Shown in pieces: positions 1 to 64,000 of a DNA stretch of 64,000 bases. Position 1 is the stretch's first letter; every line of letters starts with the position of its first letter. The translations under genes were made by a program, and so were the position numbers. The DNA comes from Clostridiales bacterium (GTDB lineage: Bacteria; Bacillota; Clostridia; Oscillospirales; CAG-272): assembly GCA_012514145.1 (NCBI GenBank), contig JAAZAV010000011.1, forward strand, positions 1 through 64,000. The letters run 5' to 3'. A model generated the notes under the pieces. That model did no database searches and was not told the origin of the DNA. It was given only the letters and a program-made list of their open reading frames with translations.

Positions 1-2
1 AA

Positions 3-80
3 ATCGAAGACTGGGTGAATAACTATCCTCGCAAAATTCTTGGATATAAATCCGCTTACCAATTGGCAGCCTTTTTGTAA
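3..80 (+). pseudogene. IS30-family transposase, C-terminal end (cut by window edge)
   Basis: Only the last 25 codons lie in the window, read from base 3 to a TAA stop. They contain the motif NNYPRKILGYKSAYQL, close to the conserved C-terminus of IS30-family DDE transposases (PRKILGYKTA type). Whether the whole element is intact upstream cannot be seen. The AT-rich repeats that follow fit an insertion-sequence end. The family call rests on one short motif. Confidence 0.6.
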
Positions 81-118
81 CTGTTAACTTCTTTAAAACC
101 TTGGGCAATTATTCTTGC

Positions 119-243
119 AATTTACAGAAAAGTAAATTCTCAAATGTAGTCAGTAAATTCTCAAAGTAACTGCAACAGTATCAATTGCGATTGCACTTAC
201 ATTGGGAAAGAAAAAGAGTAAATTCTCAAAGTAACCGCAACAG
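119..243. repeat. Three direct copies of AGTAAATTCTCAAA, two extended to 27 bp
   Basis: AGTAAATTCTCAAA occurs at 131-144, 152-165 and 217-230. The second and third copies extend to 27 bases (152-178 and 217-243) and differ at one position (GTAACTGCAACAG against GTAACCGCAACAG). They lie just after the IS30-type transposase stop, so at least the first copy probably belongs to the right terminal repeat of that element. The others may be a nested or earlier insertion end. They are too few and unevenly spaced for CRISPR. Confidence 0.6.
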
Positions 244-299
244 CAGCTTTACGGCTACTAACATTAAAATCTACCGATTTAAAAGAGCTAAACATGTTA

Positions 300-328
300 T
301 TGAAATCATGTACAGGTTATGTTATAAT
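300..328 (+). promoter_or_regulatory. Sigma-A promoter for the GH/galM/phosphatase genes
   Basis: TTGAAA (300-305) and TATAAT (323-328) are separated by 17 bp, about 78 bp upstream of the glycoside hydrolase start. The rest of the 81-406 spacer contains only the insertion-sequence repeats and no other gene. Confidence 0.75.
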
Positions 329-406
329 TATGTTAGTGCTTAATAAAATCCGTGCTCTGAGGAGCGTCGGATATGTTGCCTGAAATAATGCAAGGAGTGA
401 GTTTGA

Positions 407-1810
407 ATGAACAACAAGCTTATCAAGTGCGGACAGGTTCCGCTGAAGCCAGCGACCGAGATACCCTTTTCTAAAATCGGTATAGGTTTCGAAAAACTGG
501 ACCGGGCGGTTTTCGATCCTGAAAAGGCATATGATAAGGTTGGCGCTCTCGGCGTGAAGTGGGTACGAATCCAGTCGGGCTGGCAGCGTACCGAAACCGA
601 GCCGGGTATTTATCACTTTGAGTGGCTCGACAGCATAGTGGACAACCTTATCACCCGGGGTATGCAGCCCTGGATCTGTCTCTGCTATGGCAACGCGCTG
701 TACGACGATCTGGCTAAGACTGTATTCGGCGCGGTTGGCTGTCCTCCTATCCATACAGATGAACAGAAGAACGCCTGGGCGGCATATGTCACTGCTCTGG
801 TCTCCCGCTATGTCGGTAAAGTTACCTGGTTTGAGGTCTGGAATGAGCCGGACGGCAAATGGTGCTGGAAGCACGGAGTCAGCGGTGTCGAATACGGCCG
901 CTTCGCAGCCGATACCGCGAAAGCAATCAAGGCCGGCAATCCCGATGCAAAGGTTATCGGCGGCTCCATATGCATAAGTGACCTGAATTTCATAAATGCG
1001 GCGCTTGCAAACGGCATGGCTGAGAACATTGACGCTCTGACCTTCCACGAATACACTGCAAGCGAAGCCTCGGTGGCCGGAAAGGTTAAATACCTCACCG
1101 CTCTCTGCCATTCGTACAACCCAAAAATCGAGATTATTCAGGGCGAGTCCGGTTCTCAGTCGCGGGACGATGGCGCCGGCGCTCTCCGCGGCGGTTCCTG
1201 GACCCCTTGGAAGCAGGCGAAGCAATGTGCGCGTCATACAATGGCTGACCTTCTCGCGGATGTCAAATTTACCTCTTTCTTTACAACCGTAGATATGATC
1301 GAGGCACTGAACGGAACAGTAGGCAACAAGGCAAGCTATCTGGACTTTGGCTATTTCGGGGTATTAGGTGCCGATTTCGACGAGGATGGTCTCGCAACCG
1401 GCGAGTACACCCCAAAACTCTCCTATTATACACTCGGCACCATCGCAAATCTCTTTGCCGGCGACATTCGTCCGATCGACCTGCCGGCAATCTGCCAGCC
1501 TCAGCCCTCAAACCGTGTGCTGGGCAATGACTGCAGACCTTTCTTCGGCGGTTTCGAACGTGCAGACGGCGCGAAGTGTATGGTTTACTGGAATCCCACC
1601 GATCTGATGACCACCGATTTCGAGGGCACAGCCTCCTTCCAGTTTGCTGCACTGCCTGAGAATCCAAAGATCATTGACCTGACCGACGGCAAAATCTATA
1701 CCACCCCGGAGTCGATGATCGAACGGCTGGATTTCGGCTGCTATCGTCTCCGCAACATCCCCTGCACCGATTATCCGCTTATGCTCGCCTTTGACGGCTG
1801 GCTTGTCTGA
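407..1810 (+). CDS. Glycoside hydrolase, clan GH-A type (GH39-like)
   Basis: A 467-residue protein without a signal peptide, so probably cytoplasmic. It reads as a (beta/alpha)8 retaining glycosidase of clan GH-A. WFEVWNEPDG at about residue 141 carries the acid/base Glu147 in the classic NEP motif, and QGESGS carries the likely nucleophile Glu247. Overall layout resembles GH39 beta-xylosidases and related families, with a small beta-rich C-terminal part. The start is supported by AAGGAG (391-396). It is followed closely by galM and a histidine phosphatase. The clan call is firm; the exact family and substrate are not determined. Confidence 0.75.
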   Translation: MNNKLIKCGQVPLKPATEIPFSKIGIGFEKLDRAVFDPEKAYDKVGALGVKWVRIQSGWQRTETEPGIYHFEWLDSIVDNLITRGMQPWICLCYGNALYDDLAKTVFGAVGCPPIHTDEQKNAWAAYVTALVSRYVGKVTWFEVWNEPDGKWCWKHGVSGVEYGRFAADTAKAIKAGNPDAKVIGGSICISDLNFINAALANGMAENIDALTFHEYTASEASVAGKVKYLTALCHSYNPKIEIIQGESGSQSRDDGAGALRGGSWTPWKQAKQCARHTMADLLADVKFTSFFTTVDMIEALNGTVGNKASYLDFGYFGVLGADFDEDGLATGEYTPKLSYYTLGTIANLFAGDIRPIDLPAICQPQPSNRVLGNDCRPFFGGFERADGAKCMVYWNPTDLMTTDFEGTASFQFAALPENPKIIDLTDGKIYTTPESMIERLDFGCYRLRNIPCTDYPLMLAFDGWLV

Positions 1811-1850
1811 TTTTAATATTGATTTTGATTATAGAAAAGGAAAGGATCAT

Positions 1851-2867
1851 ATGTCAATTACGAAATATTTATTCGGTAAACTTCCCTGCGGCAGCCCCGT
1901 CACCGCATACAAACTGACAAACCAAGCGGGGGCATCTGTTAAAATCCTCGACCTTGGCGGTATAATAGCCGAAATCAACATTCCCGACCGTGACGGAAGG
2001 TTTGCCGACTGTGTAATGGGTTTCGCAGATGTGGACGGATATCTCAACGGCGGCGGATATCATGGCGCGCTGGTCGGACGCTATGCCAATCGCATATGTG
2101 CCGGAAAATTTATCCTTGACGGCAAAGAATATACTTTGGCAAAAAACGATAATGGTATCAACCACCTTCACGGCGGCGATGTGGGCTATAACCGAAAAAT
2201 CTGGGTTACGGAAGCGATATCCGGAGACCCTGACACACTTAAACTGTCGATTGTCAGCGAGGATGGTGAAGAAGGTTATCCCGGACGTCTCGAACTTACC
2301 GTGACCTACACCTTTGGCTCGGATAACAAGCTCGTCATACACTACGACGCAGTATGCGACAAACGCACAATTGCCAACTTTACCAATCACGCCTATTTTA
2401 ACCTCGGTGGCTATGACAGCGGAGATATCCTTGCCGACCTGTTGTATGTCGATGCCGACCGTTATACTCCGGTTGACAACAATCTAATTCCCACAGGCGA
2501 GGTAAAAGATGTTGCCGGTACAGAATTCGACTTCCGTACCCTGCGTCCCATTGCCGGGCCGTATGACCACAACTTCTGCTTAAATGCAGATGGCACCGTA
2601 AAGTATATTGCAGTGCTGCGCTGTCCCCGTTCGGGCCGCATGATGAAGGTATACACCGACATGCCGGGTGTGCAGGTTTACAACGCCGTTATGATGGATG
2701 GACCTGTTCCCTTCAAAGGCGGTTATCCTCAGAAAAAGTTCGGTGCGGTCTGCCTCGAAACTCAGTTCTGGCCGGACAGTCCGAATCACGCCAATTTCCC
2801 CTCCTGTGTGCTTGACGCCGGCGAGAGATACTGCCGCACCACTATATACGAGTTCGGAACATATTAA
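1851..2867 (+). CDS. galM: Aldose 1-epimerase
   Basis: Interconverts alpha and beta anomers of aldoses such as galactose or glucose. The expected residues are visible: NHLHGG, the catalytic His in FTNHAYFNLGG, and the Glu of CLETQFWPDSPNH near the C-terminus. The ORF track opens at 1791, but ATG 1851 follows a good AAAGGAAAGGA site and gives 338 residues, the usual family length. Its TAA overlaps the ATG of the next gene (TAATG), so the two are translationally coupled. Mutarotation of sugars released by the upstream glycosidase is a natural role (inference). Confidence 0.93.
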   Translation: MSITKYLFGKLPCGSPVTAYKLTNQAGASVKILDLGGIIAEINIPDRDGRFADCVMGFADVDGYLNGGGYHGALVGRYANRICAGKFILDGKEYTLAKNDNGINHLHGGDVGYNRKIWVTEAISGDPDTLKLSIVSEDGEEGYPGRLELTVTYTFGSDNKLVIHYDAVCDKRTIANFTNHAYFNLGGYDSGDILADLLYVDADRYTPVDNNLIPTGEVKDVAGTEFDFRTLRPIAGPYDHNFCLNADGTVKYIAVLRCPRSGRMMKVYTDMPGVQVYNAVMMDGPVPFKGGYPQKKFGAVCLETQFWPDSPNHANFPSCVLDAGERYCRTTIYEFGTY

Positions 2868-3544
2868 TGATAACAAGGCTCTACATAGTCCGTCACGGTC
2901 AAAGCGAGGGGAATATAGACCGCGAGTTTCACGGACAATATGATTCATCACTAACCGATCTCGGACACACCCAAGCTCAGGCTACCGCCAAGTGGCTCGA
3001 TTGTTACCCCATAGATGTAATTTATTCCAGCGACCTAAAACGCGCATTTGACACCGCATCTCACACAGCCAAGAGGCGTGGAATGGAGATTATCCCTCAC
3101 ACCGGGTTGCGTGAGATCTGCGCCGGCGAATGGGAAAAAGTGCTCTTCACAGATATAGCTGCTAAATGGCCGGAGGATTACGCCGGATGGGTAAAATTCG
3201 GCTCTGACTTCCGTTGCCCCGGAGGCGAGAGTCTCACCGAGCTTTACGACCGAATCATCAAAACAGTTACAGAAATTGCCGCTGCAAATCCAGGCAAGAA
3301 TGTTATGCTCGCTACCCACGCCACGCCGATTCGCATGCTGCGTTATTATTGGGATGGCGTTTCACTGGATTCCGGAGTCGATGTACCCTGGGCATCAAAC
3401 GCATCGGTGACCATCGCCGACTACGACTGCGATACCGGCGCATTTACCATGTTATCATATGGTCTGGCTGAGCATCTCGAGGGACTGGTATCGGTTCCGA
3501 ACTTTACAAATTTTGAGAATTACGAAGCCGACGGTAATGGATGA
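2867..3544 (+). CDS. Histidine phosphatase family protein
   Basis: A 225-residue member of the phosphoglycerate-mutase-like branch 1 superfamily. The N-terminal VRHGQSEGN has the phosphoacceptor His, LREICAGEWE supplies the acid Glu region, and LATHATPIRM carries the second His. The family dephosphorylates sugar phosphates, cobalamin precursors and other small molecules, and the substrate here cannot be read. Position at the end of a glycosidase-galM run with a one-base overlap suggests a sugar phosphate (inference). Confidence 0.85.
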   Translation: MITRLYIVRHGQSEGNIDREFHGQYDSSLTDLGHTQAQATAKWLDCYPIDVIYSSDLKRAFDTASHTAKRRGMEIIPHTGLREICAGEWEKVLFTDIAAKWPEDYAGWVKFGSDFRCPGGESLTELYDRIIKTVTEIAAANPGKNVMLATHATPIRMLRYYWDGVSLDSGVDVPWASNASVTIADYDCDTGAFTMLSYGLAEHLEGLVSVPNFTNFENYEADGNG

Positions 3545-3695
3545 CGCAAGAGATCAACAATCTGCCTTACCGAAAGGAATCCTCCTGTACTGCTACACTC
3601 GTTTGGCAAATGGCATTAGGTAAATTCGCCGCAATACGGCGTTACGATTATCATGAAAAGTTGCGGGGCTGTTCACCGTCCCGCTTGTTCAAAAT

Positions 3696-4658
3696 ATGAC
3701 CTACTATTACATATTACTGCTCATTGCTGTTATTCTGTTGGCATTCCAGTTCACACTGAACAAGGTATACCAAAAGAAGCGCGGCAGTTCGATGATAAGT
3801 TCCCTCCTTTTCACGACATTGACCGGGTTTGCCGCGGCGGTTATTTTCATATGCGCCAATGGCTTCCGTATTGATTTTACGCTCTACTCGCTGTTTATGG
3901 CATCTCTTACGGCGACCCTCTGCACTACATATACCCTCATCGGATTCAAGATTCTCTCGATTGGCCCGATGGCGGTATATATGATGTTCCTTATGCTCGG
4001 CGGTATGCTGCTGCCATATCTATACGGTGTATTCTTCCTCAACGAACCGCCAACCGTCTTTCGTATTATCGGCGTGATTCTGCTTGCGGTATCGATGATC
4101 TTCCCGGTTGCCGCCGGCAAGAGAAAAAACAGCGGTACCGCAAAGGGGACAAGTGCTCTGTTCATCATTCTCTGTTTCGCGGTATTCATAATCAACGGAT
4201 TCGTAAGCATCGTTTCGAAAATGCATCAGATTTCGGAGATCGGCGTACCGGCTGCCTCATTTGTCATTCTAAGCAACCTCGCAACGGCTGTTATCAGCTC
4301 GGTTATTCTGGCAATCATCTGCATCGTAAAGAAGGTTCCTCCTACATATACAGAGCATGAAGCTATCTTATATGCATCAACTTCAGGCGAAAATGTCAAA
4401 GCTAAATCGACCGGTAAAATGCTTCTCACAATTGCGCTGCTTGTTGTTTTGCAAGCAGCTTGCGGCGGTACATCCTATGCGCTGCAGTTGATCGGGGCTT
4501 CCAAAGTTGACGCCTCTGTACTATATCCAATCATCACTGGCGGTTCGGTGGTGCTCTCTGCCGTATCGGCATTTGTTTTCTTCCGTGAAAAACCCGACCG
4601 TATAACACTGTTCGGTCTCATACTCTCATTTGCCGCAACCTTCCTGTTCCTACTATAA
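3696..4658 (+). CDS. EamA/DMT-family membrane transporter
   Basis: A 320-residue, very hydrophobic protein with about ten transmembrane helices in two halves, typical of drug/metabolite transporters (EamA). The second half contains the characteristic closing run ending in the FREKPDRITLFGLILSF segment. The substrate is unknown. No clear Shine-Dalgarno site precedes ATG 3696. A small GC hairpin lies at 3663-3684 just upstream. It is 150 bp downstream of the phosphatase and may be transcribed separately. Confidence 0.8.
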   Translation: MTYYYILLLIAVILLAFQFTLNKVYQKKRGSSMISSLLFTTLTGFAAAVIFICANGFRIDFTLYSLFMASLTATLCTTYTLIGFKILSIGPMAVYMMFLMLGGMLLPYLYGVFFLNEPPTVFRIIGVILLAVSMIFPVAAGKRKNSGTAKGTSALFIILCFAVFIINGFVSIVSKMHQISEIGVPAASFVILSNLATAVISSVILAIICIVKKVPPTYTEHEAILYASTSGENVKAKSTGKMLLTIALLVVLQAACGGTSYALQLIGASKVDASVLYPIITGGSVVLSAVSAFVFFREKPDRITLFGLILSFAATFLFLL

Positions 4659-4758
4659 ATTATGTGTGGATATGGCACATGTAAAGACTGCGTTACATAT
4701 GACGGAACGGCAATCTTCTGTCAGTCAGGATTTTTCTATTGACACGAAAGGTTATTTT

Positions 4759-5877
4759 ATGAGTTATTTCGGACTTGATATACACAAACTCGGCTTCGGA
4801 CTTATGCGCTTGCCCCGCAATGAAGGCGGCATCGACATCGAACAGACCTCAGAAATGGTGGACATGTTTTTAGCAGCCGGCGGGAACTATTTTGATACCG
4901 CCTACGGTTACGCCGGTTCCGAGACCGCCATCGGCAAAGCGCTGGTTGCACGTCATCCACGTGAGAGTTACTTCCTTGCCTCCAAGCTGCCTGCCTGGTC
5001 TGCTGCTGACGCAAATCAGGCAAGGGCTATGCTTGACGAATCACTGAAACGCACCGGAGCCGGATATTTTGACTTCTACCTGCTGCATAATCTGGGCGAA
5101 CACCGTTCTAAATTCTTCTATGACTATGACATATGGAACTTTGTCCAGCGCAAGAAGGAAGAAGGTGTTATAAAACATGTGGGTCTCTCTTTCCATGACA
5201 AAGCTGTTGAGCTTGATAAGCTCCTGACTGCTCATCCCGAAATGGAGTTTGTTCAGCTCCAGATTAATTATGCCGACTGGGAAAATCCGGCAGTTGAATC
5301 CAGGCTCTGTCTTGAGGTGGCTGCCAGGCACGGGAAGCCCGTTATTATAATGGAACCGATCCGCGGCGGTACTCTTGCCAATCCTCCTCAGAGAATCAGG
5401 GAATCATTTGAAGCCGCAGTTCCTGGTCAGACTCCCGCAGCATGGGCCTTGAGATATGCTGCATCGCTGGATAATGTTGTCACCGTACTTTCCGGAATGT
5501 CAAATATAGAACAGATGCGCGAAAATATAGAAACAGCAAAGGGCTTCGGTTCGCTTACCGCCACCGAAACCGAGGCAATTGAGACAGCCCGAAAAATCCT
5601 GAATGAGATCGAGGTAGTTCCCTGCACTGCCTGCGGTTACTGCATGGGCGACTGTCCTAAGCATGTGGCAATATATGGTATATTTGCTGCATACAACACA
5701 TACCTGATGTATGACAATCTTCAATCTGCCAAAGGAAATTACGGCTGGAACACCCGCGGTCACGGATGGGGCAAAGCCTCTGATTGCATAAAATGTGGAA
5801 AGTGTGAGAAGGTATGCCCACAGCATATAAGGATTCGTGAAGAACTCCAAAAAGCCGCCAGGTTGTTTGAAAACTGA
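4759..5877 (+). CDS. Aldo/keto reductase with C-terminal 4Fe-4S ferredoxin domain
   Basis: The N-terminal ~280 residues form an AKR barrel, with DTAYGYAGSE holding the catalytic Asp and Tyr, LASKLP the Lys and LLHNLG the His. The C-terminus adds two cysteine clusters, CTACGYCMGDCPKH and CIKCGKCEKVCPQH, a ferredoxin-like pair of 4Fe-4S sites. This architecture is common in Clostridia and suggests electron exchange with ferredoxin as well as NAD(P)H. The ORF track starts at 4630 inside the preceding gene; ATG 4759 with AAAGG upstream is preferred (372 residues). Confidence 0.9.
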   Translation: MSYFGLDIHKLGFGLMRLPRNEGGIDIEQTSEMVDMFLAAGGNYFDTAYGYAGSETAIGKALVARHPRESYFLASKLPAWSAADANQARAMLDESLKRTGAGYFDFYLLHNLGEHRSKFFYDYDIWNFVQRKKEEGVIKHVGLSFHDKAVELDKLLTAHPEMEFVQLQINYADWENPAVESRLCLEVAARHGKPVIIMEPIRGGTLANPPQRIRESFEAAVPGQTPAAWALRYAASLDNVVTVLSGMSNIEQMRENIETAKGFGSLTATETEAIETARKILNEIEVVPCTACGYCMGDCPKHVAIYGIFAAYNTYLMYDNLQSAKGNYGWNTRGHGWGKASDCIKCGKCEKVCPQHIRIREELQKAARLFEN

Positions 5878-5901
5878 CATTAGTCATCATAATATGAGAT
5901 A

Positions 5902-5940
5902 TGAGAGCTGTGCTTCACGCACGGCTCTCATTGTTCTTTC
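5902..5940 (+). terminator. Rho-independent terminator after the aldo/keto reductase
   Basis: TGAGAGCTGTG (5902-5912) pairs with CACGGCTCTCA (5920-5930) across a 7-base loop and is followed by TTGTTCTTTC. Confidence 0.85.
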
Positions 5941-6061
5941 ATGGTTATGTCACGCATATCGATTTTTAATCAAATATGGAACGCAAAACACATTTTTAAG
6001 GCATTATTTGACCGAAAGTGGAGAATATTTCCCATTTTTGCCGCGCGTTCACAAATTATTC

Positions 6062-6090
6062 TTGAATTACTGCGTATTTCGTGTTACAAT
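6062..6090 (+). promoter_or_regulatory. Promoter for the transglutaminase-like membrane protein
   Basis: TTGAAT (6062-6067) and TACAAT (6085-6090) are 17 bp apart. A small palindrome, CTGATA(n5)TATCAG at 6145-6161, sits directly before the ATG where a ribosome binding site would be expected. The 5878-6165 spacer otherwise holds only the upstream terminator. Confidence 0.6.
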
Positions 6091-6165
6091 GAGCGCGTTA
6101 CAATAACTTGATTCACGCACACTTCCATATTGTTGTAAAACAAACTGATATGATTTATCAGATTC

Positions 6166-8418
6166 ATGACTGAAAAATCTTTATCCAATAAAGGTCAAGG
6201 TACGGTGGTGAGCATTATTTCCGGGGACGCAAACAAAATACAGGCGGCGGGAGATATGACTCCCGTGCCATCAAATAATAACGGCAGCACAGACGCAGCG
6301 GACAAACACAAAGCGGCTGCTGTTGTTGTCCCCGAAACCGACTCCAATACGACTAACAAGATTGATGAAGATACTGACAGTAATAAAATCGACCGATCAG
6401 ACAGTAATGTTCTTCTGCAACAGCTTCGTCAGCTGTCAGAGGAGGTAAAACAAACCATTACCTCCAGCGACAACAATAATATCGAAAATGGCAGTGATAT
6501 CAAAACCGAAATCCCCTTCGCTTCCGATAACCATGACAACTCACCGCTTAAAGATGATACAAACGGTGCCGCCGATGTTTCCGCCGATTTTATTGTTCCT
6601 GCGGATAAAGCAGATGAGGTTATAGCATCCATTGTAAAACTCGTTGACAGCCGCGGCGAGGAACCCCCGGACGAATCGGATATCATTCTCAGGACATTTA
6701 ATACTCCAAAGCAAACCGACAATGCTACGCAGGACATACAGAACCGTTCAAGTTCCGACCATGTTTCACTGTTCAAAAAAACAATCCACGCTGTATTAGC
6801 CGGAATTTTCAAACACAAACGAGGCAGAAAACCAGAAAAATCCGGTATTAAGCAATATAACAATAAATCCAAAGGCAACGAACCTGTAATTCATCCAAAA
6901 AACAGGCATTCTGATATTATTACCGGTACCTATGCTCCACAATCCGTGGCTGCAGAGGATATAACCGACTCATTGCAGACCGGTAAAGTTCTGGATGCAG
7001 AAAAGGCTTTAAACCTGTTCGGTAAAACACCGGCAGCATATAGTACGGATGCATCCGACAATTTCGATGTTGTTAATATAAAGACCGAACTTTCTGCACA
7101 TCCTGAACCGGAGCCTGTGAAGCCGTCACAAGTAAAATCAACGCATAAGCACCGGCGCCGCAGCATATTGAGATTTTTCGGGGCGACCGGAACATTGCAA
7201 AAATCAGAACACGGTGTATATGAGCCGGGTTTTGCTCAAATTATACGTGAGAAAAAATCTACTTTAATCCTATTCTGTATTTCGGTGCTGCTGTTGATCA
7301 TCTTCTTTATGGCGTCTTTTGTTCAGCTCAGATATCTTTTTACCGAACGCAGCTTGACCATCTCTTTGCCCGAATACAGCGAGAATCTACTCTGCCGTTC
7401 TTCACTTTCACGACGCGGGCAGCTTGTATATGATGCCATTGTCGATGCTGCAGCTGAGCACGCCGACAATACCGTAATACTACCCTTTTCGTGCAGTTAC
7501 GATGAATATTCTGCTGCTCTAAAAGCTGTCTGTATTGAAAACCCCGTGCTTTTTGCAATTAAACCCGAAGGTTGTAAACTGAACAGCGGCAGGCATAAGA
7601 CAAGAATTATGCTTGCCTATACGGCAGATAAGGACGAATGTGCGTCGATGCTCGCCGAAATGGATGCCGCTGCAGCCGATATGATAGCATCCTTACCCGA
7701 AGATATAATCAAAGCAGGTGGAGAACCGCTGGCTGCCGCCCTGCATGATATGCTGCCGGTACCGATATCCGCAGAGACCGCTCCTGCGCTTGCATCCACC
7801 GCATACTCTGCTCTTGTAACAGGCAGACCTGATGCTGTTGGACTTGCCCTTGGTTTTAAATATCTGTTGGAATGTGTCGGGATATCGTGTTCGGTAGTAT
7901 CGGGAAGCACCGTAGGTACATCCGAGAATCATGTCTGGAACATGATATATACCGATGGCAGTTGGAGCCATGTCGATGTTTCCTGGGATAAACTCAAGCT
8001 CGGTCACACACCGATTCTGAACTTCCATAGTTACTTCGCTGTGCCGACATCTCTGATAACCGAAACTCATCGTCCTGCCTTCTCTGACCTGATTCCGCAA
8101 GCCGAAACCGAACAGTCATATTATACGGCTCGCGCACTCAGCCTCTCGCCGGAAAACGCTGCCGAAAGTTTGTTTAAGCTGGTTTCAGAAGCCGTTGCTG
8201 TCTATGAGTCATACATAGAGGTGTTTTCCGCCGATATGGATAAATCAGAACTCAGAAGTATGATTCTTTCTGCAATAGAAACGGTAAACTCAGCATACAG
8301 CAATCCAATGCTGGCACAAGGTGTGCGTTTCTACACGGCTGCAGGGCGCGGTGACTATATTATTCAGTTATTCTATCTTGATGACTACTCTCACGATTAC
8401 ACTCACAGAACCGAATAA
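6166..8418 (+). CDS. Membrane-anchored transglutaminase-like protein, catalytic Cys apparently lost
   Basis: A 750-residue protein. Residues 1-360 are low complexity, rich in Asp, Asn, Ser and Lys, and look disordered. One transmembrane helix follows at about 367-388, and the C-terminal ~360 residues would be outside the cell. Residues ~545-640 match a bacterial transglutaminase-like fold: GFKYLLECVGI, then NHVWNM with His589, then HVDVSWD with Asp604. The usual Cys of the GVCEGYA-type motif is replaced: the aligned stretch reads GRPDAVGLA with Ala557. A binding or scaffold role in the envelope is inferred. No clear Shine-Dalgarno site precedes the ATG. The biological function is unknown. Confidence 0.7.
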   Translation: MTEKSLSNKGQGTVVSIISGDANKIQAAGDMTPVPSNNNGSTDAADKHKAAAVVVPETDSNTTNKIDEDTDSNKIDRSDSNVLLQQLRQLSEEVKQTITSSDNNNIENGSDIKTEIPFASDNHDNSPLKDDTNGAADVSADFIVPADKADEVIASIVKLVDSRGEEPPDESDIILRTFNTPKQTDNATQDIQNRSSSDHVSLFKKTIHAVLAGIFKHKRGRKPEKSGIKQYNNKSKGNEPVIHPKNRHSDIITGTYAPQSVAAEDITDSLQTGKVLDAEKALNLFGKTPAAYSTDASDNFDVVNIKTELSAHPEPEPVKPSQVKSTHKHRRRSILRFFGATGTLQKSEHGVYEPGFAQIIREKKSTLILFCISVLLLIIFFMASFVQLRYLFTERSLTISLPEYSENLLCRSSLSRRGQLVYDAIVDAAAEHADNTVILPFSCSYDEYSAALKAVCIENPVLFAIKPEGCKLNSGRHKTRIMLAYTADKDECASMLAEMDAAAADMIASLPEDIIKAGGEPLAAALHDMLPVPISAETAPALASTAYSALVTGRPDAVGLALGFKYLLECVGISCSVVSGSTVGTSENHVWNMIYTDGSWSHVDVSWDKLKLGHTPILNFHSYFAVPTSLITETHRPAFSDLIPQAETEQSYYTARALSLSPENAAESLFKLVSEAVAVYESYIEVFSADMDKSELRSMILSAIETVNSAYSNPMLAQGVRFYTAAGRGDYIIQLFYLDDYSHDYTHRTE

Positions 8419-8465
8419 AAAGTCCTAAGTTACACCCTGTGGTGTATTAAATTTGACAAAAACCC

Positions 8466-8494
8466 TTGCATTACTTCATGCACAATGGTATAAT
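8466..8494 (+). promoter_or_regulatory. Promoter for homoserine dehydrogenase
   Basis: TTGCAT (8466-8471) and TATAAT (8489-8494) are 17 bp apart. An isolated TTGACA at 8453 is too far upstream (30 bp) to pair with this -10 box. Confidence 0.75.
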
Positions 8495-8498
8495 GTGA

Positions 8499-8530
8499 GC
8501 GTCGCGAGTTTACGCGGCGCTCCTTTTATA
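8499..8530 (+). promoter_or_regulatory. GC-rich hairpin at the start of the hom leader
   Basis: GCGTCGCG (8499-8506) pairs with CGCGGCGC (8513-8520) with one G-U pair, around a 6-base loop, and is followed by TCCTTTTAT. It would form at the very 5' end of the transcript. It could protect the mRNA or act as a weak early terminator or attenuator. Confidence 0.45.
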
Positions 8531-8558
8531 CCATTTATATTCATTTGGAGATTGTTTT

Positions 8559-9614
8559 ATGATTAATATTGCCCTTCTCGGCTTCGGAGTCATCGGCAGC
8601 GGTACCGCTAAGGTGCTGACCGACAGCTCGGCTGAAATCGCTGCGGTTGTCGGCGACGATATATATATAAAATACATTGTTGACCTCCGCGACTTTCCCG
8701 GCTCTCCGTTCGAGTCGCGGATTATTAAGGATTTCAATATCGTTCTCAATGACCCCGAGGTTCAGATCGTTGTCGAGATGTTCGGCGGCTCCCATCCTGC
8801 GTACGACTATTCGTTGGCTGCCCTCCGCGCCGGCAAAAACGTTATAACCTCAAATAAAGAGGTTGTCTCCAACTTCGGTGACGAGTTGCTTCGTGAAGCT
8901 GCCGCACACGGCTGCAGATACCTTATTGAAGCCAGTGTCGGAGGTGGAATACCGCTGATTCGACCGCTGTCTACCTCATTTGTTCCCGGCGATATTTACG
9001 AAATTGCCGGAATCCTGAACGGCACCACCAACTACATTCTGACAAGCATGACCGAAGCTGCCATAAGAGGCAAGCCAATATACATGAAGGAGTGCATCGC
9101 CGAAGCACAGCGCCTCGGATATGCCGAGCGTGATCCTTCCGCCGATGTTGAAGGCGTTGATGCCTGCCGCAAGATAAGCATCCTCACGGCTCTCGCCTTC
9201 GGGAAGCTCGTAAGCCCCGACCGCATCTCCACAAAGGGGATCACCGGAATCACCGCCGAGGATATCCGTTCTGCCGTTGCTCGTGGCAATCAGGTCAAAC
9301 TCATCGGACGTGCCGCTAAGCTGGCTGATGGACGAGTTTATGCATCTGTAGCTCCCTGCGAAGTTCCGCCAAGCTGTCCGCTGTCACATGTAAACGATGT
9401 TTTCAATGCCGTTCTGGTTCGCGGCAGAGCTTTGGGCGATGTCATTTTCTACGGTCGCGGAGCCGGCAGCCTGCCTACTGCAACTGCTGTTGTCTCCGAC
9501 ATAATTGATATTGCATCCAACATAGGTCATCAGCCATCTCAAATTCTCTGGGAGCGTGCAGACTCACTTTATACAGACAAGGCTCCCGATGATGGCGGCT
9601 TTGTAATGCTTTGA
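8559..9614 (+). CDS. hom: Homoserine dehydrogenase (short form, no ACT domain)
   Basis: Reduces aspartate semialdehyde to homoserine with NAD(P)H, the branch point to threonine and methionine. Features seen: the Rossmann motif GFGVIGSGTAKVL at the N-terminus, the catalytic-domain motif NGTTNYILT, and GAGSLPTATAVVSDI near the C-terminus. At 351 residues it ends where the regulatory ACT domain of the common ~430-residue form would begin, so threonine feedback through ACT is not expected. TTGGAG precedes ATG 8559. It is monocistronic between its own promoter and terminator. Confidence 0.93.
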   Translation: MINIALLGFGVIGSGTAKVLTDSSAEIAAVVGDDIYIKYIVDLRDFPGSPFESRIIKDFNIVLNDPEVQIVVEMFGGSHPAYDYSLAALRAGKNVITSNKEVVSNFGDELLREAAAHGCRYLIEASVGGGIPLIRPLSTSFVPGDIYEIAGILNGTTNYILTSMTEAAIRGKPIYMKECIAEAQRLGYAERDPSADVEGVDACRKISILTALAFGKLVSPDRISTKGITGITAEDIRSAVARGNQVKLIGRAAKLADGRVYASVAPCEVPPSCPLSHVNDVFNAVLVRGRALGDVIFYGRGAGSLPTATAVVSDIIDIASNIGHQPSQILWERADSLYTDKAPDDGGFVML

Positions 9615-9623
9615 ATAAACATA

Positions 9624-9670
9624 ACACCCGCCGCCCCGAAGTTGATTACCGGGTAAGGCGGGTGTCCTTG
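9624..9670 (+). terminator. Terminator after hom
   Basis: ACACCCGCC (9624-9632) pairs with GGCGGGTGT (9657-9665), followed by CCTTG. The T-run is weak. A second, 11-bp perfect inverted repeat (ATATTCTAAGC at 9683-9693, GCTTAGAATAT at 9714-9724) stands between hom and the convergent binding-protein gene and may terminate both strands. Confidence 0.65.
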
Positions 9671-9748
9671 TGAACAACATTGATATTCTAAGCTCAGTGT
9701 TTTCACACGCCGGGCTTAGAATATTGTCATATTATATACTATTCACGG

Positions 9749-11275
9749 TTATTTCATTGCTTCAAACGACGCCAGAAGTGTCTCGAGCTTTGCTTCAAAT
9801 TTCGGGTAATTAGACTCCATTGTTGAAGCAGCCGTGCCGGAATTTAATTTGACAAGCTCACGAAACTGCTGCATAACATTGCTTAGTGACGCAGAATAGA
9901 TAAATGCGAAGTCGAAGACCACCGAGTCTGATATCATATCGAGCATCTGCGATGTTTCATCATCGCGGGAATATTTCACTTTCAATGCAGTCTCATAATA
10001 TGCGGGAACAACTGAACGATAACCTTCCGCACACATAGCTTCGATTGTTGCTGCGGCGGCATCAATATCAGAACAGGTAACCGGAACCGAAACGGTCGAG
10101 AATGCGTTATGTATCCAGTTTGTGTACTTCTCCTGTGCCTCGTCGAACTTCGGAACCGGCACTATTCCGAAATCGCTTTCCATATCGCGATAGCTGTCAG
10201 CGCTTGCGAACCTGCCCGAAGCGAACAGACCGGTTTCATTCTTCAGCTTGGTTACGAGCACCGAAACATCTGAACTATTGGGGTCATACCACACAAGCTG
10301 ACCGTGATGAAGGAGCGGAATAATTTTTTCGAGAAAATCGAAGGTATGTTCCTCTTTATTATACACGAGACGCGGCAGTCCTTCGCTGTCACGGCGGCTG
10401 AGAATTACGTTACTTGCACCAACCAGGGAATCAATGTAATTGACAGATTGAGTCACATATCCGTATAGGTCATCAAAGTCAGCCACACCGTTACCGTTCA
10501 GGTCGGAATAGACCGTAGCGCAAAGTTCACCGAGTTTGTCCAGTGTCCAGCTGCCGGAGTTTATCGTGTCATACAGGCTGTCGGAAAAGAATGATGCATA
10601 CATATCTTTATTGTAATAAAATACATATGTACTCTGCAGCTTACAAAGCGAGATATCACCCGCGGCAAAGTAGAGCTGCTCATATACTTGTGCGGCATTG
10701 GCGAAGGATTCTGACCACCAGGGCTGCGCGAAATCAAGATAGTTGAACAGGTTGAGATTATACAGCAATCCCTCAAGGGCGAGCGGAGTAGCCTGACTCA
10801 TATGGTTAAGCAGGATATCGTAATCATCCGAACCGGCTGTCACCGACGCACGAATGAGTTTGTTCATTGCCGCACCGCTGTCAATACCTTCATCAGCAGT
10901 CAAAATCTTTATACCTATGTTCAACCGGTTTTCAACAGACAGCTTTCTGTCGTGCAACGCCGTATTTACTACTTCACCCGACTCTTCCGCATCGATCTCA
11001 AGACGCAAATCGGGGTCACCGAGATTTGGAGCGCTGCCGCGATGCAGGAAACGCATCTCTTTACCGCCGAAATCCAATTCAGGAAGGTTGTCCTTGGCAT
11101 TCTTTCTTAGATTCTCATCTTGGGCTTCGATGGCTTTTGTCTCTGCAACAGTCTCAGATAAAGCAGGCGGAGCGTCATTGCCGCTGCATGATACAAGTAC
11201 GCCGGATAGAATAACGGCAATTAAAAGAACGCCTGCAGTGTAACTTATTGCTTTATTCTCTGATAAAATTTTCAT
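9749..11275 (-). CDS. Extracellular solute-binding lipoprotein (ABC, family 1)
   Basis: A 508-residue lipoprotein. The N-terminus has a hydrophobic signal ending in the lipobox LVSC, then an Asp/Glu/Lys linker and a periplasmic-binding-protein type sequence resembling the large sugar-binding proteins of family 1 (Asp- and Tyr-rich, DLYGYVTQ, TNWIHNAF). No MalF/MalG-type permease or ATPase lies next to it, so it is an orphan receptor or works with a distant transporter. It is the last gene of a minus-strand operon with two sugar isomerase genes. GAGGTG precedes the start. Confidence 0.75.
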   Translation of the reverse strand: MKILSENKAISYTAGVLLIAVILSGVLVSCSGNDAPPALSETVAETKAIEAQDENLRKNAKDNLPELDFGGKEMRFLHRGSAPNLGDPDLRLEIDAEESGEVVNTALHDRKLSVENRLNIGIKILTADEGIDSGAAMNKLIRASVTAGSDDYDILLNHMSQATPLALEGLLYNLNLFNYLDFAQPWWSESFANAAQVYEQLYFAAGDISLCKLQSTYVFYYNKDMYASFFSDSLYDTINSGSWTLDKLGELCATVYSDLNGNGVADFDDLYGYVTQSVNYIDSLVGASNVILSRRDSEGLPRLVYNKEEHTFDFLEKIIPLLHHGQLVWYDPNSSDVSVLVTKLKNETGLFASGRFASADSYRDMESDFGIVPVPKFDEAQEKYTNWIHNAFSTVSVPVTCSDIDAAAATIEAMCAEGYRSVVPAYYETALKVKYSRDDETSQMLDMISDSVVFDFAFIYSASLSNVMQQFRELVKLNSGTAASTMESNYPKFEAKLETLLASFEAMK

Positions 11276-11306
11276 ATCTCACCTCATATACAGTTGCATA
11301 ATTGGC

Positions 11307-12104
11307 TTATCTTCTCAAAGTTTCCTTAAGCATCTTCAGCGCTTTCTTCAGCCCGTCAGGTGACTTGGGAGCGGCGGCTTCAAAGCTGACCGTTCCGTCG
11401 TAGCCGGAAGACTTCAACTCAGCAAGGAGCACCGCAAGTTCTGGCGAATAACCATCCTCGGGCAGTACGCTGTCATAGTCAGACACATGGATATGCAGAA
11501 TATCGGCATCACAACGGCTGATTTCTGTGGCAGGCTCGCGGGATGAAAGCATATGAATTGTGTCGGCTATCAGTTTTACATATGGAGAATTTACCGCACT
11601 AACCACCCGCATACCATCGGCGAGGGTGTTGATAAAGTTACATGACGAATTGCGCAGCGGCTCAATCATTATTCTAATACTATAAGTCTGGCATTCAGGA
11701 ACCATAACATCCCGCACCAGTGCCGAGAATTCCTCATAACCGCGACCACAGTCATATCCATCAGGCAATCGCCGGGAGCGCCCGCTTCCCAGCACTAACT
11801 TATTCGTACCGATCTGCTTTAGTCTGGGAAATACATGACGCAGATAAGCGGTTACCGCACAGGTATCGACATCTTCACCAGTAAGACGCAGATCGCCCGG
11901 GAACATCAGATTGCACACCGGAACACTAACTCCGTTTTCAACAATAAATCGGCAGACCTTTTCAAAAACCTCGTCAGATGCCGCTGCAATCGAGGTTACG
12001 CCGGCTTCAATATAGTCGAAACCGTATTCACTCATACGCAAGATTGCATCGGTACGACCGTCGATCACAGCTCTTACTATATCTAAACAGTTGCCGTAAA
12101 GCAT
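11307..12104 (-). CDS. Sugar phosphate isomerase/epimerase (xylose-isomerase-like TIM barrel)
   Basis: A 265-residue AP-endonuclease-2/xylose-isomerase-like TIM barrel. Likely metal ligands are seen in IEPLRNSSC (Glu), IADTIHM (Asp and His), ILHIHVSD (His) and VSFEAA (Glu). The family interconverts ketoses, keto-acids or keto-sugars, and the substrate is not readable. GGGAGGT precedes ATG. It lies 25 bp after the fused isomerase-dehydrogenase gene and 31 bp before the binding protein, so the three are one operon. Confidence 0.8.
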   Translation of the reverse strand: MLYGNCLDIVRAVIDGRTDAILRMSEYGFDYIEAGVTSIAAASDEVFEKVCRFIVENGVSVPVCNLMFPGDLRLTGEDVDTCAVTAYLRHVFPRLKQIGTNKLVLGSGRSRRLPDGYDCGRGYEEFSALVRDVMVPECQTYSIRIMIEPLRNSSCNFINTLADGMRVVSAVNSPYVKLIADTIHMLSSREPATEISRCDADILHIHVSDYDSVLPEDGYSPELAVLLAELKSSGYDGTVSFEAAAPKSPDGLKKALKMLKETLRR

Positions 12105-12129
12105 AATATACCTCCCTTTATTCAGAACG

Positions 12130-14028
12130 TCAGACTCTGGGAGACAGGTCTATATCGACCCAGTCTCCTCCGTTGTATGCACTTTCGTAAATTGCGTCAA
12201 GAATAATACGAGACAATCTTCCCTGCCCGCCGCATATATCCAGGGGGGCACCGGTGCGCACGGAGTTGGCGAAATTGTCGCTGCCCTGACGCCACTTAGG
12301 AACAACATCCACCGGGCATTCCTCGGTCCAACCGCCGCCGGGCTTGCTCCACCAGGCATGCTCGCCCTCGGGTCCGCCGCTTGTGCTGACATATGCGCCT
12401 TTTGTTCCGTGAATTTCGTTGCGTGCGTACCAGGAACCGGTGGGATATGTGGTTGTTGAAATGATGCTCACGAATTTTTTATCACCGTAATCCCATACGC
12501 TGGAACCAATATCCTCTCCCTCTATGTCATGACACACGGTAGCAATTGTCGCCCGAACACGTTTTGGCATTCCCAGCAGAAGCAGCATGCGATCAATCTC
12601 ATGAACGCCCTGATTCGCCATCGAACCGCTGCCGTCCATGGCACGGGTTCCGCGCCAGCCGCCGTTCTCGTTGTAGTAATCCTGGGAACGATTGATATAT
12701 AGGACAGTGCGGAACGAAATGATATCCCCGAAGAAACCGCTTTCAACAGTAGCCTTTTGCCTCAGATAGCGTATGCGGTGGCGCTCGTCGAAGTCGACGC
12801 CGAGGAGCAGTCCCTTCTCGTCCGCCAGTCGAATTGCCTTGTCGCAGTTCTCGGTACTTACGTCCATCGGCTTTGTTGTGAGAACATGCTTACCGGCGTT
12901 CATACACTGCATGGCAACCTTGCAGTGTAGACCCGTTGGCAGAACCACGTACATAACTTCAACCTCCGGGTCGTTGAGAAAAACATTGATATTGTCGGAG
13001 TACTTGACGCCGAAGACCTCGCCCACCTCTTTTGCCTTCGCAAGGTTGATATCACATACGCCGTAAAGACGAATACCGCTTGTTTCGGTGAGCTGTTTTG
13101 CGCGGACACGCCCCATTCCCAAGCCGACCACAACGAAACGCACCGGATTGTCGGCGTAGGGACGCTCAAAATCCTGCTGCACCTCTAAAGCCGCTTCGAT
13201 GCTTGATGGCGCAGCGGAAGGCCAGCTCTTGCGTATCGCTTCGATGCACAGACGAGTACACTCAACGGGGGTATAGGGGCTTCCCGCCGGATTGTGGGTC
13301 TCTATAGATACCGGGATATCGCCCCCAAGTGCCGATACGGCACGCAAGACACGAGACCAGGGCACTTTGCGGCTGTCGAAATTTTCAAGTGTCGCACGCG
13401 CCTTGACGTGGATCATGTTGGCACGTTTGATGCATTTGGTAAAGTATGCTACAGCATCTCCCTGAGCCTCTGGAAGAATTTCGAACATATTAGCGCAGTC
13501 AAACGCCATGCCCCAGCCTGTCACGTTCAGTGCATCAAGCAGCGCAATCACCTCGTCGGGCGTCTGACCGCAGTTCTCGAAGCCGAATATCAGTCCGGCT
13601 TCAAGTGCGCGTTTCTTTATGGGTTCGAACATCTCCAGCACTATGTTCATCATGTCGGGGCGCACTGCCAGCTCACCAAGCTCCTTGTCGGTTTCCTTGT
13701 GCTGCCAGTAGTTGAAGGCGCGTACCAGGCGGCAGCCAAGTATATCGGCGGCGCGAATAATACCCTCAAGCTTTTCGAGCTCTTTCTTCCGGCGTTCCTC
13801 GTCGGGCAGATGCACTTTGCACAGTGAGGACTGGATTGCACCTACACGCATACCGTTATCGTCAAGCACGCGCTTCAGCTCATGCAGTTCCTGATCAGTC
13901 TGATACTCGATACCCTTGCCGTTGATGCGGCCTCGGAAATCCACGGCTGTCATGCCCCACTCCTTTAACATGGGGAGCGCCTCGTAGAAATCCATATTTA
14001 ACTCATCGGTGAATACTGAAAGAAACAT
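12130..14028 (-). CDS. Fusion: sugar isomerase/epimerase TIM barrel + Gfo/Idh/MocA oxidoreductase
   Basis: A 632-residue protein made of two enzymes that are normally separate. Residues 1-~265 are a xylose-isomerase-like TIM barrel with all four expected metal ligands: Glu151 (FGFEN), Asp177 (FDCAN), His207 (MIHVKA) and Glu243 (SIETHNP). Residues ~296-632 are a Gfo/Idh/MocA dehydrogenase: Rossmann motif VVGLGMG, Lys386 (TKP in place of EKP), and His476/Asp479 in GVHEID. Both halves look active. NAD-dependent oxidation of a sugar coupled to isomerisation or elimination of the keto product is the natural inference. AGGAGGA precedes the start. There is no stop or frame change at the junction, so it is a genuine single ORF. 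Confidence 0.85.
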   Translation of the reverse strand: MFLSVFTDELNMDFYEALPMLKEWGMTAVDFRGRINGKGIEYQTDQELHELKRVLDDNGMRVGAIQSSLCKVHLPDEERRKKELEKLEGIIRAADILGCRLVRAFNYWQHKETDKELGELAVRPDMMNIVLEMFEPIKKRALEAGLIFGFENCGQTPDEVIALLDALNVTGWGMAFDCANMFEILPEAQGDAVAYFTKCIKRANMIHVKARATLENFDSRKVPWSRVLRAVSALGGDIPVSIETHNPAGSPYTPVECTRLCIEAIRKSWPSAAPSSIEAALEVQQDFERPYADNPVRFVVVGLGMGRVRAKQLTETSGIRLYGVCDINLAKAKEVGEVFGVKYSDNINVFLNDPEVEVMYVVLPTGLHCKVAMQCMNAGKHVLTTKPMDVSTENCDKAIRLADEKGLLLGVDFDERHRIRYLRQKATVESGFFGDIISFRTVLYINRSQDYYNENGGWRGTRAMDGSGSMANQGVHEIDRMLLLLGMPKRVRATIATVCHDIEGEDIGSSVWDYGDKKFVSIISTTTYPTGSWYARNEIHGTKGAYVSTSGGPEGEHAWWSKPGGGWTEECPVDVVPKWRQGSDNFANSVRTGAPLDICGGQGRLSRIILDAIYESAYNGGDWVDIDLSPRV

Positions 14029-14181
14029 AAAAATTCCTCCTAATTACATGCGTATGTGCCGTATGCGGCAGGCAGGTGCATACGATTGTTACTTTTAACT
14101 TATAGTTTTGCTTATTGTGTTTATGATTCTGAATTCGTCTCCGGGAGAAAACGCTGTTTTATCATTATACTTCTCTTGGAT

Positions 14182-14207
14182 ATAGTATATTCATGCTTTT
14201 ATACTAT
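14182..14207. promoter_or_regulatory. Inverted repeat in the divergent spacer (candidate operator)
   Basis: ATAGTAT (14182-14188) and ATACTAT (14201-14207) form an inverted repeat in the 452-bp spacer between the divergent minus-strand sugar operon and the beta-propeller gene. A minus-strand TATAAT-like box (14164-14169) lies beside it, but no good -35 was found. A role as regulator binding site is only suggested by position. Confidence 0.3.
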
Positions 14208-14284
14208 CATCGGTACTATTGTAACAAAGAGCGGCGTTCTCTTCAAGACTAATTTTCAGATGTTTGTAAAAATAAAACATGGAA

Positions 14285-14313
14285 TTGACACTATCGGTAT
14301 TGTAAAGTATAAT
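14285..14313 (+). promoter_or_regulatory. Consensus sigma-A promoter for the beta-propeller gene
   Basis: Perfect TTGACA (14285-14290) and TATAAT (14308-14313) boxes with a 17-bp spacer on the plus strand. The 5' leader to ATG 14481 is about 160 nt. The 110-codon ORF at 14056-14388 overlaps this promoter and is not considered real. Confidence 0.8.
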
Positions 14314-14480
14314 AAGTTTCAACGGGTATATGTATCGTACTATAATATTATCCCTTTACAACTTATGACTGGTTATAATACTCGGTAGGTATGTCATTAC
14401 CCGGGCTTAATGAATCGCAGTCGCAGAAAGAATAATCGAATTCAATACATAAATCTAATGCGTGATAAAGGAGAGTAACC

Positions 14481-15650
14481 ATGTATACACCGAAAACTTC
14501 AAGGCATTTTAAAGAGTATACCGATCCGAAATCCGGTATGATCTATTATATACTGGCTACACGGGTCGCGCCGATTCAGCAGGGCTTCTACTTTGTAAAC
14601 TCCGGCTGTGATTATAGCCGAAGGTACATCTGGTTCTACTGTGCCTGCCCGCCAAAATCCGGTCATTATACAGGTGTTGTAGATTTGGAAACTGATGAGG
14701 TCCATGTCTTCCCCGAGACCACGGGAAGCGGATGGATGGTTGATCCCCTTACCGGAAACCTCTGGTGGGGAGACAGTTCCGGCATATACATGCGAACTCC
14801 GGTTCCTGCCGACAAACCCGTGAAGATTGCCGGTATGCCTCCGAAACTCGAAGAATTGAGCGCTCGCTCGCTGGGAGGCACACATCTGACCTTCTCGCCT
14901 GACCGCAGCGAACTGTTTGTGGATGTGCAGACGCCGGAAAGAGGTTCGCATCTGGGCACTATCAAAATCGCTGACGGCAGCTATACCGAGTGGTACGCAA
15001 CAAAGCCCGGTATTCCATATAACCACGGTCAGTTCTGTCCGACAAATTCCGACCTTGCCATGGTTGCCCATGAGTATAAGCTTGATCCCGTGACAAAGAA
15101 GCATATTGCGCCACCGCTGACTGCCGAAGGGATATATCCGCGCTTGCAGCTGATCGGTCGCGACGGGAACCGTGAGATGCGACCTCCGCTGAACAATTAT
15201 GCCACACATGAATGGTGGGCAGAAAGCGGCAGGGCAATCTACTATTGCACCAAGCATTGTATTGCCCGCGACCGTCTGGATGAGAATAAACCCGAGCTTG
15301 TCTGCCACATACCCATTGAAGGCGGAAACGGCACCTGGCACGCCAACTGTACCGGGGACGAACGGTACTTTATTGTTGACGGTTCTCTGCCAAGCATGGG
15401 ACTGTCCTGGTGGCGCGGCTGCGTCTCGGTGGTTCGATTCTGGAATGATGTTACACATAAACTCTGCGACCTTATTACCTACAACCCGATTGTAGGCGGT
15501 TGGACGCCCGAAAATCCCTGCCCTTATCACATCGACCCGCATCCTCGTTTTGTCTGGGATGACGAGTGGGTGACCTTCACTTCTACCGTAACGGGAAATG
15601 TTGATTTTGCAATTGCTCCAGTGGATCAGCTTATCAGAGCTACGGAATGA
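14481..15650 (+). CDS. Beta-propeller protein, oligogalacturonate lyase-like (PL22-like)
   Basis: A 389-residue protein with no signal peptide. It reads as a seven-bladed propeller of the oligogalacturonate lyase type. The stretches YNHGQF, THEWWAESG and DPHPRFVWDD correspond in order to the conserved His-containing segments of PL22 enzymes that hold the Mn ion. PL22 enzymes cut unsaturated or short oligogalacturonides in the cytoplasm after pectin breakdown. The match is by motif memory only; a related non-lyase propeller is possible. AAAGGAG precedes the ATG. It stands alone between its promoter and a terminator. Confidence 0.6.
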   Translation: MYTPKTSRHFKEYTDPKSGMIYYILATRVAPIQQGFYFVNSGCDYSRRYIWFYCACPPKSGHYTGVVDLETDEVHVFPETTGSGWMVDPLTGNLWWGDSSGIYMRTPVPADKPVKIAGMPPKLEELSARSLGGTHLTFSPDRSELFVDVQTPERGSHLGTIKIADGSYTEWYATKPGIPYNHGQFCPTNSDLAMVAHEYKLDPVTKKHIAPPLTAEGIYPRLQLIGRDGNREMRPPLNNYATHEWWAESGRAIYYCTKHCIARDRLDENKPELVCHIPIEGGNGTWHANCTGDERYFIVDGSLPSMGLSWWRGCVSVVRFWNDVTHKLCDLITYNPIVGGWTPENPCPYHIDPHPRFVWDDEWVTFTSTVTGNVDFAIAPVDQLIRATE

Positions 15651-15689
15651 AAAACAATCATGCTGACACACCGATTACAGGAAATGAAG

Positions 15690-15739
15690 GCGACCGGGTT
15701 ACCCTTTACGGATAACCCGGTCGCTTAGTGTGTTTTTTC
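15690..15739 (+). terminator. Terminator after the beta-propeller gene
   Basis: GCGACCGGGTTA (15690-15701) pairs perfectly with TAACCCGGTCGC (15713-15724), followed by TTAGTGTGTTTTTTC. Confidence 0.88.
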
Positions 15740-15773
15740 AATTTTCTGCCGGCGGCATTCCTTAATCAGGATA

Positions 15774-16052
15774 TTACTCGGCGTATACACTAACGCACTT
15801 TCTGCTGCGGGTGATGTGCTCAAACCTGACCTTTCCGTCAATCAATGCATAAAGCGTATCGTCTCTGCCGATACCGACATTGTTGCCGGGGTGAATGTGG
15901 GTCCCGCGCTGCCTGACAATAATGTTGCCTGCAACAACGGGCTGACCATCGGAACGCTTGACACCGAGACGCTTAGACTCGCTGTCGCGCCCGTTCTTGG
16001 TTGAACCGACACCCTTCTTATGTGCAAAAAACTGTAAACTAATCTTTAACAT
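15774..16052 (-). CDS. rpmA: 50S ribosomal protein L27
   Basis: 92 residues, full length. The body [21 protein letters not shown] is typical L27. The protein begins MLKISLQFF before AHKKG, the Firmicutes N-terminal extension that the Prp protease removes so the new N-terminus can reach the peptidyl-transferase centre. It is the last gene of rplU-prp-rpmA. Unlike many Firmicutes, no obgE follows; the convergent beta-propeller gene does. Confidence 0.98.
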
Positions 16053-16087
16053 TGGTCTGACCTCCGATTTAGTTAATTGGAAGGGGA

Positions 16088-16444
16088 TTACTCCTCATCT
16101 TCCGTCTCATCCACGTCAATAAAATCGTAATATTCTTCAAGCAAGTCGTTAAGCTGGAAATAATACGCCTGTATCAGACCGGATATGGCAAAGCGCTTGC
16201 ATTCGTCCGACTCATATTCTGGCAACGCTCCCCGTGCTACAACCTTGATATCGGTGGTCTCCTCGTCTATTGTATAATCGACAGAAGAGCCGTAGGATAC
16301 CTCAATTGCATTTATGATGAGCATCGTCATTGCCGACAGTGCTGCGCAGAGCACATCGTCACCCGATTCGCCGTAGCCGGTATGTCCGGTTTCCTTGAAG
16401 CCGTAGTAAATACCATCCCGCCTGAAAAACGTAACTTTGGTCAT
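16088..16444 (-). CDS. prp: Ribosomal-processing cysteine protease Prp
   Basis: 118 residues of the YsxB/Prp family, lying between the L21 and L27 genes as usual. The catalytic pair is visible as His21 (in [12 protein letters not shown]) and Cys33 (in [11 protein letters not shown]). Prp cleaves the N-terminal extension of L27, which is present on the neighbouring rpmA product, so enzyme and substrate match. The start overlaps the L21 stop by one base. Confidence 0.95.
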
Positions 16445-16755
16445 CAGCCTGCGATCTTGCTGATCTGAACCTTGGTATAGGGCTGTCTGTGACCGACCTT
16501 CTTCTTTGAGTTCTTCTTGGGCTTGTATCTTATGATGTGGAGTTTGCGACCCTTGCCGTTCTTTATAACATCAGCGGTAACGGTTGCACCCTCAACATAA
16601 GGCGCACCAACCTTAAAGGAATCGTTTGCATTCAGAGCCAGAACCTTGTCAAAAGTAACCGACTCTCCCTCGGCAGCCTCAAGCTTCTCTATGAAGATGA
16701 CGTCGCCTTCCTGAACTTTGTACTGCTTTCCGCCAGTTTCGATAATTGCGAACAC
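16444..16755 (-). CDS. rplU: 50S ribosomal protein L21
   Basis: The ORF track begins at 16797, but the conserved N-terminus [14 protein letters not shown] follows a GTG at 16755 preceded by GAGAGG at 8-nt spacing. This gives 103 residues, the standard L21 length. The C-terminal [14 protein letters not shown] is typical. It is first in the rplU-prp-rpmA operon. Confidence 0.96.
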
Positions 16756-16879
16756 GAAAAGCACCTCTCTTTCTTTTACGCCCGCCGACTTTCTCACGCG
16801 GTCGGGGCGTCAGATTCGCTGATTTAGGTACCCGCCGATGTTGACAGCGGAATTTTGAACCGTAATCACGCGTGGAGAG
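16756..16879 (-). ncRNA. Leader of the L21 operon, probable L21 autoregulatory leader
   Basis: About 120 nt separate the promoter from the GTG of rplU. On the minus strand it contains a strong hairpin directly before the Shine-Dalgarno site: ACGCCCCGAC (16801-16810 complement) pairs with GTCGGCGGGCGT (16778-16789 complement) with a small bulge. Upstream lies a GGCGGGTACCTAAATCAGCG stretch. L21 operons of Firmicutes are known to carry such a leader (Rfam L21_leader). Assignment is by position, size and structure, not by a covariance search. Confidence 0.5.
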
Positions 16880-16909
16880 AGTATAGCATATTTATATGAG
16901 CAATGTCAA
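16880..16909 (-). promoter_or_regulatory. Promoter of the L21 operon
   Basis: On the minus strand TTGACA (complement of 16904-16909) and TATACT (complement of 16880-16885) are 18 bp apart. Confidence 0.8.
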
Positions 16910-17000
16910 TACCTTTTTACGTTTTTTTACTTAATACAGCGTTTTTGACATAATGCGCAAAATATCTGCTTTCGCAATAATAATCGGGTGCAATTTGCTG

Positions 17001-17040
17001 ATAAAAAACGAAAGGAGCCGCCGATATTTTCGGCAGCTCC
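17001..17040 (-). terminator. Terminator after the Tyr-rich secreted protein
   Basis: On the minus strand GGAGCTGCCGA pairs with TCGGCGGCTCC (one G-U), followed by TTTCGTTTTTT. It lies directly downstream of the stop at 17058. Confidence 0.9.
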
Positions 17041-17057
17041 GGGAATTATTCGTATTG

Positions 17058-17735
17058 TCAGCCGCCAATCTGCTCGACTGGAACAACAGTCCACTTGGCA
17101 TAGAGATTGATTTCCTGGTTCTTCATTACCTTTAAGATGCGGTGCTCGAAATTAACATCGGCAAACCAACCTTCGAAGATATAACCGGTACGCACCGGAA
17201 CGAAGCCGGAAAGCATTACAATGTTATCGCTCACATAGAACGAAGGTTCGGATATAACACCGCCGTTTGTTATGAAGCGAACATTTTTAAGATATTCATA
17301 GGTGATGCATGTATCGGCAATTGTCAGAATATTCTGACCCGGTGCGATTTCCTTGAATACAACAGTGGGAACAATTACAATCGGAGCCACGGTAACCGGG
17401 TATACGCCGAAGTAAGAATAGCCTGCATAGTAGGGGGAGCACGGATAATAGGGGTAGCCTGCATAGTAAGGATAGCCTGCGTAGTAGGGGTAACCTGCGT
17501 AGTAGGGATACGGACAATAAGGGTAGCAGGAGGTATACGGATAGGTGCGGTAAGCACAGGGATGTCCTGCAGGATATAGAGGAGCAGGCGTTTTGTGACC
17601 AGGACCGGGACCAATCCAGGTCGGAGGCTTCTTGAAACTATCGTCAATTACGCCGCCATCTGCAAAGGAAACCACGGTCATAGCTAAAATGCAAAAGACA
17701 ACAGCCATCAGAAGTGCGATAATACGTTTTTTCAT
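17058..17735 (-). CDS. Secreted Tyr/Pro-rich repeat protein with InlB-like B-repeat
   Basis: 225 residues from ATG 17735, which has AAAGGAG upstream; the ORF track's earlier start lacks this. Residues 1-~24 are a signal peptide ending in VVSFA. A Pro/Tyr/Gly/Cys region follows with tandem PYYAGY units, and the C-terminus holds a Listeria-Bacteroides repeat (GYIFEGWFAD, NLYAKW). B-repeats occur in extracellular and adhesive proteins. The Tyr-rich part could be a surface-associated or cross-linking segment (inference). No sortase motif or transmembrane anchor is seen. Confidence 0.75.
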   Translation of the reverse strand: MKKRIIALLMAVVFCILAMTVVSFADGGVIDDSFKKPPTWIGPGPGHKTPAPLYPAGHPCAYRTYPYTSCYPYCPYPYYAGYPYYAGYPYYAGYPYYPCSPYYAGYSYFGVYPVTVAPIVIVPTVVFKEIAPGQNILTIADTCITYEYLKNVRFITNGGVISEPSFYVSDNIVMLSGFVPVRTGYIFEGWFADVNFEHRILKVMKNQEINLYAKWTVVPVEQIGG

Positions 17736-17910
17736 ACCGATTATTCTCCTTTGTATTGTTTCAGGCACAGCTTCGCTTTTTATAATTTTATGTCATTATT
17801 GTTAATACACTAGGTGTCAAGTTGTTAACATTTTATAAATTTTTTGAAATGTTATATTAGGTTTTTCGGCGGTTTTAAGCATTATTACTCCAGTTTGTGA
17901 CCGTCACGAC

Positions 17911-17939
17911 TTGACACGACTGAAAACGGGTGATATAAT
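17911..17939 (+). promoter_or_regulatory. Consensus promoter for the RNHCP-metNIQ operon
   Basis: TTGACA (17911-17916) and TATAAT (17934-17939) are 17 bp apart, only about 35 bp before ATG 17974. This leaves no room for a SAM riboswitch or T-box leader, which often precede metNIQ in Firmicutes. Confidence 0.85.
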
Positions 17940-17973
17940 GCATATATGTAAATATTGAAAGGGACTCTTCGAC

Positions 17974-18414
17974 ATGACCCGGGAAAACAAGCGTAAAAAA
18001 TACGAAATGACCGAAAAAGGTTATTATAAAACCCATGCCTGCGATGAGCCGTTTACCTGTAGGGTGTGCGGAAGACTTAATACACCCGACAACGCCGGCA
18101 CCGAGCACCGCAATCATTGTGTGAACTGTCTCTCTTCATTACATGTGGATGAGGAGCCGGGCGACCGCGCCTCAGATTGCGGCGGCGTGATGGAACCTAT
18201 CGCGGTTTGGGTCCGCAAGGGCGGCGAGTGGGCAATTATCCACCGCTGCAAATACTGCGGCAAACTTGACTCAAATCGTGTAGCTGCCGATGACAACCCT
18301 ATGAAGCTGATGTCAATAGCTATGAGACCGCTGGCAGAGCCGCCGTTCCCAATTGAGAGAATACAGGAACTTACCGACCTCATGGCAGGCGGTGGTAAGC
18401 TCAAAAGCGACTGA
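17974..18414 (+). CDS. RNHCP domain protein
   Basis: 146 residues. The signature is clear: FTCRVCG, HRNHCVNCLSSLHVD, a GDR segment, HRCKYCG and ADDNPMK, i.e. two CxxC-type zinc-binding pairs around an RNHCP-like core (here RNHCV). Function of the family is not well established; a nucleic-acid or ribosome link is often guessed. It is the first gene after the promoter and ends 21 bp before metN. Confidence 0.8.
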   Translation: MTRENKRKKYEMTEKGYYKTHACDEPFTCRVCGRLNTPDNAGTEHRNHCVNCLSSLHVDEEPGDRASDCGGVMEPIAVWVRKGGEWAIIHRCKYCGKLDSNRVAADDNPMKLMSIAMRPLAEPPFPIERIQELTDLMAGGGKLKSD

Positions 18415-18435
18415 AACAGCAGGTAACCGGGCATT

Positions 18436-19470
18436 ATGGACAGCATTATACAACGAAAGAATGAGCTCATCCGTATTGAAGGGCTTGGCAAGACCTTCAC
18501 ATCGAAATCCGGTTCGGTAACCGCACTTAAAAATATCAATCTATCTATATACTCCGGCGAGATATTCGGTATAATAGGTCTCAGTGGAGCGGGTAAATCC
18601 ACCCTTGTCCGCTGTATCAACTTCCTGGAGCGCCCCACCGAGGGCGACGTTATCTTCGACGGTGAAAGTTTATCCTCCCTTACCCCTGCGCAGCTGCGTA
18701 TTCGACGCCGCTCTATGGGTATGATTTTCCAGCAGTTCAACCTGCTTATGCAGCGTACGGCTCTGGCGAATATCACATTCCCGCTGGAAATAGCCGGTGT
18801 ACCTAAGGAAAGAGCTTTGGAGCGGGCGCGCGAGCTCCTTCAGATCGTCGGGCTTGCTGATCGCGAAAAGGCTTATCCGTCTCAACTCTCGGGAGGACAG
18901 AAACAGCGTATTGCCATTGCGAGGGCGCTGGCAACCGAACCAAAGGTGCTGCTCTGCGACGAGGCCACCTCGGCTTTGGATCCCACAACCACGGCTTCAA
19001 TTCTTGCCCTGATAAAGGATATCAACCGCAAGCTCGGTATTACGGTCATCATAATTACCCATGAGATGAGCGTAATCGAGGAAATCTGCAGCCGGGTCGC
19101 TATAATCGACCACAGCAAAATCGCTGAGGTAGGTGATGTTGACGAAATCTTTATTCGTCCGAAATCAGAAATCGCAAGGAAGCTGATATTCCCCGAAGGT
19201 CCCCGTGAGACCCTTTTTAACGGCGAGCACTGTGTGCGTATCGTCTTTGACGGCAAGTCCTCTTTTGAGCCGGTCATCGCAAATCTTATACTGGAGTGTC
19301 AGACTCCGGTCAACATCCTGTACGCCAACACCAAAAATGTAAACGGCACCGCACTGGGACAGATGCTGCTACAGCTACCCGAAAGTGAATCCTCCAGAAA
19401 GCGTGTTCTCGCCTATCTGACAGTCAAGGGTATACCCTTCACCGAAGAAACCATCAGACAGGAGGATTGA
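18436..19470 (+). CDS. metN: Methionine ABC transporter ATP-binding protein
   Basis: 344 residues. Walker A GLSGAGKST, signature LSGGQKQR, Walker B LLCDEATSALDP, then the H-loop. The C-terminal ~90 residues form the NIL/ACT-like domain that senses methionine and inhibits transport. Followed by metI and metQ, so the complete D/L-methionine importer is present. Confidence 0.95.
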   Translation: MDSIIQRKNELIRIEGLGKTFTSKSGSVTALKNINLSIYSGEIFGIIGLSGAGKSTLVRCINFLERPTEGDVIFDGESLSSLTPAQLRIRRRSMGMIFQQFNLLMQRTALANITFPLEIAGVPKERALERARELLQIVGLADREKAYPSQLSGGQKQRIAIARALATEPKVLLCDEATSALDPTTTASILALIKDINRKLGITVIIITHEMSVIEEICSRVAIIDHSKIAEVGDVDEIFIRPKSEIARKLIFPEGPRETLFNGEHCVRIVFDGKSSFEPVIANLILECQTPVNILYANTKNVNGTALGQMLLQLPESESSRKRVLAYLTVKGIPFTEETIRQED

Positions 19471-19474
19471 TATA

Positions 19475-20149
19475 ATGGATTTGTCGATTTTCACACCCGA
19501 ACTGCTGAAAGCCATAGGCTGGGGTATAATCGAGACCCTTTATATGACCCTCTTTTCCACCCTGCTGGCTTACGTAATAGGTCTGCCGGTGGGTATACTT
19601 CTTGTCACTACAGCAAAAGACGGCGTTACTCCCCTGCCCTGGTTCAACGCTATTCTGGGTTTTATCGTAAACCTGATGCGCTCCATTCCTTTTATCATAC
19701 TTCTTATACTGGTTCTGCCCTTTACCCGTCTTGTGGTCGGAACCACAATAGGCTCGACGGCAACCGTTGTCCCTCTGGTCATCTCGGCGGCACCCTTCAT
19801 CGCACGTATGGTGGAGTCATCGCTGCGTGAGGTGGATGCCGGTGTAATAGAAGCCGCTCATTCCATGGGCGCCACACCGATACAGATAGTCTGGAAAGTG
19901 ATGCTGCCTGAGGCTACCCCTTCACTTATTATAGGAAGCGCGATTGCCGTGACTACCATACTGGGTTACACTGCGATGTCCGGATTCGTGGGCGGCGGCG
20001 GTCTCGGTACCATTGCGGTAAATTACGGATATTATCGATACAAGACCGATGTTATGCTTGTCACCGTGCTGTTGTTGGTCTTAATCGTTCAGGTTTTCCA
20101 GGAACTTGGCATGCGAATCTCATTGGCAGGCGACAAGCGCGCCAGATAA
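19475..20149 (+). CDS. metI: Methionine ABC transporter permease
   Basis: 224 residues, about five transmembrane helices, with the EAA loop motif EAAHSMGATPIQIVWKVMLPEA that contacts MetN and the typical TTILGYTAMSGFVGGGGLG stretch. GGAGG precedes the ATG four bases after the metN stop. Confidence 0.95.
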   Translation: MDLSIFTPELLKAIGWGIIETLYMTLFSTLLAYVIGLPVGILLVTTAKDGVTPLPWFNAILGFIVNLMRSIPFIILLILVLPFTRLVVGTTIGSTATVVPLVISAAPFIARMVESSLREVDAGVIEAAHSMGATPIQIVWKVMLPEATPSLIIGSAIAVTTILGYTAMSGFVGGGGLGTIAVNYGYYRYKTDVMLVTVLLLVLIVQVFQELGMRISLAGDKRAR

Positions 20150-20197
20150 AACGTTCCCAATGCAATCACATAAAAAATACTATCAGGAGGTATCACA

Positions 20198-21016
20198 ATG
20201 AAAAAAAGAATCATCGCACTGACCGCACTCATGCTTGCGCTGCTCTGCGTACTGTCGATCGTCGGATGCGAACCGAAACGCGACCCCAACACCCTCCGCG
20301 TCGGAGCATCCATTACCCCACATGCCGAGATTCTTGAGGTCTGCAAGCCGATTATGGCTGAGAAGGGCTTCACCCTTGAAATTATCGAGTACACCGACTA
20401 CGTTCAGCCAAACAAAAACGTAGAGGACGGCGAACTTGATGCAAACTACTTCCAGCACAAGCCCTATATGGACAACTTCAACGAAGAAAACAAGACTCAC
20501 CTTGTATCGGTCGCAGCGGTTCACTACGAGCCCTTCGGTCTCTATCCGGGAAAGACCAAGGCAATCAAGTCACTTAAAGACGGCGCCACCATTGCCATTC
20601 CCAACGACGGCACAAATGAAGCACGCGCTCTCATGCTCTTGGAGCAGGAAGGTCTGATAAAGCTGAAGGCCGACGTCGGCTTTACCGCCACAGTTCTCGA
20701 CATCGCCGAGAATCCAAAGAAGCTTGACATTAAGGAAGTCGAAGCCGCTCAGCTTGCACGCTCCCTCGCCGATGTTGATATGGCTGTGATAAACGGCAAC
20801 TATGCCATCCAGGCAGGTCTGAACGTTGCCAAGGATGCCATCGCCATCGAAAGTCAGGATTCCTCTGCTGCAGTTACCTATGCCAACATCCTATGCGTGA
20901 AGGAAGGCATGGAAAACGACGCTGCGGTTCTCGCCCTCATCGAGTGTCTGACCAGTGAGGAAGTAAAAACCTTCATTAACGACACCTACGCCGGTTCCGT
21001 CGTACCGATGTTCTGA
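20198..21016 (+). CDS. metQ: Methionine-binding lipoprotein (NlpA family)
   Basis: 272 residues. Signal peptide with lipobox IVGC, then the NlpA/MetQ fold: LRVGASITPHAEIL, DYVQPN, LDANYFQHKPYM and VINGNYA. It delivers methionine to MetNI at the membrane outer face. CAGGAGG precedes the ATG. Confidence 0.95.
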   Translation: MKKRIIALTALMLALLCVLSIVGCEPKRDPNTLRVGASITPHAEILEVCKPIMAEKGFTLEIIEYTDYVQPNKNVEDGELDANYFQHKPYMDNFNEENKTHLVSVAAVHYEPFGLYPGKTKAIKSLKDGATIAIPNDGTNEARALMLLEQEGLIKLKADVGFTATVLDIAENPKKLDIKEVEAAQLARSLADVDMAVINGNYAIQAGLNVAKDAIAIESQDSSAAVTYANILCVKEGMENDAAVLALIECLTSEEVKTFINDTYAGSVVPMF

Positions 21017-21046
21017 GCCTGATAGCCGAATAATCTGATTAATAAA

Positions 21047-23350
21047 ATGCACGGACATATACGGAAGCTCCGTGCCGCGGCAGGCATCATGCTTCTCATG
21101 GTGCTTGCCGTATTTATATCGGCATGCTCCACTGCCGATGGCACGGATAGTAAAAAACGCACTGCCGACGATGATTTAACGATTATCGCCCATGACGGTG
21201 CAACCGATTACGTCATCGTCCGACCGGACGTCGCCTCGCCCGAAGTAACTTCCGCCGCCGTTGCTCTTCGAAAGGCCATAATAGACGCTACCGGGGCTGA
21301 GATAGGCATAAAAACCGACTTCGAGAGCGAACGCACCGGCGATGTGCGAACCGAGCGGGAGATACTCGTTGGTCTTACCAACCGCGATGAGAGCATCGGA
21401 GCCCTTGATGATATGCGGCTTGGCGACTGGCTCATTCGCTTTGAAACCTCCCGTATTGAGATTTTGGCAGGCAGTGAGGGTATAGCCGATGCGGTAGAAG
21501 CCTTTATCCGACTGTACATCGATCCGGAAAACCGTATCTGTGCTATGGCGCCGGGTGACATTGAGCTGCACCGCGCGGTTTATCCCGCCGACAGCATTAT
21601 CATCAATGGCAGTGATATCCGTTCCTTCGCGGTAATAGCTCCAGATTCGCTGGCGGAGAGCGCCTCACTGATCTCCGATTCAATCGCCGACCTCTGCGGT
21701 TACCGGATACCCACGGTCACTCCCCATTCTGCAAGCAAATATTCCGCCGGCATTGCCATATCAGTCGACAAATCGGTCAGTGACGACGTTTACAGCGTAA
21801 AGGCAGACGGCAGTATGATTGTCATATCGACCAGCGGACTGCTCTTTCCGCCCTCAGAAGCGACGGTGTGGTTTATCGATAAGTATCTTCATAATGTTCC
21901 GTCGGACGGCGGCGTTCTCAGCATTAATGTAAAAGATGAGGAGGTAAAAAGCATGAATGACAGAATTAAGATCGCTGATGCAGCCTTCCTCGCCGGAATA
22001 GACACTAAAGCAGAAGCGTTGAAGGCTGAAATTCTCGGTTCGGTTTCAACCGTTAAACCGGCTGAGGGTTGCGGTGCCTTCTATGTTTCCAACAGCGGAT
22101 CCATAGCCGGCGACGGTAAAACCCCGGGGACAGCCTGGGAAACCCTTGACCAGGTTAATGGTGCGCCCCTGAAGCCCGGAGACGTGGTTTACTTCGAGCG
22201 TGGCGGTGTGTTCCGCGGCAATCTCAAGGGTCAGACCGGCGTCACCTATTCCGCATACGGCGAAGGTCCCAAGCCAATAATCAACGGTTCTCCCGAAAAC
22301 TACTCTCAGCCCGACAAGTGGAAGCCGACCGAATATGAGAACCTTTGGGTATATGATGAAGTATTCGAACGTGACTGCGGACTAATCGTCTTCAACGACG
22401 GTGAGGCGTGGTCGGTGAAGCGAATTGTCGGTTCTCTTGATTTCAAGGGCACCTTTGATGAGCTGAAGAATGACCTTGAAATGTACCATTCCCTGGACGA
22501 CAAGCGCATATACCTTGTATCGACAGAAGGCAATCCTGCTGAGCGTTTTGACCGCATCGATTTCGCCCTGAAGAACAATGTTATCACCTGCGGCGACAAC
22601 TGTACCTTCGACAACATCGCTGTGAAGTATGGCGGCTCCCATGGAATCGGAACAGCCAACCGAAAGGGGTTAACGGTGCGCTACTGCGAATTCGGCTGGA
22701 TAGGCGGCTCGATTCAGGGTATAAATGCAACCACCCGTTTTGGCAACGCGGTCGAAATCTATGTGGCCTGCGAAGACTTCACGGTGGATCACTGCTATGT
22801 CTATCAGATTTACGATGCTGGTCTGACCCACCAGTTCAAGGGGGATAACGGCAGTCCTGTTCCCATGGTGAATGTCACCTACATTAACAATCTCATTGAA
22901 TACTGCACCTATTCCATTGAATATTTCCTTGACGAAAGCCTTACTCCAGGTAAACCTGCCGACAGCAAATATTCAACCGATAAGCAGGTTATGAAGAACA
23001 TAGTCATTCGCGATAATATCATGCGTTTCGCCGGCTACGGCTGGGGCGACCAGCGTCCCGACAAGACTGCTGCTTCCCACCTCAAGGGCTGGGATCACGC
23101 CAATCCGGCTGACGGCTATATTGTTGTGAACAACATCTTCGACCGCAGCCGTTACATGCTGGTTCACTGCGGCGCTGCACGTACCGAAGAGCTGCCGACC
23201 TTCTCGGGCAACACTTTCGTGCAGTATGTCGGCAGCCAGTTCGGACGCTATTCGAAGAATCCCACTTCCCTAATGATGTATGACTCGGCAGCCGCGGCTC
23301 TCGACAGTTTCTCTGCCGATACCTTCATGTTTGTAAAAGACGCTGAATAA
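21047..23350 (+). CDS. Right-handed beta-helix lipoprotein
   Basis: 767 residues. N-terminal signal with lipobox ISAC. Residues ~45-300 resemble the N-terminal domains of carbohydrate enzymes of the GH67-N/DUF4838 type (VTSAAVALRKAIIDATGAE, EILVGLTN). From ~345 the start of a parallel beta-helix is typical (YVSNSGSIAGDGKTPGTAWETL, GDVVYFERGG), continuing to the C-terminus. Such surface proteins bind or cut polysaccharides, often uronate-containing; catalytic residues cannot be assigned. It is 30 bp after metQ without a clear Shine-Dalgarno site, and the link with methionine transport is probably only read-through. Confidence 0.75.
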   Translation: MHGHIRKLRAAAGIMLLMVLAVFISACSTADGTDSKKRTADDDLTIIAHDGATDYVIVRPDVASPEVTSAAVALRKAIIDATGAEIGIKTDFESERTGDVRTEREILVGLTNRDESIGALDDMRLGDWLIRFETSRIEILAGSEGIADAVEAFIRLYIDPENRICAMAPGDIELHRAVYPADSIIINGSDIRSFAVIAPDSLAESASLISDSIADLCGYRIPTVTPHSASKYSAGIAISVDKSVSDDVYSVKADGSMIVISTSGLLFPPSEATVWFIDKYLHNVPSDGGVLSINVKDEEVKSMNDRIKIADAAFLAGIDTKAEALKAEILGSVSTVKPAEGCGAFYVSNSGSIAGDGKTPGTAWETLDQVNGAPLKPGDVVYFERGGVFRGNLKGQTGVTYSAYGEGPKPIINGSPENYSQPDKWKPTEYENLWVYDEVFERDCGLIVFNDGEAWSVKRIVGSLDFKGTFDELKNDLEMYHSLDDKRIYLVSTEGNPAERFDRIDFALKNNVITCGDNCTFDNIAVKYGGSHGIGTANRKGLTVRYCEFGWIGGSIQGINATTRFGNAVEIYVACEDFTVDHCYVYQIYDAGLTHQFKGDNGSPVPMVNVTYINNLIEYCTYSIEYFLDESLTPGKPADSKYSTDKQVMKNIVIRDNIMRFAGYGWGDQRPDKTAASHLKGWDHANPADGYIVVNNIFDRSRYMLVHCGAARTEELPTFSGNTFVQYVGSQFGRYSKNPTSLMMYDSAAAALDSFSADTFMFVKDAE

Positions 23351-23367
23351 TCCCAACCATAAAACAA

Positions 23368-23410
23368 TCAGCCCGGACGAAATCAAACGTCCGGGCTGAA
23401 GCTGTTTCAT
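23368..23410. terminator. Bidirectional terminator between convergent operons
   Basis: TCAGCCCGGACG (23368-23379) pairs perfectly with CGTCCGGGCTGA (23388-23399). The minus-strand side is followed by TTGTTTTA, the plus side by AGCTGTTTC. Confidence 0.85.
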
Positions 23411-23414
23411 TGGG

Positions 23415-24236
23415 TTATATTCTGTCGAATACTCTTACGAAGTCCACCACGAAATCATCGGGCAGAATCGCCTTCTTTAATACCTCGGAGGGCTGATCAC
23501 CTTGACGATAACCCTGACACTCGGTTGAGATGAGTATGAAATGCTGTGCGCGGGATACCGGTCCGGTAACCGTCTCACCATCCTGCACGCCGTCGATATA
23601 GAAGGTATAACCATTCTCCGACCAGTCAACACCGAAGTAATGGAAGTCGTCTGAGAGCTTCGTCTTCGGATTCTGACCAGGGTGGGAGTCGACCTGACCG
23701 TGATTCTTGCCGTAGCCGTTGTAGTGCACGCAATGCTTTATAACCGTGCCCGGCTCAAAGCTCTCCATGATATCAATCTCGGTACCGTCGGTCTCGGGAT
23801 CAAGGGAGCAGCCTATTTTCGGGGACTGCAGCCAGAATGCCGACCACCAGCCCGGCTGTCGCTGCAGACGGCAGCGGCACTCATAGTAACCGAATCCGTG
23901 GGTGTAGAGGTTGGGCTTCATGGTGGCGATAGGCCAGGTGAACTTGCCGTAGCGGTCGGAGGGCGGTATGTCCATAAAATTGTAGCCGGTCTGCAGCTGT
24001 GCCGAGTAATAGTGACCGTCCTTCTCCACCAGACCGATATGCACGCAGCTGTTACCGTCAAGCGTTACACCTTCAGTGGTATAGGTATTGTGGCGGGTAT
24101 GCATAAGGTGAAGCCTGAAATCCCACTTGCTGCGGTCAAGCTCGGTACCGTCGAACTCATCGTTCCATACAAGCTTCCAGTTTCCGTCGGGAAGCAGGCT
24201 CTCAGCATGGGTGTCGTCAATTTTATACTTTTGCAT
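23415..24236 (-). CDS. GH16-family endo-beta-glycanase
   Basis: 273 residues. The GH16 active site EIDIMES, with its two catalytic Glu and the intervening Asp, is intact. Trp-rich substrate-groove segments flank it (WKLVWNDEFDG, WSAFWLQSP, FHYFGVDWSENGYTFYIDG). There is no signal peptide, so it is cytoplasmic unless exported otherwise. GH16 covers laminarinases, lichenases, agarases and carrageenases. It is last in the six-gene minus operon, 8 bp after the DUF6259-like gene. Confidence 0.9.
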   Translation of the reverse strand: MQKYKIDDTHAESLLPDGNWKLVWNDEFDGTELDRSKWDFRLHLMHTRHNTYTTEGVTLDGNSCVHIGLVEKDGHYYSAQLQTGYNFMDIPPSDRYGKFTWPIATMKPNLYTHGFGYYECRCRLQRQPGWWSAFWLQSPKIGCSLDPETDGTEIDIMESFEPGTVIKHCVHYNGYGKNHGQVDSHPGQNPKTKLSDDFHYFGVDWSENGYTFYIDGVQDGETVTGPVSRAQHFILISTECQGYRQGDQPSEVLKKAILPDDFVVDFVRVFDRI

Positions 24237-24244
24237 TTTTTACC

Positions 24245-26344
24245 TCACTTTGTGTAGGTTATTACTGCAATGCCGTCAGCCGGTACGGTTTCGGGCAGCG
24301 CTTCGAATTCACCGTCGATGGTATGATAGCCCTTGAATTTCAGCGAGGAATCGATGCCAAGAACTGACAGGGGCTGAGCCTTAGTACAATCGTTCCACAC
24401 TGTGACAGCCACCTTGTCATCAGTCTCGTAGCTTACCGCCATAAAAGACGGATTAACGGGATTCACATATTTGCGGTCAACATATACACCTCGGCCGATT
24501 ATATCCCAGCAGCGGCGTCTAAGGTCTGACACCTTCTTTGTGTATTCGCGCTGAGGTGCGAATTTATCGGCAAGTATATCGTCCTTGTCGGCACGGTAGC
24601 GAATTTCCTGCTCAAATATGAAGGAATGCAGGAACGCCAGGTTGGTAAAACGCTCGTTTGTGTTGGGAGTGGGATTTCGGACTGTAATTTTGACCTCCGG
24701 GAAGGCGGTGCGGAAGAGCTCGGGCACACGATAGCGGATCACCCGCTCGGGATGCTCTGCGGCGGCTGTTTCGACACCCTTGCCGTTAGGGTATACACCG
24801 ACGCTATGGAGCATGTCTGCGTAAGTTGAGTAGAGGTCTGTAATATTCTCGGTGAAGAAGGCGAACTCGGGGGCAATCTCTTTGGAATGGCGCTGGAGAG
24901 AGCCCATAAGACGCTGCCTGCCGCCTGATACAGCTCTTGCGGGGCTGTCGCCGTCATGCTTGTGGTTCTCATCAAAGCAGACATAGGGACGTATTCCGCC
25001 GATCTGATCATAAAGACAGCCGTCCGCGCCGAAGGATGCCAGCCAATCCTCGCGTTCGGTCATGAGGTCAACCCACTCAGGGCAGGAAGGACATGCGAGT
25101 GCGAAACGCTTGTGCGAGAAATTCCTCAGATAACTGCTGCGATGGGACTTGTTGTAATACTCGATATACTCGTTGCCCCAGATGGTCTTGAGCGTATAGG
25201 CATTGCCGCCGTTCTTGTAAAAATCCGAGTTGGAGTCGATGAGATGCCCTTGATAATAGAGAGTTACGTGACCGCCCATCTCCTGTACCGCCTTGATTCC
25301 GGCTTTCAGTTTATCCTCACCGCCGAGAGTCTCGGATACCTCAAGATCCGGGTAGCGGTTATCGTGTCCGCTCTCATACCATCCGAAAAGACCGAGGGTG
25401 TCATAGCCATGAGCTTCTGCCAGCTCATACAGTTTCGGCAGTGTATCATAAGGCCACATATCATAGCCGTACTGCTGCTTATTGATAACCAGGAAATAGC
25501 CCTGCGTATCCTTGACCCACTCGGGCCGCTCATGTTTCGGACGGTAGGGGGCAATCCATTTTGAATACTCGGCAACACCGTGACGCCAGTCGCCGCTATA
25601 GAGCTTGAGTTTGAGCGGATCAAAGGAAATCTTTGAATTAGGGTTGACGCAGGCGAATCGGTCATAAATAAAGGTCATAGCACCGCTGCCGTTGTATCTG
25701 CCCTCAACACGGAAATTTACTGCTGAAAACGTGGAATCGTTGCCTACGAAGAAGAAACAGTTTTCCTTTCCGCAGAGCGCCAGCCACTGCATTGAAATCG
25801 GTCCGGGATAAAGGAAATCCATGACGTTGTTATGACTCTCGCGGCTCTGACCGTATGAAACGATTTCTCCGGGATTTGTTATTGCCATACCCGAGGCATC
25901 CGGTACGAACAGTGTGGGAATACCGTCTCCAAGGGTGCGTATTTCACCCACGCGCGGAAACTCAAAGTCGGTGAAGTAAGCATCTGTGCGGTTGTCAACA
26001 TCCGCGGTAAAGAGCAGATCTTCGCCGCGAAGCTCAATTTTCAGTATAAGCGAAACATCGGCGACACAGTCATCGCTGAGACCGTCAGAATATATAAGTC
26101 TGTCTGCCGAGAAGGTGATGGTATTTCCCTCCTGAACAATCTTCCAGCTCTGGCGGCTGCCGCAGATGAAATTCTCAAATCGCTCTGTCTCACGGAAGGC
26201 GAGGCATGCGAAGAAACCTTCATCCGCCGGGGCATCGATGACATTCTTTCCGTCGCCCTTTAGATTGCAGAGTGAGGTGAGAGCTGCGTTTCCGTTTACC
26301 GAAACCCGCAGGTACTCGTTTTGAAGGATGTAGTCAACGCTCAT
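24245..26344 (-). CDS. Large TIM-barrel glycan protein, DUF6259-like
   Basis: 699 residues without signal peptide. An N-terminal beta-sandwich (~1-250) is followed by a barrel (GLFGWYESGHDNRYPDLE, GADGCLYDQIGG) and a C-terminal beta domain ending in DGIAVITYT. Pattern and length recall the DUF6259 family, related in layout to GH-D/GH36-type glycosidases, but no Pfam search could be done. The Asp in YDQIGG and other barrel acids are candidate catalytic residues. It lies between the RpiR regulator and GH16. Confidence 0.6.
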   Translation of the reverse strand: MSVDYILQNEYLRVSVNGNAALTSLCNLKGDGKNVIDAPADEGFFACLAFRETERFENFICGSRQSWKIVQEGNTITFSADRLIYSDGLSDDCVADVSLILKIELRGEDLLFTADVDNRTDAYFTDFEFPRVGEIRTLGDGIPTLFVPDASGMAITNPGEIVSYGQSRESHNNVMDFLYPGPISMQWLALCGKENCFFFVGNDSTFSAVNFRVEGRYNGSGAMTFIYDRFACVNPNSKISFDPLKLKLYSGDWRHGVAEYSKWIAPYRPKHERPEWVKDTQGYFLVINKQQYGYDMWPYDTLPKLYELAEAHGYDTLGLFGWYESGHDNRYPDLEVSETLGGEDKLKAGIKAVQEMGGHVTLYYQGHLIDSNSDFYKNGGNAYTLKTIWGNEYIEYYNKSHRSSYLRNFSHKRFALACPSCPEWVDLMTEREDWLASFGADGCLYDQIGGIRPYVCFDENHKHDGDSPARAVSGGRQRLMGSLQRHSKEIAPEFAFFTENITDLYSTYADMLHSVGVYPNGKGVETAAAEHPERVIRYRVPELFRTAFPEVKITVRNPTPNTNERFTNLAFLHSFIFEQEIRYRADKDDILADKFAPQREYTKKVSDLRRRCWDIIGRGVYVDRKYVNPVNPSFMAVSYETDDKVAVTVWNDCTKAQPLSVLGIDSSLKFKGYHTIDGEFEALPETVPADGIAVITYTK

Positions 26345-26374
26345 GTTTTTTACTCCCTTTCTGTGTACATTCTG

Positions 26375-27235
26375 TTATTTGTGTCCCGTATGCTTTTTCA
26401 GTCTGGCGGCATCGATGGTACGGTCTAGGTAGGGCTTATAATCACTATAGTTGCGTGCGGTAAGTGCCGAGAAGAGGATATCAATAACCGTCAGCAGCCC
26501 GATCCTTGATGCCATGGCGCCCGAGCGGATAAAGCCCTCATCGCTCATAACACTGAGACGCACATCGACGGCGTCCGCCAGCGTATTCGGCCCGTAGCGA
26601 GTTATTGACATTGTGGCAGCCCCGGCTTTCTTCGCCACGGTGAGAGTTTCAAGGATGTCCTCAGTCTCTCCGGTATAGGATATGAATATCGCAAGATCGC
26701 CGATATGCAGCGATGAGGCGCTCAGAATCTGCAGATGCGGGTCGGTCTGGGCTACCGATAATTTACCGATACGCATGAATTTGTTCTGTGCGTCCAGTGC
26801 TATGAATCCCGAGTTACCCACTCCGTAGAAGTCCACACGGCTGCATGATTCAAGCAAATCGACTGCCTTAACGAGTGCCTCGTTGTCCAGCATATCCACG
26901 GTGTTGCGGATTGCAGAAATATTGTTGTCCCGTACCCGGGTTATTACCTCGTTCAGTCCCCCGTTTGTATCGATTTCATTGGGTAAATCGGCAGAATCGG
27001 AGGACAGGTCGGCGTGGAGCATCATGCACAGCTCTTTGTAGCCGCTGTAGTCTATTGATTTACAGAGCCGTACTACCGTGGTTTTGCTGGTACCGCAGAT
27101 CTGTGCCAGTTCGGATATTGGCATACCCGGTATATCGGCGGAATTCGCAAGAATATATTCAGCTATCCTCTGCTCGCTTTTCGGCAGCCGATCCAGGCTT
27201 TCACGCAGCCTGACCAGACATCGCAGAGTACTCAT
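26375..27235 (-). CDS. RpiR/MurR-family transcriptional regulator
   Basis: 286 residues. The N-terminal helix-turn-helix (ISELAQICGTSKTTVVRLCKSI) and the C-terminal SIS domain (FYGVGNSGFIALDAQNKF, FISYTGETEDILETL) are typical. These regulators sense phosphosugars. It lies inside the operon, overlapping the ROK gene stop (ATGA), and is the obvious candidate to bind the 11-bp palindrome at the operon promoter. Confidence 0.92.
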   Translation of the reverse strand: MSTLRCLVRLRESLDRLPKSEQRIAEYILANSADIPGMPISELAQICGTSKTTVVRLCKSIDYSGYKELCMMLHADLSSDSADLPNEIDTNGGLNEVITRVRDNNISAIRNTVDMLDNEALVKAVDLLESCSRVDFYGVGNSGFIALDAQNKFMRIGKLSVAQTDPHLQILSASSLHIGDLAIFISYTGETEDILETLTVAKKAGAATMSITRYGPNTLADAVDVRLSVMSDEGFIRSGAMASRIGLLTVIDILFSALTARNYSDYKPYLDRTIDAARLKKHTGHK

Positions 27236-28125
27236 ACTCCCCGCGCGGCGGCCAAAGCCGCTCCCACAAGATGGCAGGTGTCGACATTTTCCGCCGCTCC
27301 GATATATTTTAGTGTGGGCACGCCGGCAAGCGCAGCTTTTAGTGTCTCGCCGAACAATGAAAATCCCCGGGAAATCTGACCGCCTGCAATAAAAGCTTCA
27401 ATTTTGTACTCGGTTAATATGGGAGCAAGCAGCTCGCCAAGCAGACTTCCCATTTCTGCATACGCTTCGGCGGCTTTTTCGTCTCCTGCTTTCGCCAGTC
27501 TTTCTATATCGAGAGCGCTTTTTGTGCTGTCTCCGTAGAGTGCCTGAACGCCGCGTCCGGAGATAAAATCCTCGGCGATTTTCCCTTTGAACGGGCGCGC
27601 CCAGATTGACACCGCCGGGCCGCCCGTGGGTGAGAGGAGCGGTCGTCCGTCAATAGCCATGGCAAAACCGAGACCGGTACCCAGCATGACGCCGGCGATC
27701 CGCCTGTAACCTGCCCTCTCAAGCGGAGCTGCTTCGCCCAGCAGGAACGCAGTGGAGTCGTGAGTGAAACTTATCGGCAGACCGCTGTCAAGCCCTTCAG
27801 CCTCAAGGCACGAACGAATATGCGTTTTTAGATCGATGCCCTTTATGGCGGCGAACTTGTGCTCCATAAGACTGATACCGTTCTTCAGGTCGAAGGGACC
27901 GGGTGTGTCGATGCAAACGCCGCCGAATTTATACCCATTCTCACATAAAGCCGCCGCCTGGATGTGAATAGTCTCACGATATGCGCCAAGAATTGTCTCC
28001 GCGCTGCCCGAACTGTCGGATGGAATGGATGAGATGGGTCCTTTTATTTCACCTTCGGGTGTCACAAGTGCGCTTTTGAAGTAGGTGCCGCCTGCATCTA
28101 TCGCAATATACACAAGTTCGGACAT
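27232..28125 (-). CDS. ROK-family sugar kinase-like protein (no zinc motif)
   Basis: 297 residues. N-terminal phosphate loop IAIDAGGTYFKSALV and the second phosphate motif VMLGTGLGFAMA are present, with the catalytic Asp region FTHDSTAFLLGE. The usual ROK zinc motif CxCGxxGC is absent; the region reads GGPAVSIWARPFKGKIAEDF. Zinc-free ROK proteins exist, but this limits confident assignment to glucokinase. Four bases separate it from the upstream PMI-like gene. Confidence 0.82.
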   Translation of the reverse strand: MSELVYIAIDAGGTYFKSALVTPEGEIKGPISSIPSDSSGSAETILGAYRETIHIQAAALCENGYKFGGVCIDTPGPFDLKNGISLMEHKFAAIKGIDLKTHIRSCLEAEGLDSGLPISFTHDSTAFLLGEAAPLERAGYRRIAGVMLGTGLGFAMAIDGRPLLSPTGGPAVSIWARPFKGKIAEDFISGRGVQALYGDSTKSALDIERLAKAGDEKAAEAYAEMGSLLGELLAPILTEYKIEAFIAGGQISRGFSLFGETLKAALAGVPTLKYIGAAENVDTCHLVGAALAAARGV

Positions 28126-28128
28126 GGT

Positions 28129-29958
28129 TTACTTATTGTCGCAGGCGGGTTTGAGAAGCGTCTTGTGCATAGTAACAACCGTTCCAGGCTTCTTGTTTAT
28201 AACCTCATACTCGCCCATTGAAGCGGGAACAACGACCATATCAAGGAATTTCTGCGTGAAGGAGAGACTTGGATCGGATTTGGAGCGGACCTCGACCTCC
28301 TCGCCGTCAACCAGTGTAAGAACATGGAAGCTGTCCTTTGTGTCGTCTTCGATGGATTCGGTGAAGCGCTCGTTGCGCAGTGAGAAGTAGAGCTGGTCGC
28401 ACTCGCCCACAACAAACTCCTCCCAGCCGTCACCCGAGCGGAGGGTACGCTTGCGGCCGTTTACAAGATTCTCGTTTACATAGTCGGCGCGCATATCGCG
28501 GTTGAGATTCATGGTGCCGTAGTAGCTGTGGATGGGGCGCGGTTTGCCGTCCAGATCGAGGCGGAGATAGTCATACATCTTGTATGTATAGGAGCCTATT
28601 GTCAGAGAGCCGATCTCGAGAATCAGCTGGTTGCGACCGGAAGCATGTATTGTACCAGCCGGAATCATGACCTGCACACCCGGTTCGCTCTTTACTGCGT
28701 TAATGTAGCTCTGATAGTCAACCGGCTTGCGCTCTGTTTCCGAACGCCGGATGTCGCTGATAAAACCGTCGATATCCGCATCATTTTTGAAGCCGAGGTA
28801 GGTCTTTGCCTCCTGAGCCGTAGCGACAATATAGTATGACTCGTCTTGCCTGCCCAGCTCGTTGGAATTCTCGCGCAGAAACGCCTCTCCGGGATGAAGC
28901 TGAATCGACATGTTGCCCGAGGCATGGAAGGTATCGTCGTAGTTGAAGCGGATCGGGAAATAGCCGTTGAAACGTTTCTCGCAGTCATGTCCGAGCAGTT
29001 TGACGCCCACTGTATTGATGAAGGTGTAGTACGGGAATTCCGCCTCCACGCCGTCGATGACAGCTACAACCGATACTTCCATGGGAATCAGGTCAAATAC
29101 CCAGGCACAGTTGCGCATTTCTTCCGGCAAACGCCTCAAACCCTTCACAAAGTAACCGCCCCATACGCCTTCCAGGTAAACCGGACGGCAGCGGAATGGG
29201 TAGTCAACCAGACGGTTGAGTATGGTTTTGAGGGTATTGTAGTCCATGGATGTGAGCGCTTCGGTATCGTCGGCATTGACGTAGATGTCGAAGCCCTCAC
29301 TCAGCAGTTTTTTGCGGAGCTTGAAGGCGGTATCGAAGTCCACGTAGTAGTTGCGTCTCATCGCCAGTTTAAAGGGCAGCGGTTCAGCCCTTCCGAGGTT
29401 GAGATACCCGCCCTTTTTTACATTAAGAACTGCCTGCTTCGGGGTGATATCGGCGAATATCTTAAGTGTATAGATATCACGCATCGAATCGCAAAGCGCA
29501 CCGCAGCCGTATATCAGGGTTACACCGGGAGCCTCCTTAATTTTCTTGCGAAGCGCGGTGCTCTTGTCGGGATCAAACAATCCTTCGTAGCCGCCCTCGT
29601 AAACCTTACCGTAGAGCAGTACAGGGTCTTTTTCGCGATCCATAGGCAGGTATTCCGAGAGCATATTGTCGATATCGTCGGAGGGACGGCAGAGCGTGTT
29701 TGTACAGTAAGAGGAAAATGGCAGACCTATTACTGCAGCCGCTTCGCCCACAAGTCCGGCGAGATAAGCAAAGGGTGCGGTGGTATAGCCGTCAAGACCT
29801 ATTATACAGTGACCGCCGTGACGCGCCATATGGTTTGTAATCAGGTCGGCAAGCGCTTGGCTGCCCTTGAGAATTCGTTCGGTGTCGAAGCCGTCTATTG
29901 TAATGTGGTTAACAGCGTTCGGATCGTTGTAGGGATAGGGGTTAAACATGAAACTCAT
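28129..29958 (-). CDS. Mannose-6-phosphate isomerase-like protein with degenerate kinase-like N-terminus
   Basis: 609 residues, about twice the length of a short class I enzyme. Residues 1-~230 resemble a uridine-kinase/PRK-type P-loop domain, but the nucleotide loop is lost: IIGLDGYTTAPFAYL lacks GSGK. The C-terminal half is a cupin-type mannose-6-phosphate isomerase: the metal-ligand segment SIQLHPGEAFLRENSNELG, DESYYIVAT, and VMIPAGTIHASG. It is second in the six-gene operon and likely interconverts hexose 6-phosphates, with the N-terminal part having a binding or structural role. Confidence 0.75.
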   Translation of the reverse strand: MSFMFNPYPYNDPNAVNHITIDGFDTERILKGSQALADLITNHMARHGGHCIIGLDGYTTAPFAYLAGLVGEAAAVIGLPFSSYCTNTLCRPSDDIDNMLSEYLPMDREKDPVLLYGKVYEGGYEGLFDPDKSTALRKKIKEAPGVTLIYGCGALCDSMRDIYTLKIFADITPKQAVLNVKKGGYLNLGRAEPLPFKLAMRRNYYVDFDTAFKLRKKLLSEGFDIYVNADDTEALTSMDYNTLKTILNRLVDYPFRCRPVYLEGVWGGYFVKGLRRLPEEMRNCAWVFDLIPMEVSVVAVIDGVEAEFPYYTFINTVGVKLLGHDCEKRFNGYFPIRFNYDDTFHASGNMSIQLHPGEAFLRENSNELGRQDESYYIVATAQEAKTYLGFKNDADIDGFISDIRRSETERKPVDYQSYINAVKSEPGVQVMIPAGTIHASGRNQLILEIGSLTIGSYTYKMYDYLRLDLDGKPRPIHSYYGTMNLNRDMRADYVNENLVNGRKRTLRSGDGWEEFVVGECDQLYFSLRNERFTESIEDDTKDSFHVLTLVDGEEVEVRSKSDPSLSFTQKFLDMVVVPASMGEYEVINKKPGTVVTMHKTLLKPACDNK

Positions 29959-29994
29959 AATTATTCACCATTCTTAATAAATATTATATGATAC

Positions 29995-31431
29995 TCAGAC
30001 TCTTGCAAATTCAAAATCGCACTGTTTTGCCAAAGCCTCAAGCTGCGGCGTCCAGTCGCCGTCAACTATGCCATAGTGCTGAGTGACACCATGAGGCAGT
30101 ATGCGGGAGAAAAGTTCCTCCGGGGAGATATCCTCATGAGGTTTGAAATCGGCGTGGCTGTAGCTTGCGAGATAGTGCTTTGTAGGCAGCGCATCCACCA
30201 GGGTGCAGATCATCTTCATGCGGCCGTTAAGCTCGCTCATGTGCAGCATGGTCTTTGTTCCCTCTGGGAATACATACCAGGCAAAGGGCGCGCCGGCATA
30301 CTTCCATGCTGTCTTTGCGAAACGCTCGTCACGGGCGATAACCACATTTTCCGGACAGGCGCTGTAGTTGTTGGGACCCGCATGACCGCCGGCAAATGTT
30401 CCGCGCTTGTGATCGATGTAGAAAGGCTCAATGAAGTTGGCGGGTACGCCTGCCAGCATCTGGAGAATGAAGGTTGCCAGTCCGCCGCCAAGGTCGCCCT
30501 CGGGCACTGTGACCAGGTCAAGATCGGGAGTTGTGGGGATGAAACCGGGACGCAGACCTATGTTGCGGAAAAGCTCGGTGTCGATGTCGTTGAGCACCAG
30601 CAGATCAGCGTCAGCTGCAAGGGCAATGCGCTCCATGGCATAGGAGGCGCGCACCGAGGCGCGGAGCTTCTCGAAGTCCACATTTGGCATTATACGGTAG
30701 CGCGAAGTCATGGAGGAAACAAGTTCGTCAACCAGCGAATCAGGGGTATTGTCCACCTCGGTCATAAGCTGTGCTATTGACAGGAAGTGCAGCTCCGGAC
30801 CTATCTTCATGAACATGTTGTAGGGATCGACATAGGTTGCCCACATAGCCTCGTTATAACAGGCAAGCAGGCTGACATTGCCGCGGCGGAGAATTGTACG
30901 CACACGTGCCGCTTCGGAGAAAATCTTCAGCTTCGCCGACACCTCATCAAGAGTGCCGATACAGATGTCCGACATCGGACGCGCGAAACGTCTGAAAGAA
31001 CCGGAACCTTCCTGAGCGCCAACCAGCGCGCCTGCCGACAGGAACTCTACAAATTGATTTTCGTCATTAGTGTCGGTAATGAACAGCTCATCGCGCACCA
31101 CCGAGGCGAAGAGCAGCGGCATGGGAGGCAGTTCGCGCAGGAACCGTATCCAGGCGAAATCCTCCGCCCAGGACATGAAGATTGCGCATACACAATCCAC
31201 CTTTTCTGCGGTAAATAGCTCGATTGCCCTCTCGGCATCTTCTCGGTCATAACACATACCGCAGCTGACGGTATCGGTAAACTTGCCGAAGGCGTCAAGA
31301 TAGGTCTTGTATTCTGTCTTTTTTCGTACCTCGTAGGTGCCGTCTGCGGTTCCCTCTCCCAGCTGTCTGAAGCGCTTCGCTCCGATGAAGAGCAGTCCCG
31401 TCTTTGGTCTGGTTCTCTTGATTTGCTTCAT
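29995..31431 (-). CDS. L-fucose/L-arabinose isomerase-like protein
   Basis: 478 residues. Overall pattern matches the fucose/arabinose isomerase superfamily: an N-terminal domain with the DCVCAIFMSWAEDFAWIRF stretch, a central EGDLGGGLATFIL acid patch and a C-terminal domain with GGHAGPNNY. This fold converts aldoses to ketoses using Mn. The specific sugar is not readable. It is the first gene of the operon, behind a consensus promoter. Confidence 0.78.
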   Translation of the reverse strand: MKQIKRTRPKTGLLFIGAKRFRQLGEGTADGTYEVRKKTEYKTYLDAFGKFTDTVSCGMCYDREDAERAIELFTAEKVDCVCAIFMSWAEDFAWIRFLRELPPMPLLFASVVRDELFITDTNDENQFVEFLSAGALVGAQEGSGSFRRFARPMSDICIGTLDEVSAKLKIFSEAARVRTILRRGNVSLLACYNEAMWATYVDPYNMFMKIGPELHFLSIAQLMTEVDNTPDSLVDELVSSMTSRYRIMPNVDFEKLRASVRASYAMERIALAADADLLVLNDIDTELFRNIGLRPGFIPTTPDLDLVTVPEGDLGGGLATFILQMLAGVPANFIEPFYIDHKRGTFAGGHAGPNNYSACPENVVIARDERFAKTAWKYAGAPFAWYVFPEGTKTMLHMSELNGRMKMICTLVDALPTKHYLASYSHADFKPHEDISPEELFSRILPHGVTQHYGIVDGDWTPQLEALAKQCDFEFARV

Positions 31432-31460
31432 CTCGTACCTGTACCTCCGTATGTTTTCGG

Positions 31461-31499
31461 AACTAATTGCGGGATTACTACAAATTTGCGCAATTAGTT
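31461..31499. promoter_or_regulatory. 11-bp perfect palindrome just downstream of the operon promoter
   Basis: AACTAATTGCG (31461-31471) and CGCAATTAGTT (31489-31499) are separated by 17 bp and lie within the expected 5' leader, a few bases after the transcription start of the minus operon. Position and symmetry suit a repressor operator, most simply for the RpiR regulator encoded within the operon. Confidence 0.6.
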
Positions 31500-31508
31500 T
31501 ACTACCGT

Positions 31509-31537
31509 ATTATAGCACCATACTTCTGCCCTGTCAA
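31509..31537 (-). promoter_or_regulatory. Consensus promoter of the six-gene glycan operon
   Basis: On the minus strand TTGACA (complement of 31532-31537) and TATAAT (complement of 31509-31514) are 17 bp apart, in front of the isomerase start at 31431. Confidence 0.85.
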
Positions 31538-31561
31538 CACGACTTTTCAGTATTAAAACAC

Positions 31562-32263
31562 TCAAACTGAAATTATTAACTCCCTGTCGTCTCCCTCGCA
31601 CATGGCGGGCAATGTTATGTACTCGATACCGCCCTGTATGCAGTACCCGCCGCCGTGGCGATGTCCCTGATACACCCGTTTTACCCGTCCTGAAGCTTCA
31701 AGTAAACCGCGGATTTCGGCGTTGTTTCTCACCATATGCGGATTTCCGGGGTCATGGTCAAGGTTCTGGTGTATGAAGATGATACAATCACCGCCGCTGT
31801 TTCTGAGGATATCAAGCTGCTCCGGCGGCAGCATGGTATTTGTCCAGTCGTTGGTTCCCTTTATATAGGCTCTGCCATCGGTATAGTAACAGGCATCCAC
31901 GAAAAGCAGCTTAACGCCGCCATATTCAAGCACTGTAGACGCGATTTCAGCCCAAGGGAGCAGTTCGCGGAACTCTTTCGGGGTAAATGCTTCGGTGTCA
32001 TGATTGCCGGGCACAAATACAAATGGTATACCGCAATTGCGTATGGGGTCTGTTATCGTTTTTAAATTGGCTGCATTTCGAAAGTCATCACCCGCCACTG
32101 CATTGATAAGATCTCCAAGACAGACAATCAGTTCTACGCCTTCGGCTTCAAAGCATCTCAGTGCCTTTTTCAGCCGCCCGAGTGAAAGGAACGGTCGACG
32201 ATTGCCGATGGCTTCTATGTCGGCGTAATGAGGGTCGGCAAAAAGTCCCAGTTTCATATACAT
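31562..32263 (-). CDS. Calcineurin-like metallophosphoesterase
   Basis: 233 residues. All family motifs are present in order: FADPHYA (DxH), CLGDLIN (GD), PGNHDTE (GNHD), FIHQNLDHD (H) and YQGHRHGG (GHxH). Substrate unknown; a phosphodiesterase or phosphomonoesterase. The start ATG overlaps the stop of the upstream esterase gene (TAATG); an alternative start lies at the third codon (MKLGLF). Confidence 0.85.
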   Translation of the reverse strand: MYMKLGLFADPHYADIEAIGNRRPFLSLGRLKKALRCFEAEGVELIVCLGDLINAVAGDDFRNAANLKTITDPIRNCGIPFVFVPGNHDTEAFTPKEFRELLPWAEIASTVLEYGGVKLLFVDACYYTDGRAYIKGTNDWTNTMLPPEQLDILRNSGGDCIIFIHQNLDHDPGNPHMVRNNAEIRGLLEASGRVKRVYQGHRHGGGYCIQGGIEYITLPAMCEGDDRELIISV

Positions 32264-33315
32264 TAACCCAAATCGGCTATCAGTCTGTCAAGTATGTCGT
32301 CGTCTCTGATATATTCGTGTGTACCGCTGAATACCGTGAAACTCAGCCGGTCGGCGTCAAAGCCCGCAAGCGTCCAGTAACGTCTCAGCCGCCAATACTC
32401 GCTTTGTGCGTGACGCCAGTCAAAGAGCTCATCCCGGTCGCCTGTCATTATATGCAGACACCGGGGTGCCGCAAGCAGCGCAATCTCAGCGTCCCCGAAT
32501 GTGTTCATGAAGTTGAAGAAGGTGACATCCTGCCAGTCATATATGCTGCGGTCGCTGAAGAATGAACATGCCGCGGCGCTTTTCATTCTGGTGTCGGCAG
32601 CCGCCATATAGAGAGTATTGGAGCCGCCGTAGGACAGTCCGGTTATTCCGATGCGCTCAGGGTCAACATACTCCACGCTCGAAAGTGCGGTCACCGCCGC
32701 CATCATGCCGTAAAGCTCAAGCGACACCATAGAGCAGCCAAGGTATCTGAGTTTTCGGTCAAGATCCTGACGTTCCGGGGTATTGCCAAACTGTTTGTCG
32801 CGCCAGAACAATGCCTGCGGCGCGAATGCGTGAACTCCATACCGCGTCACGCGGTAAGTGATGTCGTTGTAGTTGGCAGAGCCGCCGAATAACCCCGAGC
32901 AAAGCTCGGGTGTGCCCAGTCCGCCATGCAGCGAAAGGATAAGTGGAGCCTTCAAAGCTTTTCCTTCACAGTCAAGCCGTCTGAACAGGATACCGTAGAA
33001 CGGAATATTGCCGCAGATTTCAAACACACATCGGATTATTTCGTAATCGCCGCTGACCGCGACCGGATAAAAGCTCACTGCCTCGGCAGCCGGAAATTCG
33101 CCGTAAACCAGAGGACCGCCAAGCATGGCATAAAAGTCATGTCTCGCGGCTTCGCTGTCAAAGCCTGAATCGGTGAAGTATTTCATAATGTTTGCTTCAC
33201 GGTCGGCGGCAGAGGCTGACTTCATATCCTCTATATAACCGGTTATGCCTGCCAGATATGCGTTGCGGAAGCTGTTGCCGGCTGATATGTCTTCTTTATA
33301 GGTGTAGTTTTTCAT
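32263..33315 (-). CDS. Alpha/beta hydrolase (acetyl xylan esterase/dienelactone hydrolase-like)
   Basis: The ORF track begins at 33381, but ATG 33315 (MKNYTYKED) has GGAG upstream and lies after a hairpin, giving 350 residues. Nucleophile elbow GLSYGGS, acid in TGDRDELFDW, and His in SGTHEY form a complete triad. Such esterases deacylate sugars or polysaccharides. No signal peptide. It overlaps the phosphoesterase start. Confidence 0.8.
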   Translation of the reverse strand: MKNYTYKEDISAGNSFRNAYLAGITGYIEDMKSASAADREANIMKYFTDSGFDSEAARHDFYAMLGGPLVYGEFPAAEAVSFYPVAVSGDYEIIRCVFEICGNIPFYGILFRRLDCEGKALKAPLILSLHGGLGTPELCSGLFGGSANYNDITYRVTRYGVHAFAPQALFWRDKQFGNTPERQDLDRKLRYLGCSMVSLELYGMMAAVTALSSVEYVDPERIGITGLSYGGSNTLYMAAADTRMKSAAACSFFSDRSIYDWQDVTFFNFMNTFGDAEIALLAAPRCLHIMTGDRDELFDWRHAQSEYWRLRRYWTLAGFDADRLSFTVFSGTHEYIRDDDILDRLIADLG

Positions 33316-33330
33316 GAGATTTACTCCAAT

Positions 33331-33395
33331 AAAAATCCGCCGCGGGCAATCCTGACGGCGGACAAACGGAAACCCAGGCATGACAGGGCTTCCGT
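33331..33395 (-). terminator. Tandem hairpins, terminator or attenuator between two genes
   Basis: On the minus strand ACGGAAGCCC/GGGTTTCCGT (33366-33395) is followed by TCCGCCG/CGGCGGA (33336-33362) and TTTTTATT. The last hairpin with its T-run ends only 16 bp before the esterase ATG, so it either ends the oxidoreductase transcript or controls read-through. Confidence 0.65.
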
Positions 33396-33407
33396 GTACT
33401 CAATTGT

Positions 33408-34463
33408 TTAGATTTCGTATACTCTCGGGTCGTCGATGCGGACACGCTCACCGTACTTTGCCGACACATAGCTTGCTAAAACCATGCGCAGGGAATTGCG
33501 GGCTTCGTATACCGAACAGACGGGTTCGCGCTCGCCGCGAAGGAAGGCTGCGAACTGCTCGCCCTGGGCAGCGATACGCTCGCCGTGACCTGCGGGGCTT
33601 GGAATACCGCTGTCGGTCCATGCCTTGTCGCCGGCAAGCATCCATTTAAGTCCGGGCTGTCCTTCGGGACGCGCCAGACCGGTAGAAACGCCGTCGCCGT
33701 AATACTGCTGAACCGAACCCTTGGAGCCGTATATCTCGGTGGTTATCTCGGCAGCACAGCAGGAGAAGCAGCATGAAATCTCGCAAATGGTGCCGTTTGC
33801 ATACTTAAAGGTAGACACACCCACATCGTTTGGAACCTTGGGATTCACTACTGTGGACAATTCGCAGGAAACTGTCTCGGGAACGCCGAAAATCCAATTC
33901 ATCATGTCGATTGGATGGCTGGCGTCATCGGCGAAAATGTCGCGATTGTAGAACGCCGAGTTGTGCCAGGTATCCTCAAAGTTGCCCCAAAGGTGGGTGC
34001 TTAGACAGTGGCGGCGGCGGAAGAGACAGATCTTGCCAAGGGTTCCGTCGGTTATCAGTTCCTTCATCCTGATGTTCTGCGGGTCAACTCTCATCTGATA
34101 GCCGAGGGTGAATGGCACCTTATTGCGCTCAACCGCCTCGACCATGCGATCTGCCTCCTCCATGCGGAGAGCCATAGGCTTATAGCAGATGATCTTCTTT
34201 CCGGCATCGGCGGCTTTTACAACAAGGTCGGCGTGGTAGACTGTCTCCGACGAAACTATAATTGCATCGCTGAGAGCTATAACCGCCTCCGGTGACTCAA
34301 GCGCGGGAATCTTAAAGTTCGCGCAGCTTTTTTCTGCTCTCCCGGCATCGTGATCCCACCCGGCGACAAACTCAAGACCCCACTCGGGGTGCTGCATGAT
34401 CTGCGCGCCGTAACTACCCACGTGACCGTGTGCGAAACCGAGTATACCTACTTTTATTGCCAT
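33408..34463 (-). CDS. Gfo/Idh/MocA-family oxidoreductase
   Basis: 351 residues from ATG 34463 (MAIKVGILGF); the ORF track's extra 33 codons run into a leader hairpin. The Rossmann motif reads VGILGFAHGHVGSYG, with the second domain motifs CYKPMALRM (KP Lys) and DDASHPIDMMNWIFG (His and Asp). NAD(P)-dependent sugar or cyclitol dehydrogenase; substrate unknown. It has its own promoter and is separated from the esterase by tandem hairpins. Confidence 0.88.
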   Translation of the reverse strand: MAIKVGILGFAHGHVGSYGAQIMQHPEWGLEFVAGWDHDAGRAEKSCANFKIPALESPEAVIALSDAIIVSSETVYHADLVVKAADAGKKIICYKPMALRMEEADRMVEAVERNKVPFTLGYQMRVDPQNIRMKELITDGTLGKICLFRRRHCLSTHLWGNFEDTWHNSAFYNRDIFADDASHPIDMMNWIFGVPETVSCELSTVVNPKVPNDVGVSTFKYANGTICEISCCFSCCAAEITTEIYGSKGSVQQYYGDGVSTGLARPEGQPGLKWMLAGDKAWTDSGIPSPAGHGERIAAQGEQFAAFLRGEREPVCSVYEARNSLRMVLASYVSAKYGERVRIDDPRVYEI

Positions 34464-34513
34464 GTCGTTCTCACTTTCTCCGGCGGAAATTAATATCGTA
34501 AACGGTATTACAG

Positions 34514-34545
34514 GGCGCCGCATGCTTCCGCCGGAATGCGGCGCC
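34514..34545 (-). promoter_or_regulatory. Strong hairpin in the oxidoreductase leader
   Basis: GGCGCCGCAT (34514-34523) pairs perfectly with ATGCGGCGCC (34536-34545) between the promoter and ATG 34463. It has no T-run and may stabilise the transcript or control translation. Confidence 0.5.
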
Positions 34546-34578
34546 AGACCGTATTGCAGCATACCGCCGTATAAGATT

Positions 34579-34607
34579 ATTATAACCCCTTACATAACTA
34601 TATGCAA
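34579..34607 (-). promoter_or_regulatory. Promoter of the oxidoreductase gene
   Basis: On the minus strand TTGCAT (complement of 34602-34607) and TATAAT (complement of 34579-34584) are 17 bp apart. Confidence 0.75.
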
Positions 34608-34723
34608 GCCCTATTTTTGAATTTTAACTGCGGGCGCAGACACAGGCTGAATGCGATTGGCTGATTTGCTCATGTTATTTTCCGAACTTCTCGCTGAATT
34701 GACGAATATTTTAAATATAGGAC

Positions 34724-34752
34724 TTGAAAAAACAGGCAAAGAGGTTTATAAT
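34724..34752 (+). promoter_or_regulatory. Promoter for the membrane protein/M23 peptidase pair
   Basis: TTGAAA (34724-34729) and TATAAT (34747-34752) are 17 bp apart. The TTG that opens the ORF-track reading frame at 34724 is this -35 box, which argues that translation starts downstream at 34826. Confidence 0.75.
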
Positions 34753-34825
34753 GCTTTGTGGTGTATCTTATTGCATGTTGTGCCGGGAACGCCTCATAAG
34801 AGAAAAAATAACAGGGATATTGCTC

Positions 34826-35728
34826 ATGAAAGAAAAAACCGCTCTGAAACCAACAGTGTTCTTCGCTGCCGCGGCGTGCATAACCGCTGTCACCGCCTCG
34901 GTATTTCAGTATTACCTAATGTATAACAACTATTATATATCCGACTGCCTATACGCACCGGGTACCGTTGTGCCCGCGGTCTATCACTGGCTGCTCTTCG
35001 CCGTAATGGTAATACTGGGACTCTCCTTCTTCACCGCCGACCGGGAAAGAAAGGAGCTTCCGCCTGACAACACCGCTTTTATTTTCATATCCTCCATGAC
35101 CGCTTTTATGTTTGTGGCACAGGCGATTATCTATTTCGTCCGTTCTTTTTCTTCCGGTGCTGACAAATGGCTGACTGCTTCGGCTTTGCTGGCTGTTCCC
35201 GCAGCGGTGTATTTCTTCTTCATAGTGTTCGGAAAACCACAGAGTCAAAACCCGCGCATTGTGTTCGGCTTCTTTGTGATAATATGGTCGGCGGTTACGC
35301 TGCTGGCAACTCACTTCGACAAAACAACGCCCCTGAACTCTCCGCTTCGCATACAGCATCAGATTTCGCTGATATTCATCATGATGTTCATGCTGTTTGA
35401 ACTGCGTTATCTGCTGGGCATCGCAATGCCGAGGTTCTATACCGCAATCGCCTGCATGGTGATACCGCTGACTATTATACCCGCCGTTTGTTCCGCAGCA
35501 TTTGAACTGATGGGTTACCCGGTGAATCCCTTCGGACTGTTCACCTATGCCTCGGAGTTCTGCGTGGGACTGTTTGCCGCCGTCCGTCTGCTCTCCGGCT
35601 GCCTGCCGCAAAAAACAATTACCGAACCTGAGCCGACAACGAATGAGGTCTTGCAATCTGACACAGACACACCACCAAACAGTTCTGATAACGCATTAAC
35701 ATCTGAGAAGCAAAAGACATACCGTTGA
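34826..35728 (+). CDS. Polytopic membrane protein, unknown function
   Basis: 300 residues from ATG 34826 with about eight transmembrane helices (for example TVFFAAAACITAVTASVF and ISLIFIMMFMLFELRYLL) and a Ser/Thr/Glu-rich cytoplasmic tail. I do not recognise the family. AGGGAT lies 10 bases before the ATG. It precedes an M23 peptidase gene by 48 bp and is probably co-transcribed, so a cell-envelope role is reasonable but unproved. Confidence 0.7.
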   Translation: MKEKTALKPTVFFAAAACITAVTASVFQYYLMYNNYYISDCLYAPGTVVPAVYHWLLFAVMVILGLSFFTADRERKELPPDNTAFIFISSMTAFMFVAQAIIYFVRSFSSGADKWLTASALLAVPAAVYFFFIVFGKPQSQNPRIVFGFFVIIWSAVTLLATHFDKTTPLNSPLRIQHQISLIFIMMFMLFELRYLLGIAMPRFYTAIACMVIPLTIIPAVCSAAFELMGYPVNPFGLFTYASEFCVGLFAAVRLLSGCLPQKTITEPEPTTNEVLQSDTDTPPNSSDNALTSEKQKTYR

Positions 35729-35776
35729 TTACACCCCCCCGAGGACATACCGATATTCCACAAGGAGGTACAGCAA

Positions 35777-37444
35777 TTGAAAAGCAAACTCATTGTACTG
35801 CTGGCGCTGTTATTGCTCTTTATCCCCACCTACTTTGCCATCGGTTATTATATCGCCGCTCAAAACGCCCCTATGGATGTAAAGGTGGTGAGCCATATGA
35901 CTTTAACCGATACGGACGGTGCCGTATACAACTTTGAGCGTTCCCAGGGTTCGTCAGACGATTTGACCGACAACATGATCGGTTTCTTCCTCGAGATGAA
36001 CGACAGCTCAAAGGAGGTTTCCGCGCTGCCCGAGCCGCTCGTTGGAACCGATTGCTTTAATGTCGCCTTCACTGCCTACAACAACGAATCTCTGTTCCGC
36101 TACTACTTTACGGATAACCCGGATGAAGCCTATTTTGTTGACAACGAGGGTAAGGCTCACCGCATTCCCGGTGAGTATTCACAGCGCTTCATTTTATCCG
36201 ACTATGCAAAAAGCCTTTTCCCGGCATCAAATGTGCCCGTATTGACCGTTCGCGACGAGGTCTGCGAGCCCCAGACCATGCTCTGGCAGTATAAGAACGT
36301 GCTGGGTGATTACAAGACGGTTGCCAGTATTGACAATGTTGGCTCCGTGGTTCCCTCCTACCGCATTATCGGCGGTAAGCTGCAGTTAGACTTCGACATA
36401 GAGCCCGACTTCCTGTCTGTCAAGATTGTGGAGCGCGGTGTCGAGATCTTCAACGACCTTTACGAAAACATCGGTCAGGTAAATCTTGTTCAGGAGACAA
36501 CCGTCAGCATAACTCTTGTCGCAAAATGGTATGACAGTGAAACACGTGCCAGCAACGGCGAGGCAGTTTATAATTTCTATGGCGAGGTTCAGGCTCAGCC
36601 GGTGTTCTACCTCGGTCAGAACGAGATAGAGCCGGGCGAGTTCGTAGTGCTAACCGGTCTTAATATAGAAAAGGCTGAGGACATCACCTTTACCAGTTCA
36701 CCCGACATCGACTTCGAGCCGGTATTCTTTAAAGACGGTAAATATTACAGAGCTCTTATCCCGATTTCTATATATCTTCCCGAAATACTCGCCCTGCCAA
36801 ATTCGGGCACAACCGGAGCGACTGTCAACTACACCTTCACCGTATCCTGTTCCGGCATTACCCAGGATATTACCCTTATTGTAAAGGACAAGCGCTTCAA
36901 GCCTCAGACTATAAATATCTCCATGGATATAGAAAATGTCAAACGCAATGCCGCAGTGCTCGAAGCCTTCGATAAGGCAATGTCAAACACCTACACTTCC
37001 CGTCTTGAGGAGAAACTGTTCAGCGGCGCATTCCTGAGAGCGGCCAACAAGGACAGCGGCATACGCACCGGTTTCGGTATCTATCGGACAATCCGCAGCA
37101 GCGGTACCCAGTACCGTCACGAAGGCGTCGATTTCCTGGTTGATCCTGCGGCAAAGGCTGTGGCTGTAAATGGCGGCAAGGTCATATATGTGGGTGAACA
37201 GGTGGTTTCCGGCAAGATTGTGGTAATCGACCACGGTTTCGGACTCAAATCAACCTACTGCCACCTGAGTGCCATTAATGTCGCAGAGGGCGACATTGTC
37301 AAAGCCGGCGATGTAATAGCTACCGTGGGCTCGACCGGCTTTACCGAGGAAGTAATGTTGCATTATGGTCTGTCGGTATTCGATGTACCGGTATGTCCCT
37401 ATTCACTTTGGGAGAACGGCGTTGTTATGACCGAGATAGACTGA
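35777..37444 (+). CDS. Membrane-anchored M23-family peptidase, altered HxH motif
   Basis: 555 residues starting at TTG 35777 with AAGGAGG eight bases upstream. An N-terminal transmembrane helix (residues ~4-25) is followed by a ~410-residue extracytoplasmic beta-rich region. The C-terminal LytM/M23 domain starts at RHEGVDF (His448, Asp452) and includes TYCHLS (His496). The usual HxH is changed to MLH: Met527 replaces the first His while His529 is kept. Zinc ligands are therefore present but one catalytic His is missing, as in degenerate LytM proteins. A regulatory or binding role in peptidoglycan remodelling is inferred. Confidence 0.82.
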   Translation: MKSKLIVLLALLLLFIPTYFAIGYYIAAQNAPMDVKVVSHMTLTDTDGAVYNFERSQGSSDDLTDNMIGFFLEMNDSSKEVSALPEPLVGTDCFNVAFTAYNNESLFRYYFTDNPDEAYFVDNEGKAHRIPGEYSQRFILSDYAKSLFPASNVPVLTVRDEVCEPQTMLWQYKNVLGDYKTVASIDNVGSVVPSYRIIGGKLQLDFDIEPDFLSVKIVERGVEIFNDLYENIGQVNLVQETTVSITLVAKWYDSETRASNGEAVYNFYGEVQAQPVFYLGQNEIEPGEFVVLTGLNIEKAEDITFTSSPDIDFEPVFFKDGKYYRALIPISIYLPEILALPNSGTTGATVNYTFTVSCSGITQDITLIVKDKRFKPQTINISMDIENVKRNAAVLEAFDKAMSNTYTSRLEEKLFSGAFLRAANKDSGIRTGFGIYRTIRSSGTQYRHEGVDFLVDPAAKAVAVNGGKVIYVGEQVVSGKIVVIDHGFGLKSTYCHLSAINVAEGDIVKAGDVIATVGSTGFTEEVMLHYGLSVFDVPVCPYSLWENGVVMTEID

Positions 37445-37467
37445 TATACACATACATTACATTTCCA

Positions 37468-37507
37468 CAGCGGGCGCATCGAATTGATGCGCCCGCTGTT
37501 ATTGTCA
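37468..37507. terminator. Bidirectional terminator between convergent genes
   Basis: CAGCGGGCGCATC (37468-37480) pairs perfectly with GATGCGCCCGCTG (37486-37498), followed by TTATTGTC. Confidence 0.88.
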
Positions 37508-37537
37508 TATCATAATACTATCTGTCGTGTGATTATT

Positions 37538-38581
37538 TCAGATTTTTACCCAGCTTCTGCTGTCTGCCGATTCGAGAATTGCGTCCAAAATACGCTGCAT
37601 CTTAACCGCGTCGTCAAGTGTTGGGATATATTTATCACGCTTTCCGTGAAGCAGGTTGATGAATGTCTGTGTCTGACCAGCACGGTATTCGGCCGGAACC
37701 TCGATCTCCCTCATCTTGTCTATGGGCATGTCTGAGGAGCGGTATTCAAGCTTGCTGTTGTTCAGGTCAAAGCGCAGACCGCCCTTTTCGCCGGACATCT
37801 CAACAATGATGTGGTTGTTGTTGCCGTACATAGCGCGGGAAATGGAGTAGGTAGCCGAAGCGCCGCCCTTGAAGCGCGCCAGAATATGGCACCAGTCATC
37901 GGTGGTAACGTCCACCAGCTCCTCGGAGTCGAGACGCTTGCGCTGTTTGATCACCGTACCTATATCGGCGGTAATCATATCCATGTCGCCGGCAAGGAAT
38001 GTGGTCAGGTCGAGGATATGCACTCCAAGGTCGCCCGAAACACCGTACTGCGCAATGGTCTTGTCGAAACGCCAGTCGAGACGGCGTCCGGGCATATATG
38101 TCGATGACTTCAGATATGAGGCATAGATATTGACAACATTGCCGATCTCGCCGTTGTCCACCAGCTCGCGGGCGTAGCGCACCGCTTCTCTGAATCGGTA
38201 GGAGAAGCAGATCATTGAGAGAATCCCCTCAGCCTTTGCACGATCGCGGAGAGCTTCGCACTCTTCGGTCGAGATACCGAGTGGTTTCTCACAGCAGAAG
38301 GGCTTGCGGACATCTATCGCGGCATTGCACATCGGAACATGCATATTGTTCGGCGTACAAATATCAACCGCATCCACATCCGGGCAGGCGATAAGGTCAT
38401 GATAGTCAAGGAAGCGGCGATTCTCGGGTATGCCGTACTTGTCGCCGGCAGCGTTTAGCCTAGCCGGATTGATGTCACAGAGAGCGGTGAGCCTGGCACC
38501 TTCCGCCTTTTCTATCTGGGGAAGGTGTGCGCCGGAAATGCCGCCGCAACCTATAAGCCCTATTCCGATAATATCTTTCAT
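37538..38581 (-). CDS. Gfo/Idh/MocA-family oxidoreductase
   Basis: 347 residues from ATG 38581, preceded by GAGG; the ORF-track start six codons earlier lacks a site. Rossmann motif IGIGLIGCGGISGAH, then CCEKPLGIS with the EKP Lys, then GDLGVHILDL with the catalytic His and Asp. Sugar dehydrogenase or trans-dihydrodiol-type dehydrogenase; substrate unknown. Co-transcribed with the ThuA gene upstream. Confidence 0.9.
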   Translation of the reverse strand: MKDIIGIGLIGCGGISGAHLPQIEKAEGARLTALCDINPARLNAAGDKYGIPENRRFLDYHDLIACPDVDAVDICTPNNMHVPMCNAAIDVRKPFCCEKPLGISTEECEALRDRAKAEGILSMICFSYRFREAVRYARELVDNGEIGNVVNIYASYLKSSTYMPGRRLDWRFDKTIAQYGVSGDLGVHILDLTTFLAGDMDMITADIGTVIKQRKRLDSEELVDVTTDDWCHILARFKGGASATYSISRAMYGNNNHIIVEMSGEKGGLRFDLNNSKLEYRSSDMPIDKMREIEVPAEYRAGQTQTFINLLHGKRDKYIPTLDDAVKMQRILDAILESADSRSWVKI

Positions 38582-38601
38582 TGTTAACCTCGCAGTCAAT
38601 T

Positions 38602-39330
38602 TCAGTGATTTACCGATTCGAATTTGCCGTAGGTAGGTGAGGGGCCGTTAACCGGAGCCGCCCAGTGTGCCGCGTTGCGCAGTACCTTACGGACATTTTC
38701 GTCCAGGTAGATGGGGTAGGTCTCGTGACCCGGACGGAAGTAGAAAATCTTTCCCTTTCCGCGGTTGTAGGTAAAGCCCGAGCGGCAGACCTCGCCGCCG
38801 GTGAACCAACTCAGGAATATTAGATCGTCGGGAGCGGGGATGTCGAACTTTTCACCATATGTCTCCTCCTGTGCCAACTCAAAATATTCAGGCAGACCGT
38901 CTGCTATGGGATGTCCCTGCTCAACCACCCAGATGCGCTCGGTGTCCCCGGATTCGCGCCACTTCAGACGGCAGCCGGTGCCGGTTATACGCTTAAATAT
39001 CTTCGAGTAATGGGCGGAATGCAGCCCGACGAAGCCCATACCGCCGAGGATGCGCTGCCATATACGCTCAACCAACGCGTCATCAACTTTACCGTGCGCC
39101 ACATGCCCCCACCAGAAGAGGACATCCGTGTTATTGAGTACCTCGTCGCTCAGTCCATGTTCGGGCATATCCAGGGTGGCAATCGTTACTTTGAAGGTGT
39201 TATCCTCATCCAGTGCCGATTTCACCGCACCGTGAATGCCCTCGGGATATATTGCCTTGACGCGCTCTTCCTTGTCATGAACGTTTTCGTTCCAAACGGT
39301 TATATTGATTTTTTTGCCGCTGCAGCTCAT
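38602..39330 (-). CDS. ThuA-domain protein (trehalose utilisation-like)
   Basis: 242 residues of the class I glutamine-amidotransferase-like ThuA family: VLFWWGHVAHGKV, GMGFVGLHSAHYSKI, and GKGKIFYFRPGHETYP near the C-terminus. ThuA proteins occur with Gfo/Idh/MocA dehydrogenases in disaccharide catabolism through 3-keto sugars, and the same pairing is seen here (20 bp spacing). A strong GGAGGT precedes the ATG. Confidence 0.88.
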   Translation of the reverse strand: MSCSGKKINITVWNENVHDKEERVKAIYPEGIHGAVKSALDEDNTFKVTIATLDMPEHGLSDEVLNNTDVLFWWGHVAHGKVDDALVERIWQRILGGMGFVGLHSAHYSKIFKRITGTGCRLKWRESGDTERIWVVEQGHPIADGLPEYFELAQEETYGEKFDIPAPDDLIFLSWFTGGEVCRSGFTYNRGKGKIFYFRPGHETYPIYLDENVRKVLRNAAHWAAPVNGPSPTYGKFESVNH

Positions 39331-39357
39331 ATGATTACCTCCGTTTCGCTTTTATAT

Positions 39358-39386
39358 ATTATACAATCTCTTTGCGGTTTTGAAAA
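39358..39386 (-). promoter_or_regulatory. Promoter of the ThuA-oxidoreductase operon
   Basis: On the minus strand TTTTCA (complement of 39381-39386) and TATAAT (complement of 39358-39363) are 17 bp apart. The -35 box is weak. Confidence 0.55.
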
Positions 39387-39468
39387 GAGTGTTTTTCAAT
39401 ATTTCTTATTGATGTATGACTAAGAAGTTTTTATTATCTGCGACTGTTGATGCAAGATACGAAAAATG

Positions 39469-39497
39469 TTGACGAATGAACAGAACTGTGATAAAAT
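39469..39497 (+). promoter_or_regulatory. Promoter of the G1P dehydrogenase operon
   Basis: TTGACG (39469-39474) and TAAAAT (39492-39497) are 17 bp apart, 34 bp before ATG 39532. Confidence 0.65.
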
Positions 39498-39531
39498 ACA
39501 ACAAAATGATTCTTCAGGGAGGACGTGTACT

Positions 39532-40683
39532 ATGGCTCTCAAGGAACCCGCAACCGCAGTTATACGCATGGGAGAAGGTACGACCGCGGATGCGCTATCC
39601 TTTATCGGCAGCCGCAGAGCCTGCGCTGTCTGTGATACCAATACTCAGAAATTTGCCGAGGAATATTTCCCCGCTCTGCCGCGGTTCGTTTTCCCGGACG
39701 GTTGGAAAGCAACCGATGTTAACGCCGCTCATCTTATCGATCAAATAAAGAGCGACGGTATCGAGCTGCTTGTAGCGGTGGGCACAGGCACCATACACGA
39801 CCTTACCCGTTATTCGGCATTCCATGCCGGTGTCGATTTCATATCCTATCCTACGGCACCCAGCATGGACGGATTTGTGTCAAGCATAGCTGCAATGACT
39901 ATAAAAGGTCAAAAGATAACCTACCCCGCCAAGCCGCCTGTGGCTCTCTTTGCCGAACCTGCTGTGTATCAGACCTCACCTATGAGACTGACTCTCGCCG
40001 GAATGGGCGATATACTCGGAAAGTATATTTCGGTTTTTGACTGGAAGGTCGCCGAAGCCGTAGCAGGTGAGAAGGTGGACGAAGATCTGGTTAAGCTGGA
40101 GACCGATGCCATAGATAAAATGCTTTCAATAGATCCGGCGTCTCCCGATTTCCATACGGCGGTTCTGGAAGGACTGGTTATGACCGGCATGACTATCCAG
40201 TATTTTGGCTCATCCCGTCCGGCGTCCGGCGCCGAGCATCACCTATCCCATATTTGGGAGATGCATGTCATAAACGAAGATGTTGAGGCGCTCCACGGTG
40301 AAAAGGTAGGTGTTTCAACACTTATCATACTGCGGCTGTATAAAAGTCTGCTCGACAAACACATCATTTTCCGCCCAAAGGACAACAATGTGGAATACCT
40401 CCGCACCGCTTACGGTGATATGGCTGAGGGCATTGCCGCCGAGAACACTCCCAACCCGATGGCAAACATCACTCAGGAGAAACTTGACGCAGCTGCACCC
40501 CGCATTCGGCAGCTCATCAGAGGATTGCCCGATCCTGACAAGCTTGAAGCATTTATGAAGAGCATCGGAGCCAAAACCGAAATCGCTCAGCTTGGTCTGC
40601 CCGCCGACCCGGAGTTCTTGGCAAAAACTCTGGAGTTTGCACCCTATGTGCGCCGCCGTATCACCCTGCTGAAGCTGCTGTGA
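39532..40683 (+). CDS. egsA: sn-glycerol-1-phosphate dehydrogenase (AraM/EgsA type)
   Basis: 383 residues from ATG 39532, behind GGGAGG; the ORF-track start overlaps the promoter. The metal-dependent alcohol-dehydrogenase-like fold is clear: VGTGTIHDLTRY, YPTAPSMDGFVS, AGMGDILGKYISVFDWK and GAEHHLSHIWEM with His ligands. The enzyme reduces dihydroxyacetone phosphate to glycerol-1-phosphate, the ether-lipid stereoisomer. It is followed one base later by a YqeG-type phosphatase and then endonuclease IV. Confidence 0.88.
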   Translation: MALKEPATAVIRMGEGTTADALSFIGSRRACAVCDTNTQKFAEEYFPALPRFVFPDGWKATDVNAAHLIDQIKSDGIELLVAVGTGTIHDLTRYSAFHAGVDFISYPTAPSMDGFVSSIAAMTIKGQKITYPAKPPVALFAEPAVYQTSPMRLTLAGMGDILGKYISVFDWKVAEAVAGEKVDEDLVKLETDAIDKMLSIDPASPDFHTAVLEGLVMTGMTIQYFGSSRPASGAEHHLSHIWEMHVINEDVEALHGEKVGVSTLIILRLYKSLLDKHIIFRPKDNNVEYLRTAYGDMAEGIAAENTPNPMANITQEKLDAAAPRIRQLIRGLPDPDKLEAFMKSIGAKTEIAQLGLPADPEFLAKTLEFAPYVRRRITLLKLL

Positions 40684-40684
40684 T

Positions 40685-41212
40685 ATGCTGATTCGTAAAT
40701 ACCTGTGGCCCGACCGCTATTTTGACGATATATCTTCTGTGACCCCTAAACTGTTAGAAGAACTCGGCGTCAGGGCGCTAATCTGCGATATAGACAACAC
40801 TCTTGTAACCTACGACGACCCGTTGCCCACAGAGAGCTGCCTTGAGTGGTTCGAGAGCATGAGAACGGGTGGAATCAAACTCTCCTTTGTGTCGAACAAC
40901 CGCATTCCTCGCGCCGAAATTTTCGCCGAGGGCACAGGGTGTTATGCCGTATCTCAAAGCGGCAAACCCGGCGTCAAGCGGCTCAGAGAGGCAATGGCAT
41001 TCATGGATGTCAAACCGGATGAGACAGCAGTGCTTGGTGACCAGATATTCACTGATATTCTGGCAGGTCGGCTGGCAGGTACAAAAACCATTCTTGTCAA
41101 ACCCATACGCGACAAGCTGACGCCGCTCTTCCGCATAAAGCGTACCCTTGAGAAGCCGATACTGCGGTCATTTTCTAAACATATAAAGCGAAAGGAACAA
41201 AAATTACTATGA
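40685..41212 (+). CDS. yqeG: YqeG-family HAD phosphatase
   Basis: 175 residues. The HAD motif ICDIDNTLVTYDDP, the Lys region KPGVKRLREAM and the acid motif LGDQIFTDIL are in order. The YqeG/GEP4 family dephosphorylates phosphatidylglycerophosphate or related substrates. In Firmicutes yqeG usually sits with yqeH-aroE; here it sits with the G1P dehydrogenase, suggesting a lipid context. It overlaps the next gene by four bases. Confidence 0.88.
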   Translation: MLIRKYLWPDRYFDDISSVTPKLLEELGVRALICDIDNTLVTYDDPLPTESCLEWFESMRTGGIKLSFVSNNRIPRAEIFAEGTGCYAVSQSGKPGVKRLREAMAFMDVKPDETAVLGDQIFTDILAGRLAGTKTILVKPIRDKLTPLFRIKRTLEKPILRSFSKHIKRKEQKLL

Positions 41213-42075
41213 GAACCAAAGCGCTGTTCGGTCCTGCCGGAAACAGTGACAGCTTTAAAACCGAAGGTTACAAACACACCTACCAAGCCTTCGCGTGGCT
41301 TGCGGAGCGGGGACTTGACGCCTACGAATATCAGGCCGGAAACGGTCTTACCGGCTCGGAGGCTAACTTTAAAAGGGTTGGCGAGGAGGCTGCAAAACAC
41401 GGGATTACTCTGTCGCTGCATACTCCCTACTTCATATCGCTGTCCGGGATAGACCCTGAAAAGCGGCTGAAAAGCCTGAATTATATAGAACAGAGTCAGA
41501 ACGCCGCTGCTGCGATGGGAGCCAATATCATCGTCATACACACCGGTTCAGCCGCAAAAATCACCCGCGAAGAAGCCATGAATCTTGCTTCCGACACATT
41601 ATACAAGGCTCTTTCCGAACTTCCCGACCTGGGGATACGCTGGGGGCTTGAGACAATGGGTAAAGTCAACCAGCTCGGTACCCTGGACGAAGTTCTCACC
41701 CTCTGCCGTCTGGATCGCCGGCTCTGTCCGGTTGTTGACTTCGGACATATAAACGCCCGGGAGATCGGCGGATATTTTACAACTGTCGACGATTATCGCA
41801 GAGTGTTTGACACCATTGGTGAGCAACTCGGAAATGACGAGGCTATGTACCTCCACTGTCATTTTTCGAAAATTATGTATACCAAAGCGGGCGAAAAGAA
41901 ACATCTAACCTTTGAAGATACCATATACGGCCCGCCCTTCGAACCGCTTTGCGAAGCGATTGCCGCCGACGGGCTTTATCCGTGCATAATCTGTGAATCG
42001 GACGGAACCATGGCAGAGGACGCGGCTACCCTCAAGCAGACTTATAATGCATTCCGAGACAATACGGAGGGTTAA
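41209..42075 (+). CDS. nfo: Endonuclease IV-like protein
   Basis: 288 residues, TIM barrel with many metal ligands: LSLHTPYF, VIHTGS, WGLETMG, VDFGHINAR, LHCHFSK and ICESDG. This is the apurinic/apyrimidinic endonuclease IV (Nfo) pattern with three Zn ions. It is a little longer than E. coli Nfo-type proteins by sequence and could belong to a divergent subgroup. It ends exactly where repeat copy A begins, so the island was inserted at its 3' end. Confidence 0.85.
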   Translation: MRTKALFGPAGNSDSFKTEGYKHTYQAFAWLAERGLDAYEYQAGNGLTGSEANFKRVGEEAAKHGITLSLHTPYFISLSGIDPEKRLKSLNYIEQSQNAAAAMGANIIVIHTGSAAKITREEAMNLASDTLYKALSELPDLGIRWGLETMGKVNQLGTLDEVLTLCRLDRRLCPVVDFGHINAREIGGYFTTVDDYRRVFDTIGEQLGNDEAMYLHCHFSKIMYTKAGEKKHLTFEDTIYGPPFEPLCEAIAADGLYPCIICESDGTMAEDAATLKQTYNAFRDNTEG

Positions 42076-42195
42076 AGATTGAAACATAACTAACCGCCAA
42101 TCTAATAAAAACGCGCGCAGAAAAACAGACCCCTTAAAAGCGGCCGAAAAGGATATAAACAATACACAAGCACCTGAAAACTAAGACGAAATAAA
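42074..42195 (+). repeat. Island direct repeat, copy A
   Basis: Starts AAAGATTGAAACATAACTA, overlapping the endonuclease stop, and aligns with copy B at 44553-44672 over about 120 bp at roughly 70 percent identity by eye, including the AATAAAAAC and GCGCAGAAAA blocks and GATATAAA. It lies just beyond the C-terminal end of the IS110-type remnant, so it probably includes that element's non-coding end. Confidence 0.7.
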
Positions 42196-42288
42196 GTACC
42201 CATGACGCTGTAATATAAAGACAGCTTCATTAAAAGTCACGCTGCGATGCTCCGGGGGGAGTGTCGGATTTACGATAAAGCTCCGGGT

Positions 42289-42675
42289 TTAAGGTTCGTG
42301 TTTCTTGAGAATGCTGCAGATGGCAGTCAGCAGCATTCGAGCAATAGCAATGACGGCTTTCTTGTGACCCCTGCGCTTTTTCAGAGTATTGTAACGTTTG
42401 ACAATTTCAGGGGACTTCTTCTTGCTTTTAATAGCAGAAAGCGCACACTAAACAAGCAGGGGGTTAATGTAAACACCTGCGCGGCTGATACGAGTGGTTT
42501 TCTTCTTTCCGGCGCTCTGGTCATTCTGAGGTACAAGCCCCGCCCAAGAGCAGAGATGCTTGGAAGTCGGAAACACCGACATGTCAACACCGATTTTTCC
42601 GATAACGGCGATAGACGAATAAGCAGTAAATCCTGGAACGGTAAAAATGAGGTTAGTCTGGCTATATTCTACACT
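42289..42675 (-). pseudogene. IS110-family transposase, truncated C-terminal remnant
   Basis: Not in the ORF track as a gene. On the minus strand one frame reads TVPGFTAYSSIAVIGKIG, then CSWAGLVPQNDQSAGKKKTTR, then GVYINPLL, then after an in-frame TAG (42448-42450, in place of a Gln codon) ALSAIKSKKKSPEIVKRYN and GHKKAVIAIARMLLTAIC to a TAA at 42289. This is the Transposase_20 C-terminal domain of IS110-family serine-type recombinases. The N-terminal DEDD half is missing, so the gene is dead. Confidence 0.82.
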
Positions 42676-42743
42676 TTATGATTCAGTATTATAGTATGTT
42701 GAATTTATTAGTTTGTAGGTGAAATTGAAATGAAAAGCAAAAT

Positions 42744-44546
42744 TTGAAAAACACATTAGATGCAACCAAGTATATGTTTGCATCTATTTGGAAAAAGCCT
42801 GACGGGAAAAAATACGTCTTTTTAAAATTGTTTGTTGCTTTTCTCGATTCTATTCTTCCGCTTGTTTACGCAATATTTCCGGGCTTGATAATTGACGAAT
42901 TATTAAACGATCAGCGTTTGTTATTCGTTATGTACTATATAATTGCATTATGTTTAGCCCCAATTATTAATGAAGTCATTCATGTTTTGTTATATAAAAA
43001 AATTGTAATTTATAGTCAATCACTTGAATTAGCGTTTAGTGTGGACTTTTATTCTCATGTCGCTGATATGGACTTTGAATTAAATGAATCGCCGGAAATT
43101 CAAGCGCTGAAGGGTCGTGCGCAACAAACAATTGAATCATCGGTATCTATTGTAGATTCTGTGCTTGGGTTAATCAGTTCCGTTATTCGATTAATATCGA
43201 TATCTGCGATAGTTATTACGCTGAATCCGATAATAATGATTCTCGTCATTATTCAGGTTTGTATAAATGCTTATATCGAAAAAATATTAAATGATCGTAC
43301 CCACGAGATTAGTATTCAGACCTCCTTGTTCGGAAGAAAAATATATGCCAACACATGTGTTTTTGATGACAATGACTATGCAAAAGAATTAAGACTATAT
43401 AACCTGAAGGATTATATGATTAGCCTTTTTATCCGCAACAAAAAAGAGGAAGATAGAATATGGCAAAAGCATAGAAAAAATCAATTCCAAGCACAAGCAT
43501 TTAAAGCGCTTGTGAATAATATTCAACAATTCATAGTATATACAATCCTGGCGATTAATGTTCTTTCAAATGTGATATCGATCGGACAAATGACAATTTA
43601 TCTGGCATCGGTAAGTCAATTTTCCAATAGCCTGGAACTCCTGTTTTCTTCGTATGTAAATTTATACGGACGAAGTTTAAAAATTGACGAGTTAGTTGAA
43701 TTTCTAAAAATTCCAAGGAAGCAGGCGCAGTCGGGAACAAAACAGCCTCATTTTACAAAAGATTCAGTTATCGAGTTTAAAAACGTCTCTTTTAAATATC
43801 CGGGAAGCGATAATTATGCCCTGAAAAATCTGAATATTAAAGTAAAATGTTCGGAAAAATTATGTATTGTCGGTGCAAACGGTTCAGGGAAAACCACTTT
43901 TGTCAAATTGTTAACAAGGTTGTATCTACCAACCGAGGGCAATATTTTTCTGGATGGAGTAAATATTAATGAATATGATTATAAGCAATATCAAAATTTG
44001 TTTGCTCCGGTTTTTCAGGATTTTCAACTGCTGTTTATGTCATTACGCGATAACGTTGTTTTGGCTCAGGATGTTGATAATATTCGGCTTGAAAAAGTAT
44101 ATCGTGACGGCAATTTAGATAAATTAATAAATTCTTTGAAATACTCAGACAATACTCAGGTATACAAATGGGAGTGCGCCGATGGGTTTGAACCATCCGG
44201 AGGCGAGGGGCAAAAGATAGCTATCGCCAGAGCAATTTACCATGACAGGCCTGTTTATATTCTGGATGAGCCGACTGCCGCGCTTGATCCGACGGCAGAG
44301 TATGAAATGTATGAACAATTTCACATGATTATTCAAAACAAAACGGCAATATTAATTACACATCGCCTTTCCGCTGTCCAGCTTGCAGACATAGTAGCAG
44401 TATTTAACGATGGTCACATTGAAGAATACGGCACACATTCCGAACTTTATGCTAAAGGCGGAATATATAAAGAAATGTTCGATAAGCAGTCGGAATTCTA
44501 TGTCAAAGCTGCAAGTGAATCAAATGAAACCGAGACTTGCCATTAA
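42744..44546 (+). CDS. ABC exporter, fused membrane and ATPase domains, AT-rich island gene
   Basis: 600 residues. About six transmembrane helices in residues ~25-300 precede the ATPase: Walker A VGANGSGKT, signature PSGGEGQK, Walker B VYILDEPTAALDP and switch His in ITHRLS. This half-transporter type often exports peptides such as bacteriocins. Base composition is clearly AT-richer than the neighbours, and it lies between two direct repeats and behind a dead IS110 gene, so it is horizontally acquired. A good AGGTG-ATG at 42730 reads only MKSKI then stops; adding one A to the run gives MKSKNLKNTL in frame. The start is therefore TTG 42744 or the gene carries a frameshift. Confidence 0.78.
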   Translation: MKNTLDATKYMFASIWKKPDGKKYVFLKLFVAFLDSILPLVYAIFPGLIIDELLNDQRLLFVMYYIIALCLAPIINEVIHVLLYKKIVIYSQSLELAFSVDFYSHVADMDFELNESPEIQALKGRAQQTIESSVSIVDSVLGLISSVIRLISISAIVITLNPIIMILVIIQVCINAYIEKILNDRTHEISIQTSLFGRKIYANTCVFDDNDYAKELRLYNLKDYMISLFIRNKKEEDRIWQKHRKNQFQAQAFKALVNNIQQFIVYTILAINVLSNVISIGQMTIYLASVSQFSNSLELLFSSYVNLYGRSLKIDELVEFLKIPRKQAQSGTKQPHFTKDSVIEFKNVSFKYPGSDNYALKNLNIKVKCSEKLCIVGANGSGKTTFVKLLTRLYLPTEGNIFLDGVNINEYDYKQYQNLFAPVFQDFQLLFMSLRDNVVLAQDVDNIRLEKVYRDGNLDKLINSLKYSDNTQVYKWECADGFEPSGGEGQKIAIARAIYHDRPVYILDEPTAALDPTAEYEMYEQFHMIIQNKTAILITHRLSAVQLADIVAVFNDGHIEEYGTHSELYAKGGIYKEMFDKQSEFYVKAASESNETETCH

Positions 44547-44552
44547 CTTCCC

Positions 44553-44672
44553 AAAGATTGAAACATAACTATCAACCAAGTGAATAAAAACAGGCGCAGA
44601 AAACATACCTCCGTAAAGTGATCGAGATAGATATAAATAATACTCAACCGTCGTAAGTATGAGACTAAATGC
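44553..44672 (+). repeat. Island direct repeat, copy B
   Basis: Begins AAAGATTGAAACATAACTA seven bases after the ABC exporter stop and matches copy A over about 120 bp. No transposase sequence accompanies it. The 44673-44825 stretch after it shows no gene with a ribosome site; a 47-codon frame from 44660 is not convincing. Confidence 0.7.
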
Positions 44673-44825
44673 GGTTCAGCGTGCTCTGTGTCCACTCACC
44701 TCCATGTACTCTGTAGTGTGCCTTTTTCTCAAGCTTATCATATCACAACGTTTAACTCTGCGCTGCCGCATTTGGTTTCATTACCCTTTTGTGACTTGAG
44801 CGCAGCGAAAGGAATGGTCATAAAA

Positions 44826-45893
44826 ATGTCAAGGCTCTCCAATCTGTTAATAGCACTTCCTGAAAAGGCAGACGGTATACTTGTAACTTCACCTATAAAT
44901 CAGCGTTATCTGACCGGCTTCAACTATTCTGACGGATATGTGCTGGTCACCCGAGGCGCCTCCTATCTGCTTGCCGATTCCCGCTATTATGAGGCGGCTA
45001 AGAACAGCTGCTCATCCGAATTCGAGGTCGTTCTCATCGAAGGCGACAGAAATGTCCTGCTGCGCTCGCTGCTGGTGAAGAGCCCGGCAGCCTACCTCTG
45101 CTACGAGGATCGTTCAATCACCTGCGCCGGCTTTGAGGGGTTGAGGAAAGGACTGCCCGATGTGGAATTCATCCCCTGCGGTGGGCTTTTTACCGAACTT
45201 CGCGCAGTTAAAGAGCGCTGCGAGACTGACAAAATCATTGCGGCTCAGCGCATAGCCGATGCCTGCTTCAATCATGTCCTGAATTATATAAGGCGCGATA
45301 TAACCGAACGTCAGCTTGCTCTTGAGATTGAGTTGTTTATGCGCAAGAACGGCTCGGAAGGCGTAGCCTTCGATATCATCGCCGTATCGGGTCAAGCCTC
45401 CTCGCTGCCCCACGGTGTACCAAGAGACATCCCCCTTGAAAGCGGTCCGCTGACAATGGACTTCGGCGCGGTGATCGGCGGTTACCGTTCGGATATGACC
45501 AGAACGGTGTTTATCGGTGAGCCAAGCGATGAGATACGGAATATATACGAAACTGTTCTCGCCGCTCAGACAACTGCCCTCTCGCTCATCAAACCGGGTG
45601 CGAAATGTTCTGATATTGACGCCGCAGCGCGCAAAGTCATAGACGACGCCGGCTACGGCAAAAACTTTGGTCACAGTCTGGGGCACGGAGTGGGGCTTGA
45701 GATTCATGAGGCTCCGCGGCTCGCACACAATGACAGCAGCCAGCTTGTTCCCGGAAATGTTGTAACCGTTGAACCGGGTATCTACCTTGAAGGCCGCTTC
45801 GGCGTTCGGATAGAGGACATGGCACATGTCACTGAAGGCGGCATGGAGAATCTGACCCGGGCACCCAAGGATCTCCTTGTGCTCTGCAGATAA
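44826..45893 (+). CDS. pepP: Xaa-Pro aminopeptidase (M24)
   Basis: The ORF track starts at 44688; ATG 44826 (MSRLSNLL) gives 355 residues with AAAGGA upstream. The N-terminal creatinase-like domain begins at GILVTSPINQRYLTG. The catalytic pita-bread domain has the metal ligands in MDFGAVIGGYRSDMTRT, GHSLGHGVGLEIHE and VTVEPGIYL, ending RIEDMAHVT. Removes N-terminal residues before proline. It lies directly upstream of efp, the usual Firmicutes order. Confidence 0.93.
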   Translation: MSRLSNLLIALPEKADGILVTSPINQRYLTGFNYSDGYVLVTRGASYLLADSRYYEAAKNSCSSEFEVVLIEGDRNVLLRSLLVKSPAAYLCYEDRSITCAGFEGLRKGLPDVEFIPCGGLFTELRAVKERCETDKIIAAQRIADACFNHVLNYIRRDITERQLALEIELFMRKNGSEGVAFDIIAVSGQASSLPHGVPRDIPLESGPLTMDFGAVIGGYRSDMTRTVFIGEPSDEIRNIYETVLAAQTTALSLIKPGAKCSDIDAAARKVIDDAGYGKNFGHSLGHGVGLEIHEAPRLAHNDSSQLVPGNVVTVEPGIYLEGRFGVRIEDMAHVTEGGMENLTRAPKDLLVLCR

Positions 45894-45974
45894 ACGCATA
45901 CGCGATATACATACTGTCATGGACATTCATAGCGTGTCTTATGTTAATTAAAGATTAACATTACAGCTTTCCTA

Positions 45975-46003
45975 TTGCAAATAAGCCGGTTTTGGTGTAG
46001 AAT
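45975..46003 (+). promoter_or_regulatory. Promoter for efp
   Basis: TTGCAA (45975-45980) and TAGAAT (45998-46003) are 17 bp apart. Confidence 0.6.
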
Positions 46004-46054
46004 CAATCGGATGAAGACAATTAAACGCAATGTATTATTGGAGGATTATTATTT

Positions 46055-46612
46055 ATGGTAACCGCTGGCGATTTCAGAAACGGTGTAACCTTTGAGATGG
46101 ACGGCAACGTAATGCAGATCATCGAGTTTCAGCATGTTAAGCCGGGCAAGGGTGCTGCCTTTGTAAGAACAAAGCTGAGAAATGTTATGACCGGCTCCGT
46201 GGTTGAGAAGACCTTCAGCCCTACCGACAAGTTTGAGAACGCTTATGTTGAGCGCAAAGAGATGCAGTATCTCTATAACGACGGAGATCTCTACTATTTC
46301 ATGGATATGGAGTCCTTTGAGCAGCTTCCTCTCGGCAAGGATAAGCTTGACGATAACTTCGTCTTTGTCAAGGAGAACATGATGTGCAAGGTAATTTCCT
46401 ACAAGGGTAACGTATTCGCGGTTGAGCCGCCCATGTTTGTTGAGCTTGAAATAACCGACACCGAGCCGGGCTTCAAGGGCGATACCGCTACCGGCACAAC
46501 CAAGCCTGCGGTTCTCGAAACCGGCACCACCATCAAGGTCCCGCTGTTCATCAATATCGGCGATGTTATACGCATAGATACCCGTACCGGTGAGTATATC
46601 GAGAGAGCATAA
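46055..46612 (+). CDS. efp: Elongation factor P
   Basis: 185 residues, full length: KOW-like domain with VKPGKGAAF (conserved Lys32 at the tip that reaches the peptidyl-transferase centre), then two OB domains ending [17 protein letters not shown]. Relieves stalling at polyproline. Lys modification cannot be read. GGAGGA precedes the ATG. Confidence 0.97.
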
Positions 46613-46653
46613 GTATTCACACCACAGCCCTGTTAAGGAGGACGTTATCCAAA

Positions 46654-47103
46654 ATGAACGACTTCGCAAAGAAAGCCGCATATCTTCGCGGGCTCATGGA
46701 AGGAATGAAGCTAGATCCCTCAAATCCGGAGCACAAGCTTATAGCGGGCATTATCGACGTACTGGGTGACCTCTCGGATGTTGCCGAAGAACTTCTGCTT
46801 GCCGTTGATGATCTTGACGAGAGCACCGAAGAACTCGGTGACAGTGTTGACGAGATTATCGAGCGCATTGAGGATATTGAATCCGAGCTTGATTATTTTG
46901 ACGGTTTTGACGATGACTATGACGACGATGATGACGAAATCCATATTGGATGTCCGAAATGCGGTACTGCAATAGAAATTGACGATATTACCGATCCCTC
47001 GGATATCGTTTGTCAGAAATGCGGCGAACGCATTGACCTCACCGCCGATGATGAAGGTTACGAGGAAATAGACGGCAAGTCCGACGATGAGGACGATGAA
47101 TAG
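46654..47103 (+). CDS. CD1247-type acidic protein with C-terminal zinc ribbon
   Basis: 149 residues. The N-terminal helical domain (KKAAYLRGLMEGMKLD) is followed by a very acidic coiled stretch (EDIESELDYFDGFDDDYDDD), then a zinc ribbon with CPKCGTAIEI and CQKCGERI. This matches the CD1247 N-terminal domain family seen downstream of efp in Clostridia. Function unknown. AAGGAGG precedes the ATG, 41 bp after efp. Confidence 0.8.
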   Translation: MNDFAKKAAYLRGLMEGMKLDPSNPEHKLIAGIIDVLGDLSDVAEELLLAVDDLDESTEELGDSVDEIIERIEDIESELDYFDGFDDDYDDDDDEIHIGCPKCGTAIEIDDITDPSDIVCQKCGERIDLTADDEGYEEIDGKSDDEDDE

Positions 47104-47139
47104 GCGCATACCTTAAGATAAGCATTATTGAATGATACC

Positions 47140-47187
47140 GACAGACCCTGCTGTGCGGAATGCACCGTCGGGTCTGTCCTTTTTTAC
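47140..47187 (+). terminator. Terminator after the efp operon
   Basis: GACAGACCC (47140-47148) pairs with GGGTCTGTC (47170-47178), followed by CTTTTTTACT. Confidence 0.88.
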
Positions 47188-47196
47188 TATATTGTA

Positions 47197-47225
47197 TTGA
47201 ATTTTATTATTTGCTATGCTATAAT
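47197..47225 (+). promoter_or_regulatory. Promoter for the FAD enzyme-sulfatase operon
   Basis: TTGAAT (47197-47202) and TATAAT (47220-47225) are 17 bp apart. Confidence 0.75.
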
Positions 47226-47298
47226 AAGTTTGTTAAGTAGTATGTCGGTTTTTTGACGGACGGTTGCAATACCGCCTCCGAAATGAAACGGAAATTAT

Positions 47299-50235
47299 AT
47301 GAACATTATTATACTCGGTGCGGGTTTCGCGGGTATTGCCGCCGCATGCCGGCTCTCGGAGTCGGGACACAGTGTCAGTATTATTGATGAACACAGCTTC
47401 GCCGGCGGTGATATCGTTGCGTGTCAGCATACTCACGCTGTCAACGGGCGTTACGGTTGTCGTATCGACCAGCCCAACGGGCGCATGAAAGCTGAACTCT
47501 ACGGCAGGCTTCGCGATGCCGGTGTTAATGTTTGCTTCATGGCTCGTCTGTGCGGTCTATATACCGATGGTAAATCGGTAACCGGCGCGGCATTTGCCAC
47601 AAAATACGGGATACTTGCCCTTGACGCTGACTTGGTGATTGACTGTACTCCTCACGGCTCCGGCGCATCGTTTCTCACCGGCAGACTTCCCTGCCCCGTT
47701 GAGGCGGAGTACGGCTTCGATATGTCGGGTGTGGATGCCGTAATGAAACCAATTGAACCGATGCCGGGGCTCGGACTGACGGGTGACTGTGTAAAGATCG
47801 GACGAACCATGCGCTCGAATACTGCGAATATTTCCTTCTCCTTCCCTGTTTCGTCTGACAGCACAATGACGCGACATGAAATCGAACGTCATGCTCATGA
47901 GCTCGCCGCCGCCATAGCTATAAAGCTCCGTTCCCTGCCCGATTACGCAGGAGCGAGTGTCCAGCTCATCGGCTCACATACCCGACTTACCTGCCGGGAA
48001 CCGATACGCGACAGCCGTTTGCCGTATATAGAAGCAGCATTGCCATCAGATTTTACCCTCGCTGACAGGCGTACTCTTGAGAGAAACGCCGAATCGGAAG
48101 CGGAAAGGCTTGTGCTTCCTTATGTAGATAATACGGTGAATCTTTCAGACCGTGAACTGATAAGTATGGGAAGTCCCATACACGGTATTACACGTGAGGA
48201 CACGGAGATACCAGGTATTTACAGACTTAACTTTGACTTTACCAAGCAGAACTTTATCACCCGGCAAACCGATGTTCTGGTGGCAGGCGCGGGAACCGGC
48301 GGCGCAATGGCGGCATGGGCACTGAAGAATCAGAATACAGACTGCATAGCTGCGGACGCTCTGTATTGCTGCGGCGGAACCAATACCGTGGGCAGAGTTT
48401 TCGGAAACTGGCACGGTTACAACGATGCTATGTTCACAGAGCGGCTTAGACTGGTGAAGGAAATGGCTGAAACTCCGGCTTTAAGCAACCGTATAGCTGC
48501 CATTTTGATGTGGGATCGTGTGCTCGGTGATTCGCTTCTCGGCGGCATGACGGTTTGCGGTGCCAAGCTTTCTGACGGCAAAATAGCCGGTGTACTGCTC
48601 TGCGGAGAGAATGGCTTTGAGGTAGTATACTCAAAATATGTTATTGACGGCACTGCGGACGGCGATGTTGCCGCTTTTGCCGGACTGCCCTACACCATCG
48701 GCGGTGAGCGTGACGGTATGCTTCAAACTTCAAGCATGTGGGGATATGAGTACTCGATTACCAAAGCGTTCCCCCTTACGCGCTTCAACTCCGATGAGGA
48801 TGTGATAGATCCCGATTCTTATGCCGACCTTATGCGCGGGATTGGTCTCGGCTACCTGAAAAACAGTGAATATGAAATCGTCGAGATGTGTATGCAGCGT
48901 GAGTCAAGACACTTCGACTGCCGCAATGAGCTTACAATGGCGGGTATTGCGCGGCGTGAGTGCCACGATGATGACATTGCGGTGGGCTACTGTCGGCACG
49001 ATTCCCACTGCCGCCCCAGTTCGCTTATGAATCAGTTCTATCTCTTTTCGTCACGCATGATGGAAGCCGGCGCCGATGATATACGCATAAGGATGCCACT
49101 CGGTATGTTTTTGCCCTTTGGCACCGACAACCTTGCCATAGTCGGCAAGAGTATGGCGGGTGAGCGGGAGGCAGCGGCACTCTGCCGTATGAACCCCGAT
49201 ATTTCCAACTCCGGATACGCTGTTGGATGTGTAGTTTCGGCGGCTTTGACGCAGGGCACGCCGATTCATATCACAGACCTCTCTGATGTCAGGACAGAAC
49301 TTCGTGAGCTGAGAATCCTGCCTGATTGGGCGGGTTCCCCCTCCGACCGACTTGGAATTACTGAGGCGAAAGAGGCTCTCTCCGATCCCGTTGACTTCGG
49401 ATTTTCATCTATGGTTCAGCCACGTGATGGTATTGTTCCTGTTCTTCTTGAAGCCCTGTGCGACAGAGGTGTACGCGGCGATAATGCTGCAATGGCACTT
49501 GGCTGGCACGGCTGTCCAGAAGCCTCTCCCAGGTTGCTTTCGCTGCTGAAACGCGCTCTTACCCGGGACGCTCTGCGGTTTGATGTAGACGGCACCGAGA
49601 TAACGGCGATATGCGCCGACGGCGGCAGCTGTTCGGTGAATCCGAATAAAACCTACGGCTATGTCAGCGTCCCGATGGGTGATCCGATTTGTTCATATGG
49701 TCTTGTAAACGCTCTGATTGTCCTGCTTGGTTTAGCGGGCGGAGAGGGTCTTGACGAGGTGCTTAAACAGCTTGATACAGCCCTTGAGCGCGACTTTACT
49801 TCTCAGCGTCTTTCCGGACTCACCCCCTATGCCCTCAACCGAATAGACGGTCACAAGCTGCTCTGCGAAGATCGGCTGTGGAGTCTGATTTACGCCTGCG
49901 AACGACTCGCGGATTGTTCCGCTGCCGCACCGCTGGAGGAACTGCTTGAACGCATTGCGATTCATACAGAACATTCATACCATGATATGTGGACCTCTGT
50001 AACACCTCCCCGGATCACTCTGCTGGAGATCGGCTGTGCCCGTGCCGCCGCACACTGCGGTTCCCTTGCCGGAGCCGTAAGACTTTCGGAATATACCTGC
50101 GATGCCCGCTCGGTCTTTTCGAAGATGGCAAAGCGTGCACTTTGTGAAGTCTACGGCGCGAATTGGCATGAGTCCCTCGACAAAAATATCTCCCCTCAGG
50201 TTACCGCATATCGCGGCGATCCGTATCAGGGCTAA
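47299..50235 (+). CDS. Large FAD-dependent oxidoreductase with two nucleotide-binding motifs
   Basis: 978 residues, about twice a typical FAD_oxidored protein. A first FAD motif IIILGAGFAGIAAACRL starts the protein; a second, VLVAGAGTGGAMAAWALK, lies near residue 328, with FGNWHGYN and DGTADGDVAAFAGLP downstream as in PF12831-type enzymes. The last ~280 residues form a helical tail of unknown role. No signal peptide. It precedes a sulfatase by 35 bp. Oxidation of a sugar or glycoside is inferred from context only. Confidence 0.78.
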   Translation: MNIIILGAGFAGIAAACRLSESGHSVSIIDEHSFAGGDIVACQHTHAVNGRYGCRIDQPNGRMKAELYGRLRDAGVNVCFMARLCGLYTDGKSVTGAAFATKYGILALDADLVIDCTPHGSGASFLTGRLPCPVEAEYGFDMSGVDAVMKPIEPMPGLGLTGDCVKIGRTMRSNTANISFSFPVSSDSTMTRHEIERHAHELAAAIAIKLRSLPDYAGASVQLIGSHTRLTCREPIRDSRLPYIEAALPSDFTLADRRTLERNAESEAERLVLPYVDNTVNLSDRELISMGSPIHGITREDTEIPGIYRLNFDFTKQNFITRQTDVLVAGAGTGGAMAAWALKNQNTDCIAADALYCCGGTNTVGRVFGNWHGYNDAMFTERLRLVKEMAETPALSNRIAAILMWDRVLGDSLLGGMTVCGAKLSDGKIAGVLLCGENGFEVVYSKYVIDGTADGDVAAFAGLPYTIGGERDGMLQTSSMWGYEYSITKAFPLTRFNSDEDVIDPDSYADLMRGIGLGYLKNSEYEIVEMCMQRESRHFDCRNELTMAGIARRECHDDDIAVGYCRHDSHCRPSSLMNQFYLFSSRMMEAGADDIRIRMPLGMFLPFGTDNLAIVGKSMAGEREAAALCRMNPDISNSGYAVGCVVSAALTQGTPIHITDLSDVRTELRELRILPDWAGSPSDRLGITEAKEALSDPVDFGFSSMVQPRDGIVPVLLEALCDRGVRGDNAAMALGWHGCPEASPRLLSLLKRALTRDALRFDVDGTEITAICADGGSCSVNPNKTYGYVSVPMGDPICSYGLVNALIVLLGLAGGEGLDEVLKQLDTALERDFTSQRLSGLTPYALNRIDGHKLLCEDRLWSLIYACERLADCSAAAPLEELLERIAIHTEHSYHDMWTSVTPPRITLLEIGCARAAAHCGSLAGAVRLSEYTCDARSVFSKMAKRALCEVYGANWHESLDKNISPQVTAYRGDPYQG

Positions 50236-50270
50236 TATTTATTCTGTGTTTTATTGACAGGAGCTTTTAC

Positions 50271-51665
50271 ATGAAGCGACCGAATCTTCTTTTCATTATG
50301 TACGACCAGCAGCGCTACGACTGCGTTGAAATGAGCGGCATGAACCCGGTAAAGACCCCCAACCTTGCGAGAATAGCCGATGGAGGAGTCTTTTTTGAGA
50401 AGGCATACACCCCGATTCCCGTCTGTGTACCCGCCCGAAATGCGCTATTCAGCGGACGCCGTCCCGAGGCATATGGCGGACTATGGAACCCTCATATTGT
50501 TTTCCCGATTCACGGTATGGAAGATGACTGCTATAGCTGGACCCGCGACATTCGAGACAGCGGTTACAACACCGCTTATATTGGTTTATGGGAAGCAGAC
50601 AGCCATAAGCAACCCTCCGACTACGGCTTTAACTCTTATATCGGACGCAGCGATATAAACAAGCTGGTTAACGAAAAGCACTCCGGTATTCAGTGGAAAA
50701 ACGGCTATTTCGGCGAACCCAGCCCTATACCGCTGGAGCATTCTTATACCCATCAGGTAGCTCGTCTTGCCTGTGAGAAGCTTGAGGAGCTTCACGAAGC
50801 CGGTCAGCCCTGGTATTTGCATCTTGACAATCCGGAGCCTCATCTGCCCTGCCGTCCATCAGCGCCATTTGACACAATGTATAACCCCGATGAACTGCCC
50901 GCCTGGGGCAGCATCGGCGAAACTTTCGAGAATAAGCCATATATACAGCATCAGCAGCTTATCAACTGGGAACTGGAAAACCGCACATGGGAAAACGACT
51001 GGAAATATACCGCCGCCATGTATTACGGTATCATATCTCAGTATGATGATGCTGTGGGGCGCATTCTCAATAAGCTTGACGAGCTTGGCGAGACTGAGAA
51101 CACCATAATTGTTTATGTCACCGACCACGGCGATCTCTGCGGCGGTCACCGGCTTATAGATAAGCATTATAACATGTATGAGGACATTACCCATGTTCCC
51201 ATGGCTGTCCGCTGGGACGGCCGCATCAAGCCCAACCGCTTCACCGGCTTTGTCTCCAGTATGCTGGATCTGCCGCCCACAATTATGGGGCTCATGGGTC
51301 TGCCGGTGCCGAATGGCGTATTTCAGGGCAAAGATCTGTCACCCGAGCTTCTCGCCGGAGACAGCAGCGACGGACGCGAATACGCCGTGTCCACATACAA
51401 CGGACAGCAGTTCGGCCTGTACTGCGAACGCATGATAGTCGGTGAACATTATAAGTATGTCTGGAATCTCACCGATATCGATGAATTGTATGATCTGAAA
51501 AATGATCCCCATGAGCTGACTAACCTCATCCGTAACGAGAGTCTGGCTCCTGTTTTGTCGGAACTGAGAGAAAAACTCTACCATGAATTGGAGCGCTGCG
51601 GCGACCCAATTATCCGCTGGAACAAGGCTCAGCTGCTCAGCGGACGCAAGCTTACCGACCACTGA
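50271..51665 (+). CDS. Sulfatase (Cys-type, formylglycine-dependent)
   Basis: 464 residues, no signal peptide. N-terminal RPNLLFIMYDQQRYD supplies the Asp ligands; the maturation motif CVPAR at Cys52 fits CxPxR. Further metal-site motifs include VYVTDHGDLCGGH. The Cys must be converted to formylglycine by a sulfatase-maturing enzyme, not found in the window. With the fucosidase downstream it suggests sulfated host or algal glycans. AGGAGC precedes the ATG. Confidence 0.93.
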   Translation: MKRPNLLFIMYDQQRYDCVEMSGMNPVKTPNLARIADGGVFFEKAYTPIPVCVPARNALFSGRRPEAYGGLWNPHIVFPIHGMEDDCYSWTRDIRDSGYNTAYIGLWEADSHKQPSDYGFNSYIGRSDINKLVNEKHSGIQWKNGYFGEPSPIPLEHSYTHQVARLACEKLEELHEAGQPWYLHLDNPEPHLPCRPSAPFDTMYNPDELPAWGSIGETFENKPYIQHQQLINWELENRTWENDWKYTAAMYYGIISQYDDAVGRILNKLDELGETENTIIVYVTDHGDLCGGHRLIDKHYNMYEDITHVPMAVRWDGRIKPNRFTGFVSSMLDLPPTIMGLMGLPVPNGVFQGKDLSPELLAGDSSDGREYAVSTYNGQQFGLYCERMIVGEHYKYVWNLTDIDELYDLKNDPHELTNLIRNESLAPVLSELREKLYHELERCGDPIIRWNKAQLLSGRKLTDH

Positions 51666-51680
51666 TACGCCTGAGGCGAA

Positions 51681-52817
51681 ATGAACAGAAATCAATCCCA
51701 ACCGCAGGCACAGCGGCGTTCAAGAGCTGCTCCCGAATACGGTGACACAGGGCAGTACGGTTATATTGCACAGAACCGGCGTGATGCAGGACAGTCCGGG
51801 AGTAGGCGCGGTACCGATATCAGAAGTCAGCGCGGTGAACATTCATACAAAAGTACCGTTACAAAACAAGCCGGGAACCGCAGCAGTACACAAAACCGAA
51901 GCGGTGCATACGGACAGCGAGGGGCGCAGAACCGAAGATCGGCAGATAACCGGAGCGCTTCTCGTGCACGTAATGCATCTGCATCGAGGCAAAATACTCG
52001 CAGAACGCGTAAGCGCAAGCCCACTCCCGAGGAGTTAGAATACCAAAGACGCGTAGAGGCAAAGCTCAAACAGCGTGCAAAGAAACGCCGCCGTGAGTTT
52101 ATACAGCTCTGGACAGCGAGGTTTATTCTTTTCTTGATCACTTTCGCCGTATTTTTTGTGCTTGCAGTTGCACTGTTTTTTGTTAACCTGCTTTATAATC
52201 CCGGCAAGCCCCATCCTACAACCGTCACTTATCAGACAGGGGCGAAGAAGGAAGATCCCGATTATTCTAATCGGAAGCTTGACTACGAAAGCGTTATCAT
52301 AGACGGTGTGCCGTATATAAATATCTCTGAGCTCGCCGAGTTATATTCCTTCACCATCACAGGCGACAAAGATATACTTAAATATATAATCGAACCGGCT
52401 GTCGACAATGACCCGGGCGTTAATATCCGATTTGTTGTAGGCAGTTCCGAGGCGGAAATCAACGGCGAACGGGTACGTTTAAACAACATAGCCTTCACCG
52501 TCGGGGAGGAGCTGTTTGTACCGATCGAAGTATTCGATAAATACTTCATCGGCATCGAAGCTGCCTATGACAGCGTAAAAAACACCCTTATAATACAGCG
52601 TGAGCGAATCAACGATGAAAAAGGTATCCTGTTGTCCTATGTAGACATCGGATTCCGAATATTACCTAACCTTTTCCCTGATAATATCGGTGAAGATGAG
52701 CTTGATAACGAAACCCTTCTCGCTACCGATCCCAACCGCGTTATTTTTACAGAAGATATTCTCAATTCGGTCAGCGGGAGATCGACAGTCGCTCCGCCGC
52801 CGGCGTCAGGCAACTGA
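51681..52817 (+). CDS. Single-pass membrane protein with copper-amine-oxidase-N-like domain
   Basis: 378 residues. Residues 1-~135 are Arg/Ser/Gln/Asn-rich and look disordered, and are predicted cytoplasmic. A helix at ~147-170 crosses the membrane. The outer part (~205-320) matches the pattern of the copper amine oxidase N-terminal-like domain (IDGVPYINISELAELY, DKYFIGIEAAYDSVKNTLII), a surface module of Firmicutes wall proteins. It sits directly upstream of a VanY protein with the same overall plan, suggesting joint envelope work. Confidence 0.68.
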   Translation: MNRNQSQPQAQRRSRAAPEYGDTGQYGYIAQNRRDAGQSGSRRGTDIRSQRGEHSYKSTVTKQAGNRSSTQNRSGAYGQRGAQNRRSADNRSASRARNASASRQNTRRTRKRKPTPEELEYQRRVEAKLKQRAKKRRREFIQLWTARFILFLITFAVFFVLAVALFFVNLLYNPGKPHPTTVTYQTGAKKEDPDYSNRKLDYESVIIDGVPYINISELAELYSFTITGDKDILKYIIEPAVDNDPGVNIRFVVGSSEAEINGERVRLNNIAFTVGEELFVPIEVFDKYFIGIEAAYDSVKNTLIIQRERINDEKGILLSYVDIGFRILPNLFPDNIGEDELDNETLLATDPNRVIFTEDILNSVSGRSTVAPPPASGN

Positions 52818-52849
52818 CCGTCGGATAATACCGTAACACCGATGCAGCA

Positions 52850-54190
52850 ATGTCGGTTCGCACCAATGCACCCCATCGAAAGGACAGGATAGCTTTGAAC
52901 AACTCTAATGACCGACGTCAGACTTCAAACGGCGAACTTCCGACCGGAAAACAGCAGCCCCGTCGCAGTCCGCAGCGAGTTCCCGTTATGAACAACCCCG
53001 CATCACGCACAGCCTCCCCCCAGGCTCCTGCCCGTAACCCACAGGCACAGCAGCAGGCGATGCAGCGTCCGAACATTGCAGTACCTAAGCAGGTACAAAA
53101 CCCGCAGCAGGTGCAATACAGCCGGTCATATCAGCAGCAGGTAAGTAACAGAAACGCCGATCCTGCTGTTCAGACTGTAGCCGATTCCGGGGATTTAAGG
53201 CACCGGCAAACACAAACACAGGTTAATGCTCAGTTTCAGACTCAGACTCGTTCCGAGCAGACACTGCCTCCGCAGTCATCCTCTGGTTCAAAAAAGGTAA
53301 AGCCGGCGCGTGTCAGTCGTTCAACTATGTGGATGGCGCGGGTAATAGTATTTCTTGTGTTCGTTACCATACTGCTAAGCATAGCGGGTGCGTGTCTTTT
53401 TGTATCGCTGCACATCGGTGAGCGGACTAAAGCACCTAACTATTCACCCGAACGCTCGCAACTGCCCACTTCACAGGAACCTGAGCCTCCCTTCGACCAG
53501 GAAAGCATGGCGCTGCTGCCGAAGCAAGTCTGGGACTTCGAGTTCAAGTCCGACATGACCGGATATGAACAGTATATTTGCCCCGAAGACACCGATGGAT
53601 ATATAACTCTTGTAAACACTTACTTTCCACTCGATAAAGCATATGTTCCCGAGGATCTCACAAATATACGCGATACCCGGTCGGGCTACGACAAGCAGAA
53701 AATTCGCCTCTATGCTGCCAAAGCTCTGGAAGCCTTCCTGAATGAAGCAAAGGCTGAAGGTGTCACCAATGTGTCGGTCACAAGCGGCTACCGCAGTTAC
53801 TCTCTGCAGAGTTATCTCTTCAACCAGCGGCTCCAGCAGTTCTCATCTCTTGGTAAAGAAGGCGCTTATGCCGCAGCAGCCAAGATAGTTAACCCACCCG
53901 GTTCAAGCGAGCATCAAAGCGGGTTATGTGTCGATATGCATAATCTGACAGCGGCAGATGTAAAGTTTGCCGCAACAAAGGAGGCACAGTGGCTGGCTGA
54001 TAACTGCTGGAAATTCGGCTTCATACTCCGATACCCCGAAGATAAGGTGGGGGTTACCGGCATTTCATTCGAGCCATGGCATTTCCGGTATGTCGGTTTT
54101 TATCATGCAGCCGTAATGAAAGAACTTGGCATGTGCCTTGAAGAATACACGGTACATCTCGATGAGATAGGCTACTATAAATATTCATAA
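52850..54190 (+). CDS. Membrane-anchored VanY-type D,D-carboxypeptidase (M15B)
   Basis: 446 residues from ATG 52850; a TTG at 52895 with AGGACAGGA upstream is an equally good start. Gln-rich disordered N-terminus, transmembrane helix ~162-187, then the M15B domain: VTSGYRSYSLQSYLFNQRL, SSEHQSGLCVDMHN (His and Asp zinc ligands) and SFEPWHFRYVG (catalytic Glu and third His). Trims D-Ala from peptidoglycan stems. Its neighbour shares the disordered-helix-outer-domain layout. Confidence 0.88.
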   Translation: MSVRTNAPHRKDRIALNNSNDRRQTSNGELPTGKQQPRRSPQRVPVMNNPASRTASPQAPARNPQAQQQAMQRPNIAVPKQVQNPQQVQYSRSYQQQVSNRNADPAVQTVADSGDLRHRQTQTQVNAQFQTQTRSEQTLPPQSSSGSKKVKPARVSRSTMWMARVIVFLVFVTILLSIAGACLFVSLHIGERTKAPNYSPERSQLPTSQEPEPPFDQESMALLPKQVWDFEFKSDMTGYEQYICPEDTDGYITLVNTYFPLDKAYVPEDLTNIRDTRSGYDKQKIRLYAAKALEAFLNEAKAEGVTNVSVTSGYRSYSLQSYLFNQRLQQFSSLGKEGAYAAAAKIVNPPGSSEHQSGLCVDMHNLTAADVKFAATKEAQWLADNCWKFGFILRYPEDKVGVTGISFEPWHFRYVGFYHAAVMKELGMCLEEYTVHLDEIGYYKYS

Positions 54191-54224
54191 GCAGGCAAAA
54201 CAACACATATATGGGAGGTATACT

Positions 54225-55508
54225 ATGGATCTCGACAAACTCACACTGGTACAGCCCGCACCTACACCGGGCGACACAAGCTGGTTCCGTCATGACCGAT
54301 TCGGTATGTTCATCCACTGGGGACTATATGCGCTGCCGGCACGCCATGAGTGGATTCGCAACCGTGAGATGATCTCGGTTGAGGATTATGAGAAGTACTT
54401 CAGGCACTTCAATCCCGACCTCTATGATCCCGCGGTCTGGGCAAAGGCTGCTGCCGGCGCCGGTATGAAGTATTTCGTAGTCACCACCAAGCACCATGAG
54501 GGCTTCTGTCTCTGGGATTCCGCCCTGACCGACTACAAAGCCACCAACACCCCCTACGGCAAGGATATTCTGCATCCTATGGTTGATGCTTTCCGCAGTG
54601 AGGGACTGAAAATCGGCTTCTACCATTCCCTGCTTGACTGGCATCATCCCGAGTATTCGGTTGACGCCTGCCATCCGATGCGCATCAACGAGGAGTTCAT
54701 CGCTGCCAACGCCGGACGTGATACATCCAAGTATGTGGACTACCTCCATGGTCAGACCGAAGAACTCATGACCCAATTCGGCAAGGTTGACATTCTCTGG
54801 TATGATTTCTCGGTAGGTGCCTCAGGAAGATTCGCCGGTAAGGGCAAGGAAACCTGGCGCTCTGAGGAATTGATTTCCAAAATCAGAGGCTGGCAGCCCG
54901 ACATAATGATCAACGACCGTCTCCAGATCGACCAGGATGTAAAGACCCCTGAGCAGCGTATGCCCGAGAAGTGGGTAGAGGTTAACGGCACTCCTGTTGT
55001 CTGGGAGGGCTGTCACACCTTCTCCGGCTCATGGGGTTATTACCGCGACGAGGAAACCTGGAAATCTTCCGAGCAGCTGCTTATTATGCTCATCGACTCG
55101 GTAAGCAAGGGCGGAAACCTGCTGCTGAACGTCGGCCCTACCGGACGCGGCGAATTCGACGAACGCGCCCTTGACCGTCTCACAGCCATGGGCGAGTGGA
55201 TGAAGCGTCACAGCCGCTCCATCTACGGCTGCACTCAGGCTCCGCTGGAGTTCGAATGCCCCGACTTCTGCAAATATACCTACAATCCTGATACCCGTAC
55301 CCTTTATCTGCATGTATTGTCCTGGCAGTTCGGCGGTATAACACTTAAGGGTGAAGTTGTCAAACATATCGACTACGCTCAGATTCTATCCGATGCCTCT
55401 GAGATCCCGTTCCAGATAAACGCTGAGGGTAATACGGCTGCTCTCAAACTCCCGATCAAGAAACCTTGCAACGCTGAAATTCCGGTAATTGAAATTTTCC
55501 TCAAGTAA
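54225..55508 (+). CDS. Alpha-L-fucosidase (GH29)
   Basis: 427 residues without signal peptide. GH29 motifs: FRHDRFGMFIHWGLYALP, YFVVTTKHHEGFCLWDS, KIGFYHSLLDWHHPEY, and VDILWYDFS with the nucleophile Asp. LLLNVGPTGRGEFDE closes the barrel. Releases L-fucose from glycans. GGGAGGT precedes the ATG. Confidence 0.95.
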   Translation: MDLDKLTLVQPAPTPGDTSWFRHDRFGMFIHWGLYALPARHEWIRNREMISVEDYEKYFRHFNPDLYDPAVWAKAAAGAGMKYFVVTTKHHEGFCLWDSALTDYKATNTPYGKDILHPMVDAFRSEGLKIGFYHSLLDWHHPEYSVDACHPMRINEEFIAANAGRDTSKYVDYLHGQTEELMTQFGKVDILWYDFSVGASGRFAGKGKETWRSEELISKIRGWQPDIMINDRLQIDQDVKTPEQRMPEKWVEVNGTPVVWEGCHTFSGSWGYYRDEETWKSSEQLLIMLIDSVSKGGNLLLNVGPTGRGEFDERALDRLTAMGEWMKRHSRSIYGCTQAPLEFECPDFCKYTYNPDTRTLYLHVLSWQFGGITLKGEVVKHIDYAQILSDASEIPFQINAEGNTAALKLPIKKPCNAEIPVIEIFLK

Positions 55509-55531
55509 GAAATAAACTGACGGGCATAAGC

Positions 55532-55580
55532 AAAGCCGTGACCCATTCGTTTCGGGTCACGGCTTTGATGCTGTTTATAC
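55532..55580. terminator. Bidirectional terminator after the fucosidase
   Basis: CAAAGCCGTGACCC (55532-55545) pairs perfectly with GGGTCACGGCTTTG (55555-55568), a 14-bp stem followed by ATGCTGTTT. Serves the convergent epimerase gene as well. Confidence 0.88.
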
Positions 55581-55616
55581 TGTATCAGTCTTTAAGATTT
55601 TCGTCTTTATCGATTA

Positions 55617-56414
55617 TTATTTTTCAAGATAGCTGCCGAACTTTTCGCGCAGATTCTTGACGCAGAGACGAGCACCCTCCATCTCGGTATAGAGCTCAAC
55701 GCACTCATACTCAATAACAACAGTATGGGTCTTGCCTTCGCCGCGGCAGAATGACAGTATGGTGGGGTAGTCGTTCATGTCATCTTCATTGCCGATCATC
55801 GTGGCATAGCCGGTCTTGGAGGAGTAGGGCTTAAGGTGGATTATGTCCGAACGTCCGGGGGCGGCAAGGAGTTCGGCATTAACATTTGCTCCGCCGTGGA
55901 AGGCGTTGCCGGTGTCAATCTGCATGACAAACTTGTCACAGGTTGCTTCGCGCAGCAGTGTCCAGGCGGTCTTACCCTCATCGCCCAAAGGCTTGAATTC
56001 CGCCGAGTGATTGTGGTATCCGGTGTAGAGACCATAGGCGCCGAGTTTCTCGGAAAGCTCGTTAAGCCTTTCGCCGGAGCGCTTGATTGCCTCGGGGTCA
56101 GCAAGCCACTCATTTGGCAGCCACGGAATAATCAGGTACTTGTTCCCGGCGGTCAGATGGTATTCGATGGTCGCTTTGAGTTTTTCATCATCGCATATGA
56201 GCGAGTCGAAACCCACATGCCAGCTGCACACCCAGAGACCGGCGGCTTTGACAGCAGCGGCAATGCGCTTTGCCTCGAATACAGGTGAACCCGGGAATTC
56301 AACGCAGTCGTAACCGAAGCCCTTAACCTTTTCGAGAGTACCTTCGAGGTCATCCTTAAGTGTGTTGCGGACAGAATAAAGCTCAAGTGCGACGGGCATT
56401 TTTGAAGCGTTCAT
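55617..56414 (-). CDS. Sugar phosphate isomerase/epimerase (TIM barrel)
   Basis: 265 residues from ATG 56414 (MNASKMPVALEL); the ORF-track extension passes through the promoter. Metal ligands: GYHNHSAEF (His and Glu region), MQIDTGNAF (Asp), IIHLKPY (His) and VIEYECV (Glu). Third xylose-isomerase-like barrel in the window; stands alone. Substrate unknown. Confidence 0.85.
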   Translation of the reverse strand: MNASKMPVALELYSVRNTLKDDLEGTLEKVKGFGYDCVEFPGSPVFEAKRIAAAVKAAGLWVCSWHVGFDSLICDDEKLKATIEYHLTAGNKYLIIPWLPNEWLADPEAIKRSGERLNELSEKLGAYGLYTGYHNHSAEFKPLGDEGKTAWTLLREATCDKFVMQIDTGNAFHGGANVNAELLAAPGRSDIIHLKPYSSKTGYATMIGNEDDMNDYPTILSFCRGEGKTHTVVIEYECVELYTEMEGARLCVKNLREKFGSYLEK

Positions 56415-56450
56415 AATTATGTAATCCTTTCTGTTTTGAATTCTGGTATT

Positions 56451-56479
56451 ATTATAACATAGGTTTATAACAAATTCAA
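56451..56479 (-). promoter_or_regulatory. Promoter of the epimerase gene
   Basis: On the minus strand TTGAAT (complement of 56474-56479) and TATAAT (complement of 56451-56456) are 17 bp apart. Confidence 0.8.
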
Positions 56480-56512
56480 CACCGATAAAATAAAGAAATC
56501 CCGGAGAACACA

Positions 56513-57199
56513 ATGAACCGAATGAAATACAAAGGAATCATATTCGACCTCGACGGTACAATAGGCGACACCATGGGTGATGTAGTGCCCTCAATGAACA
56601 GTACTCTTCGTAAATATGGTTATCCCGAGCGGTCACGGGAAGAGATCATCAGCTTCATCAACAACGGTGCTATGAATCTCGTGCGCCGTTCTCTGCCGGA
56701 TTATGTGGATAAAACCGACGAACCGCTGCTGAAAGAATTCTTCCGCCTCTACCATGACACATACTGCAGCCATTGCTGTGAGGAAACCTCAGCTTATGAA
56801 GGCATGAGTGAGCTGTTTGAGCGTCTAAAGGGCAAAGGTGTGAAACTTGCCGTGCTCTCAAACAAACAGCATAGTCAGACTGTAATGGTCACCGAATATC
56901 TCTACGGCAGCGATATGTTTGAGGTTATTATCGGTCAGGGAGAGTTCCCGATTAAGCCTGATCCTGCCGCGCCGCTGCATATAGCCAAACTCTTCGGGCT
57001 TCTACCGTCAGATATGGCGCTTGTGGGGGATTCAAATGTAGATATGGAAACCGGCATTAATGCCGGTATGACTCCAATCGGAGTGCTCTGGGGTTATCGC
57101 GACAGAAATGTGATTGAAGAAGCCGGGGCTGCTGCGATTGCAGCTGATCCGAAAGAACTAGGCAGACTACTCGGATTGAGTATTGACAATAAATGGTAA
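56513..57199 (+). CDS. HAD-family hydrolase, phosphoglycolate phosphatase-like
   Basis: 228 residues. HAD motifs: IFDLDGTIGDT, LAVLSNK, KPDPAAP and LVGDSNVDMETG, with a helical cap (C1 type). Removes phosphate from phosphoglycolate or a sugar phosphate. GGAG precedes the ATG. Divergent from the epimerase gene. Confidence 0.9.
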   Translation: MNRMKYKGIIFDLDGTIGDTMGDVVPSMNSTLRKYGYPERSREEIISFINNGAMNLVRRSLPDYVDKTDEPLLKEFFRLYHDTYCSHCCEETSAYEGMSELFERLKGKGVKLAVLSNKQHSQTVMVTEYLYGSDMFEVIIGQGEFPIKPDPAAPLHIAKLFGLLPSDMALVGDSNVDMETGINAGMTPIGVLWGYRDRNVIEEAGAAAIAADPKELGRLLGLSIDNKW

Positions 57200-57205
57200 C
57201 AGGAA

Positions 57206-57245
57206 ACGGGCTGCCGGTTATATGTCGGCAGCCCGTCTGAATGTT
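57206..57245 (+). terminator. Terminator after the HAD gene
   Basis: ACGGGCTGCCG (57206-57216) pairs perfectly with CGGCAGCCCGT (57226-57236), followed by CTGAATGTTTG. Confidence 0.75.
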
Positions 57246-57315
57246 TGTTCGGTTTTTAGTTCTTTTCTTATGATTTGGGGTTGATTTTAATGATTTTCAG
57301 CGATTATATTAGGAA

Positions 57316-57636
57316 TTACTTCGCGTCATCCGCATCGATAACAGCCTCGGCAGCATCGTCAACAACCTCAACTATATCGTCAGCGGCGGACTCACACTCA
57401 TCGAGGAACTCGCAGCATTCGCAGCACTCGTCGTCACAGTCATAGCAGCAATCGTCAAGATAATCGTCGCAGCTGTCAGCTACGAGCTCTCGCATATATT
57501 TACTGAACTTACGGTAGACGATGTATGCTGCAACTGCAATAGCGCTGATAATGCCGACTACGATTACAACCTTAACGAAGATTTCAAGAGCGCTTTTCTT
57601 AGGCTCTTCCTTAACAAAAGGCTTCCAAGTATACAT
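57316..57636 (-). CDS. Small membrane protein with Cys/Asp-rich tail
   Basis: 106 residues. Residues ~18-41 are a transmembrane helix (FVKVVIVVGIISAIAVAAYIV). Residues 56-81 carry nine Cys in an Asp/Glu-rich run (CCYDCDDECCECCEFLDEC). The rest is acidic and Ala-rich. The family is not recognised. The tail looks suited to metal or Fe-S binding, or to disulfides if outside. GGAGGTAATAGTA precedes the ATG, and a plausible minus promoter (TTACTT and TAGAAT, 16 bp apart) lies at 57667-57694. Confidence 0.75.
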   Translation of the reverse strand: MYTWKPFVKEEPKKSALEIFVKVVIVVGIISAIAVAAYIVYRKFSKYMRELVADSCDDYLDDCCYDCDDECCECCEFLDECESAADDIVEVVDDAAEAVIDADDAK

Positions 57637-57767
57637 TACTATTACCTCCAGAAATTTGGTAGTGCGATTCTAACACATTATCTAAAGCAAGTAAAGTACT
57701 TTAAATAAATATTTACCCGCACTTAACGGGATATTAATATTTTCCAAGACGAAAATATTGTGTCCCG

Positions 57768-57796
57768 TTGCATTTAACCACGGTATATGCTACAAT
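57768..57796 (+). promoter_or_regulatory. Promoter abutting the rlmN start
   Basis: TTGCAT (57768-57773) and TACAAT (57791-57796) are 17 bp apart; the ATG at 57803 lies where transcription would begin. Confidence 0.65.
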
Positions 57797-57802
57797 GCTC
57801 TC

Positions 57803-58888
57803 ATGGAGAATTTAGTAAATCTGATCGACCTTACGACCGAAGAGTTGACCGAGTATGTTGTCTCTTTGGGCTTCAAACAGTTCCGGGCTGCCCAGATAAG
57901 ACGTTGGCTTCTGCGCGGTACCGTTGATTTTGCAGACATGACGGATATCGGCATCGCCGACCGGGGACTGCTTAACGCAAACTGCCGTACCGGACTGCCG
58001 CGCATAGCGGAGAAGCACATTTCCGCTCTTGACGGAACCGTAAAATACCTTTTTGAGCTTTGGGACGGCAATGTTATCGAGAGCGTTGTCATGCGCTACC
58101 GCCACGGCATCTCAATCTGTATTTCAAGACAGGTTGGCTGCCGTATGGGCTGTGTCTTCTGTGCCTCCACAATCGGCGGGCTGACCCGCAATCTTTCATC
58201 CGGCGAGATGCTTGGACAGATTATATGCGCTCAGGCTGACATAGGCGAAAGGATTTCAAGCGTCGTATTGATGGGTATAGGCGAACCGCTTGACAATTAT
58301 GACAATGTTGTCCGTTTCCTTCATGAGGTAACTTCGCCTGACTCACTTGACATAGGCAGTCGGCATATTTCATTGTCAACCTCCGGACTTGCCGACCGTA
58401 TAATTCGGCTTTCGCAGGAAGATTTGCAGATTACTCTGTCAATTTCTCTGCACTGTGCTGATGATGCCGGACGTTCCGAGCTTATGCCGGTAAACCGCCG
58501 CTGGAACATAGAAGAACTGCTGACTTCATGCCGTAAATATTTCGAGATAACCGGACGGCGGATTTCTTTTGAGTATACCCTTATATCCGGAAAGAACGAT
58601 TCTATGGATGACGCCGGTAAATTAGCCGACTGTCTGATGCGCTATCTTCGGGGCATTCCCTTCCATGTGAATCTGATTCCCGTAAATCCTGTGGAAGGCA
58701 AAGCATTTGCAGCGGGTGAGCGGGATTCGATCGAGCGCTTCCGTGATGCGCTTGAGAAACGCCGTATCAACGCTACAATACGCCGCAGACTGGGCAGCGA
58801 TATAAACGCCTCCTGCGGTCAGCTGCGCAAAAAACATATAGAAAGTGTCATTCCTCCGGACATACGGCAGGAGTTATCTGAAAATTAA
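57803..58888 (+). CDS. rlmN: 23S rRNA (adenine2503-C2)-methyltransferase, radical SAM
   Basis: 361 residues from ATG 57803 (MENLVNLIDL). Radical-SAM cluster motif CRMGCVFC, the SAM-binding GIGEPLDNY, and the C-terminal Cys of DINASCGQLR that takes part in methyl transfer. Modifies A2503 of 23S rRNA and A37 of some tRNAs. No Shine-Dalgarno site; the promoter is so close that the mRNA may be leaderless. First in rlmN-prpC-prkC. Confidence 0.95.
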   Translation: MENLVNLIDLTTEELTEYVVSLGFKQFRAAQIRRWLLRGTVDFADMTDIGIADRGLLNANCRTGLPRIAEKHISALDGTVKYLFELWDGNVIESVVMRYRHGISICISRQVGCRMGCVFCASTIGGLTRNLSSGEMLGQIICAQADIGERISSVVLMGIGEPLDNYDNVVRFLHEVTSPDSLDIGSRHISLSTSGLADRIIRLSQEDLQITLSISLHCADDAGRSELMPVNRRWNIEELLTSCRKYFEITGRRISFEYTLISGKNDSMDDAGKLADCLMRYLRGIPFHVNLIPVNPVEGKAFAAGERDSIERFRDALEKRRINATIRRRLGSDINASCGQLRKKHIESVIPPDIRQELSEN

Positions 58889-58975
58889 CAAAAAATGACT
58901 GTTATTTTCCCGATAATTAAGGTTATAATAGAAAGAACATGAAAATGTAACACGAAAACACCTACATTTGACACG

Positions 58976-59737
58976 ATGGTGATAAGCATGACGTATTCCG
59001 GGAAGACAGATATCGGACAAAAACGCATGGCAAATCAGGACGCCATAGCCATGGTTGAAATGAATGACGGTTCGCTCGTAACCATCGTCTGCGACGGTAT
59101 GGGGGGCGTCAAAGGAGGCGCTGTTGCCAGTGAGGCGGCAATTTCCGCGTTTACCGAATATATAAGCGAGGTTGATGGAAAAACCGACGAAGATGCTCCC
59201 ATCCCTACACATAAAGAAATGCTTACCGAAGGTCTGAAGCGCGCCAATATTTCTGTATACACCCGCTCAATTGAAGATGAACAATATAAAGGCATGGGTA
59301 CCACGCTTGTAGCCGCGGTTATAAAGGATCGCGATCTTTGTGCAGTAAACGTGGGCGACAGCCGTCTGTATGTCATAACCGGAGGCGGGCTTTGCAGAGT
59401 CACCCGTGACCATTCCTATGTTCAGCAGATGGTAGATGCCGGCATGATTAAACCCGAGGATGCAAAGAAGAGTCCGTTCAAAAATGTTATAACCCGAGTT
59501 GTCGGACGTGAGACCGACCCCAAACCGGATTACTACTCGGTAAAACTGCCAGAGGGCAAGTGGTGTGTACTACTCTGTTCAGACGGTCTCTACAACTTCT
59601 GCTCCGATGAAAAGTTAGTTGCGCTGTCTGAGGATGAGTCGCTCTCGGCTGAAGAAGCTGCTTCGGCTATGATCGATGCCGCTAATGAAGGCGGAGGCGG
59701 CGACAATATCTCTGCTATTATTGTAAGAGGCGATTGA
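58976..59737 (+). CDS. prpC: PP2C-family Ser/Thr protein phosphatase
   Basis: 253 residues. Metal-binding motifs in order: GKTDIGQKRMANQDA, VCDGMGGVKGG, AVNVGDSRLY and GGGGDNISAIIV. Dephosphorylates targets of the adjacent kinase. Starts at ATG 58976 or 58988; neither has a clear Shine-Dalgarno site. Kinase ATG follows four bases after its stop. Confidence 0.94.
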   Translation: MVISMTYSGKTDIGQKRMANQDAIAMVEMNDGSLVTIVCDGMGGVKGGAVASEAAISAFTEYISEVDGKTDEDAPIPTHKEMLTEGLKRANISVYTRSIEDEQYKGMGTTLVAAVIKDRDLCAVNVGDSRLYVITGGGLCRVTRDHSYVQQMVDAGMIKPEDAKKSPFKNVITRVVGRETDPKPDYYSVKLPEGKWCVLLCSDGLYNFCSDEKLVALSEDESLSAEEAASAMIDAANEGGGGDNISAIIVRGD

Positions 59738-59741
59738 TTCG

Positions 59742-61409
59742 ATGGATTCCCACGAGAAATACATCGGTCAGATACTGGGCAGACGGTACCGGCTGCAGCG
59801 TGTTGTTGGTGTAGGCGGTATGGCGGTGGTCTACGAAGCCTATGACCTGTCGGCGCGCCGCAGCGTAGCTGTTAAAATGCTGCGCGAGCATATCGCGCAG
59901 GATGCAGCCTCGGTCAAACGTTTTGTCAACGAGTCCAAAGCTGTCGCCCTGCTGTCTCATCCGAATATAGTTAAGATTTACGATGTCTCTGTCACTGATG
60001 ATGTTAAATACATGGTGATGGAGTACATCGACGGCATTACACTTAAAGATTATATAACCCGCAAGGGCAAGTTAAATGTGCGGGAGGCTCTGAACTTTAC
60101 CGAACAGATTCTCCGTGCATTGGAACATGCGCACGCCAAGCATATTATCCACCGCGATATAAAGCCTCAGAATATTCTGATGCTTAAGAACGGCAGAATC
60201 AAGGTAACAGACTTCGGTATCGCAAAACTGCCGGATGCCGAAACACTTACAGTCAGCGCGATCGGCACAGTATTCTACATAAGTCCCGAGCAGGCAAGCG
60301 GAGCGCCGGTTGATGCACGTTCCGATCTCTATTCCCTTGGGGTCATGATGTATGAGATGATGACCGGACGACTGCCATTCAGCGGTGAGAATCCGGTTTC
60401 GGTTGCGATGATGCAGGTGCAGACTCAGCCCATACCGCCGCGTCAGCTTTTAACATCAATTCCCATAGGCATGGAGCAGCTTATACTCGGCGCAATGGAA
60501 AAGAACCCCGAGTATCGCTTTCAGAGTGCTACGCAGATGCTCAAACATGTGCAAAAGCTCAAGAGCGACCCGAAGTTTGTATTTAAGACCAGACGCAAGA
60601 TGGCGGGCTACACCAGCCAAAGTGCCCAGGTTAAACAGCGAAGCCGCCGCCGCTCCACCATGCTGCCTATTATATCCGGTGTTACGGTGGCGCTGTTGCT
60701 TGTAATTGCAATATGCGCCGCATACCTGATATCGGCACTGCTTCGAAATACTGAGGAAAACGCATCTAAGGTAATAACCGTACCTAAATTCATCGATACC
60801 TTCTACAGCGAAACCCTTGAGGAGGAACTGGAAAAGACCTATTATAGGGTCACGGTTAAGAAGGTATACAATTCCGACTACGAAGCGGGCACGATAATCG
60901 AACAAAACCCGATGCCCGGGGAGAAACGTAAGGTAAAGGAGGGGCGTCAGTTCGCCGACCTTGAACTCACCGTATCTCTGGGTACAAAAATCATGACGAT
61001 TAACGACTACACCATATTGGAGCATATTGTAGTCGAGCTGGAACTAAAGGCTCTGAACCTCATTTCCACCACCCAATATGAGAGCAGCGACACTGTTATT
61101 GAGGGCTATGTAATCCGTACCGACCCTCCGGCAGGAGGAACCGTCTCGCCGGGCGACACGGTGACCCTTTATGTATCAAGCGGTCAGGATGTGAAATACA
61201 CTGTGGTGCCGAACTTCATCGGCATGACAGAAGCAAAAGCGTACAAGTCGCTGATTTCCGCAAACCTCAAACTCGGGAATGTAACCTACCAGCCTTCAAA
61301 CGAGCCTGAGGGAACGATTATTGGTCAGAGTATAGAGCACAACACCGCGAATACCGTGCCGATTGGCACAAAAATCGATTTCACAGTAAGCTCGGCAATG
61401 CCTGAGTAA
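59742..61409 (+). CDS. prkC: PASTA-domain Ser/Thr protein kinase
   Basis: 555 residues. Kinase domain: GVGGMAVVYEAYD, Lys in VAVKML, HRDIKPQNIL and TDFGIAKL. Transmembrane helix ~309-332. Outside, three PASTA repeats that bind peptidoglycan fragments (VPKFIDTFYSE, DYTILEHIV, VPNFIGMTEAKAY). Controls growth, division and dormancy exit in Firmicutes. Unlike many relatives rsgA does not follow. Confidence 0.95.
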   Translation: MDSHEKYIGQILGRRYRLQRVVGVGGMAVVYEAYDLSARRSVAVKMLREHIAQDAASVKRFVNESKAVALLSHPNIVKIYDVSVTDDVKYMVMEYIDGITLKDYITRKGKLNVREALNFTEQILRALEHAHAKHIIHRDIKPQNILMLKNGRIKVTDFGIAKLPDAETLTVSAIGTVFYISPEQASGAPVDARSDLYSLGVMMYEMMTGRLPFSGENPVSVAMMQVQTQPIPPRQLLTSIPIGMEQLILGAMEKNPEYRFQSATQMLKHVQKLKSDPKFVFKTRRKMAGYTSQSAQVKQRSRRRSTMLPIISGVTVALLLVIAICAAYLISALLRNTEENASKVITVPKFIDTFYSETLEEELEKTYYRVTVKKVYNSDYEAGTIIEQNPMPGEKRKVKEGRQFADLELTVSLGTKIMTINDYTILEHIVVELELKALNLISTTQYESSDTVIEGYVIRTDPPAGGTVSPGDTVTLYVSSGQDVKYTVVPNFIGMTEAKAYKSLISANLKLGNVTYQPSNEPEGTIIGQSIEHNTANTVPIGTKIDFTVSSAMPE

Positions 61410-61424
61410 ACCGGAGATGATATT

Positions 61425-62384
61425 TTGCTTGAAAGTTTCTTATTCAGTGCAAACACCATAATACCGATTTTACTCGTCACCGTATTGGGCGGACTGCTGA
61501 AGAAGTTCAAATTTCTTGATGACAACTTCTTCTCACAAAGCGAGAAGTTCGTTTTCAAGGTCGCGCTTCCCGCCATGCTGTTTATCGAGATTTCGACTGC
61601 CGATGGCGCAGAAATCTTTGACGGAGCTTTTATCGGCTTCTGCGTTGTAGGAATAATCGTGTCCTTCATTATTCCTTGTCTGATCGTACCGCTTATTATT
61701 AAACAGAACGATAAACGCGGCGCCTTCATACAGGGCGTATACCGATCTAACTTCGCGATACTCGGCGTAACTCTGGCAGACAACATGTTCGGCGACGAGG
61801 GTGTACAACAGATTGCCATGGTGCTCCCCTTTGCCATTGTACTCTTCAATTTCTTTGCAGTCACTATTCTTTCTATATTCGGTCCTGCCGAAAAGAAACT
61901 GTCACCGATGCAGCTGGTAAAAGTCCTGGCAAAGAATATCTTCACGAATCCGCTGATTATTTCTGTCGTATTGGCGCTTCCATTCCTCTTATTCGAAATC
62001 AGCCTTCCGAAGTTTATTAATACATCACTTGTCTACCTTAAGAACAGCACAATGCCCCTGTCACTGCTTGCCCTCGGCGCCTCATTCTCCTTTGATTCGC
62101 TTAAAAGCCGTTTCGGTCTGGCAATATCGGCAACAGTATGTAAAACGGTGGTGCTGCCTGCAATTATGCTCGCTGCAGCAATCCTTTTAGGGTACCGCGG
62201 GCCGCAATTGGGCGTTGTTCTTATACTGTTTGGCGGACCTGCTGCCGTATCAAGCTACATTATGGCAAAGAATATGGAGAGCGACTACGAGCTTGCCGGT
62301 CAGATCCTGCTGTTTACAACACTGCTTTGTACATTCACACTCTTCGGTGCGATATTCCTGCTGAAATATTTTGCTTTAATATAA
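61425..62384 (+). CDS. AEC-family transporter (auxin efflux carrier)
   Basis: 319 residues, about ten transmembrane helices in two inverted halves, with the AEC patterns RSNFAILG and GGPAAVSSYIMAKNM. Exports or imports organic acids such as malate; substrate unknown. Starts at TTG 61425 with GGAGATG upstream, 15 bp after prkC, probably co-transcribed. Confidence 0.85.
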   Translation: MLESFLFSANTIIPILLVTVLGGLLKKFKFLDDNFFSQSEKFVFKVALPAMLFIEISTADGAEIFDGAFIGFCVVGIIVSFIIPCLIVPLIIKQNDKRGAFIQGVYRSNFAILGVTLADNMFGDEGVQQIAMVLPFAIVLFNFFAVTILSIFGPAEKKLSPMQLVKVLAKNIFTNPLIISVVLALPFLLFEISLPKFINTSLVYLKNSTMPLSLLALGASFSFDSLKSRFGLAISATVCKTVVLPAIMLAAAILLGYRGPQLGVVLILFGGPAAVSSYIMAKNMESDYELAGQILLFTTLLCTFTLFGAIFLLKYFALI

Positions 62385-62419
62385 CATGTCAATAATAAAC
62401 TTTATATAAGGAGTGTCAA

Positions 62420-63478
62420 ATGACTATGAATGGTAAAATGATCAACCTTGAGAAGGAAATCCGCGAACAGCCTTCTGTACTCGCCGGCGTCAAGGCCGCA
62501 AACATCGATACAATCAAGGCTATTGCAGCCGAGTACCGCGCACGCGGTCTTAATAATATTGTTTTCGCAGCCCGCGGCACCAGCGATCATGCTTCGATTT
62601 ACGCCCAGTATCTTCTGGGAATTTATGCCGGCATTCCAGCTATGCTTGCTACTCCGTCGGTAGTTACCGTCTACGGCAGCAAGCTCAAGTATACCGGTTC
62701 ACTGGTTATCGGCGTTTCTCAGTCGGGTAAGGCAGCCGACGTTCTTGAAATAATAAAGCTTGCCAACGGCGACGGAAATCTGACCGTTGCCCTCACCAAT
62801 AATACTGACTCTCCCCTCGCCAAGGAGGCTAAATATCACCTCTTCTGCAACGCAGGTTCAGAGACTTCGATAGCTGCAACCAAAACCTTCACCAGCCAGT
62901 GCTACGCCCTTGCCCTTCTTGTTGCAGAACTTTCCGGCAGCAAGGAGCTCGCTGAAGGTCTTGAAAAGGTTCCTGCCGCTGTTACCGAACTGCTTGAATA
63001 TATGCCAACCAAAATCGAAGGCTTTGCTCCGCGCTGCCGTCATCTTAAAGCAGGCGTTGTTCTCGGGCGCGGTACCGCATATCCTATTGCTCTTGAGGGC
63101 GCTCTAAAGGTACTTGAAACTAACAGAATCAAGATGCGTGGTTATGCAAGCTCTGATTTCTATCACGGACCGCTCGCTCAGTTATTTGAGAATGACCTTG
63201 CCATCGTTCTGGCCGCCGAAGGTCCAATGCTGTCAGACGCCATCGCCATGATTGACCGTCTGAACGGTATCAACGCAGAAGTCCTGGTAATCAGTGACAG
63301 CGATGAGGCACTTTCAAAATCAAAATTCGCTCTGCCGCTTCCCAAGCTCGGTTCAGACGCTCTATCTCCCTTCCTCATGGCAGTTACAATGCAGCTTCTC
63401 GCTCTCAAGCTCACCGAGGTAAACGGCATAGACCCCGATGCTTCCAAGTTGCTTAACAAAGTCACCATAACCAAGTAA
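62420..63478 (+). CDS. SIS-domain sugar isomerase/deaminase (GlmS isomerase-like)
   Basis: 352 residues with two SIS domains and no glutaminase part: FAARGTSDHASIYAQYLL, VSQSGKAADVLE, then GRGTAYPIALEGALKVLE and FYHGPLAQL. Resembles GlmS isomerase half and AgaS/FrlB-type enzymes acting on amino-sugar phosphates. AAGGAG precedes the ATG. Confidence 0.88.
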   Translation: MTMNGKMINLEKEIREQPSVLAGVKAANIDTIKAIAAEYRARGLNNIVFAARGTSDHASIYAQYLLGIYAGIPAMLATPSVVTVYGSKLKYTGSLVIGVSQSGKAADVLEIIKLANGDGNLTVALTNNTDSPLAKEAKYHLFCNAGSETSIAATKTFTSQCYALALLVAELSGSKELAEGLEKVPAAVTELLEYMPTKIEGFAPRCRHLKAGVVLGRGTAYPIALEGALKVLETNRIKMRGYASSDFYHGPLAQLFENDLAIVLAAEGPMLSDAIAMIDRLNGINAEVLVISDSDEALSKSKFALPLPKLGSDALSPFLMAVTMQLLALKLTEVNGIDPDASKLLNKVTITK

Positions 63479-63490
63479 TATTATAGAAAA

Positions 63491-63530
63491 ACAGAACCGG
63501 CTCGTAGTCACGAGCCGGTTCTGTTTTTAT
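63491..63530. terminator. Bidirectional terminator after the SIS gene
   Basis: ACAGAACCGGCTCG (63491-63504) pairs perfectly with CGAGCCGGTTCTGT (63511-63524), loop TAGTCA, then TTTTAT; on the minus side the stem is also followed by a T-run. Confidence 0.92.
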
Positions 63531-63536
63531 GCGAAA

Positions 63537-63562
63537 ACGGAGGGATTCGATAATCCCTCCGT
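63537..63562 (-). terminator. Terminator after ftsZ
   Basis: ACGGAGGGA (63537-63545) pairs with TCCCTCCGT (63554-63562); on the minus strand it is followed by TTTTCGC, just downstream of the ftsZ stop. Confidence 0.8.
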
Positions 63563-63583
63563 CATTATATACTGAATTACAGC

Positions 63584-64000
63584 TTACAGCTTATTACTGA
63601 AGATACTGAGAATATCGTCAAAATCCGAATCTGATATGCCGACATCATCATTCTTCTCGTCCTCAGCCGGAGCGTCCTCCCTTAACTCGGCAGACGCTTC
63701 TTCATCCTTGTCATCACTGACATTAACTTCCGCGTACTTCTCACTCTTCTTGTCGCTGCCGGTATGAGCCGCTGACTGAGTTCTCTCAACTGTTGATCTG
63801 CGGTCGCTGAATCCGCGGCTGCCGGTGCTGCCGAACTTCTCATTGCGTTCCTCGGCATCGAATCCGGTGGCAACAAGGGTAATCGTCAGAGTATCATCAA
63901 GATTCTCATCAAATACGGTACCGAAGATGATACGTGCATCCGGATCCGCCTTGCTCTCGATATACTCGCAGGCGTCTGTAACTTCCTCCAGCGGGATGTC
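63584..64000 (-). CDS. ftsZ: Cell division protein FtsZ, C-terminal part (runs off the window)
   Basis: 138 residues remain, reading from the window end to TAA at 63584-63586. The first ~50 are the end of the tubulin fold (DPDARIIFGTVFDENLDD, LTITLVATGF), which is diagnostic. An unusually long, charged linker of about 75 residues follows, ending in the conserved tail DFDDILSIFSNKL that docks membrane partners. The ORF track shows only a shadow here. Confidence 0.93.
   Translation of the reverse strand, partial: DIPLEEVTDACEYIESKADPDARIIFGTVFDENLDDTLTITLVATGFDAEERNEKFGSTGSRGFSDRRSTVERTQSAAHTGSDKKSEKYAEVNVSDDKDEEASAELREDAPAEDEKNDDVGISDSDFDDILSIFSNKL

Follow-up and report, generated by a model that had tools for sequence, protein, structure and literature searches.

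An open reading frame in the 64,000-nucleotide stretch of Clostridiales DNA analyzed here (the window) joins a xylose-isomerase-like barrel and a Gfo/Idh/MocA dehydrogenase in one polypeptide (Table 1). We consider it probable that this fusion is a genuine bifunctional enzyme, belonging to one conserved family, that couples NAD-linked oxidation of a sugar or glycoside to enolization of the keto-sugar. A partnership known from separate enzymes is here found as one protein, and uncultured bacteria of at least nine phyla have kept it in this form. Because both enzymes sit on one polypeptide, the coupling of oxidation to enolization is testable with one purified protein.

Table 1. Positions in the window of the fusion, its parts, and the genes downstream of it
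Feature	Position	Strand	Evidence or context
Barrel-dehydrogenase fusion, 632 aa	12130..14028	(-)	Open frame from ATG, Pfam, AlphaFold2
Barrel half, residues 1-282	13183..14028	(-)	Metal ligands E151, D177, H207, E243; profile alignment to D-tagatose 3-epimerase
Linker, ~residues 265-295	13144..13236	(-)	Translation and linker length statistics
Dehydrogenase half, from ~residue 289	12133..13164	(-)	G302-x-G304-x-G306, D326, K386, N472-Q473-x-x-H476
Second xylose-isomerase-like barrel, ketose 3-epimerase-like	11307..12104	(-)	25 bp downstream of fusion; GGGAGG ribosome-binding site
Extracellular solute-binding protein (sugar-type)	9749..11275	(-)	31 bp downstream of second barrel; own ribosome-binding site

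The ATG of the fusion is preceded by an AGGAGG ribosome-binding site. Pfam places AP_endonuc_2 at residues 21 to 247 (E 1.1e-17), GFO_IDH_MocA (PF01408) at residues 296 to 413 (E 9.4e-23), and the C-terminal dehydrogenase domain at residues 422 to 546/425 to 625 (PF22725, E 2.5e-20; PF02894, E 6.9e-14). A preceding sequence-only reading had described a single frame with four barrel metal ligands, a linker of about 30 residues, and a complete dehydrogenase. The 632-aa frame is indeed open with both domains complete by Pfam, the four ligands do not vary among the 54 fusions aligned, and the linker measures 32 residues in 38 of those 54. The description of the dehydrogenase holds in part, with the Rossmann glycines, K386, and H476 in place but the classical Asp replaced by an invariant Asn472. 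A scan of the linker for a Met codon able to start the second half separately found none. The AlphaFold2 model of the whole fusion had a mean pLDDT of 93.3 and a pTM of 0.84, so the predicted domain arrangement can be taken with some confidence. No solved structure spanning both domains was among the 50 matches listed, the best of which had a query TM of 0.48. NCBIfam matches to the fusion were at the superfamily level only, all far under their cut-offs.

A search of 97 relatives recovered the same fusion in two further genera of the window's family (56% identity), and a class-wide search recovered it in four more families, with fused barrels 52 to 62% identical and every unfused barrel 35% or less. 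When each GTDB species was represented by one genome, 71 loci were recovered. Of these, 51 encode intact full-length fusions that are 40 to 74% identical, over and above the copies from the two narrower searches; the other close matches were mostly interrupted by contig ends. The carriers, about 60 genomes mostly from anaerobic groups of bacteria, span at least nine phyla: Bacillota, Spirochaetota, Chloroflexota, Planctomycetota, Armatimonadota, Lentisphaerota, Verrucomicrobiota, Kiritimatiellota, and Poribacteria. Host groups were read off record titles, which name Clostridia, Oscillospiraceae, Lachnospiraceae, Treponema and other spirochaetes, Chloroflexi, Planctomycetota, Armatimonadetes, Poribacteria, Lentisphaeria/Victivallales, Verrucomicrobia, and Kiritimatiellota. 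The fusion is widespread but rare, given that the window's own genome was the only carrier in a phylum-wide sample of 399 genomes. Every host is metagenome-assembled or uncultured, which may be why the fusion has so far gone undescribed. Literature searches for a barrel-Gfo fusion, and for the Gfo-glycyl-radical link discussed below, returned nothing relevant within openly accessible papers, where the slash in "Gfo/Idh/MocA" limits retrieval. No relatives of the fusion were found in viral contigs. One candidate further fusion, in G014, resolved as two adjacent genes, and a Treponema copy (L088, 4550-6430) is broken by one in-frame TAG.

It is exceedingly improbable that the frame arose as an assembly or sequencing artifact joining neighboring genes, or that it is a lone idiosyncratic fusion. 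In favor of an artifact, unfused barrel and Gfo genes do lie side by side in relatives, in more distant families (L023, L026, and L163). Against this stand 51 intact copies in independent assemblies, which rule out an assembly error, as well as the conserved linker length and the congruence of the two halves within one clade. The sequence-only reading had named confinement of the fusion to this assembly as the outcome that would count against it, and the opposite was found.

A tree that also contained 26 unfused Gfo proteins placed all 54 fused dehydrogenase halves on one side of a branch with a support of 99, and distances between barrel halves track those between dehydrogenase halves (r = 0.92; none of 999 permutations was as high). 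The single dehydrogenase clade and the in-step divergence of the halves suggest that the fusion probably arose once. In two PVC-group assemblies, the barrel is encoded separately although it nests inside the fused clade; the Gfo gene next to it is non-orthologous, and neither genome yielded a close copy when searched for an orthologue of the fused dehydrogenase half. This re-pairing of the barrel with a different Gfo protein is an argument that the two activities go together, and we infer that selection keeps them so. The functional coupling proposed from the sequence is thus strengthened: no fewer than nine phyla keep the fusion, its two halves diverge together, and unfused partners from related families are often neighbors. 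At the loci of this apparent fission, L133 (855-3007) and L134 (83-2149), the fused-type barrel gene and the unrelated Gfo gene are followed by a sulfatase-like gene. A different kind of fusion occurs at L063 (1192-2784, minus strand; G231), where two xylose-isomerase-like barrels share a 530-aa frame adjoined by a Gfo-like gene.

Both Pfam and fold searches assign the C-terminal half to the Gfo/Idh/MocA family, with a Rossmann NAD-binding domain and a C-terminal alpha/beta domain. G302, G304, G306, D326, K386, N472, Q473, and H476 are invariant in all 54 fusions, K386 and H476 being the catalytic Lys and His of the family. D326 closes the second Rossmann strand, and an Asp at this position suggests NAD rather than NADP as the predicted cofactor. 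The nearest solved structures, among the 50 listed, include WlbA (a UDP-GlcNAcA C3 dehydrogenase), glucose-fructose oxidoreductase, levoglucosan dehydrogenase, and glucuronide 3-dehydrogenase. WlbA is the best solved relative, sharing the catalytic Lys and the N472-Q-x-x-H476 motif, but it is about 25% identical, stands alone, and uses a nucleotide-sugar substrate. Judging by the similarity of the dehydrogenase half to C3 dehydrogenases, oxidation would most likely take place at C3. The levoglucosan dehydrogenase model NF052479 (NCBIfam) scored 70.5 bits against a cut-off of 650.

TIGR04380 (IolG; E 5e-23) ranks second among the NCBIfam matches to the dehydrogenase half, and an IolE structure is among the matches of the barrel, as would be expected if an IolG-like dehydrogenase and an IolE/IolI-like barrel acted on an inosose or other polyol. 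We regard such inositol-type chemistry as improbable. The TIGR04380 score is 81.5 against a cut-off of 355, and the second barrel downstream resembles ketose 3-epimerases rather than inositol enzymes. Furthermore, classical inositol dehydrogenases carry an Asp four residues ahead of the catalytic His, but this position is the invariant Asn472 in the fusions and likewise an Asn in WlbA.

The barrel half belongs to the xylose-isomerase-like (AP_endonuc_2) superfamily by its Pfam profile and its set of metal ligands. R32, K71, R103, E151, N152, C153, D177, H207, K209, E243, T244, and H245 are invariant in all 54 fusions, and by their conserved residues both halves are apparently active. The top matches among solved structures are D-tagatose 3-epimerases (ketose 3-epimerases), and a profile alignment (E 1e-4) lines up all four metal ligands with the Glu/Asp/His/Glu site of D-tagatose 3-epimerase. 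The resemblance to the D-tagatose/D-psicose 3-epimerases is more distant than family level, with 12 to 18% identity (15 to 18% to structures of D-tagatose 3-epimerase) and Asn180 in place of the substrate-binding His after the Asp ligand, and those enzymes have no dehydrogenase link. These unlike active-site surroundings weigh against an epimerase or isomerase role, as does an identity of just 11 to 20% to any solved structure, because of which the reaction of the barrel is not readable from homology.

Lower-ranked matches of the barrel include the 3-keto-glucopyranoside 1,2-lyase AL1, the hydratase AtHYD, and DgpB-C, which raises an unlikely but serious alternative: that beta-elimination or hydration comes after oxidation, with the barrel as a 3-keto-glycoside lyase or 2-hydroxy-3-keto-glucal hydratase and the fusion as a glycoside-cleaving enzyme. 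Barrels of the same superfamily act in this way with Gfo partners, as with LgdB1/LgdB2 (PMC7676230) and OGE/CGE (PMC10628242). Three spirochaetes carry a different second barrel behind the fusion, and two of them (L123/L124) have a GH130 gene after it, which suggests glycoside substrates. However, the catalytic His of CGE and OGE lies two residues past the strand-5 metal ligand (PMC10628242), and this position is the invariant Cys153 in the fusions. This residue, together with the lead of ketose 3-epimerases over such lyases among the matches and the alignment of their metal ligands, favors enolization leading to epimerization or isomerization over beta-elimination. The Cys also rules out membership among the C-glycoside lyases, and the equivalence to C-glycoside deglycosylation drawn in the sequence-only reading becomes a partial parallel at most. 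In C- and O-glycoside deglycosylation (DgpA with DgpB-C [CGE]; AtOGE), C3 oxidation, either Gfo-type (DgpA) or flavin-dependent, is likewise followed by a Mn-dependent barrel, but the proteins are separate and CGE has two subunits.

In the proposed reaction, NAD-linked oxidation by the dehydrogenase half would turn a single hydroxyl of a sugar or glycoside, most likely that at C3, into a ketone. The metal-dependent barrel would polarize this ketone, take a proton from the neighboring carbon to give an enediolate, and re-protonate it, so that an epimerized or isomerized product results. The same NADH may then reduce the keto product again, or the product may be handed to the second barrel; in many relatives, it may be passed on to a glycyl radical enzyme. 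The substrate, the position of oxidation, the epimerase/isomerase rather than lyase chemistry, and any channeling are what we infer. Levoglucosan breakdown in Bacillus smithii offers the closest known logic, with the Gfo enzymes LgdA/LgdC and the barrels LgdB1/LgdB2 acting in turn (PMC7676230). The same two superfamilies thus work in sequence on a 3-keto sugar, with two barrels per pathway (PMC7676230), but as four separate proteins rather than one polypeptide; the barrel of the fusion also appears to be of a distinct family, and the fusion has a radical enzyme partner. With LgdB1 added, LgdA activity rose from 0.44 to 0.98 units/mg, which the authors credit to relief of product inhibition (PMC7676230). 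This doubling gives a plausible reason for the fusion, in which both active sites would be equal in amount and close together and would draw off the inhibitory keto product.

With gaps of 25 and 31 bp and a ribosome-binding site for each gene, the fusion, the second barrel, and the solute-binding protein look like one operon. The proposal that the second barrel is a partner gains from the two closest relatives (L075 and L094), in which its orthologue (46% identity) also lies directly downstream, 15 bp from the fusion. The sugar-binding lipoprotein proposed as a further partner shares the operon in the window, but a counterpart was found in none of the 62 other loci, which rules it out as a conserved partner. 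The original interpretation therefore stands as to functional coupling and the second barrel, and falls as to C-glycoside equivalence and a conserved lipoprotein. A divergent AraC regulator is frequent among the Bacillota loci (17 loci).

Of 62 loci, 12 (nine from Bacillota, three from Lentisphaerota) carry a glycyl radical enzyme of one subtype together with the fusion. If a 3-Mb genome is assumed to hold no more than two such enzymes, chance alone would place one with the fusion in about 1 locus (binomial p about 1e-10, the loci being non-independent through shared ancestry). The glycyl radical enzyme and its activase, which are not part of the fusion protein, are usually in one operon with it, the activase lying 3 to 45 bp downstream of the fusion in 8 of the 12 loci; a cupin gene occurs in 11 and a PMI-like gene in 7. 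Both closest full-length relatives (L075 and L094, 74%) have the order activase, glycyl radical enzyme, cupin, PMI-like, fusion, second barrel, and L102 (75%), whose contig ends inside the fusion, has the first part of this order. The radical enzyme has intact Cys (GCHWM) and Gly-radical motifs and does not have the GCxE Glu that known glycyl radical enzyme dehydratases carry, and no NCBIfam equivalog matched it above cut-off. At L081, its gene is 519 aa as called.

The window retains only the last two genes of that order, the fusion and the second barrel, and the glycyl radical enzyme operon is absent next to its fusion. A search of the window's genome (85% complete) found no cupin orthologue and a single, weak PMI-like match (E 7.8e-8). 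The link between the fusion and the glycyl radical enzyme therefore rests on the relatives. A 47% relative of the radical enzyme lies on another contig of the window's genome, beside four Gfo genes and an activase.

Taken with its glycyl radical enzyme loci, the fusion points to an undescribed sugar-degradation route. More specifically, and tentatively, the fusion might act at the start of an anaerobic sugar pathway, with NAD-linked oxidation and keto-sugar epimerization supplying the substrate of a new type of glycyl radical enzyme (GCHWM, no GCxE Glu) and the cupin and mannose-6-phosphate-isomerase-like proteins completing the route. As a recurring neighbor, the fusion also provides a handle on this uncharacterized glycyl radical enzyme subtype, which is present in several herbivore-gut assemblies.

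The 2.8-Mb assembly of the window's genome is rich in Gfo/Idh/MocA domains, with 56 in all. The closest of its 15 glycyl radical enzyme matches (G000:C59:22000-41999; L154) has an activase, four Gfo/Idh/MocA genes, and a solute-binding protein as cluster neighbors. Opposite the fusion in the window, a divergent gene of 389 aa (14481-15650, plus strand) had no Pfam or NCBIfam match and no convincing solved structure. A 978-aa open reading frame further along the window (47299-50235, plus strand) seemingly has two FAD-binding motifs, GAGFAG near the N terminus and GAGTGG in the middle, and is perhaps another fusion.
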